Source: a virus
Reading direction: 5' to 3' (one strand)
Length of the DNA: 27,870 bases
Virus record (IMG/VR): IMGVR_UViG_3300030098_003824
Location: 1 to 27,870 of that record
Shown: positions 1 through 27,870 of the stretch, piece by piece
How the letters are laid out: the number at the start of each line of letters is the position of its first letter
Numbering within the stretch: the stretch's first letter is position 1
Notes under the pieces: generated by a model
Told to the model about the DNA's origin: nothing
Databases searched by the model: none
What the model saw: only the letters and a program-made list of their open reading frames with translations
Made by a program: the position numbers and the translations under genes

Positions 1-24
1 CTTGCATGTGAGAATACAGTATGA
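1..24 (+). CDS. Possible 3' end of an upstream gene (partial)
   Basis: The first 24 bases read in frame 1 as LACENTV followed by TGA at 22-24. That stop overlaps the ATG at 21 of the next gene in an ATGA arrangement, which is common elsewhere in this window. Only seven codons are visible, so neither coding status nor identity can be established. Confidence 0.25.
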   Translation, partial: LACENTV

Positions 25-602
25 AATTTATACCAGTAACATCAATTAATAGAGCAGCACAAAAAACTGTATGGGTAGTTGATAATTTCTATTCAGATCC
101 TTATGCTGTTAGAGACTTTGCATTAAAGCAAGAGTTTAAAGAAGACTTACGATATTATAAAGGAAGACGGACTGAAGAACAGTTCTATGTTCCAGGAACT
201 AAGGAAGCATTTGAACGTATCATGGGTATTAAGATACGTGAATGGGAATCACATGGTATGAATGGTAGGTTTCAGTATTGTGTTCCTCAAGATCCTATTG
301 TTTTTCATAATGATGGGCAGACATGGGCTGCTATGATATATCTACATCCCAATCCAGCATATAGTTGTGGAACATCTCTCTATGCTACTAAGGATGGTGC
401 GATGAGAACAACTGATGCAAATTATGAAGGTGCTTTTGATGGTGGATTCTATGATGGAACTAAGTTTGAGTTAGTAGATTCTATTGGTAATGTATTCAAT
501 AGACTATTCATTTTTGATGCACAACATATACATGCAGCATCACAATATTTTGGAACCAACAAAGAAGACTCTAGACTGTTCCAAATTTTCTTCTTTGATT
601 GA
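21..602 (+). CDS. 2OG-Fe(II) oxygenase-like protein (DUF6445-like)
   Basis: A 193-aa protein. A likely double-stranded beta-helix metal site is visible: H96-N-D98 (in FHND), a distal histidine at H169 or H171 in the segment FIFDAQHIHAAS, and R185 in the final strand SRLFQIFFF, the place where 2-oxoglutarate is usually bound. This HxD...H...R layout is that of Fe(II)/2OG-dependent dioxygenases, and the sequence resembles the DUF6445 group found in cyanophages. Family members oxidise a substrate while decarboxylating 2-oxoglutarate; the substrate here cannot be told. The ATG at 21 may overlap the stop of an upstream gene. A second, truncated 2OG oxygenase lies at the right end of the window. 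Confidence is good for the fold and low for the reaction. Confidence 0.65.
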   Translation: MKFIPVTSINRAAQKTVWVVDNFYSDPYAVRDFALKQEFKEDLRYYKGRRTEEQFYVPGTKEAFERIMGIKIREWESHGMNGRFQYCVPQDPIVFHNDGQTWAAMIYLHPNPAYSCGTSLYATKDGAMRTTDANYEGAFDGGFYDGTKFELVDSIGNVFNRLFIFDAQHIHAASQYFGTNKEDSRLFQIFFFD

Positions 603-609
603 TGTATGA

Positions 610-628
610 TATAATACACATCTAAATA
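610..628 (+). promoter_or_regulatory. Candidate promoter: TATAAT -10 plus late-type CTAAATA
   Basis: The 45-base gap before the glutaredoxin gene contains a perfect -10 box TATAAT at 610-615 with only a poor -35 (T-rich, about 587-592). It also has CTAAATA at 622-628, a form I associate with cyanophage late promoters. The ATG at 648 follows closely. No good Shine-Dalgarno sequence is visible. Confidence 0.4.
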
Positions 629-647
629 ATTTTTTTATACTAGATAC

Positions 648-887
648 ATGCAGAATTTCACAGTCTATAGTAGAGAAGGATGTCCATATTGTGTTAAGAT
701 AAAAGAGGTGATGAAGTTAGCTAACTTAAGTCATGTTGTCTACAATTTAGGTGAAGATTTTGATCGGGATGCTTTCTACGGACAGTTCGGAGAAGGTTCT
801 ACATTCCCTCAAGTGGTTTTAAATGGAGACAATCTTGGTGGATGTACTGAAACCGTTAAATACCTAAAAGAAATGAGTATGGTTTAA
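648..887 (+). CDS. Glutaredoxin
   Basis: A 79-aa single-domain glutaredoxin. The active site C12-P-Y-C15 follows the first beta strand (FTVYSREG), the cis-proline segment is STFPQVV, and the GDNLGG glycine pair that contacts glutathione comes later. Length and layout match the small phage and bacterial glutaredoxins, whose usual role is to pass electrons from glutathione to enzymes such as ribonucleotide reductase. No ribonucleotide reductase gene lies in this window, so the partner is not seen. It stands between a 2OG-oxygenase-like gene and a small membrane protein. A near-consensus promoter begins at the base after its stop codon. Confidence 0.9.
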   Translation: MQNFTVYSREGCPYCVKIKEVMKLANLSHVVYNLGEDFDRDAFYGQFGEGSTFPQVVLNGDNLGGCTETVKYLKEMSMV

Positions 888-916
888 TTGACAAATGGAA
901 TATCGTAATGTATACT
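888..916 (+). promoter_or_regulatory. Sigma-70-type promoter TTGACA-17-TATACT
   Basis: A perfect -35 TTGACA at 888-893 lies 17 bases from TATACT at 911-916. It begins right after the glutaredoxin stop (885-887). Its -10 box falls inside the first codons of the reading frame that opens with ATG at 908. A transcript starting near 923 would therefore lack that ATG. Confidence 0.6.
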
Positions 917-1258
917 GAAGAGAAGTCTATAAATAAAACCAAAGAACATATCAATCGTGGGGTTGAGTTCATACTAAACGGAGGTAATAAAAAACTAACC
1001 AGTAAAACCATTACCATAGGAAATAGAAGTATGACTCTCGACACAATTTTAGTTTTAGTATTACCAATATCTTTATTATTCTTTTTTGTTGGAGGATTAA
1101 TAGGATGGGTAGCAAGAGACTACATGATGAACTATCGAGAGATACCACGTCCACACCCAGAGATGTTTGATGAACTAGGCAATTTAGTTCCAGATGAAAT
1201 CGTAGCATTTAGATTTGAAAACAATTATGACGACAGCGAAGAAGACAACAACGACTAG
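908..1258 (+). CDS. Small single-pass membrane protein, function unknown
   Basis: 116 aa from ATG 908. One clear membrane segment covers about residues 46-69 (TILVLVLPISLLFFFVGG and on), followed by a polar, acidic tail ending EEDNND. No family is recognised. The start is uncertain: an early-type promoter (888-916) and a perfect late box (928-935) both lie over or just past the ATG at 908, so transcripts from either would lack it. Met42 at 1031, preceded by AGGA at about 1018-1021, would give a 75-aa protein with the membrane segment near its N-terminus and fits those transcripts better. The 3' end overlaps the next gene by 32 bases. Confidence 0.6.
   Translation: MYTEEKSINKTKEHINRGVEFILNGGNKKLTSKTITIGNRSMTLDTILVLVLPISLLFFFVGGLIGWVARDYMMNYREIPRPHPEMFDELGNLVPDEIVAFRFENNYDDSEEDNND
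928..935 (+). promoter_or_regulatory. T4-type late promoter box TATAAATA
   Basis: An exact TATAAATA at 928-935, the T4 late-promoter consensus recognised with the gp55/gp33/gp45 system (gp33 is encoded in this window). It sits 12 bases downstream of the TATACT -10 of the early-type promoter, inside the 5' part of the small membrane protein frame. Confidence 0.45.
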
Positions 1259-1826
1259 GAAACCAAGAGTAGTTAAGAAAGCTGCTCCAATTCCTGATCT
1301 CCCAAGAAAACCTTTTGTATTTGAGGTTCTTGATTTAGTATCAAAACAAAAGAGTAAGGCAAAGAAAGTTCAGGTTCTAAGGAAGTATGATGAGTTTCAT
1401 CTACGAACTATATTCTTATGGAACTTTGATACAGTAGTTCAATCTATGCTACCAGAAGGTGATGTTCCTTATCAATCATATGATGATCAGAATTCATACA
1501 GTGGAACTTTATCTACAAAGATGCAGGAAGATATTCGTGCCATGCATGAGACTGGTTCATTCTCTATGGGTGTATCAGATCAACAAGGTAGAACTACTAT
1601 AAGAAGAGAGGTTAAGAACTTCTATCACTTTGTTAAAGGTGGTAATGATGGTTTGAATAATATGCGTAGAGAGTCTATGTTTATTAATATACTTCAAGGA
1701 CTTCATCCATTAGAAGCAGAAATCATTTGTCTAGTTAAGGATAAGAGACTTTCTGATAAGTATAAGATTACTAGAGAGATTGTAGAGGAAGCATATCCAG
1801 ACATATATTGGAGAGATAAACCATGA
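1227..1826 (+). CDS. DUF6433-family cyanophage protein
   Basis: 199 aa from ATG 1227. An in-frame TTG at 1215 would add four residues but is the less likely start. The N-terminus is rich in Thr, Lys and Arg and looks disordered. The rest (from FVFEVLDLVSKQKSKAKKV through the C-terminal EEAYPDIYW) resembles the family labelled DUF6433 in T4-like marine phages. Its function is not established. In those phages the gene sits in the conserved block upstream of thyX and phoH, as here, which suggests a role during DNA replication or host takeover; that is inference. It overlaps the preceding gene by 32 bases and the following gene as ATGA. Confidence 0.7.
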   Translation: MTTAKKTTTTRKPRVVKKAAPIPDLPRKPFVFEVLDLVSKQKSKAKKVQVLRKYDEFHLRTIFLWNFDTVVQSMLPEGDVPYQSYDDQNSYSGTLSTKMQEDIRAMHETGSFSMGVSDQQGRTTIRREVKNFYHFVKGGNDGLNNMRRESMFINILQGLHPLEAEIICLVKDKRLSDKYKITREIVEEAYPDIYWRDKP

Positions 1827-2176
1827 CAGTCGCACAAGAAAAGGAATTAAAAAAACCTGAGAAGAAAGAACCAATATGGACAACTGAAGAAAGACAAACC
1901 AGTAAAGAAAAGTATGGGTGTGAAGTTCTTATAGAGGATGGTTCTATTGAAGATGTCTCTATAAAAAAAGCACCTAGTGATTCTTATATCATTCGTTACT
2001 CTTATAAAGATAAGGAACGTTTTGATTTAACTAGAGGTTCAAGAGTAACTCTATTTGATATGTACTGGGATAAGTTTAAGGGTGGTATAAAATCCATTGA
2101 GTATGGTATGGGTACAATCAAACCAAACCTCTGGGGTTATCAATCACCTGCTACCAAAAAGAAAAAGCGAAAGTAG
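1823..2176 (+). CDS. Conserved phage hypothetical protein
   Basis: A 117-aa soluble protein with a Lys/Glu-rich N-terminus, a compact central part containing KDKERFDLTRGSRVTLFDMY and WDKFKGGIKSIEYGMG, and a very basic tail ending KKKKRK. The ATG at 1823 overlaps the stop of the DUF6433 gene (ATGA), so the two are probably translated together. The basic tail and the WGYQSP segment could contact nucleic acid, but no known family is recognised. A stretch of about 240 bases without a confident gene follows, holding a terminator-like inverted repeat, a promoter and riboswitch-like elements. Confidence 0.7.
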   Translation: MTVAQEKELKKPEKKEPIWTTEERQTSKEKYGCEVLIEDGSIEDVSIKKAPSDSYIIRYSYKDKERFDLTRGSRVTLFDMYWDKFKGGIKSIEYGMGTIKPNLWGYQSPATKKKKRK

Positions 2177-2191
2177 TTTCAAATATAACGC

Positions 2192-2225
2192 AAAAAAATT
2201 CCCCACATTTTTTTCGTATGTGAGG
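2192..2225. other. A-run/T-run inverted repeat, terminator-like
   Basis: Seven A at 2192-2198 plus T2199 can pair with A2207 and seven T at 2208-2214 around a C-rich loop. Alternatively, CCCCACAT at 2201-2208 can pair with ATGTGAGG at 2218-2225 with one mismatch. Read on the minus strand, the second form is followed by a T run like an intrinsic terminator. On the plus strand it may end the transcript of the upstream genes. A similar arrangement occurs at 10616-10641. Confidence 0.35.
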
Positions 2226-2238
2226 ATTTGTAACAATA

Positions 2239-2268
2239 TTGTAAACCTACTTGCATATATACTATACA
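2239..2268 (+). promoter_or_regulatory. Sigma-70-type promoter upstream of the riboswitch leader
   Basis: TTGTAA at 2239-2244 and TATACA at 2263-2268 are 18 bases apart. An alternative -10, TATACT, lies at 2258-2263. Transcription would start near 2275, just before the first glutamine-riboswitch-like element at 2289, as expected for a structured 5' leader. Confidence 0.5.
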
Positions 2269-2288
2269 TGTGTTAGTATTAACACAAT

Positions 2289-2334
2289 CGTTCATCCTGA
2301 TACATTCAGGACGCAAGTAAGCCGACTCGGAACG
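2289..2334 (+). promoter_or_regulatory. Glutamine-riboswitch-like element, copy 1 (Downstream-peptide/glnA class)
   Basis: CGTTC (2289-2293) pairs with GAACG (2330-2334) to close the element. Inside, TCCTGA (2295-2300) and TCAGGA (2306-2311) form a perfect 6-bp hairpin with loop TACAT. It is followed by ACGCAAGTAAG and a short CCG/CGG hairpin (2322-2324 with 2328-2330). The order P1, P2 hairpin, then a C/G-AAGTA-AG junction matches the glutamine riboswitch class (glnA and Downstream-peptide motifs) known from cyanobacteria and at least one cyanophage. It lies in the leader of a short peptide gene, as that class often does. Recognition is from memory of the consensus. Confidence 0.7.
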
Positions 2335-2338
2335 GATT

Positions 2339-2381
2339 CGTTCATCTTCTTCGGGAGACGCAAAAGCCGACTAAAGGAACG
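2339..2381 (+). promoter_or_regulatory. Glutamine-riboswitch-like element, copy 2 (variant)
   Basis: CGTTC (2339-2343) pairs with GAACG (2377-2381). Inside, TCTTC (2345-2349) pairs with GGAGA (2354-2358) through a cUUCGg tetraloop, followed by ACGCAA and AAGCCGACT, identical words to copy 1. Relative to copy 1 it lacks the GT of the CAAGTAAG junction segment, so ligand binding may be weakened or lost. Its 3' part (CCGACTAAAGGAACG) is closer to the glnA-type consensus than copy 1. It ends 32 bases before the ATG of the peptide gene. Confidence 0.55.
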
Positions 2382-2413
2382 GAGTAAAATCCCTACTACT
2401 TTGGAGAAAGCCA

Positions 2414-2557
2414 ATGGCAAAAGTCACTTATCGTGGACACGAATACGATACCGATGAGTATCGTAGAGCTCTTATCGAAGAGCATAACCAATTAAGAAAT
2501 CATGATCTAATGTATCGTGGTATCAAGGTTAGAAGCAAGGCAGTCCCTTGTTCTTAA
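2414..2557 (+). CDS. Short YRG-motif peptide (DUF4278-like) under riboswitch leader
   Basis: A 47-aa peptide starting MAKVTYRGHEYDTDEY. A second copy of the core motif follows at residues 34-36 (LMYRGIKV). The doubled YRG pattern is like the small cyanobacterial DUF4278 proteins, and such peptides occur in Prochlorococcus, Synechococcus and their phages; the family assignment is from memory. GGAG at 2403-2406 lies seven bases before the ATG, a good ribosome site. Transcription from 2239-2268 passes two glutamine-riboswitch-like elements, and a terminator follows at 2581-2606, so this is a one-gene unit. The likely role is in the response to nitrogen status: related riboswitches in cyanobacteria control small proteins that act on glutamine synthetase. 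This peptide's target is unknown. Confidence 0.7.
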   Translation: MAKVTYRGHEYDTDEYRRALIEEHNQLRNHDLMYRGIKVRSKAVPCS

Positions 2558-2580
2558 GTCCAAGAACTTAATACTAATTG

Positions 2581-2606
2581 AGGAGGGTTGTTACCCTCCT
2601 TTTTTT
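2581..2606 (+). terminator. Rho-independent terminator
   Basis: AGGAGGGT (2581-2588) pairs perfectly with ACCCTCCT (2593-2600) around a TGTT loop and is followed by T residues to 2606. It ends the riboswitch-peptide unit. Its loop also holds the -35 of the next promoter. Confidence 0.85.
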
Positions 2607-2616
2607 GTGCTATAAT
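2588..2616 (+). promoter_or_regulatory. Sigma-70-type promoter TTGTTA-17-TATAAT for the thyX unit
   Basis: TTGTTA at 2588-2593 and a perfect TATAAT at 2611-2616 are separated by 17 bases. The -35 lies inside the loop and first stem bases of the preceding terminator. The start would be near 2623, ahead of the 53-aa ORF and thyX. Confidence 0.6.
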
Positions 2617-2641
2617 ATATGAAATGAAAATTTTCTAGAAT

Positions 2642-2803
2642 ATGGAGACTGGTAGAGCAAAACGGCTTGTTAAAATGCTTGAGAGATTACTCAAGCAAGA
2701 TCATCTTTATAGTGACGAGGAAATTAAAACTATCAAAGCACAACTTAGAGTAGTTAAAGAAGAACTTGCTCAATTAAAAGTATCAAAAGGATTTGGTAAA
2801 TGA
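2642..2803 (+). CDS. Small charged helical protein, unknown function
   Basis: A 53-aa ORF beginning METGRAKRLVKMLERLLKQ and ending SKGFGK. It is made almost wholly of amphipathic, Lys/Glu-rich helix (KTIKAQLRVVKEELAQLKV), so a coiled coil or helical hairpin is likely. Its stop overlaps the thyX start as ATGA (2800-2803), which supports coupled translation and real coding status. The upstream promoter at 2588-2616 would place it first in the thyX transcript. No strong Shine-Dalgarno sequence is seen. No family is recognised. Confidence 0.6.
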   Translation: METGRAKRLVKMLERLLKQDHLYSDEEIKTIKAQLRVVKEELAQLKVSKGFGK

Positions 2804-3432
2804 ACGTAAAACTTGTAAGCATTACTCCTGATGCGGAGCAACTCATGGCATACATTGCCAGAGTATCTAACCCATCTAATCAGGACAATGAGAAATATGC
2901 AGGACTATTAAAGTATTGCATAAAGCATAATCATTGGAGTGTTTTTGAGCAGTCTACTATGACTCTTGAGATTGAGACTACTCGTGCTATTGCTGCACAG
3001 ATATTACGTCATAGAAGTTTCACATTCCAAGAGTTCTCTCAAAGGTATGCTGCTAGTACTGCACTTGGTGATATTCCATTGCCAGAATTGAGAAGGCAGG
3101 ATACAAAGAACCGTCAGAATTCTACTGATGATTTGGAACCTAAGTTAGTTGAGTCACTCAGCAGACAGATGGATACATTGTTTAGTTCTTCTCTAGCACT
3201 TTATAATCAGATGCTTGAGGATGGTGTTGCTAAAGAGTGTGCTAGAATGGTATTACCACTCTGTACTCCTACTAGAATATACATGACTGGTTCATGTCGT
3301 TCTTGGATACACTATATCAATTTACGTTCTGCACATGGTACTCAGAAAGAGCACATGGTGATTGCAGAAGGATGTAGGAAAGTGTTTACCGAACAGTTCC
3401 CTGCAGTCTCAGAAGCCCTTGAGTGGCTATAA
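2800..3432 (+). CDS. thyX: Flavin-dependent thymidylate synthase ThyX
   Basis: A 210-aa ThyX, close to the usual family length of about 210-250. The signature region is R70-H71-R72-SFTFQEFS-Q81-R82-Y, a variant of the RHRxxSxNxxSxR motif that binds FAD and dUMP and is common in cyanophages. The N-terminal half has the family's ARVSNPSNQDN and the HNHWSVFEQ segments. The enzyme makes dTMP from dUMP with methylenetetrahydrofolate and FAD, supplying thymidine for phage DNA synthesis in an AT-rich genome. It is coupled to the preceding 53-aa ORF by an ATGA overlap. A late promoter box overlaps its stop codon. Confidence 0.95.
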   Translation: MNVKLVSITPDAEQLMAYIARVSNPSNQDNEKYAGLLKYCIKHNHWSVFEQSTMTLEIETTRAIAAQILRHRSFTFQEFSQRYAASTALGDIPLPELRRQDTKNRQNSTDDLEPKLVESLSRQMDTLFSSSLALYNQMLEDGVAKECARMVLPLCTPTRIYMTGSCRSWIHYINLRSAHGTQKEHMVIAEGCRKVFTEQFPAVSEALEWL

Positions 3433-3435
3433 ATA
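3428..3435 (+). promoter_or_regulatory. Late promoter box TATAAATA
   Basis: An exact TATAAATA that overlaps the thyX stop codon (3430-3432) and lies 22 bases before the ATG at 3457. It could give late transcription of the 82-aa gene, phoH, the exonuclease and gp33. Confidence 0.5.
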
Positions 3436-3456
3436 TCTTTACATTATTTAATTATT

Positions 3457-3705
3457 ATGGCAACATATCCTGTTAGAAATACGAAGACTGGTGAAACGAA
3501 AGAAGTGTTTATGAGTGTTCATGACTGGGATCAGTGGAAAAAAGATAATCCAGATTGGTTTAGAGACTTTTCAGATCCAAGTACATGTCCTGGTGTAGGA
3601 GAAGTAGGAGAATGGAAAGATAAGTTAGTTAAATCTAAACCTGGATGGAATGAAGTATTAGACAGAGCATCAAGACAACCAGGAGCTACGGTTAAGAAAA
3701 TCTAA
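3457..3705 (+). CDS. Conserved cyanophage hypothetical protein (82 aa)
   Basis: An 82-aa soluble protein with an N-terminal MATYPVRNTKTGETKEVFMSV, then an aromatic-rich HDWDQWKKDNPDWFRDF. The opening is loosely reminiscent of FmdB-type short proteins (beta strands followed by a helix), but the zinc-ribbon cysteines are missing; only one Cys (C44) is present. No function can be given. It is found immediately ahead of phoH and joined to it by a TAATG overlap, so the two are probably co-expressed from the late box at 3428-3435. Confidence 0.7.
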   Translation: MATYPVRNTKTGETKEVFMSVHDWDQWKKDNPDWFRDFSDPSTCPGVGEVGEWKDKLVKSKPGWNEVLDRASRQPGATVKKI

Positions 3706-4457
3706 TGCCAAGAAAAAAGAAAGTAGAACAACCTATTGGGGTTGGATTGACTACTAAACAAAGGAGGAGAAAGAAACCTCTTAGTGCAGGTTATCTTCTT
3801 GATATAGAACCAATAACTGACAATCAAAAAGTTTTATTTGATTCTTATAAAGCAGATAAACATCTTGTTGCTTATGGTGCAGCAGGTACAGGTAAAACTT
3901 TTATTACCTTATATAATGCACTTAAGGATGTATTGGATGATCATACACCCTATGAAAGAATCTATATTGTACGTTCACTAGTTGCTACTAGGGAAATAGG
4001 ATTTCTTCCTGGTGATTATGAGGATAAGTCTGACATATATCAGGTTCCTTATAAGCACATGGTAAAGTACATGTTTCAGATGCCATCTGATGCAGACTTT
4101 GAAATGTTATATGGAAATCTTAAGTCACAGGATACAATTAAGTTTTGGAGTACTTCGTTTTTAAGAGGTACTACTCTTGACAATGCTATTGTTATTGTTG
4201 ATGAGTTCCAGAATTTAAACTTCCATGAACTTGATAGTATAATGACAAGGGTTGGAGAGAATAGTAAGATAATGTTCTGTGGTGATGCTAGTCAGACAGA
4301 CTTGCAGAAAACAAATGATCGTAATGGTATCGTAGACTTCATGAACATCTTGCGTAAAATGCCATCCTTTGATATAATAGAGTTTAGTGTTGATGATATA
4401 GTTCGTTCAGGACTTGTCAAAGAATACATTATCGCAAAAATTGATTCAGGTCTTTAA
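3705..4457 (+). CDS. phoH: PhoH-like ATPase
   Basis: A 250-aa PhoH-family P-loop ATPase. The Walker A motif is G58-AAGTG-K64-T65 and the Walker B motif is IVIVD166-E167-FQN. The family's sensor-like segment FCGDASQTDL follows at about 191-200, and EIGFLPGD lies at about 97-104. The N-terminal 30 residues are basic. PhoH is related to the helicase core of superfamily 1 and is proposed to act on RNA; its role in phages is not settled, although it is widely used as a marker gene in cyanophages. It overlaps both neighbours by one base (TAATG), pointing to a single operon with the exonuclease and gp33. Confidence 0.93.
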   Translation: MPRKKKVEQPIGVGLTTKQRRRKKPLSAGYLLDIEPITDNQKVLFDSYKADKHLVAYGAAGTGKTFITLYNALKDVLDDHTPYERIYIVRSLVATREIGFLPGDYEDKSDIYQVPYKHMVKYMFQMPSDADFEMLYGNLKSQDTIKFWSTSFLRGTTLDNAIVIVDEFQNLNFHELDSIMTRVGENSKIMFCGDASQTDLQKTNDRNGIVDFMNILRKMPSFDIIEFSVDDIVRSGLVKEYIIAKIDSGL

Positions 4458-5137
4458 TGTTTAATCATGTTGATTTAGACCTAACACCTCTTGAAAGAGA
4501 ACATATAGATGGTGTTAGGTATTATAAAATTCCTAATGAAGAAGAACTAATTAAATTAGTTTCTATTACATCTGTAACTAGTCATTTCAATAAAGAAATC
4601 TTTGTTAATTGGCGTAAGAGAGTTGGTAATGAGGAAGCAGATCGTATCACTAAGGCAGCAACCAAACGTGGTACTGATATGCATACTCTTACTGAGAATT
4701 ATTTGTACAACAAAAATCTTCCCGAAGTTCCACCAATTTCTGAATTTTTATTTAAGATTGCTAAGGGGGAACTTAATAAGATAAATAATATATACGCTCT
4801 GGAAGGACCGCTATATAGTAAGCAATTGGGAGTTGCTGGAACCGTTGATTGTATTGCAGAATATGATGGCGAGTTAGCGATAATAGATTTTAAGACATCT
4901 AAGAAACCTAAACCACGGGAGTGGATTGAACACTATTTTGTTCAAGCAATGGCATATGGTTGTATGCTATATGAAATGAAGAACATTCCCATTAAAAAAT
5001 TAGTCATTATAATGGCATGTGAAAACGGAGAATGCGTAGTCTATGAAGAAAACGACAAAGCAAAGTACATCAAACTCCTTAGTGAATACATTAGGAAATT
5101 TGTTGGAGATAAACTGGAGCTCTATGGAACCGACTAA
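4457..5137 (+). CDS. PD-(D/E)XK-type exonuclease
   Basis: A 226-aa nuclease of the RecB/MGME1-like PD-(D/E)XK group. Visible motifs are H76 in RGTDMHTLTENYL, E116 in ALEGPLYS, D131 in GVAGTVDCIAEYDG, D144-F-K146 in LAIIDFKTSKK, and Q163-A-MAY167 in the following helix. Together they form a complete magnesium-dependent catalytic set. In cyanophages such a gene is regularly found between phoH and gp33. A role in host DNA degradation or recombination and replication is likely but not shown. Its 3' end overlaps the gp33 gene by 14 bases. Confidence 0.82.
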   Translation: MFNHVDLDLTPLEREHIDGVRYYKIPNEEELIKLVSITSVTSHFNKEIFVNWRKRVGNEEADRITKAATKRGTDMHTLTENYLYNKNLPEVPPISEFLFKIAKGELNKINNIYALEGPLYSKQLGVAGTVDCIAEYDGELAIIDFKTSKKPKPREWIEHYFVQAMAYGCMLYEMKNIPIKKLVIIMACENGECVVYEENDKAKYIKLLSEYIRKFVGDKLELYGTD

Positions 5138-5384
5138 AGAATTAGAACAAGCAATAGAGAGTAAGTTTTTAACCCCTCAGAAATTTGCTATGGAAATCGA
5201 AAAGATTGTTGCTAATGATGAACTCAATTACATTGATGCCATCTTACACTATTGCGAAAAGAACAGTCTTGAGGTAGAATCAATAACGAAACTTATATCA
5301 AAACCTTTGAAGGAAAGATTGAAGTGGGATGCTACCCGTCTTAACTTTATGAAGAGAACTTCGAGGGCGAAACTTCCTATTTAA
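5124..5384 (+). CDS. gp33: gp33-like late-promoter transcription co-activator
   Basis: An 86-aa protein from ATG 5124, chosen over an in-frame ATG at 5043 because GGAG at 5116-5119 precedes it and because the longer form would overlap the exonuclease gene by 95 bases. The sequence MEPTKELEQAIESKFLT with FAMEIEKIVANDELNYIDAI and ISKPLKERLKWDA resembles cyanophage gp33. In T4, gp33 binds the beta flap of RNA polymerase and couples the gp45 clamp to gp55 for late transcription. Late boxes TATAAATA in this window fit such a system. The stop overlaps the gp59 start (TAATG). Confidence 0.78.
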   Translation: MEPTKELEQAIESKFLTPQKFAMEIEKIVANDELNYIDAILHYCEKNSLEVESITKLISKPLKERLKWDATRLNFMKRTSRAKLPI

Positions 5385-5983
5385 TGAAGGTGACACCGTT
5401 CGAAACCTATCAAACTTATCTCTCAATGAAAAGTCATTTTACTAATCGTAAGTATGACTTTTTTAAGTATGGTGGTAAGTCTCGTGCTACTATGGCATCC
5501 TTTAATAAACGAAAGGATAAGTATTGGTTTGAGAAAACTTCTAGAAAATACTCTGACAAAGAAGTATTAAATTTTTTATTATCTAATTTTGTATCAGCAA
5601 ACAACCCAGAAAACTTATGGATTGGAGAAATAATAAATTCTGGCGAAAGAACTTACGCAGAATGGATGAAACGTCAACAGAGTTTGACTTACTTATTCAA
5701 AGAACAGTCAAACGAATTACTGTCCAACAAAAAATTGAACGAAGTATTCGATTGCTCAAACAACAAGCATCCAATAGTTCTAAAAAAGTATCTGGGTGGA
5801 GAGATAAGTTTAGAAACGTTTATGATACTGGAAAAAGTCTTTTCTTTCGTAAAAGATTTTGATAAAAAACTAAAAGATCCTGTATGGGAAACCGTAAGTT
5901 TGAAGATAAAGAAGTATACTCCCTTCATAAATATTAATGTGTTTCCTTATAAAAAAATTCTAAGAGAGATGATCAATGACTGA
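5384..5983 (+). CDS. gp59: gp59-like loader of replicative helicase
   Basis: 199 aa, close to T4 gp59 (217 aa). The N-terminus MKVTPFETYQTYLSMKSHF is typical of the family, and the rest is basic and helical, with YDFFKYGGKSR and a C-terminal half rich in Lys and Phe. In T4, gp59 binds fork DNA and gp32 and loads the gp41 helicase. Its neighbours support this, since gp33 lies upstream and gp32 is two genes downstream. It overlaps the DUF1825 gene by 8 bases. Sequence divergence from T4 is large, so the call rests on the N-terminal pattern, size and gene order. Confidence 0.82.
   Translation: MKVTPFETYQTYLSMKSHFTNRKYDFFKYGGKSRATMASFNKRKDKYWFEKTSRKYSDKEVLNFLLSNFVSANNPENLWIGEIINSGERTYAEWMKRQQSLTYLFKEQSNELLSNKKLNEVFDCSNNKHPIVLKKYLGGEISLETFMILEKVFSFVKDFDKKLKDPVWETVSLKIKKYTPFININVFPYKKILREMIND
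5926..5933 (+). promoter_or_regulatory. Late-box-like CATAAATA upstream of DUF1825 gene
   Basis: CATAAATA, one base from the late consensus, lies inside the 3' end of gp59 and 42 bases before the next ATG (5976). It may be chance in AT-rich sequence. Confidence 0.25.
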
Positions 5984-6305
5984 TTTTTTTGATTCTGAAA
6001 TAGTACAAGATGAGTTGCGTGAAATTAATAAATTGCAAGAATTTGTCTATGGAGATTTGTATGAATTTCCTAATCTTTCTCAGGAAGATAAGAAAGAACA
6101 CATTGAAAAACTAAGTGAACTATTAGAAAGGCAACGTGTGATGTACACACGACTGTCTCTTTCAGAGGATGATGAAGCGAAAAAATTAAAGGAACAGTTA
6201 CAAGAATCAATACAGGTTATGGGTTTCCCACCAGGTACTGATATACAGGTGTTGTTCAGTGGAATGACTCAGACAATTGAAAAACTGAGACAGTATGTTG
6301 ACTAA
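5976..6305 (+). CDS. DUF1825 family protein (cyanobacterial type)
   Basis: A 109-aa protein beginning MTDFFDSEIVQDELREINKLQ, which matches the N-terminal signature FFDSEIVQ of DUF1825, a family otherwise known almost only from cyanobacteria and their phages. It continues with mainly helical sequence (EHIEKLSELLERQRVMYTRL; EEAKKLKEQLQE-like) and the family's C-terminal methionine-rich TQTIEKLR helix. Function is unknown. The family link points to a cyanobacterial host and probably to an old host-to-phage transfer. The gene lies between gp59 and gp32, so a role linked to replication is possible. Its end carries the -35 box of the gp32 promoter. Confidence 0.85.
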   Translation: MTDFFDSEIVQDELREINKLQEFVYGDLYEFPNLSQEDKKEHIEKLSELLERQRVMYTRLSLSEDDEAKKLKEQLQESIQVMGFPPGTDIQVLFSGMTQTIEKLRQYVD

Positions 6306-6326
6306 TATTTAAATCTTTGTTATAAT
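6298..6326 (+). promoter_or_regulatory. Strong sigma-70-type promoter TTGACT-17-TATAAT for gp32
   Basis: TTGACT at 6298-6303 and perfect TATAAT at 6321-6326 are separated by exactly 17 bases. The -35 overlaps the stop region of the DUF1825 gene. Start near 6333 gives a leader of about 35 bases with GAGG at 6358-6361, seven bases before the gp32 ATG. This fits the need for large amounts of gp32. Confidence 0.75.
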
Positions 6327-6368
6327 AAAACCAATCCAATTAAATCTAACTTAATCCGAGGTAACTAA

Positions 6369-7262
6369 ATGTCGTTTGCTAATCTTAAAAAGCAATCTAA
6401 ACTTGGCTCTCTTACCGCTAAACTGGTAAAGGAAGTTGAGAAACTCAACACTAATGGCGGTTCAGATGAACGCCTATGGAAACTGGATGTAGACAAAAGC
6501 GGTAATGGATATGCCGTTATTCGTTTTCTACCTGCTCCTAACGGTGAGGATCTACCGTTTGTAAAACTATATTCTCATGCCTTTCAAGGTACTGGTGGAT
6601 GGTATATTGAAAACTCTTTGACAACATTAGGACAAAAAGATCCTGTCTCTGAGTACAACACACAACTCTGGAACAACGGCACTGATGCTGGTAAAGAGAC
6701 TGCTCGTAAGCAGAAGCGTAAGCTAACATACATCAGTAACATCTATGTCGTGAAGGATCCAGCAAATCCTGAGAACGAAGGTAAGGTATTCTTATACAAG
6801 TATGGTAAGAAAATCTTTGACAAACTAACTGCTGCAATGCAACCTGAGTTTGAAGATGAAACTGCAATTGATCCATTTGATTTCTGGCAAGGTGCTAACT
6901 TCAAGTTGAAGGCAAAGAACGTTGCTGGTTACAGAAACTATGACTCTTCTGAGTTCACTGCTCAATCTCCAGTATTGGATGATGATGATGCACTTGAAGC
7001 ACTATGGAAGAAAGAGTTCTCTCTTGCAGAACTAGTTGCTGCTGATCAGTTCAAGTCTTATGAAGATCTTAAGAAGCGTCTTGGATATGTTCTTGGTAAC
7101 AAGGCACGTCCTGCTGAAGATGAATCTTTTGAGGATGAAAGTGAAGGACGTGGTTCTGCAGAGCAAGTTGTTGCTGCTGCGACTGCACCTACACCAACAC
7201 CTGCTGCATCAGATGAAGAAGATGATGCACTATCATACTTTGCTAAGTTAGCAGAGGAGTGA
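6369..7262 (+). CDS. gp32: gp32 single-stranded DNA-binding protein
   Basis: 297 aa (T4 gp32 is 301). The N-terminus MSFANLKKQSKLGSLTAKLV matches the cooperative-binding domain. The DNA-binding core carries YSHAFQGTGGWYIEN, then KRKLTYISNIYVVKDPANP and ENEGKVFLYKYGKKIFDKL, all closely like T4. The C-terminal tail is acidic (SDEEDDALSYFAKLAEE), the part that recruits replication proteins in T4. There is no cysteine anywhere, so the T4 zinc site (His plus three Cys) is absent. The linker at about 255-280 is rich in Ala, Pro and Thr. A strong promoter and a good Shine-Dalgarno sequence precede it. It converges with gp53 across a two-base gap. Confidence 0.95.
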   Translation: MSFANLKKQSKLGSLTAKLVKEVEKLNTNGGSDERLWKLDVDKSGNGYAVIRFLPAPNGEDLPFVKLYSHAFQGTGGWYIENSLTTLGQKDPVSEYNTQLWNNGTDAGKETARKQKRKLTYISNIYVVKDPANPENEGKVFLYKYGKKIFDKLTAAMQPEFEDETAIDPFDFWQGANFKLKAKNVAGYRNYDSSEFTAQSPVLDDDDALEALWKKEFSLAELVAADQFKSYEDLKKRLGYVLGNKARPAEDESFEDESEGRGSAEQVVAAATAPTPTPAASDEEDDALSYFAKLAEE

Positions 7263-7264
7263 TA

Positions 7265-7921
7265 TTAAGGGGAAGTATTTCTAGTATTTTCCGTTTCAGC
7301 TAGTCTTCTATTAACAAACTGGGAGGACTTATCGTAATGCATGATGTTTCTCATATCATTCATGTATTGCTGTAAGTACTCCTTTTTTAGTACATATATA
7401 CTTCTCTTCTCTTCGTTCAATTCTACTTCATATTCGTAGTTTGAAACTCCTACTACTGGTGCAGGACTTATATCTGCATAGGTTGCAGAATCTGGATCTA
7501 TCATAGTGAATGTAGAGTCTACTCTCTTACCAGCAGGAAGTATTACTCTACCTTTAGAGTCTTTAACTAAAATTGTTTGGTAATGATGCATATTATTCAA
7601 GTCTAATCCATATTTAGTTTCTGCAAATCTATAGATGTCTCTTGATGATAGAGGCCATTCATTATGTACGTTAATAATACCAGCAGTTAATAATACAACC
7701 CAATCCAAATCTGGAACACCATAAAGTTCTTCTGCTACTGTATCTGGTCTAGCACCATCGGAAATTTGATACTTATTAAACAGAGTAAAAACATTCTGTA
7801 AATCATCACGAAGTTTAACTCTTCTAAAAAGATTCTTAACTCTTACGTATGAACGTGAAGAGTTTTTTGTTTTTAATGGGGACTGATAGTTTAAATCAGG
7901 TAGTTCTCTAAAGTAACTCAT
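7265..7921 (-). CDS. gp53: gp53-like baseplate wedge protein
   Basis: 218 aa (T4 gp53 is 196). The start MSYFRELPDLNYQSPL is followed by SYVRVKNLFRRVKLRDDL and by the conserved segment DTVAEELYGVPDLDWVVLL, where wedge proteins of this family carry an A-x-x-x-YG-x-x-x-x-x-W pattern. LysM-like character is usual in this family. In T4, gp53 joins neighbouring wedges in the baseplate. It is the last gene of a minus-strand block and begins on the last base of the gp48 stop (TAATG overlap). Its stop is only two bases from the gp32 stop on the other strand, with no visible terminator. Confidence 0.85.
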   Translation of the reverse strand: MSYFRELPDLNYQSPLKTKNSSRSYVRVKNLFRRVKLRDDLQNVFTLFNKYQISDGARPDTVAEELYGVPDLDWVVLLTAGIINVHNEWPLSSRDIYRFAETKYGLDLNNMHHYQTILVKDSKGRVILPAGKRVDSTFTMIDPDSATYADISPAPVVGVSNYEYEVELNEEKRSIYVLKKEYLQQYMNDMRNIMHYDKSSQFVNRRLAETENTRNTSP

Positions 7922-9045
7922 TAGTATCCAACTCCTTGTAGTCCTTCTCCTTCATCATAATGCTCACTGTATATTGGATTCAGTTCTTGCATTTGTAAAG
8001 TCATTTGCATAACAGTCGGTGTTCCATCATGGAATGTTGAGTAAGTATTACCTGCAGTATAATTCATTGTTATTGATTCTAATGCCATTGGTTTAAATAC
8101 ATTTAAGAATGGATGGGGTGAACTACCTTTTTTATAAGTGAGTATGAATACATCAGGTGATTTAATAAAGAAACCATTACCACTATCACCTTTTGGTGCT
8201 GAATGTTTTTTTATTGTCCTTATAATTTGTTTTACTTGTTGTGCCTCACTCATACTTCTTGGTGCAAAAGTAAATTGAAAAGGAAATGATCTGATATTTG
8301 GTCCTTTAAATAGAACTTCCATATTAGGGTTTAATACTTGTCCAGTTGCCCTAGTCATTAAACTATCTGCACCCACTGCAGAACCAGCAAGTTTAGAAAG
8401 GATTGCATTCCTTAAGTTATCATCTATTGATCCAAACCCTTTTATATCTTTCATCTTTGCGAACAATGCTCCTGGATTTGTCATTCCAGTCAGAGCAAGG
8501 TTAGCACCCAATGCTTGTAGTGGATTTAAAGTATCTGAGTCCCAATTAATTTGATTATTATCACCTACATTTTGAGGTATTGGTAGATTAATATATGCTA
8601 GAGGTCTTGCTTTTCTTGCTCTAGAAGTTGCAGTTTCCATTCTGGATCCTGCTTTCAAAGAACCCATGACAGTTGATTCCTGTGATGAACTAAGTCCTCC
8701 ACCTTCTACCTTACCTTCTTTTTTTGTTTGTGCTTGACCACCTTTTATTGAACTATTTAATTTTGAGTTAGGAGTATACTCAACAATTTTTATCTCTAGG
8801 TAGTCAGTGCTACTTTCAATTCTATTATTAGGATATCTTAAACTAACTGCTGGACTGCTATTTTTAACACCCCCACTTTTTTGTTTCTTTTCTTGTGTTA
8901 TTGTATTATTATTAGTCTTTACCTCATTAACATTAGATATTTCTCCACTTTCTCCTATAGTTGCTTTACCACTTCTAATCTTATCAAGATTTTTAGCGGT
9001 ATATGGACCCATATCTTTACTATCAAATAACTTCCCACCTAACAT
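7921..9045 (-). CDS. gp48: gp48-like baseplate tail-tube cap
   Basis: 374 aa (T4 gp48 is 364). The N-terminal 120 residues are polar and low in complexity. The folded part starts near PLAYINLPIPQNVGDNNQI and includes MEVLFKGPNIRSFPFQFTF, PRSMSEAQQVKQIIRTIKK and the C-terminal ALESITMNYTAGNTYSTFHD-like strand, all characteristic of the tube-cap family related to the tail tube. In T4, gp48 sits on the hub and starts tube polymerisation together with gp54, whose probable equivalent lies at 9884. ATG 9045 is preceded by AAGG on the minus strand at a suitable distance. Confidence 0.85.
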   Translation of the reverse strand: MLGGKLFDSKDMGPYTAKNLDKIRSGKATIGESGEISNVNEVKTNNNTITQEKKQKSGGVKNSSPAVSLRYPNNRIESSTDYLEIKIVEYTPNSKLNSSIKGGQAQTKKEGKVEGGGLSSSQESTVMGSLKAGSRMETATSRARKARPLAYINLPIPQNVGDNNQINWDSDTLNPLQALGANLALTGMTNPGALFAKMKDIKGFGSIDDNLRNAILSKLAGSAVGADSLMTRATGQVLNPNMEVLFKGPNIRSFPFQFTFAPRSMSEAQQVKQIIRTIKKHSAPKGDSGNGFFIKSPDVFILTYKKGSSPHPFLNVFKPMALESITMNYTAGNTYSTFHDGTPTVMQMTLQMQELNPIYSEHYDEGEGLQGVGY

Positions 9046-9068
9046 TTTATCGACCTTATATATTAATT

Positions 9069-9416
9069 TTAACTATTTAGACGGAAGTTAGCGAAAGGAA
9101 TTGCATCCAGTGCATTTAATTCATCATCATACACTTCATAGAGTTGTCCTACTACTTCATTCCATGTATAATTTCTATGTTTATCCCAATGAAAGTTAAT
9201 TCCACGGAATCCCCATGAAAAAATATCAGTCACTGCAACCAAAGGATTTTCATCGTAACGTATGTTGGGAGTCTTAGGGGCATATACAAAAAAATAAAAC
9301 TTTCCTGCATCAGGAACAGGTGTGACTGTATCATTACATGCTTCCATTAGTTCCATCATCAAATCAGATGAACCCTTTCCAATCATATTTTCTTTAACTT
9401 CTGCTATGCGACTCAT
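9069..9416 (-). CDS. Conserved hypothetical protein in the baseplate block
   Basis: A 115-aa soluble protein with FYFFVYAPKTPNIRYDENPL, then the motif FSWGFRGINFHWDKHRNYTW and a C-terminal LDAIPFANFRLNS. The GINxHW-type motif is common in hypothetical proteins of marine T4-like phages that lie beside head-completion and baseplate genes, but I know of no assigned function. It starts inside the gp4 stop (ATGA overlap), so it is translated together with gp4. It precedes gp48 by 23 bases. A virion assembly role is inferred from position only. Confidence 0.7.
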   Translation of the reverse strand: MSRIAEVKENMIGKGSSDLMMELMEACNDTVTPVPDAGKFYFFVYAPKTPNIRYDENPLVAVTDIFSWGFRGINFHWDKHRNYTWNEVVGQLYEVYDDELNALDAIPFANFRLNS

Positions 9417-9850
9417 TTAATTCCTAGTTCTTTTTCTGTAAGTACTTTAAATTCAAATCCTCTATCAATACACCACTCGTTTGCTGCTTTCCACTTTGCC
9501 TGATTTCTAGCATATTCAAATGCCTCACGTAAATAACCTTTAGTCTGACGTTTTGGTTTTGCTGGTGGTGCCGTCTGTTTCTTAGGTTTTACTTCAATAA
9601 TATATTTTTTAATTTGTCCATTGCTTTCCTTTGCTTTAATATAAAAGTCGGGGAAGTATCTATGAGGACGATTATCAACTGGAGATCTATACCAGACATA
9701 CATTTCTTCACTTCCCCATTCGAGGATATTAATATTACTATCACAGTATTTCATAAATTTTAGTTCCCAAAGAGAACGGTAAATAACCTTAGTTGGATCT
9801 CCTTTATACTTATAGGGACATCTCACTTTATACTTACCTTTATAAGCCAT
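9413..9850 (-). CDS. gp4: gp4-like head completion protein
   Basis: 145 aa from ATG 9850 (the in-frame TTG at 9862 is unlikely, since T4 gp4 also starts MAY). The sequence MAYKGKYKVRCPYKYKGDP with VIYRSLWELKFMKYCD matches T4 gp4 (MAYSGK...YRGDP...YRSNWE). The core also has RYFPDFYIKAK and KYIIEVKPKKQT, the D...E-x-K arrangement of a nuclease-like fold. In T4, gp4 (also called gp50/65) completes the head before tail joining. It is the first gene of the minus-strand block. Its start codon overlaps the plus-strand late-type box at 9848-9855. Confidence 0.88.
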   Translation of the reverse strand: MAYKGKYKVRCPYKYKGDPTKVIYRSLWELKFMKYCDSNINILEWGSEEMYVWYRSPVDNRPHRYFPDFYIKAKESNGQIKKYIIEVKPKKQTAPPAKPKRQTKGYLREAFEYARNQAKWKAANEWCIDRGFEFKVLTEKELGIK

Positions 9851-9855
9851 AAATA
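9848..9855 (+). promoter_or_regulatory. Late-type promoter box CATAAATA for the tail operon
   Basis: CATAAATA at 9848-9855, with a second overlapping ATAAATAC to 9860, lies about 30 bases before the GTG start of the gp54-like gene. It shares bases with the gp4 start codon on the other strand. Confidence 0.45.
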
Positions 9856-9875
9856 AATACAATTATAATAGTAAA

Positions 9876-9882
9876 TATTTAG
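9876..9882 (-). promoter_or_regulatory. Late-type box CTAAATA for the gp4-gp53 block
   Basis: On the minus strand, CTAAATA reads from 9882 to 9876, 26 bases upstream of the gp4 ATG at 9850. It is part of the near-palindrome GTAAATATTTAG (9871-9882), so related boxes face both ways. Confidence 0.4.
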
Positions 9883-9883
9883 A

Positions 9884-10582
9884 GTGGTACAACCTCGTAG
9901 GATATCAGATTTTAAACCAACGCTATCAAAACTAGCGGGAACTTCCCATTATCAAGTTATTTTTGGTGGACTTCCTTTGCCTTTAAGACAGCATCTTAAT
10001 GTAAGAGGTGTTGGGTATAGATTCATAGGGGAGACTGCAGGATTGCTTTGTAGTAACATTTCTCTTCCTGGTAGTAGTAATGCTACACAAATGGTTGATG
10101 GAAACTATATGGGTATTCAGGAAAAGATGGCAACTGCTAGAATCTTTACTGAACTTAATGCAGAGTTTATGGTTGATAGTGATTATAAAACTATTAAGTT
10201 CTTTGAGCATTGGATAGAGTTCATGGCAAGTGGTTCAGGTGAGGATCAATCAAAAGATGGATATTATATTAGGATGATGTACCCAGAAGAATATAAATCA
10301 AATCAAACAAAGATAATTAAATTTGATAGAGATTATAATGCAGAATTAGAGTATACTTTTTATGGACTGTTCCCTAGAGGATTGAATGACATCTCTGTTT
10401 CGTATGAACAGACAGATATTCTAAGAGCATCGGTTACATTCTCTATTGATAGATATATTTGTGGAAGGAACAGTAGTTTCTCATTGTATAGAGGTAACTC
10501 TCATAACAGAACACTAACTAGAAGTCAGGTTAATATACCAAACATTAATACTGGTGGAGTAGTTGCACCAGGTCCACTGTAA
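9884..10582 (+). CDS. gp54: gp54-like baseplate tail-tube initiator
   Basis: 232 aa from GTG 9884. The sequence has the tail-tube-type fold seen in gp19, gp48 and gp54: HYQVIFGGLPLPLRQHL, the CSNISLPGSSNATQM strand, a FFEHWIEFMASGSGE helix and LEYTFYGLFPRGLNDISVSY near the end. The final 35 residues are Asn/Arg/Gly-rich. It is shorter than T4 gp54 (320 aa). Position between gp4/gp48 and gp26 favours gp54, the protein that primes tube growth on the hub, over the main tube protein gp19, which usually lies beside the sheath gene. A late-type box is just upstream; no clear Shine-Dalgarno sequence is seen. Confidence 0.65.
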   Translation: MVQPRRISDFKPTLSKLAGTSHYQVIFGGLPLPLRQHLNVRGVGYRFIGETAGLLCSNISLPGSSNATQMVDGNYMGIQEKMATARIFTELNAEFMVDSDYKTIKFFEHWIEFMASGSGEDQSKDGYYIRMMYPEEYKSNQTKIIKFDRDYNAELEYTFYGLFPRGLNDISVSYEQTDILRASVTFSIDRYICGRNSSFSLYRGNSHNRTLTRSQVNIPNINTGGVVAPGPL

Positions 10583-10615
10583 ACGAAATTCGACTTTTTA
10601 TTCCATATATACGGG

Positions 10616-10641
10616 AAAAAAAACTCCGCAATTTTTTGGAG
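10616..10641. other. A-run / T-run with CTCC-GGAG inverted repeat
   Basis: Eight A (10616-10623), CTCC (10624-10627), then six T (10632-10637) and GGAG (10638-10641). CTCC can pair with GGAG, or the A run with the T run. It resembles the element at 2192-2225 and lies between the gp54-like gene and the late box at 10665. Both may be transcript ends, but neither is a classic terminator. Confidence 0.3.
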
Positions 10642-10664
10642 CCACAGGATTTTCAAAAAAGTGC

Positions 10665-10672
10665 TATAAATA
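10665..10672 (+). promoter_or_regulatory. Late promoter box TATAAATA upstream of gp26
   Basis: An exact T4-type late box lies 25 bases before the ATG of the gp26-like gene, in a 115-base non-coding gap. It probably drives the long tail operon. Confidence 0.65.
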
Positions 10673-10697
10673 ATAATACTGAAGTGCTACACACATT

Positions 10698-11414
10698 ATG
10701 CCTTTACCAAAAATTACCGCACCAACCTATGAGTTGGTATTACCCTCATCTGACAGAAAAGTCAAATATCGCCCATTTCTTGTAAAAGAGGAAAAACTCC
10801 TTATTATAGCAATGGAGAGTGAGGACACAAAACAGATAACTGAAGCAGTTAAGAATGTTCTTAAAAATTGCATATTAACAAGAGGTATTAAAGTTGAGAA
10901 ACTTTCTACTTTTGACATTGAATATCTATTTTTGAATATTAGAGGTAAATCAGTTGGTGAAGATGTTGAAGTTATGATTACATGTCCTGATGATGGTGTA
11001 ACTCAAGTTCCTGCTGTAATTAATTTGGATGATATCAAAATAGTTACTTCTGATGAGCATACAAGAGATATTAAAATAGATGATACATTATCCATTAGGA
11101 TGAAATATCCTTCTATGGATGAGTTTATCAAAAACAACTTTGATGTGTCTGATATGGACATTGATGATACATTTAAGTTAATTGCTTCTTGTATTGAACA
11201 GGTATATTCCGAAGAGGAATCTTGGACTGCATCTGACTGTACTACTAAGGAATTAGTTGATTTTATCGATCAATTGGGTTCAAAGCAATTTAAAGAAGTT
11301 GAGAATTTTTTCACTACAATGCCAAAATTGTCTCATACTCTTAAAGTTGTAAATCCTAAGACTAAAGTTGAAAATGAAATCCTACTGGAGGGACTACAAA
11401 GTTTTTTCGGGTAG
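10698..11414 (+). CDS. gp26: gp26-like baseplate hub assembly protein
   Basis: 238 aa (T4 gp26 is 208), of the T4 baseplate protein family. The N-terminus MPLPKITAPTYELVLPSS with KYRPFLVKEEKLLIIAMES is the characteristic start. A central beta region (VMITCPDDGVTQVPAVINLDD) and a helical C-terminal part ending LLEGLQSFFG follow. In T4, gp26 is needed to build the central hub. The last codons before the stop are AGT TTT TTC GGG TAG, forming a T TTT TTC slippery heptamer followed by a hairpin. A -1 shift would run into the next ORF and make a 301-aa product. That layout resembles frameshifted tail-assembly chaperone pairs of other tailed phages. Confidence 0.8.
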   Translation: MPLPKITAPTYELVLPSSDRKVKYRPFLVKEEKLLIIAMESEDTKQITEAVKNVLKNCILTRGIKVEKLSTFDIEYLFLNIRGKSVGEDVEVMITCPDDGVTQVPAVINLDDIKIVTSDEHTRDIKIDDTLSIRMKYPSMDEFIKNNFDVSDMDIDDTFKLIASCIEQVYSEEESWTASDCTTKELVDFIDQLGSKQFKEVENFFTTMPKLSHTLKVVNPKTKVENEILLEGLQSFFG

Positions 11415-11443
11415 GTATGGCTCATGAAAACCTAGAGTCATAC
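11402..11443 (+). promoter_or_regulatory. Candidate -1 programmed frameshift signal
   Basis: The heptamer T TTT TTC is at 11402-11408, in the correct phase of the gp26 frame. Six bases (11409-11414, GGG plus the TAG stop) separate it from a hairpin: GTATGGCTC (11415-11423) with GAGTCATAC (11435-11443), nine pairs including one G-T, with an 11-base loop. After a -1 slip the frame continues CGG GTA GGT ATG into the 61-aa ORF with no stop. The hairpin also covers the ATG at 11417, so it could instead control that start. Confidence 0.6.
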
Positions 11444-11602
11444 TATAAGGTAAACTTCGCCTTGATGCAACATCATAAATATAGCTTAACTGAGCTAGAA
11501 AATATGATTCCTTGGGAACGAGAAGTCTATCTATCTCTTCTGCAACAGTACATTGAAGAAGAAAACTTAAAAGCAAAGCAAGAACAAGCAAGTGGCAATT
11601 AA
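11417..11602 (+). CDS. Small baseplate-assembly ORF (gp51-like position; possible frameshift product)
   Basis: A 61-aa helical protein: MAHENLESYYKVNFALMQH, then YSLTELENMIPWEREVYLSL and a charged end. The LTELENM-x-x-WERE-x-Y-x-x-LL pattern resembles the short second halves of tail-assembly chaperones and the end of gp51-type hub assembly factors; this is a weak likeness. It begins three bases after the gp26 stop in the -1 frame. It could be made alone from ATG 11417, whose upstream GGTAGGT is a weak ribosome site, or as the C-terminal extension of gp26 by frameshifting. It overlaps the next gene by 11 bases. Confidence 0.7.
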   Translation: MAHENLESYYKVNFALMQHHKYSLTELENMIPWEREVYLSLLQQYIEEENLKAKQEQASGN

Positions 11603-12923
11603 TCAAACTGCTTTCCCTAATATAGCAACACCAACATTGAAGAAGACTAGTCTTTCTTTTAAAAATTTTGGTGCAAACTCTAATGGTGTAAGCCCAGTTG
11701 AGAAATTGTCGGCTAGAGTAAAACAAGTAGAAATAACAAATGATGCATTAGTATCTCAAAATAGAGATTTTCAATCAAGTATTGCTAATATTAATAATCG
11801 CATTGGGGCATTAGAGTCTGGACAAAAGGCAATTCTTGATTTTCAGAAAGATAAGGCAAAAATAGAGAAGAAGCAAAGAGAATTAGAAGAACAGAGAATT
11901 AAAAAAGAGGGTGCAGAAGGTGCTCTTGAAAAAGATGATGCAGATGCTATAAAGAAGACTGATGGTTCTGTTGAGAAGAAAGGAAAGGAATCTGTAGGAT
12001 TCTTGGAGGGTATAAAGAAATTCTTTATGTTTACCATTGCTGGATGGTTTGCAGATAAATCAATGAAATTGATTAATGCATTCGCTTCTGGTAATAAGGA
12101 TGCTATAAACAGTATTGGAAAGAAACTTTTGGGTGGTTTGGCAGCAGTTGGTAGTTTGATGTTAATTGCTGCAGCTGGTATTGGTCCAGTTCTTGCTGGT
12201 ATAGGTTCTTTAATTGGTGTATTAGCAGGATTATTGTTTAATCCAGTTACATTAACTGCATTATTAATAGCAGTTGGAATTGGTGGTGCAATTATGGGAA
12301 TAAGAGCACTTTGGAAATGGGGTAGGAATAAAGCAACTGGTGGACAAAAGTTTACGGATAGGCATAAGGAACTGGATAAAAAACTAAGAGATGCTGGAAT
12401 GACATCAAAGGGTTTAATTGTGAATGAGAGTGGTATGGGCAAACATACTAATAGGACACCAGAGCAAGAAAAATTATTCCAAGAAGTAGAGGCAGAACGT
12501 GCTAAATTAAATGCTACTAAAAAATCTATGCAAGAAGAAGTAGATGCAGCAAGGAAGCAGTGGAAAAAAGATGCAATAGCAAATAGAGATGCAAGGGGAG
12601 ATAAAAAGGTAGATTGGAAAACAGAAAATGCTAAATGGAAAGAGCAGGAAGCTGCTATTAGAAAGAAATATACAGATACTATAACTCCATCAGCAAGTAG
12701 TGGTAACTTTGTAAAATCTAATGTCAATACTTCTGATGTTACTTCTAAGATTGGACCTGAACCAAATAATGAGGGGAATATAAGTGTTGTTCCAATACAA
12801 AAAGAAGTTGGAATGCCTAATAATAGTGCTAGTGGAACTGCTACTACTGTTGATTATATTCCTAGTGAAAATTCTGGTAATAGTACTTGGCAAGCAAAAT
12901 CACAATATGGAGTGGTAGGTTAG
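11592..12923 (+). CDS. Putative tail tape-measure/hub protein, first of a pair
   Basis: 443 aa from GTG 11592, the only sensible start since the next Met is near residue 146. Residues 36-116 are a long charged coiled coil (VEKLSARVKQVEITNDALV; KIEKKQRELEEQRIKKE). Residues 140-165 hold GIKKFFMFTIAGWFADKSM, and 179-239 are strongly hydrophobic and Gly/Ala-rich (LGGLAAVGSLMLIAAAGIG and NPVTLTALLIAVGIGGAIM). A charged helical region and a disordered Ser/Asn-rich tail follow. Coiled coil plus membrane-seeking segments is the usual make-up of tape-measure proteins. In T4, gp28/gp29 occupy this position beside gp26/gp51 and gp27. The name is inference from layout, not from sequence identity. Confidence 0.55.
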   Translation: MAINQTAFPNIATPTLKKTSLSFKNFGANSNGVSPVEKLSARVKQVEITNDALVSQNRDFQSSIANINNRIGALESGQKAILDFQKDKAKIEKKQRELEEQRIKKEGAEGALEKDDADAIKKTDGSVEKKGKESVGFLEGIKKFFMFTIAGWFADKSMKLINAFASGNKDAINSIGKKLLGGLAAVGSLMLIAAAGIGPVLAGIGSLIGVLAGLLFNPVTLTALLIAVGIGGAIMGIRALWKWGRNKATGGQKFTDRHKELDKKLRDAGMTSKGLIVNESGMGKHTNRTPEQEKLFQEVEAERAKLNATKKSMQEEVDAARKQWKKDAIANRDARGDKKVDWKTENAKWKEQEAAIRKKYTDTITPSASSGNFVKSNVNTSDVTSKIGPEPNNEGNISVVPIQKEVGMPNNSASGTATTVDYIPSENSGNSTWQAKSQYGVVG

Positions 12924-12927
12924 ATAG

Positions 12928-14025
12928 ATGGCAATAAAAGCAAAAGGTTTTTTTGGTAGATCTAAGAGTGGTTTTAAATTAGGATCTAATAATAAATTGA
13001 GGAGTAGATTTATTCGATCCAAAGTTAATTCCAATAAGAATGTAAAATTTGCTAAAAAATTCTTTAAGTCTGATAAAAGACTTCGGAAAAGGTATATTAG
13101 AAGAAAAACTAATCTATTAAAGAGAAAAGCAGCAGAAAAGGCATTAGAAGGAGGACAAGCAGTAAAGACGAGGTTTAAGAAATCTATAACAAAGAAGGGA
13201 TTTAACCCAATTAAATTCATTACTGTAATATTTGTTGGGTGGATTATTAATGTGTTACCAAAGATTATTTCCACATTAAAGAAATGGATGGAAAAATTGA
13301 AACCCGTCTTTGATACGTTAAAGTCTTGGGTGAAAGGTATTGTGAAATTCTTCACAATGATTGGTGATTCTATCGGTAAATTTGTTGGTGCTATTACTGG
13401 TAGTACAAGTACGGTTGATGCTGAAAAGAAAAAGATTGAAGGTGCAAATAAAAAATTAAAGGGTACATTTAAAAAGTCTCAAGATGGGTTTAATAAATTA
13501 GAGAAAAAAGCAAAGAGTGAAGAGAAAAATCTTAAGAAAGATATGGATAACCTTGATAGCGAGGTTAATGAAGAGAAAAAGAATCAAGGAATGACAGTTT
13601 CTTCAAATGGTAAAATTGATCCAATTACTGTATTAGATAATAATAAAAATCTTGTTCCAGCAGGAACTTATGGTATCATTAGAAGTGAGCTTGAGAATAA
13701 TCCAACAAAATATGATACTAAAGAGAAGATCAAGTCTGCTCTTAATGATTTTGGTATAGATTCTAGTAAAGTTAAATTTAGTTCAAGTGGTTTTACAGGA
13801 ACAACTAATCAATCAATTACACCTAAATCAATTACACCTAATCCCAAGAACGGTAATGTTAATCTTAAGGTTGATAGTAGTACTAAAACTAAAGTTGTTA
13901 CAGTTGATGTACCTGTTGAGACTAAACCTCCTCAACTACAGGGAGGTTCAGTTACACCTATAGAACAGAATAATTCTGATAGTGTAAATAGTACTGAACT
14001 AATGCTAAACAGTATAGAAAAATAA
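12928..14025 (+). CDS. Putative tail tape-measure/hub protein, second of a pair
   Basis: 365 aa. The first 90 residues are very basic (RLRKRYIRRKTNLLKRKAAE). Residues 92-155 carry a hydrophobic, Trp-containing stretch (NPIKFITVIFVGWIINVLPK; LKSWVKGIVKFFTMIGDSIG). About 165-220 is a Lys/Glu coiled coil, and 228-275 a small folded part (KIDPITVLDNNKNLVPAGTY). The rest is Thr/Ser/Pro/Asn-rich and probably disordered. Its layout parallels the preceding gene, with a GW-containing hydrophobic segment between charged helices, suggesting a split or duplicated tape-measure or hub protein. No direct family match is recognised. It starts four bases after the preceding stop and abuts the gp27-like gene directly. 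Confidence 0.55.
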   Translation: MAIKAKGFFGRSKSGFKLGSNNKLRSRFIRSKVNSNKNVKFAKKFFKSDKRLRKRYIRRKTNLLKRKAAEKALEGGQAVKTRFKKSITKKGFNPIKFITVIFVGWIINVLPKIISTLKKWMEKLKPVFDTLKSWVKGIVKFFTMIGDSIGKFVGAITGSTSTVDAEKKKIEGANKKLKGTFKKSQDGFNKLEKKAKSEEKNLKKDMDNLDSEVNEEKKNQGMTVSSNGKIDPITVLDNNKNLVPAGTYGIIRSELENNPTKYDTKEKIKSALNDFGIDSSKVKFSSSGFTGTTNQSITPKSITPNPKNGNVNLKVDSSTKTKVVTVDVPVETKPPQLQGGSVTPIEQNNSDSVNSTELMLNSIEK

Positions 14026-15357
14026 ATGGCAGCAAAGAATAAATCCATATTTGAGCAAGTTACTCTAGAGGCAAATGATCAATCGCAAGATGTTGACATT
14101 CGTGCTGGAGTAGTTTCTATTGACTACTATGAGGATATATTTTCTCCTACCATTACTGCACAGATTGTCGTTTACAATACTGGTGATACAATTACAGGTA
14201 AAGATGGTACATTACAATCAATATATAATGGACTTCCGTTAAGGGGTGGAGAGAGATTGTCATTAAAAATTGCTCCAAATACTGAAGAGAATGCTGGATT
14301 GGATTTTTCTGAGACATATAAAGATCATATGTATGTTTCAAGTGTCACGAATGTTCTTACAAATCAACAAAAAGAATCATTCACATTAAACTTAGTTTCG
14401 AGAGAAGCAATTACGAATGAAACTGTAAGAGTTCCGATTCGATTTGCAACTTCTTCTACTATCGATACATCAGTAAAAAAGATTCTTACTGATTATCTAA
14501 AGACTGAGAAGGAAATGGATATTGAACCAACATCAAATAAATATGGATTTATTGGTAATTTGAAGAAACCTTTTAATCTTTTACTTTGGTTGGCATCTAA
14601 AGGTGTTCCTGAAAAATCAGAAGATGGAAGTGCTGGATTTGTATTTTTCCAGACACAAGATGGTTATCATTTTAAATCTATTGATAGTTTAATTAATCAA
14701 GAACCGAAAGAAACATATACTTATACTGAAATTAATAAGAGTGATATAGAGAGGAATAATGATTTTAATATATTGAGGTATTCTACAAATAAGAATCAGG
14801 ATCTAATTAAAAAATTAAAAGTAGGTGCATATGCTAGTTATGTGGCAACATTTGATTTTGGCACAGGAGAATTTAATACTCCTGAAGAATCTAAATTTAT
14901 TCTTAGTAAATATAAAAGTAAAGTAAAAAATCTTGGAAAAGAATTGGAATTACCTTCACTTTCTAATGATGCTCAAGAAACTTTAGGTGATATACCAAGT
15001 AGGATAATGACAATGGTTGTTGATAGAGGAACTGTAGAAACTGAAGTGAGTAAGGAAAAGAATGCTGATCCTATGAGATACCAAGCACAGGCAATTATGA
15101 AATATAATACTTTATTCACTCAGGAACTGCATATGCAAGTTCCTTTGAATACTAATTTGAAAGCAGGTGATGTTATCAAATGCCAATTCCCTAAAATTAG
15201 TACAGGAAGTGAGGAATATGATGATGAGCAAAGTGGTTTGTATTTGATTAAGGAGTTATGTCACCATTTTGATAGTGAGAAATCAGAAACATCAATGAAG
15301 TTATTGAGAGACACCTACGGTTTATATGGTGTAAATAATGATAACGGAGGAAAATAA
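14026..15357 (+). CDS. gp27: gp27-like baseplate hub protein
   Basis: 443 aa (T4 gp27 is 391). The N-terminal half has FEQVTLEANDQSQDVDIRAG, VVSIDYYEDIFSPTITAQIV and KESFTLNLVSREAITNE, the beta-barrel pattern of the trimeric hub ring. The second half includes FGTGEFNTPEESKF and LKAGDVIKCQFPKIS near the end, typical of gp27/gpD-type hub proteins. In T4, gp27 trimers form the torus that holds the gp5 spike. Gene order here (gp27, OB-fold hub, beta-helix spike) supports the call. GGAGG near its 3' end serves as the ribosome site of the next gene, which overlaps by one base. Confidence 0.8.
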   Translation: MAAKNKSIFEQVTLEANDQSQDVDIRAGVVSIDYYEDIFSPTITAQIVVYNTGDTITGKDGTLQSIYNGLPLRGGERLSLKIAPNTEENAGLDFSETYKDHMYVSSVTNVLTNQQKESFTLNLVSREAITNETVRVPIRFATSSTIDTSVKKILTDYLKTEKEMDIEPTSNKYGFIGNLKKPFNLLLWLASKGVPEKSEDGSAGFVFFQTQDGYHFKSIDSLINQEPKETYTYTEINKSDIERNNDFNILRYSTNKNQDLIKKLKVGAYASYVATFDFGTGEFNTPEESKFILSKYKSKVKNLGKELELPSLSNDAQETLGDIPSRIMTMVVDRGTVETEVSKEKNADPMRYQAQAIMKYNTLFTQELHMQVPLNTNLKAGDVIKCQFPKISTGSEEYDDEQSGLYLIKELCHHFDSEKSETSMKLLRDTYGLYGVNNDNGGK

Positions 15358-17429
15358 TGGAAGAATCATTATTCAACACTAATTTTATTGGGAAAGATGG
15401 TTTCCGTTGGTGGATAGGGCAGGTTGCTCCTGATATAGTTCAGAAACCACAGACTAAGGATAAGAAAGGTTGGGGTAACAGATATAAAGTTCGTATTATG
15501 GGGTATCATCCTTATAATAATGTAGAACTTAAAGATGAAGAATTGCCTTGGGCAACTGTAATTTCACCACCAGGACATGGAACTGGTTCTGCTGGAGTAT
15601 CGAAAACAATTAGATTCCAACAAGGTGATACTGTAATAGGATTCTTCTTAGATGGTGATAATGCTCAGATACCAATGATATTGGGTGCATTTGGAAATTC
15701 TTCTTCTGTAGCAAAGGATGATGAACCGCTTCCATTTAGACCATTTACTGGTTATACCGAGACTCTTAAGAAACCAACAGAGACTGTTTTAAAAGCATCA
15801 GAATCTACTGGTGCGATAGAATCAGAGTCACCTATGCAGGTTTCTCAGTCAGATGCTGACAAGGTAAGTGAATCGAGTGGTACTGGCAATAGAGCTACCA
15901 TGAGTTCATTTAATGGTAAGGTTGTCCATCTTGGATGTGGTAAAAGTCAGGCACAAGAATCTATAAGTAAGATGAGAGTTGGTGTTCAGAATCTTGTGGG
16001 TGATGTTACCAATTTAAAATCTAAATTTGATGTTAATACTGAGTTTTATAGAGATAAAGTTAAGGGTTTAGTATCTGATAAAACTGCTGCTTTGGCTGGT
16101 AATGCATCTGGATTAGTAAGTGGTATGACAAACAGTGTTTATAATCAAATGACACCTATGTTGAATGGTGGATTGAAGGCAATGTATAGTGATGTTTATG
16201 CAAAAACTTTTGCTGCAACTAAATCTGCAGGTATTGCTAATAAGTTTGGTACAGCAGCACAGGAAGCAATGATAAATCCTATTGGTTCATTAAATGGACT
16301 TTTACCATGTCTTACTAATCAGGTTATAGGTAATCTGAGTTCTTCAATTGAAGGGATATTAAATTCAGTTGTTGATAATGTTTTTAATTATGTTGATTGT
16401 GTAGGAGATCAAGCGACTGGTGCATTAATGAATGCGATTACAGGACAGATATCTGATGGAATGCAATCTTCTCTTGGTGGTATTGGTAAATTGATGGGTT
16501 ATATGGGTAATTTTAGTGTAGATGGTTTACTTAGAGGTGGTGTTGATTCTCTTTTGGGTATGGCAGGAATGGGTGATTGTCTTGCACCTCCACCACCAGT
16601 AGGAGCAACAGGTGCGTGTACTTATAGAATAGGACAAGGACCGATTTCAGGTGGTGCTATTGATTTAAGTTCAATTATTAAAGATGCAAACATAGCAAAA
16701 GCAGTGGCAGATGCAGCATCAATTGCTGGTGTTCCTTTAGATGGTGTTCAAGATATAATGGGTGGATTTAGTCTTTTATCTGGTGGTATTAAAGAAGCTG
16801 GAGAGGCAATATCAGGTATTGGTGATGCAGTTAGTGAATGTAATTCCGCATTGCCTGAAGTTTGTGAACCACCTAAGATTAACATTTTTGGTGGTGGTGG
16901 AACTGGTGCATCAGCTGTTCCTTTCTTTGGTAATTTTAATTTTATGGGACAGGCTAAGAAAACTGGAAGTGTTATTGGTATTAAGATGACAAATCCTGGT
17001 AATGCATATATGTACCCACCATTCGTTGAAATAGTTGATAATTGTGGACAAGGATTTGGTGCTGTGGCAAGGGCAACAATTAAAGATGGTAAAGTGAATG
17101 AGATTTATATTGTTTCGGAAGGATTATATTATCCAATATCTGATGATGTTCCTCCGATTATTGATACTGTAACGATAGTCAATCCTGGTTATGGGTATGA
17201 GGATGGTGATACTGTTACTGACAATTTTGGCAATGAATATGATACTCAAATTTCATTCGGTTCTATCATCAAAGTAACCCCAATAAATAGTAAAGATATA
17301 ACTGAACTTCCCATACTAACCATAAATTCAAAAACAGGATCTGGTGCTATTTTAAAGGCAAATCTTGATGTCCGACCAGAAACTCCACAAGGAGAAATCA
17401 AGCAAGTAATCGATTGTATTAACACATAA
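15357..17429 (+). CDS. gp5-like hub protein with OB-fold, lacking lysozyme
   Basis: 690 aa. Residues about 15-113 form the gp5-type OB fold: FRWWIGQVAPDIVQ, NRYKVRIMGYHPYNN, ELPWATVISPPGHGTGSAG, VIGFFLDGDNAQIPMILGAF. In T4 this domain of gp5 sits on the gp27 ring. The T4 gp5 lysozyme domain is not seen. Instead there is a long Gly/Ser/Ala-rich helical region (about 190-420), a PPPPVGATG linker, and a C-terminal beta-rich part from about 530 with repeats such as IKMTNPGNAYMYPPFVEI and VTIVNPGYGYEDGDTV. The spike part is encoded by the next gene. ATG 15357 overlaps the gp27 stop and is preceded by GGAGG. Confidence 0.75.
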   Translation: MEESLFNTNFIGKDGFRWWIGQVAPDIVQKPQTKDKKGWGNRYKVRIMGYHPYNNVELKDEELPWATVISPPGHGTGSAGVSKTIRFQQGDTVIGFFLDGDNAQIPMILGAFGNSSSVAKDDEPLPFRPFTGYTETLKKPTETVLKASESTGAIESESPMQVSQSDADKVSESSGTGNRATMSSFNGKVVHLGCGKSQAQESISKMRVGVQNLVGDVTNLKSKFDVNTEFYRDKVKGLVSDKTAALAGNASGLVSGMTNSVYNQMTPMLNGGLKAMYSDVYAKTFAATKSAGIANKFGTAAQEAMINPIGSLNGLLPCLTNQVIGNLSSSIEGILNSVVDNVFNYVDCVGDQATGALMNAITGQISDGMQSSLGGIGKLMGYMGNFSVDGLLRGGVDSLLGMAGMGDCLAPPPPVGATGACTYRIGQGPISGGAIDLSSIIKDANIAKAVADAASIAGVPLDGVQDIMGGFSLLSGGIKEAGEAISGIGDAVSECNSALPEVCEPPKINIFGGGGTGASAVPFFGNFNFMGQAKKTGSVIGIKMTNPGNAYMYPPFVEIVDNCGQGFGAVARATIKDGKVNEIYIVSEGLYYPISDDVPPIIDTVTIVNPGYGYEDGDTVTDNFGNEYDTQISFGSIIKVTPINSKDITELPILTINSKTGSGAILKANLDVRPETPQGEIKQVIDCINT

Positions 17430-18115
17430 TGTCAACTAAAACTGATCAAGAACGTTATTTAGAGGCATATCCCAAGTATAGGGTTGATGTAAACAACCCA
17501 ACTTCTGATGGGTATGGTGGTTCTAGTGTGGTGACTCATTATGCTTGGACGGATCAGGATGAGAAAGCTTCTATTGCATATGGTGAAGATGGTAAATTAA
17601 AAGTACATGCTGATAAAGATATTGAAATATGTGCTGGTGCTTCCAAACCAGCAGGTGGAGTTGATATTTTAGTTCATGCTGCTAAAGGTGATATTAAAAT
17701 ACATGCTGATGAAAATGGAAATATTACTCTTTTAGCAAATAATATTACCATTGATGCTAGTAAGAGTATGAATATTAAAGGTGGTGATAAGATTACAATG
17801 GAAGCAAATGATATTGAGTTTAGGGGAAATACAATACGTGGTAATGAAATTTGCGGTAATATGGCACCTAATCCATTCATGAAAGGAGTATTCTCAGGCA
17901 CTAAAGTTGGTGGAGATAAACTCTCTGGTGCTATTGAGAAGTTTGCTTCTGGTGGCATACCAACTGAACTGACAAGTGCTATTGAGTCTGTTGATACTGG
18001 TGCTATAACGGAACAACTTAGTGGTGTATCCGAACAACTTAGTGGACAACTTGGTGATGTACAAGAGCAATTCGGAAGTATTGCTGAAAATTTCTCAGGA
18101 TTTGGTGGTTCATAA
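17429..18115 (+). CDS. Baseplate spike beta-helix protein (gp5 C-terminal-like)
   Basis: A 228-aa protein whose middle (about 55-140) is a run of short beta repeats (GKLKVHADKDIEICA, DIKIHADENGNITLLANNIT, SMNIKGGDKITMEANDIEF), the octapeptide-like pattern of the triple-stranded beta-helix needle in T4 gp5 and VgrG proteins. The N-terminus is a short domain with DGYGGSSVVTHYAWTDQDE. The C-terminal 80 residues are Ser/Gly/Gln-rich, with near-repeats GVSEQLSGQLGDVQEQFG. It follows the OB-fold hub gene with a one-base overlap (TAATG). It most likely trimerises under the hub as the piercing needle. This is the part of gp5 that is missing from the preceding gene. Confidence 0.7.
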   Translation: MSTKTDQERYLEAYPKYRVDVNNPTSDGYGGSSVVTHYAWTDQDEKASIAYGEDGKLKVHADKDIEICAGASKPAGGVDILVHAAKGDIKIHADENGNITLLANNITIDASKSMNIKGGDKITMEANDIEFRGNTIRGNEICGNMAPNPFMKGVFSGTKVGGDKLSGAIEKFASGGIPTELTSAIESVDTGAITEQLSGVSEQLSGQLGDVQEQFGSIAENFSGFGGS

Positions 18116-18118
18116 GAT

Positions 18119-21100
18119 ATGTCAGATACAACTTACGTTAGTCAGTTACATGCCAATGATGATGCTAAGTTCTTTAGTGATGTATACATTTATGGAAACT
18201 TATATTATGATTTAGAAGGAACTGATAATCTTAAACTTGACAATATAACCGTTAATCATCAGGCAAATTTTAAAGATATATTTGCAACTGGTATTGGTAC
18301 TTTTAATGGTCCTATTACGTTTAATAGTGGTACTCTTTTTGCAGGTATTGTCACATTTACAGAACCTGTAGATCTTGATTATCTGCATGTAAAGAAAAGA
18401 CTTTGGGTTGGTGTTAATGATAATGGACAAACTTTAAGTGCATATCCAGAGGTATATGGTAATAGGGTAGGTATTAATTCAACAATACCACAAGATTCTG
18501 CAACATTAGATGTTGGTGGATCTATAATTGTATCTGCTGGTTCTTCTGTTGGTATTGGAAGCACTAGACCAGAGCAGATGCTGGATATTGCTGGTAGTCT
18601 TAAACTTGATAGAAATATTTACGACTCAATTAATTATCCAGGTGCTAATGGGTATTATTTAAGTAGAGATCTTCATGGTGTGAGATGGGTTTCTCCTCCT
18701 CCTGCACCAGTTGAAGGTGTATTTGTTCAAAATGAAGGAGTTAATCTTGGTGTTGGTTCATTTACTACACTTAACTTCCACGGAACTGGTAGTGGTGGAG
18801 ATTTAGTTGATGCACAAATTGATGCTAGTAATAGTAATATTGCAAATATTTACTTTACTGATAATTGGGTTAGGAATAGTTCAGGGATCCATACAACAGG
18901 ACATGTTGGTATTGGTGGAGATGCTGATACTAATAATGAATTAAAAGTAACTGGAAAATTATTGGTTACTGATGATGCTGATATTGATGGTGATTTAAAC
19001 GTTGATGGTAAATTACAAGTTGATGGTACTTTAGATGTAGATGGTAATACTGAACTTGATGGTACTTTAACTGTAGGTGACAGAACAATCTTAAATGGTA
19101 GATTGGATGTTGCAGAATCTACTATTATAAGTTCTGATTTAATTGTTACTGGATTTACTACAGGTACAATTACAACATCAATATATTCTTTAACTGCTGG
19201 ATTTGCAACTAATGCTACTAGATCTGGTTTTACTACATTTGCTGATAACGCAGGAATATCCACTTTTGCTGCTGTAGCGGGATTTGCTACTAATGCACAT
19301 AGAGCAGGATTCTCAACATTTGCAGACAATGCTGGATTCTCAACATTCTCAGATCTTGCAGGAATATCTACATTTGCTGCTGTAGCGGGATTTGCTACTA
19401 ATGCACATAGAGCAGGATTTGCAACTTATGCTGATAGAGCAGGTATTTCCAGTTTTGTAGAGAATGCTGGTATTACTACATTTGTTTCTACAACATTAAC
19501 TGGTACGAATAAAGATTTTTATATAACTTTTGTTGATGATGCGATTAATACTGCTGTAGGAACAGGACAAACATTAAGAGTTGATGCAGGAATCAAATAT
19601 AATGCAGCAACTAATTCTGTAAACATTGTAGGAATACTTACAGTAGGTGCTGCTACCACAATTCATGGTTCATTAGAATTGGATGGTGCTTTAATTGATA
19701 AAAATAATAGTGTTGCTGCAGGTAAGACTGATTATCGTTTATCATCAATAGGAACTGGAGTATCATGGAGACCACCAGGTGTTGAAACTAATAATGCTAT
19801 CTGGGTTACTGTTGATGGTAATGATGCTAATAGTGGTTTATTGGAAGGTGATGCGAAGAGAAGTATTGGTGGTGCGGCAGCAATAGCAGAGGCAGGTGAT
19901 ACTATTATTGTTCGTTCTGGTGTTTATCATGAGGAGAATCCAATTGGATTAAGAACTGATGTTGCTGTCTCTGGTGAAGATTTGAGATTGGTAACTGTTG
20001 TTCCTAATAATGATGACAAAGATGTATTCCATGTCAGAAGAGGATGTCTAGTACAGAATTTAAACTTTGCTGGTTCTACAAGTGGTACCTTAGTAACAGG
20101 TGCAGCAGTAGCATTCCCACCATTGACTAATGCAGAGAAAGCAGTAAGTGGATATATTGCACTTGGACCAGCAAACGAAGGTCCAAGAAAAGGTAATCCT
20201 GCTTTTGGTGGTAGATATAAGAGTCCATATGTTAGAAACTGTACTAACTTTATGACTGGTAGTATTGGTATGAAGATTGATGGTAATCATGTATCTTCAA
20301 ATTATACAGGAACAGTTAATCTAGGACAAGATTTGAAGAGTATGGTTTGTGACTCCTTTACTCAGTATAATGAAGCAGGTATTGGTGTTTCACTGACTAA
20401 TAGAGGATATGCTCAGTTAGTTTCTATCTTTACTATTTCATGTGAGAAAGCAATTTATGCTGATACTGGTGGACAATGTGATTTAACAAACTCCAACTCA
20501 TCATTTGGTGTATTTGGATTATATGCTGATGGTGTTAGTAGTACAGAATATACTGGAGTTGTAACATCAACATCTATTGCTGAACAGGATTCCTTCTTAT
20601 TGGCAGATGTTAAGGACACCTCCAATAACTTTAGAAAACCATTTGATGGACAGGCAGCATTCTTTAAAGTTGATTTAGATGACTTTGCAGATTCTCCTGC
20701 TACTGGTACAATGACACAACCATTCCAGTTAGTTCGTTCAATTAAGGTTCTTGATGGTGGTAGTGGATATATTCAATCAGCACCACCAAATATAATAGTA
20801 GATATTCCACAAGGACCAGAAGGTATTCGTGCTGAACTTTCTGCTAATGTAAGTGCTGCAGGAACAATTACTTCAGTTGATGTGATTGCTAGTGGTAGAA
20901 ACTTCTTACCTAACTCTGGAAGTGGACCAACACAGGCAATAGGATTAACAACTTCTCTTAGTTCTGGTACTCCAGCAATTTTGGAAGTAGTTACTGATCC
21001 AATTTATTTTACTGTTGATACTGCTACAGAACCTAGTGCAGTTGTTGGACTATCTACATTAAGTCTGAATGAGTTTGTACCTTATTCTATAGCAAAAGGA

Positions 21101-21400
21101 ACAGATATCGAGTTCCGTAGAATTAGTAGAATAATCACCAGTTCTCACTCCTTCGAATACGTCGGTGCAGGTACCGACATAAATAGAGCAAACCCTTTCC
21201 AGGGTGGTGAGCCTATTCCTGAAAATGAGATTGTTGCCATTAATGGTGGACAAGTTCCATTCACAAGTACGGATCAAAAAGGTAATTTTAGAATCGGAGA
21301 AGGACTGACTATTGATCAAACTACTTCTACAATTTCTGGAAGAGACTTTAACAGAGCCATCCAGGCACAATTAACCCCCTTAATACTAGCGTTGAAATAA
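18119..21400 (+). CDS. Large tail fibre / virion structural protein with pectin-lyase-like region
   Basis: 1093 aa. Residues 1-120 are beta-rich. About 119-165 have VGI(N/G)S-x-P-x-x-x-LD-x-x-G repeats typical of phage fibres. About 285-340 is a run of DG repeats (DGDLNVDGKLQVDGTLDVDG). About 360-455 has Ala/Gly/Phe repeats such as AGFATNAHRAGFSTFADNAG, duplicated at DNA level. About 561-800 looks like a parallel beta-helix of the pectin-lyase type (WVTVDGNDANSGLLEGD; AAAIAEAGDTIIVRSGVYHE). About 871-950 has a GGSGY beta module, and the end RIGEGLTIDQTTSTISG is a conserved cyanophage fibre tail. It probably binds host surface sugars or forms a baseplate-attached fibre. No T4 gene is matched. 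Confidence 0.7.
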   Translation: MSDTTYVSQLHANDDAKFFSDVYIYGNLYYDLEGTDNLKLDNITVNHQANFKDIFATGIGTFNGPITFNSGTLFAGIVTFTEPVDLDYLHVKKRLWVGVNDNGQTLSAYPEVYGNRVGINSTIPQDSATLDVGGSIIVSAGSSVGIGSTRPEQMLDIAGSLKLDRNIYDSINYPGANGYYLSRDLHGVRWVSPPPAPVEGVFVQNEGVNLGVGSFTTLNFHGTGSGGDLVDAQIDASNSNIANIYFTDNWVRNSSGIHTTGHVGIGGDADTNNELKVTGKLLVTDDADIDGDLNVDGKLQVDGTLDVDGNTELDGTLTVGDRTILNGRLDVAESTIISSDLIVTGFTTGTITTSIYSLTAGFATNATRSGFTTFADNAGISTFAAVAGFATNAHRAGFSTFADNAGFSTFSDLAGISTFAAVAGFATNAHRAGFATYADRAGISSFVENAGITTFVSTTLTGTNKDFYITFVDDAINTAVGTGQTLRVDAGIKYNAATNSVNIVGILTVGAATTIHGSLELDGALIDKNNSVAAGKTDYRLSSIGTGVSWRPPGVETNNAIWVTVDGNDANSGLLEGDAKRSIGGAAAIAEAGDTIIVRSGVYHEENPIGLRTDVAVSGEDLRLVTVVPNNDDKDVFHVRRGCLVQNLNFAGSTSGTLVTGAAVAFPPLTNAEKAVSGYIALGPANEGPRKGNPAFGGRYKSPYVRNCTNFMTGSIGMKIDGNHVSSNYTGTVNLGQDLKSMVCDSFTQYNEAGIGVSLTNRGYAQLVSIFTISCEKAIYADTGGQCDLTNSNSSFGVFGLYADGVSSTEYTGVVTSTSIAEQDSFLLADVKDTSNNFRKPFDGQAAFFKVDLDDFADSPATGTMTQPFQLVRSIKVLDGGSGYIQSAPPNIIVDIPQGPEGIRAELSANVSAAGTITSVDVIASGRNFLPNSGSGPTQAIGLTTSLSSGTPAILEVVTDPIYFTVDTATEPSAVVGLSTLSLNEFVPYSIAKGTDIEFRRISRIITSSHSFEYVGAGTDINRANPFQGGEPIPENEIVAINGGQVPFTSTDQKGNFRIGEGLTIDQTTSTISGRDFNRAIQAQLTPLILALK
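19250..19419 (+). repeat. 62-bp direct repeat inside the fibre gene
   Basis: 19250-19311 and 19358-19419 are nearly identical (about two mismatches) and 108 bases apart, in frame, encoding AGISTFAAVAGFATNAHRAG twice. Looser copies flank them. In-frame repeats of this sort could allow unit gain or loss by recombination. Confidence 0.85.
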
Positions 21401-23650
21401 ATGGCAGTCGCACCAGTCAATAAGTTTCTTTCAATTGCTGTTCCTGTTACACCAGGAGAGCAGAAACTATATGAAGTACCTACAGGAACTTCTGCTATTT
21501 TGTTGTATGCACAAGTATCTAATGTAGGAATCAATACATATCCAACAGTAAGTTTTATTCATAGAAGAGAATCAAGAAGCACAGGAATTACACGAGATAT
21601 AAGAGTTATAAAAGATATTGAAGTACCACCAAATGATGCTGCAGTTTTAGTTGATGGTAGATTAGTTTTAGAAAAAACAGCAACAACATTAGATAGACTT
21701 TATATTCAAGGAACTCAACTTGGTATTGGTACTATTACTGATGTCCAGTACAGTCCTTATAGTGGAATTGCTACTGTAACTACCATGAATGCTCATGGAT
21801 TCAATGTTAATGATCAGGTAGCAATGGTTGGTATTGCATTTACTTGTTCAAGTAATGCTGGTATTACAACAACAATCTTTCCAGATCCACCACAATCAAG
21901 TACTATTGATACGATAGTTGATAGTGTAGGAACTTCAAGAACATTTACTTCAGTTATTGGTGGTACAGGTGGTCAGTTTGTAGATCATTTCTATAATGCT
22001 TCACCACATAGTTTTGTAAAGGCAGTTAATAATTCAACAATCACTGGTGGTGATTATACACATACCTATAAATCTGGATTAAGCACATCTGTTGGTGCAG
22101 TAGTAATGGGTGGTAATTATACACATAAGTTTGTAAGTGCTGCACCAAGTTGTATACAGATTCAGAGTGGTGGTTCTGGTACTTTAACCCCAGTATATGT
22201 TGATTATGATGGTGCAAATGGAAATCTTAAATTAAGCTTTGCATCTAATCCTGGATTGTCAAATGGTGCTACTGTTAGTATTGCTAATACATCCATATTT
22301 TTCCAATGTGCAATGGATAATTATGCTACTAATCATGCATATCCTCGTATAGGTGATCCAGCACAAGGACAGAATTTAACAGTAGCTGGTGCTGCAGGAA
22401 CTCATTTTACTGTAAATGTCGGTGCTTCTGTTACAACAGCACATACTCCATCAGCAGCAGTATATACTCCATCAACAGGAGAATTAGTATTAACAATTCC
22501 TGCTGGATACAATCTTAATAGGAGTCAGACTACTAAGACTGCACAGGCTGGTACAACTTATGATGCTCAGACGGGTATTCTAACGGTTACTTCTGCAAGT
22601 CATGGATTGGCAGTAGGACAAAAAGTTAGGTTTGATGATGAATCTTTAACCTTTACATGTACTAAAGATGGTGGTGTTGGGCAGCATAAGTATCCAAGAG
22701 CAACTGATCCTGAAAGTAAAAAGTGGGTGGGTATTACAACCATTACTAATGCCAATAACTTTACTGTAAATATTACTAGTGCTGGTGCTGATGGTAACTA
22801 TCCTCATACATTTGTATCTGGTGTTAGTGGTGGAATTAAAGTTGCAGCAGATTCTATTAAGATTGGAAATAATTCATTAGTATATACTTGTGCAATGGAT
22901 AATAATACAACAAGTCATAGTTATCCTCGTACTACTGATCCATATTATGATACTTCAATTTCTATTGGTGCTACAACTACAACAACTATTAGTGCATTTG
23001 TAGGTAAGACTCCAACCAAATACTTCAATCCTTCTGATGTTTTCTATGATTCTAATACTGGGGATTTAAAATTAACAATTCCTGCTGGATATAATTTACG
23101 TGGACAGACACTTCATAGTATAACAGGAGCATCTTATACACCTACTACAGGACAATTAGACTTGACAATTACTGGACATAGTTTTGTTGTTGGTGATAAG
23201 ATTAGAATACAAGAAAGATCTTTAACCTTTACATGTGATAAAGACTTAAGAAGAACATCTCATCTATATCCAAGACAAACTGATCCTTGGTATAATAAGT
23301 GGTTGATAGTCACAGTTATAAATGCAAATACAATAAGAGTTAATGTTGGAGCATCTTCTAATACATCCACACATTATTATCAAACTTCTCTTGCTAATTG
23401 TATTGCCAAGCAGGGTGCATCTATTCGTTTAGCAAATGATGGATTTACATTTACTTGTGCTATGGATGGTAATTCTACTAAGCATTCATATCCACGTTCA
23501 ACAGATCCATATTACAATACCTCAGTTGGTATTGGAACTACAACTACAGATAGTATAACCGTTCATGTTGGCAAGTCTCCTAGTGGTGGAATGGTAGGTC
23601 CACTTCAAATGGAATTCATTGCAAGTATTCTAGAGAACAGTACGGGATAA
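21401..23650 (+). CDS. Virion structural protein with five C-x8-H-x-YPR-x2-DP repeats
   Basis: 749 aa. The N-terminal 120 residues form a separate beta domain (KFLSIAVPVTPGEQKLYEVP). The rest is built of repeats with a strict core C-x2-D-x5-H-x-Y-P-R-x2-D-P: C303/H312, C420/H429, C497/H506, C612/H621 and C686/H695. Each core is followed by a strand like TFTVNVGAS. Companion segments (GGDYTHTYKSG, GGNYTHKFVSA, DGNYPHTFVSG; IPAGYNL) recur between them. A degenerate first copy may be at C149. The fixed Cys-His spacing may bind metal or form cross-strand contacts. It lies between two fibre genes in the tail operon and starts directly after the stop of the preceding gene. Function beyond virion structure is unknown. 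Confidence 0.7.
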   Translation: MAVAPVNKFLSIAVPVTPGEQKLYEVPTGTSAILLYAQVSNVGINTYPTVSFIHRRESRSTGITRDIRVIKDIEVPPNDAAVLVDGRLVLEKTATTLDRLYIQGTQLGIGTITDVQYSPYSGIATVTTMNAHGFNVNDQVAMVGIAFTCSSNAGITTTIFPDPPQSSTIDTIVDSVGTSRTFTSVIGGTGGQFVDHFYNASPHSFVKAVNNSTITGGDYTHTYKSGLSTSVGAVVMGGNYTHKFVSAAPSCIQIQSGGSGTLTPVYVDYDGANGNLKLSFASNPGLSNGATVSIANTSIFFQCAMDNYATNHAYPRIGDPAQGQNLTVAGAAGTHFTVNVGASVTTAHTPSAAVYTPSTGELVLTIPAGYNLNRSQTTKTAQAGTTYDAQTGILTVTSASHGLAVGQKVRFDDESLTFTCTKDGGVGQHKYPRATDPESKKWVGITTITNANNFTVNITSAGADGNYPHTFVSGVSGGIKVAADSIKIGNNSLVYTCAMDNNTTSHSYPRTTDPYYDTSISIGATTTTTISAFVGKTPTKYFNPSDVFYDSNTGDLKLTIPAGYNLRGQTLHSITGASYTPTTGQLDLTITGHSFVVGDKIRIQERSLTFTCDKDLRRTSHLYPRQTDPWYNKWLIVTVINANTIRVNVGASSNTSTHYYQTSLANCIAKQGASIRLANDGFTFTCAMDGNSTKHSYPRSTDPYYNTSVGIGTTTTDSITVHVGKSPSGGMVGPLQMEFIASILENSTG

Positions 23651-23651
23651 T

Positions 23652-26624
23652 ATGGAAGGAAACGGTAAACTTTCTCAAAGATATTTAAGTGGTAGGGTTA
23701 AGGTATCCAATAATAGTGGTCTGAGTACAACTAGGCATCGTTATCTCAGTCCAAGTGAAGCAGAACCTAATTTAGGATTTGTAGGTGAAAAGACTCTTCC
23801 AGCTTCAGGAACTTACTATAAGTTAGTTACAGTTCCTAATGGAAATGTATATGATAGATATTGGCAACCAGATCTTCCAGCAACTCTTGTTAATGGTATT
23901 ACTATATTTGATGAAGGAAATCTTGTAGGAACTGCGAATACAGTATCAAAAATAAACTTTGTAGGTTCTGCCGTAACAGCAACTGCAAGTGGAACAATAT
24001 CAACAATTACAGTATCTGCTCCTGGATTGAATGGACAAGTTCAATTCAAGTCTTCTGGTGATTTTGCTGGTGCTGCTGGACTTTTTTATGATGGCACTAA
24101 TCATCGTGTAGGTATAGGAACCAGTTCAGCATCAGAATCTTTACATATCCAAGGTGGTATGAGATTAACTGGTGTATTGAGAGATAGTACAAATAATGTT
24201 GGTGCTGCTAGTTCTATTCTTATATCTACTGGTTCTGGTGTTAAATGGGCAAGTTCTGTTGATGCAAAAGCAACAGTTGCACCAACTGCACCACCAAATG
24301 CTGTAGAAGGAGATCTTTGGTGGGATAGTATAGCAGGTGATTTGAACATATACTATATTGATAGTAATAGTGAACAATGGGTTTCTGCTAATGCTAATAG
24401 TCAGGTAGACAGTACATTATGGGTACAAGATGCTATTGGACTTCATACTACATCAAATGTTGGTATTGCCACTACCATAGCATCAGTTGCATTAGCAGTT
24501 GGTGGTAATGCTATATTTGGTGGAACAGGTATTGTAACTGCAACAGAGTTTCATGGAACATTTATTGGTCCTGGTGGAGGACAAATAGGTGTAGGTGCAG
24601 GTGGAACATGGGCAGTCAGTAGTGCTGGTATTCATACAAGTAAGAATGTAGGTATAGGTTCTACACTGCCAGGTGAAGCATTAGTTGTATCTGGAGTTAC
24701 AAGTACTACTCATTTGAATGTAACTGGATTCTCTACATTCCAACAGTCAATAGAATTAAACAGTAAGATAATTGATATACATGGACAAGTAGGTACTGCA
24801 CGTTCAGTTCTTACTGCAACTGGTGCAGGTGTAAGTTGGGGACAAGGTGGTTCTGGAGTTACATTGTCAGAAACTGCACCATCAGGAGCATTTGATGGTG
24901 ATTTATGGTGGGAAACTGATACTGGGGAACTTCAAATCTATTATGATGATGGTACTAGTTCTCAGTGGGTTACAGTATCTCAAGGACCAGAAGGTGCTCA
25001 AGGAGTTCAGGGTTCTCAAGGACATCAGGGAGTTCAAGGTGCTCAAGGTGTTCAGGGTGCTCAAGGTGTTCAGGGTGCTCAAGGACATCAGGGACTTCAA
25101 GGTGTGCAAGGTTCTCAAGGTGTTCAAGGTGCACAGGGTGCACAAGGACATCAAGGTCATCAAGGTAATGTTGGTGCTCAAGGTGCAACTGGAGCTCAAG
25201 GATATCAAGGAGTTCAAGGTGCTCTTGGTGCTCAGGGTGCTCAAGGACACCAAGGAGTTCAGGGTGCTGAAGGAAACTTTGGTGGAGCAACTTTTGAATA
25301 TCAATTCTTAACTAATACAGCAGACTCTGATCCAGGTGTAGGTACATTAAAACTTAATAATGCTAATGTGACATTGGCAACTCTACTGTATATTGATGAT
25401 ACTGATGGTGGTGATACGAATACTGATATACAACCATACTTAAGAACTATAGATGATTCTACCTCTACAATCAAAGGGCATTTTAGGATATCTAATAAAT
25501 TGAATGCTGATGATTTTGCTTTATTTACTATTTCGGGATTAACTGAGGCGAGTGGATACTTTAAAGTAAATTGTGCTCATGTTTCTGGTAGTGCAAGTTC
25601 ATTTAGTAATATGGAAGATGTAATAATAACATTTGCCAGAACAGGAGATAAAGGGGATATAGGAGCACAAGGATCTCAAGGTAATGTTGGTGCTCAAGGT
25701 GCTCAAGGATACCAAGGAGTTCAGGGTGCTCAGGGTGTTCAAGGTGCTCAAGGTGCTGGTGGTGTAGGAACTCAAGGTTCTCAAGGAGTTCAAGGTGCAC
25801 AGGGAGTTCAAGGTGCTCAAGGTGCTCCTGGTAACAATGGTAATGCAGGTTCTCAAGGAGTTCAGGGAGCACAAGGATATCAAGGACATCAAGGTATTCA
25901 GGGTGCTGGTGGTTCTAATGGAACTCCTGGTGCTCAGGGTGCTCCTGGTGCTCAAGGTCCACAAGGAAGACAAGGTGCTCAGGGATATCAAGGTGTTCAA
26001 GGTGCTGGAGGTGGAACTGGTACTCCAGGTGCTCAAGGTGCTCAAGGTAGACAGGGTGCTCAAGGAGTTCAAGGTTCTTCTGGTGCTGGTGCTCCTGGTG
26101 CTCAAGGTGCAACTGGTGCTCAAGGACATCAAGGTGTTCAGGGTGCTCAAGGTAATCAAGGTCTTCCAAATGCATTCCCTTCTGGAACTAGAATGTTATT
26201 CCATCAGCAGAATGCTCCTACTGGATGGACAAAATCTACAACAAATAATAATAGAGCACTTAGAGTTGTAAGTGGATCCAGTGGTGGTGATCAGGGTGGT
26301 GGTAATGATTTTACTACTGCTTTTAATAGTTCTAGGAGCACTAGTGGTGGTGCAGTTCAGGGACATATACTAGCAACTAACCAAATACCTGGTCATAGGC
26401 ATTCATTTGATAATGGATTCTTTGCTGAGAATAATGGTAATCGTGCTAATCCAAATGATATTGCAGGTTCTAACAAAGGTAATGACTGGGACAATAATGC
26501 ATTTACGTTTAATGACACTACTGCATATGAAGGTGGTAATGCTAGTCACGGTCATGGATTTACACAACCATCATTTAACTTGAATGTTCGGTATACTGAT
26601 GTTATAATAGCATCAAAGGATTAA
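23652..26624 (+). CDS. Collagen-like tail fibre with C-terminal collar/receptor domain
   Basis: 990 aa. Residues 1-440 are beta-rich fibre with VGIGTSSASESLHIQGG-type repeats and two copies of a G-D-LWW-[DE]-x-x-x-G-[DE]-L-x-IYY-x-D-x-x-S-x-QWV module (about 220-243 and 416-440). Collagen-like block 1 is at about 445-544 and block 2 at about 665-837, mostly G-x-Q triplets, separated by a globular domain (545-664). The C-terminus has a tail-collar pattern: FPSGTRMLFHQQNAPTGWTK, then PGHRHSF (HRH 915-917) and NASHGHGF (HGH 966-968). Such HxH pairs bind metal in T4 gp12 and gp37 trimers. Probably a trimeric host-recognition fibre. Tail-fibre assembly and oxygenase genes lie just downstream. Confidence 0.82.
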   Translation: MEGNGKLSQRYLSGRVKVSNNSGLSTTRHRYLSPSEAEPNLGFVGEKTLPASGTYYKLVTVPNGNVYDRYWQPDLPATLVNGITIFDEGNLVGTANTVSKINFVGSAVTATASGTISTITVSAPGLNGQVQFKSSGDFAGAAGLFYDGTNHRVGIGTSSASESLHIQGGMRLTGVLRDSTNNVGAASSILISTGSGVKWASSVDAKATVAPTAPPNAVEGDLWWDSIAGDLNIYYIDSNSEQWVSANANSQVDSTLWVQDAIGLHTTSNVGIATTIASVALAVGGNAIFGGTGIVTATEFHGTFIGPGGGQIGVGAGGTWAVSSAGIHTSKNVGIGSTLPGEALVVSGVTSTTHLNVTGFSTFQQSIELNSKIIDIHGQVGTARSVLTATGAGVSWGQGGSGVTLSETAPSGAFDGDLWWETDTGELQIYYDDGTSSQWVTVSQGPEGAQGVQGSQGHQGVQGAQGVQGAQGVQGAQGHQGLQGVQGSQGVQGAQGAQGHQGHQGNVGAQGATGAQGYQGVQGALGAQGAQGHQGVQGAEGNFGGATFEYQFLTNTADSDPGVGTLKLNNANVTLATLLYIDDTDGGDTNTDIQPYLRTIDDSTSTIKGHFRISNKLNADDFALFTISGLTEASGYFKVNCAHVSGSASSFSNMEDVIITFARTGDKGDIGAQGSQGNVGAQGAQGYQGVQGAQGVQGAQGAGGVGTQGSQGVQGAQGVQGAQGAPGNNGNAGSQGVQGAQGYQGHQGIQGAGGSNGTPGAQGAPGAQGPQGRQGAQGYQGVQGAGGGTGTPGAQGAQGRQGAQGVQGSSGAGAPGAQGATGAQGHQGVQGAQGNQGLPNAFPSGTRMLFHQQNAPTGWTKSTTNNNRALRVVSGSSGGDQGGGNDFTTAFNSSRSTSGGAVQGHILATNQIPGHRHSFDNGFFAENNGNRANPNDIAGSNKGNDWDNNAFTFNDTTAYEGGNASHGHGFTQPSFNLNVRYTDVIIASKD
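24984..25283 (+). repeat. Collagen-coding 9-base repeat block 1
   Basis: About 33 Gly-X-Y codon triplets, mostly GGT-GCT-CAA / GGA-GTT-CAG variants, give a 9-base period. Only one Pro (GPE) occurs and it is in the X position. The long open frames on the other strand and other phases here are by-products of the repeat. Confidence 0.9.
25644..26162 (+). repeat. Collagen-coding 9-base repeat block 2
   Basis: About 57 Gly-X-Y triplets with a few interruptions. Unlike block 1 it holds five Pro residues directly before Gly (P726, P759, P765, P792, P815), plus one Pro after Gly. DNA words are shared with block 1, so recombination between the blocks is possible. Confidence 0.88.
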
Positions 26625-26628
26625 TTTT

Positions 26629-26991
26629 ATGAAACTTGAACGAGAACATTGGTGTCCTCTAATTGGTGAGGAATGTATGGGACTTAAATGTGAATGGTTT
26701 ATTAATCTTAGAGGAACCAATCCACAATCTGGTGAAGATGTTGATGAATGGGGATGTGCAGTTACTTGGATGCCTATGCTGCTAATTGAAAATTCAAAGA
26801 TGCAAAGAGAAACTGGTGCTGCTGTTGAATCTGCTAGAAATGAAAGTGTTAGGGATAATGAAGAAAATAGAAAACTTATTAAAAAAGTTGCTTCAGTTAT
26901 GCTACAATCACCAATAGCACCTATTGACGTAAAAACAATAGATGATAAAATAAATAAATTGGAACTAGAAGAGAGTGAGTCCGAAGAATGA
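26629..26991 (+). CDS. Cys-containing phage hypothetical protein
   Basis: 120 aa. The N-terminal third has four cysteines, C9, C16, C21 and C43, in EREHWCPLIGEECMGLKCEW and DEWGCAVTWMPMLLIE, suggesting a small metal site (zinc or iron-sulphur). Residues 60-120 form a charged helix ending EESESEE. I recall similar sequences in marine T4-like phages near tail fibre genes but know no function. It follows the collagen-like fibre by four bases and overlaps the next gene as ATGA, so it belongs to the tail operon. It could be an assembly helper for the fibre; this is inference. Confidence 0.7.
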   Translation: MKLEREHWCPLIGEECMGLKCEWFINLRGTNPQSGEDVDEWGCAVTWMPMLLIENSKMQRETGAAVESARNESVRDNEENRKLIKKVASVMLQSPIAPIDVKTIDDKINKLELEESESEE

Positions 26992-27485
26992 AATTAACTA
27001 TTGTTCCCGAAGATAAATTTATAAGTGTTGGTACGACAGGATATTCTGGTATCAGTACTGATTGGAGTTATATTCCAACAGAAGTTCATGCGGTTCAATG
27101 GGATGGATCTTCTGGGGAAATTCAATATAAAGATTATAGAGGAAATGTGGGTATAACTTCATTGGGTATATACGAACCTGCATTAACTCATCATGAAAAT
27201 GAAAGATTGAGATTAGTGGCAAAAGCAGCAGCAGATCAAGCTATATTGGATGATAAAGATTGGGATAACGAATTTAGAAGACAAAGAAGATTTATACTCG
27301 AAGATTGTGATTGGACGCAAGCAAATGATTCTCCATTATCAAGTTCTAAGAAAACTGAATGGGCAACATATCGTCAAGTATTAAGAGATCTTCCATCAAA
27401 TAAAGACGAAGCAACTAGAAAGGCAATGGCTGAAGCTAAAGCAACTAATAAATCTCATTCTGGTTGGCCAACTCCTCCAAGTTAA
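26988..27485 (+). CDS. Tail-fibre assembly chaperone-like protein
   Basis: 165 aa. The N-terminal half (ISTDWSYIPTEVHAVQWDGS with GEIQYKDYRGNVGITSL) resembles the first part of proteins found beside fibres. The C-terminal half carries the tail-assembly-chaperone pattern RRQRRFILEDCDWTQANDSP and KKTEWATYRQVLRDLPSN and ends HSGWPTPPS, as in the Phage_tail_APC family (R-x-x-L-x-x-x-DW, WxxYRQxLRD, WP-x-x-P). Such proteins help fold or trimerise fibres and are encoded next to them. The preceding collagen-like fibre is the natural client. The ATG overlaps the preceding stop (ATGA). Confidence 0.8.
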   Translation: MKLTIVPEDKFISVGTTGYSGISTDWSYIPTEVHAVQWDGSSGEIQYKDYRGNVGITSLGIYEPALTHHENERLRLVAKAAADQAILDDKDWDNEFRRQRRFILEDCDWTQANDSPLSSSKKTEWATYRQVLRDLPSNKDEATRKAMAEAKATNKSHSGWPTPPS

Positions 27486-27487
27486 TT

Positions 27488-27870
27488 ATGCAAGTTATTG
27501 ATAATTTTTTAAGTGAAGGAGAGTTTAAAAATTTAAGAGACTATATTTCATCGACTAGTTTTCCTTGGTATTTTGGGTTAGTTACTACTGATAGTAAAAT
27601 AGCACAATTTGTTCATACTTTTTATGCAAATGATTTGCCTACTTCTACTTGGCAGCATGTATCATTTCTTAGAGAAAAATTAAATATGGCAGCTCTTGTT
27701 AGGATTAAAGTAAATTTAAATCCTAAAACAGAGAAATTGTTAATACATGAGGATGCTTTTCATATTGATTATCCAGATATAACCACTGCAGTTTATTATT
27801 TGAATACTTGTGATGGATATACTTTATTTGAAAATGGTGCTAAGGTGAATAGTGTTGAAAATAGGATAGT
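27488..27870 (+). CDS. 2OG-Fe(II) oxygenase, prolyl-hydroxylase-like (3' truncated by window)
   Basis: 127 complete codons are visible; the gene runs off the window. It starts MQVIDNFLSEGEFKNLRDYI, an N-terminus typical of phage 2OG-Fe(II) oxygenases. The core has LVRIKVNLNPKTEKLLIHED, then the iron-binding H92-I-D94 in AFHIDYPDITTAVYYLN, followed by CDGYTLFENG. The distal histidine and the 2-oxoglutarate-binding arginine would lie beyond the window. The family oxidises C-H bonds using 2-oxoglutarate and includes prolyl 4-hydroxylases. Its place two genes after a collagen-like fibre makes that fibre a possible substrate, but this is speculation. It starts two bases after the preceding stop. 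Confidence 0.75.
   Translation, partial: MQVIDNFLSEGEFKNLRDYISSTSFPWYFGLVTTDSKIAQFVHTFYANDLPTSTWQHVSFLREKLNMAALVRIKVNLNPKTEKLLIHEDAFHIDYPDITTAVYYLNTCDGYTLFENGAKVNSVENRI

Follow-up and report, generated by a model that had tools for sequence, protein, structure and literature searches.

Glutamine riboswitches are among the known RNAs closest to the element described here. In the phage hosts, both types activate the genes that they control, and their usual targets are DUF4278 genes, this domain being the N-terminal part of IF17, an inactivating factor of glutamine synthetase (PMC6316151). Regarding the glnA type (RF01739), the crystal structure revealed a ligand-induced linchpin pair that joins G23 of J2/3 to C60 at the base of P1, with G23 stacking on the side chain of glutamine (PMC11477058). 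The riboswitch class, its tandems, its presence in cyanophages and its link with YRG/DUF4278 genes are already published; what appears to be new is the topology of interlocked twin units, a fold for which the literature searched held no description, an earlier notice being possible.

The window, i.e., the whole 27,870-nt stretch analyzed, is by sequence comparison a fragment of a T4-like marine cyanophage; its nearest records are Prochlorococcus and Synechococcus phages, and matches of the window genes identify thyX, phoH, gp59 and gp32 as neighbors of the element. The first-pass annotation had described a phage leader with two tandem glutamine-riboswitch-like units, preceded by a promoter and followed by a Shine-Dalgarno sequence, an ATG 32 nt 3' of copy 2, a 47-aa YRG peptide gene and a terminator. 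All of these parts stood (Table 1), the origin being Kyanoviridae-like, while its picture of two separately folding units and its reading of copy 2 were not supported.

As for transcription, the predicted promoter ends just before the first unit, and its assignment is supported by the relatives, most of which carry a TTGxxx box at a distance of 36-38 nt on the 5' side of P1. An inverted repeat just 5' of the element, like the one that overlaps the -10 box of the window, occurs in 120 of 187 distinct relatives, against 7.9 in shuffles; operator, hairpin promoter or 5' hairpin are candidate roles. The arms of the repeat vary and are centered on the -10 box (TGTGTTA..TAACACA, GGTATG..CATACC, GTCATG..CATGAC, GGTCTATAATAGACC). 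The control of a YRG peptide gene, proposed earlier, was supported; such a gene lies 3' of the element in 302 of 303 relatives. The window peptide scores 22.4 bits against DUF4278 (E 1.6e-4), below the Pfam gathering score of 25.3; 14 of 16 related YRG peptides match the family at E ≤ 0.01 (best 1.7e-7), and no solved structure related to the YRG peptide was found. Between the terminator and thyX there is a 53-aa ORF (2642-2803), matched weakly by several unnamed PHROGs. In cyanophage P-TIM40 (L008), a manA RNA (RF01745, 141.7 bits; 1759-1953) is located directly 3' of the YRG gene and 5' of transaldolase.

Table 1. Features of the leader and of the peptide gene in the window, with the helices of the proposed nested fold.
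Feature	Position	Strand	Basis and remarks
Sigma-70-like promoter	-35 TTGCAT 2251-2256; 17-nt spacer; -10 TAGTAT 2274-2279	+	predicted, read by eye
Inverted repeat TGTGTTA-GTAT-TAACACA	2269-2286	.	overlaps -10 box
Unit alpha	2289-2334	+	glnA-like; CGTTC(2289)...GGAACG(2334); lacks J3/1 GAA of glnA
Parts of alpha	P1 strands 2289-2293, 2330-2334; P2 hairpin 2295-2311; J2/3 CGCAAGUA 2312-2319; P3 strand 2320-2327	+	
Unit beta	2339-2381	+	glnA-like; CGTTC(2339)...GGAACG(2381); lacks J2/3 GU of glnA
Parts of beta	P1 strands 2339-2343, 2377-2381; P2 hairpin 2345-2358; J2/3 CGCAAA 2359-2364; P3 strand 2365-2372; loop-E side AAA 2373-2375	+	
Outer P1 helix of the composite (proposed)	2289-2293 (alpha) with 2377-2381 (beta)	+	RNAalifold consensus; MFE structure of 2289-2381; capped by cross-unit linchpin
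Inner P1' hairpin (proposed)	2330-2334 (alpha) with 2339-2343 (beta), loop GAUU	+	folding; RNAalifold; inner linchpin
Shared P3	2320-2327 AGCCGACU with 2365-2372 AGCCGACU	+	6 Watson-Crick pairs, two C.A; diagnostic pair U2327-A2365
Outer linchpin	C2314 (alpha J2/3) with G2382 (just 3' of beta P1)	+	paired in 320/320 loci
Inner linchpin	G2335 (just 3' of alpha P1) with C2361 (beta J2/3)	+	paired in 318/320 loci, C-U in the other 2
Shine-Dalgarno GGAG	2403-2406	+	sequence
47-aa YRG peptide gene	2414-2557	+	ATG at 2414; two YRG motifs; DUF4278-like; phrog_5049
Intrinsic terminator	2580-2607	+	9-bp stem 2580-2601, T run, fold z = -4.6

The two units are located where the first-pass annotation had placed them, and their P2 hairpins are as it described them, copy 1 having a stem of 6 bp and copy 2 a cUUCGg hairpin. 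It had also suggested scanning the leader with the Rfam covariance models: at the gathering scores (35 bits for RF01739, 33 bits for RF01704) the window scan was empty, both units falling just below, while by E-value, computed over all families, RF01739 matched beta (2337-2385, 31.3 bits, E 6.6e-5) and alpha (2287-2336, 27.0 bits, E 1e-3), and RF01704 matched alpha (2286-2341, 30.6 bits, E 1.1e-5). Matches with E-values of 1e-3 to 1e-5 are beyond chance and bear out the relationship with glutamine riboswitches, the single units of the window scoring below the curated limit of RF01739; the relatives P-TIM68 and P-SSM2 reach 35.4 and 35.1 bits with this model, above the curated 35. Membership in Glutamine-II (RF01704) was rejected, given the score below 33 bits and the pseudoknot pairs, mostly deleted or nonstandard in the alignment. 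The full glnA arrangement, with P1, P2, J2/3 AAGUA and J3/1 GAA around P3, is found in the window only when both units are taken as one composite; the GAA of the core reads AAA there, likewise in some relatives.

This division of the core is systematic. It was followed in 320 loci with alpha and beta in fixed order, taken from pattern scans of IMG/VR, each of which fixed letters of one unit only and left those of the partner free, and from cyanophage records; related sequences in this set are not independent events. Ten further isolate records were checked afterward, and a pattern scan of genome contigs was too loose, giving for the most part chance matches. Throughout the 320 loci, the alpha J2/3 reads CG(C/G)AAGUA and a single C precedes its 3' P1 strand, and the beta J2/3 reads CG(C/G)AAA, the 3' P1 strand of this unit being preceded by GAA or AAA. 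In the host order, single aptamers hold AAGUA and GAA in one unit, with the P3 hairpin between them, so each phage unit corresponds to half of a glnA core. Judged from these alignments, alpha and beta are systematically different half-sites, alpha keeping the AAGUA side and beta the GAA side. The suggestion that copy 2, lacking GT, differs in affinity or is structural only was therefore a misreading of a fixed division of labor; the GAA junction is absent from copy 1 no less consistently than GU is from copy 2, a point missed earlier.

Also missed was that letters covary between the two copies. The P3 strand of alpha is AGCCGACX, or AGUCX in its 5-nt form, complementary to YGCCGACU or YGACU in beta, and the diagnostic X-Y pair across units is Watson-Crick in 318 of the 320 loci, versus a mean of 132.5 and a maximum of 164 in 10,000 shuffles. 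P3 lengths agree as well, being (8,8) in 209 loci and (5,5) in 105, and an 8-nt strand never faces a 5-nt one; the closing pair of a P3 formed within the unit is standard in just 86 (alpha) and 87 (beta) of the 320. Among 43 distinct aligned elements, the inter-unit pair is UA in 17, GC in 11 and AU in 10, and is broken in none, while the alternative pair inside the unit fails in 21 of 38 distinct sequences. The YRG-peptide tree, which has low resolution, implies about 53 changes of the X-Y state and 13 of P3 length, so the covariation is not one inherited state. Gene conversion between the copies was rejected as its source, because conversion gives identical and not complementary copies, and the covarying letters are at nonhomologous positions. 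Counting against a shared P3, its 8-nt version contains two C.A mismatches.

The same pairing was found out of sample. In cultured P-RSM4, alpha carries AUUCG in place of AGUCG, and beta carries CGAAU, as the nested model requires. A scan in which the alpha letters alone were fixed, with a different second P3 base required, gave 26 scorable loci, all with a fully complementary beta strand (133/133 pairs) and with the outer linchpin; the alpha/beta strands were AAUCG/CGAUU, GAUCG/CGAUU, AAUCU/AGAUU, AUUCG/CGAAU and GAGAUAUG/CAUAUCUU, and one further locus (L539) has GAAAUAUG in alpha and CAUAUUUC in beta. Five loci were left unscored: two with an additional beta-strand base, one at a contig end and two apparent chance matches. 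This P3 covariation would also be explained if each unit kept its own P1 and the P3 strands formed a kissing, loop-loop helix between the units; such an arrangement divides the glnA junction, the exact topology of which is restored by the nested fold, and it leaves unexplained the match of each J2/3 base with the base after the other P1, described next. It is considered very unlikely.

An exchange of the P1 helices requires a match between the J2/3 base of alpha and the base that follows the P1 of beta, and vice versa. The outer linchpin is C-G in 240 loci and G-C in 80, and the inner one C-G in 312, G-C in 6 and C-U in 2; in the window, the glnA linchpin, i.e., J2/3 with the base after P1, is represented by both cross-unit pairs. 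Looked for within the units, it is present in 246 of 320 loci only, with 72 G.G clashes. RNAalifold, run without an input structure, draws the outer P1 and the inner hairpin, i.e., exchanged P1 helices, and the nested structure is lower in energy in 103 of 103 cases (mean -20.2 vs -13.6 kcal/mol). The P1 letters are invariant in the sample, P1 itself having no covariation, and two targeted scans for P1 substitutions among relatives were empty; since these letters never vary, P1 swapping rests on the linchpins, RNAalifold and energy. For the shared P3, the cross-unit linchpins and the P2 hairpins, the demonstration comes from sequence comparison.

These data also bear on the reading closest to the first-pass annotation, by which the leader holds two glnA aptamers in tandem that are independent, have a P1 and a small P3 hairpin apiece, and act pseudo-cooperatively. 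Each unit alone does give a sub-threshold RF01739 match, the identical P1 strands allow by sequence a P1 internal to the unit, and a review counts 157 doublets as pseudo-cooperative systems (PMC9481103). The units of the window, however, are not each complete with a P3 and a linchpin of their own: neither holds both sides of the core, 5-nt P3 strands (AGUCG) are unable to form a hairpin, and the broken within-unit P3 and linchpin pairs, together with the higher energy, point the same way, making this reading most improbable. P3, the linchpins and hence P1 link both units.

The leader is instead, very probably, a glutamine riboswitch in which two glnA-type units build one nested, interlocked RNA. 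The 5' P1 strand of alpha would pair with the 3' P1 strand of beta to give the outer P1, and the 3' strand of alpha with the 5' strand of beta to give the inner hairpin; the strands 3' of each J2/3 would pair across units as one shared P3, so that two three-way junctions, each having a P1, a P2 and a linchpin of its own, would sit back to back on this helix. The outer junction would be a complete glnA core, with AAGUA from alpha and GAA from beta in the loop-E region; the inner one would keep the linchpin and lack loop E. Glutamine would bind at least at the outer site, locking both linchpins and the P1 helices, and the locked fold would regulate YRG peptide translation, probably as an ON switch; the ligand, the number of occupied sites and the direction of control are the parts of the model that we infer. 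The inner junction has no loop-E letters and retains its linchpin, and since the linchpin is formed only with ligand in the known structure, the conservation of the two linchpins suggests a bound-like state at each of the junctions.

An interlocked RNA that is real and has another ligand or none, e.g., a protein-binding or stability element, is unlikely. It would account for the C found in three quarters of the phage elements at the position of G23, the base that stacks on glutamine in glnA (PMC11477058), a change that comes with a compensating partner; the absence of an evident expression platform in the window and a YRG gene without known function there would also agree with it. Against it, G22, the linchpin and the loop-E letters are conserved in phage elements, the same C/G linchpin occurs in a host element on a chromosome, likewise ahead of a YRG gene, and in one clade of relatives an anti-Shine-Dalgarno helix begins at the linchpin base.

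This clade has a G-C linchpin and is termed here C-tail; a 7-bp helix CUCUUUA/UAAGGAG covers the Shine-Dalgarno sequence, and its first base is the linchpin base after P1. The helix is seen in S-CREM1 (L007; 1582-1611) and in 46 other C-tail sequences. In computed folds, the bound-like state lifts Shine-Dalgarno exposure from 2% to 39% in 47 of 47 sequences, and by this prediction the C-tail element is clearly a translational ON switch. The window and its clade lack the CUCUUUA/UAAGGAG helix, and folding of the window in the free and bound-like states gave no computed change in Shine-Dalgarno exposure (0.47 to 0.51), so control there is argued by analogy: like host glutamine riboswitches, the window element probably switches translation of the YRG peptide on. 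CUAAAG (2371-2376)/CUUUGG and UCC/GGA were considered as expression platforms of the window and discarded, as they are not kept across relatives and leave exposure unchanged.

The window element is the compact form. In 158 of the 320 loci the gap between the units is at least 90 nt, and 151 of these contain an ORF that begins immediately within the P2 of beta and terminates in the core of the aptamer, the stop codon being exactly the UGA or UAA formed by CUGAA/CUAAA of the loop-E core in 149 of the 158. At some loci a second nested ORF lies in the P2 of alpha (46 found), and isolate records have annotated genes at the nested positions. The proteins, mainly of phrog_504 and phrog_6471, have two conserved cysteines; the loci include L229, L257, L006, L500, L501 and about 150 others. 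As the nested gene starts next to P2 and stops within the loop-E core, its translation and the folding of the sensor would be mutually exclusive. A two-site riboswitch with both glutamine pockets built from strand-swapped units and a shared helix, with binding cooperative by construction and nested-gene relatives gated by translation, is a tentative proposal, given slightly under an even chance.

Regarding the relation with host aptamers, a host model with one phage-like sequence among its 24 members matches the window as a single composite (2289-2382, E 9.7e-4) made of the 5' half of alpha and the 3' half of beta, skipping the inner 49 nt; the host-only model (R3), without the phage-like host sequence, had no significant match in the window, and in S-CREM1 its best match was still the composite (E 0.007). 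The published S-CREM1 annotation likewise spans both units, with 44.0 bits for RF01739 (PMC9964418), and beta alone gives 33.5 bits. The composite model, run with strict filters against 299 picocyanobacterial genomes, gave three matches: one on a 189,106-base contig, for which there is an IMG/VR phage record of equal length, a second on a contig of 7 kb from a single-cell assembly, taken as phage, and one chromosomal single-unit element; no clearly cellular interlocked tandem was found among these genomes with these filters. A single-unit phage-like aptamer precedes a YRG gene on a host-type chromosome (G159:C1, ~22.9 kb; L467/L499); its P3 is AGCC-AGA-GGCU, the small protein downstream has two YRG motifs, and its linchpin is C/G as in the phage elements. 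This element is a plausible model of the ancestor, and the phage RNA is a case from nature in which an aptamer may have grown through insertion of a half-degenerate copy into its own P3 loop.

In comparison with known systems, the element shares with the glnA RNA (RF01739) the P1 and P2 sequences, J2/3 CG(G/C)AAGUA, J3/1 GAA, the linchpin and a DUF4278/YRG gene downstream; known members have one unit with a hairpin P3, whereas here the core halves lie in two units, P3 is shared and there is a second, inner junction, and for this reading single-unit covariance models undervalue the composite. S-CREM1 (OP535465) carries the same element in a cultured cyanophage, annotated as 'riboswitch glnA' of 99 nt and treated as an ordinary glnA RNA (PMC9964418); it has the G-C linchpin and the anti-Shine-Dalgarno helix, and the window has neither. 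Glutamine-II (Downstream-peptide, RF01704) has in common the CGUUC/GGAACG helix and a small-peptide gene downstream, and differs in the pseudoknot of its model, whose pairs are mostly unformed in the window, where the match is sub-threshold. Since a YRG gene constantly accompanies the element in marine phages, the sensing of host glutamine during infection can be tested directly. Finally, the guanidine-II riboswitch also has two similar units with mutually dependent binding pockets (PMC9481103), joined by a loop-loop contact of two hairpins and specific for another ligand, in place of a nested strand exchange, and tandem glutamine riboswitches likewise place two glnA-like units before one gene (Weinberg 2010, PMC2864571; PMC9481103). 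In the literature the latter count as paired but independent sensors, with more digital or pseudo-cooperative control; the interlocked halves proposed for these phages change the reading of such tandems, as affinity, stoichiometry and cooperativity of one intertwined fold are to be measured on the whole element, and some of the published glutamine doublets may be interlocked elements of this kind.

Follow-up and report, generated by a model that had tools for sequence, protein, structure and literature searches.

The window that we analyzed, meaning the whole stretch of DNA under study, is a 27,870-base IMG/VR virus record from a member of the T4-like cyanophage group, and it contains one PF12322 gene. 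This gene, gene 26, is followed in the -1 frame by a 61-aa ORF, which raises the question of whether the two reading frames are two genes or a single gene with two products. The original prediction was that a -1 programmed frameshift fuses gp26 to the 61-aa ORF.

Layout of the gene 26 junction

The features of the junction, with the main evidence for each, are as follows.

10698 to 11414, + strand: gene 26 (238 aa), predicted short product, TAC-N form; PF12322 E = 9.7e-75, phrog_150 positions 5-232, top fold match a tail assembly chaperone (model of the relative L262)
11387 to 11392, + strand: GGAGGG, Shine-Dalgarno-like element, candidate 5' stimulator; 9 nt before the slip site
11402 to 11408, + strand: slippery heptamer T TTT TTC; in phase in 202/204 distinct junctions, low synonymous variation
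11408 to 11602, + strand: -1 frame extension (64 codons plus TAA), TAC-C, predicted C-terminal part of the 301-aa fusion; open -1 frame in 203/204, the 61-aa part matching phrog_150 positions 239-278 and phrog_634
11412 to 11414, + strand: zero-frame stop TAG of gene 26; sequence and ORF list
11415 to 11423, + strand: hairpin 5' arm, which holds the ATG of the second ORF; fold z -3.25, covariation
11417 to 11602, + strand: 61-aa ORF as mechanically called, named gp51 in relatives' records; ORF list and annotations
11435 to 11443, + strand: hairpin 3' arm; fold z -3.25, covariation
11592 to 12923, + strand: next gene, candidate part of the tape-measure module; position only

On rereading the sequence, we find that gene 26 ends AGT TTT TTC GGG TAG with T TTT TTC in phase, and that a six-base spacer (11409 to 11414) separates the heptamer from a hairpin of nine pairs, all of which agrees with what had been predicted; one of the nine pairs is G-U. 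The -1 frame is likewise open from the slip site (CGG GTA GGT ATG) up to the TAA at 11600 to 11602, and the predicted fusion length of 301 aa is correct, with 237 residues from the zero frame and 64 (3 + 61) from the -1 frame. The RNA from 11409 to 11450 is predicted to fold at -12.7 kcal/mol, which is a z score of -3.25, and 0 of 200 shuffled sequences are equally stable.

The bare word TTTTTTC occurs 11 times in the window, compared with 11.1 expected, so that the word by itself is no proof, and what matters is only its phase, its location and how well it is conserved. An in-phase X XXY YYZ heptamer within the last eight codons is found in 3 of the 64 window ORFs of at least 60 aa, and gp26 is the one among these three that has a long -1 extension, which runs 62 codons past the stop versus 8 and 14 codons for the other two. 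We also considered a second in-phase TTTTTTC inside gp26 (11306 to 11312), which was rejected: by eye, its -1 frame reaches a stop after ~10 codons, and it is shared by 2 of the 190 relatives that have Phe-Phe at this position.

The predicted tryptic peptides of the window protein are VENEILLEGLQSFFR for the frameshifted form and VENEILLEGLQSFFG for the terminated form. The predicted tryptic peptide VGMAHENLESYYK of the fusion has its start before the ATG of the second ORF.

Conservation of the slip site and the open -1 frame

Relatives were collected from five viral-contig scans and from 16 named phage records, T4 included. The set has 271 sequences, counting the window and excluding T4 (L084), which has two separate genes and was therefore not counted among the junctions. 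Four sequences (L005, L118, L186, and L260) did not enter the count because they were too short, leaving 267 readable junctions, of which 204 are distinct. The holders of the sampled junctions are cyanophages, pelagiphage HTVC008M, Aeromonas phage Aeh1, Cronobacter phage S13, Vibrio phages, and Pseudomonas phage pf16.

An in-phase slip heptamer is present in 202 of the 204 distinct junctions (TTTTTTC in 194 and TTTTTTT in 8), and 203 of the 204 have an open -1 frame, so the two ORFs stand in the same relative frame across relatives. Together with stem covariation within the window's own clade (see below), these results support the predicted -1 fusion of gp26 to the 61-aa ORF. In HTVC008M (L085) and pf16 (L087) the heptamer is T TTT TTT, and in HTVC008M the stop follows it directly.

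Counts given below on a basis of 202 are the 204 distinct junctions minus L262 and L089. The latter is Vibrio phage K471 (2845 to 3585), in which the -1 frame is open and the in-phase heptamer is absent (CTT TTC AAG TAA); it may use another mode of slippage. L262 (1501 to 2394) lies on a 236-kb metagenome contig and has both frames in one ORF of 297 aa without a slip site, the slip site being two bases shorter than that of L010. This is either a genuine constitutive fusion or a sequence error, and it counts against the frameshift model because, unless it is a sequence error, such a fusion is unexpected under that model.

Constraint on the slip codons

The codon alignment contains 201 genes and 231 testable columns; L179 was left out because its extracted gene contained a stop. 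When these columns are ranked by synonymous variation, the two Phe codons of the slip site are the lowest and second lowest, and the codon that precedes them is the fifth lowest. All 201 genes have a T immediately before the two Phe codons, although the residue encoded by the codon that ends in this T varies (S, A, N, D, or G). The terminal Phe-Phe is slippery in all 201 aligned genes, while other Phe-Phe dipeptides in the same genes, which serve as an internal control, are slippery in 4 of 216 cases (2 in-phase TTTTTTC and 2 TTTTTTT). Since the aligned rows share descent, we give counts rather than probabilities. The comparison indicates that the heptamer is kept beyond coding need and far beyond chance. 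The residue at the second position after the slip is I, V, or L in 199 of 199 sequences, which we did not use as evidence because the overlapping stop codon largely forces this residue.

An upstream Shine-Dalgarno-like element

A GGAG, GAGG, AGGA, or AGGG core is present no more than 18 nt upstream of the slip site in 193 of the 202 junctions, and the spacer is 8 to 9 nt in 192 of the 202. The background for such a purine core is 10.3% of in-gene 18-mers (4,532/43,879). Within the element the Glu codon is GAG in 152 of 189 cases, compared with 1,350 of 4,496 for Glu elsewhere in the genes and 13 of 51 in other Glu-Gly pairs. This GAGGG-type element is a part of the signal that was absent from the original prediction. 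Excerpts of a review place stimulatory Shine-Dalgarno sequences for -1 shifts 9 to 14 nt away (Atkins et al. 2016, PMC5009743), and the spacer of 8 to 9 nt is near that range. Based on its position and codon usage, the element is a candidate stimulator, and it could stimulate slippage alone.

The same T run could also be read as a site of transcriptional rather than ribosomal slippage, since at least six T's in a row are found in 202 of the 204 junctions. We consider this extremely unlikely. The run is short, the bacterial cases in the excerpts of the Atkins review being on runs of nine A or T (PMC5009743). Moreover, 194 of 202 junctions retain the final C even though TTT would lengthen the run, and the run is phased and accompanied by a Shine-Dalgarno-like element and a hairpin, as for ribosomal slippage.

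Start codons of the second ORF

If the 61-aa ORF were instead a separate, gp51-like gene that is translated from its own ATG by termination-reinitiation, the heptamer would be incidental. The database records list the ORF separately, 131 of 202 junctions have an ATG no later than the fifth -1 codon, and the tight spacing of stop and ATG in the window (TAG GT ATG) would suit coupled reinitiation. However, ATG, GTG, and TTG are all absent from the first ten -1 codons in 43 of the 202 junctions, yet the frame is open from the slip site in nearly every junction, as described above. Also against a separate gene, the slip codons are among the least synonymously variable, and T4 carries the fused form as one gene. 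A Shine-Dalgarno motif precedes the second ATG in 0 of 131 cases, which is weak evidence because the start of gp26 itself also lacks one. Taken together, these observations make a separate gene very unlikely, and they indicate that the second ORF is generally not free-standing.

The annotations of relatives are uneven. The C domain is annotated as a short ORF of about 31 aa in P-SSM7 and of 45 aa in S-RIM8, and it is unannotated in Aeh1, S13, and S-MbCM7. The frequent lack of a start codon explains why annotators give truncated genes or none.

The downstream hairpin

We defined the hairpin clade as the sequences with at least 68% gp26 identity to the window, which is 78 sequences, 70 of them distinct. 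At least 7 of the 9 pairs of the stem are present in 69 of the 70 distinct clade sequences, and 93.8% of cells are paired, versus 19 to 46% when the register is slid. Covariation in the clade is 0.163, compared with 0.059 for shuffled alignments, and 0 of 500 shuffles are as high. Most of this comes from one pair, which is U-A in 29 sequences, G-C in 22, and A-U in 14; at this pair the silent base of an Ala codon tracks an amino-acid-changing base (Glu/Ala/Val) in the opposite arm. S-SSM7 (L095), with 56% identity, has the same nine-pair register with one pair changed.

The prediction of a covarying stem stands for the window's clade, but the hairpin is conserved in only part of the group: in the whole set, at least 7 of the 9 pairs in the window register are found in only 96 of 202 junctions. 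Folding is unremarkable in the 106 junctions with fewer than 7 pairs, although they keep the heptamer: they have a median fold rank of 0.21, and the 31 S-RIM8-like ones among them have 0.48. Some other clades have different local stems, for example GGTCC-ATAT-GGACC.

Folding is tied to the presence of an early start codon. Among relatives in which an ATG occurs by the fifth -1 codon, 104 of 131 fold within the lowest 5% of windows from their own gene, compared with 7 of the 43 relatives that have no start in ten -1 codons. In L041 and L243, whose gp26 is 71% and 70% identical to that of the window, the ATG and the hairpin are both absent and the heptamer is kept. Accordingly, the fusion could be made while the chief task of the hairpin is not to stimulate slippage, for which the upstream GAGGG element could suffice, but to conceal the second ORF's ATG and thereby prevent synthesis of a free C domain. 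The link of hairpin and ATG counts against a pure stimulator because a pure stimulator would not need an ATG. Against a hairpin that only hides the ATG, the ATG is located in the 5' arm, so that losing one mechanically breaks the other, and clade history confounds the correlation. Furthermore, a strong hairpin persists in L203, L205, L218, and L221 although they have no start codon, 14 of the 131 ATG-bearing relatives fold weakly (rank about 0.2 or more), and a 6-nt spacer suits a frameshift-stimulating hairpin. We regard a chiefly masking role as a serious possibility, at somewhat worse than even odds.

The hairpin may stimulate slippage; since it is clade specific and tied to the ATG, masking of the ATG may be a second role. 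A broader suggestion, which we put forward tentatively and which may well not hold, is that the signal is modular, with an ancestral core of GAGGG and heptamer to which unrelated hairpins were added clade by clade, one and the same stem both tuning slippage and silencing or regulating a free C-domain protein. The basis for this suggestion is that the hairpin occurs where the C-domain frame has an ATG at its start, and that where this ATG is lacking the hairpin is often lacking too.

The gene 26 product as a probable tail assembly chaperone

PF12322 spans gp26 of the window and of T4, as well as residues 1 to 201 of T4 gp51. Exactly one PF12322 gene is present in 15 of 15 non-T4 phage records, and two are present in T4. 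From 199 of the 202 -1 extensions we built a profile (TAC-C) and searched it against five T4 proteins. It matched T4 gp51 at residues 207 to 244 (i-E 4e-7), and in this five-protein search T4 gp26, gp27, gp28, and gp29 were not above the inclusion threshold. T4 gp26 is therefore PF12322 alone and T4 gp51 is PF12322 plus TAC-C. Based on the spread of PF12322 and the TAC-C match, the counterpart of the predicted fusion is T4 gp51, and that of the short product is T4 gp26. Short and long products with a shared N-terminal part are what the sequence predicts, and T4 gp51 is the in-frame equivalent of the long one.

As a structure model we used the natural in-frame fusion of L262, which has a mean pLDDT of 71.6, with most of residues 11 to 80 above 95. 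Its best four fold matches are the HK97 tail assembly chaperone 2ob9 (Z 8.1), 3fgx (Z 7.5), YqbN 3klu (Z 7.0), and 5ir0 (Z 4.6); the next match, which is unrelated, has Z 3.9. The HK97 match covers 84 residues at 4.3 Å, with a Z close to what common arrangements can attain. Among these four, only 2ob9 is named as a tail assembly chaperone in its PDB title, and we take 3fgx, 3klu, and 5ir0 to be chaperone-like structures. The N-terminal fold is thus like those of the HK97 chaperone and YqbN over 84 to 86 residues, but identity is 6 to 7% and the PF12322 protein has roughly twice their length. Foldseek gave no match at E 0.001 or better (HK97, E 0.42; 3klu, E 2.6). A sequence search of the PDB gave 0 matches for gp26 and, with the alignment as the query, 3 that are weak and unrelated. 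That the gene 26 product is a tail assembly chaperone is strongly supported by homology and fold, from which we infer its function.

The gene at 11592 to 12923 starts with a GTG at 11592, which overlaps the end of the -1 frame by 11 bases. Its protein has no PHROGs or Pfam match, and its P-SSM2 counterpart likewise has no family match. In HTVC008M, the second gene after the homologous locus is a tape measure gene by profile (8.4e-12). No tape measure was identified in the window by the PHROGs search.

Discussion

Based on the slip site, the open -1 frame, the upstream element, a hairpin that covaries in part of the group, the single PF12322 gene per non-T4 genome examined, and the TAC-like fold matches, we conclude, with a probability of about 0.92, that -1 ribosomal frameshifting at the end of gene 26 makes a long tail assembly chaperone. 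Both the occurrence of slippage and its efficiency are what we infer from comparing sequences.

In the mechanism that we propose, gene 26 would encode the short chaperone form, TAC-N, and a minority of ribosomes would shift back by one base at T TTT TTC and then read 64 more codons. This would yield a scarcer long form of 301 aa, TAC-NC, the counterpart of lambda gpGT and T4 gp51. The signal would consist of the upstream Shine-Dalgarno-like GAGGG, the heptamer, and, in the window's clade, the downstream hairpin. By analogy with lambda, the short form would coat the tape measure and the long form would recruit the tail tube protein.

Vladimirov et al. are said to have found that frameshifting is conserved in several T4-like groups and that T4 instead uses genes 26 and 51. 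The papers that cite this work credit it with the T4-like TAC frameshift (Vladimirov, Gautam and Davidson 2022, Virology 566:9-15). Some T4-like phages have a short copy and a fused long copy instead of frameshifting, according to excerpts of the PRFect paper (PMC10885494, citing Vladimirov et al. 2022), and polyT -1 signals are known in the TAC-N genes of T4-like phages, according to excerpts of the phage Adele paper (PMC12846349, citing Vladimirov et al. 2022). The kind of signal described here is therefore already known, as far as these citing papers report it: the gene family is the same, short and long forms arise through a polyT -1 slip, and some T4-like phages have separate genes. In T4, genes 26 and 51 are separate and on opposite strands, while the window has a single gene with a slip site. 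In the titles and abstract openings that we searched, which mostly fall outside subscription journals, we found no description of a frameshift in cyanophage gp26, nor of the cyanophage signal in the present detail. The window is a clear example of the known G/GT tail-assembly-chaperone frameshift, with a fuller signal than the original prediction gave.

Two further systems are similar in different respects. In the lambda gpG/gpGT system, as predicted for the window, ribosomes shift to the -1 frame shortly before the short chaperone gene ends and so produce a long fusion; the excerpted review describes gpG/gpGT as the chaperone of the tape measure protein, with a molar ratio of 30:1 (Atkins et al. 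2016, PMC5009743).

The other is the -1 frameshift signal of E. coli dnaX. As in the window, an upstream Shine-Dalgarno-like element, a heptamer, and a downstream stem-loop make up the dnaX signal in the excerpts of that review (PMC5009743), but the dnaX heptamer is A AAA AAG and the protein is unrelated, while the heptamer in the window is U-rich and is read by tRNA-Phe.

For the T4-like cyanophage records examined, this reading would make "gp26" and the small "gp51" two products of a single gene, with several of the short gp51 annotations being either truncated or left out. The three-part signal and its correlation with the ATG can be tested with reporters across a natural set of some 200 variants. 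The frameshift would also link a group of abundant marine viruses to lambda's rule on chaperone ratios, with T4 as the case in which both products are encoded separately.
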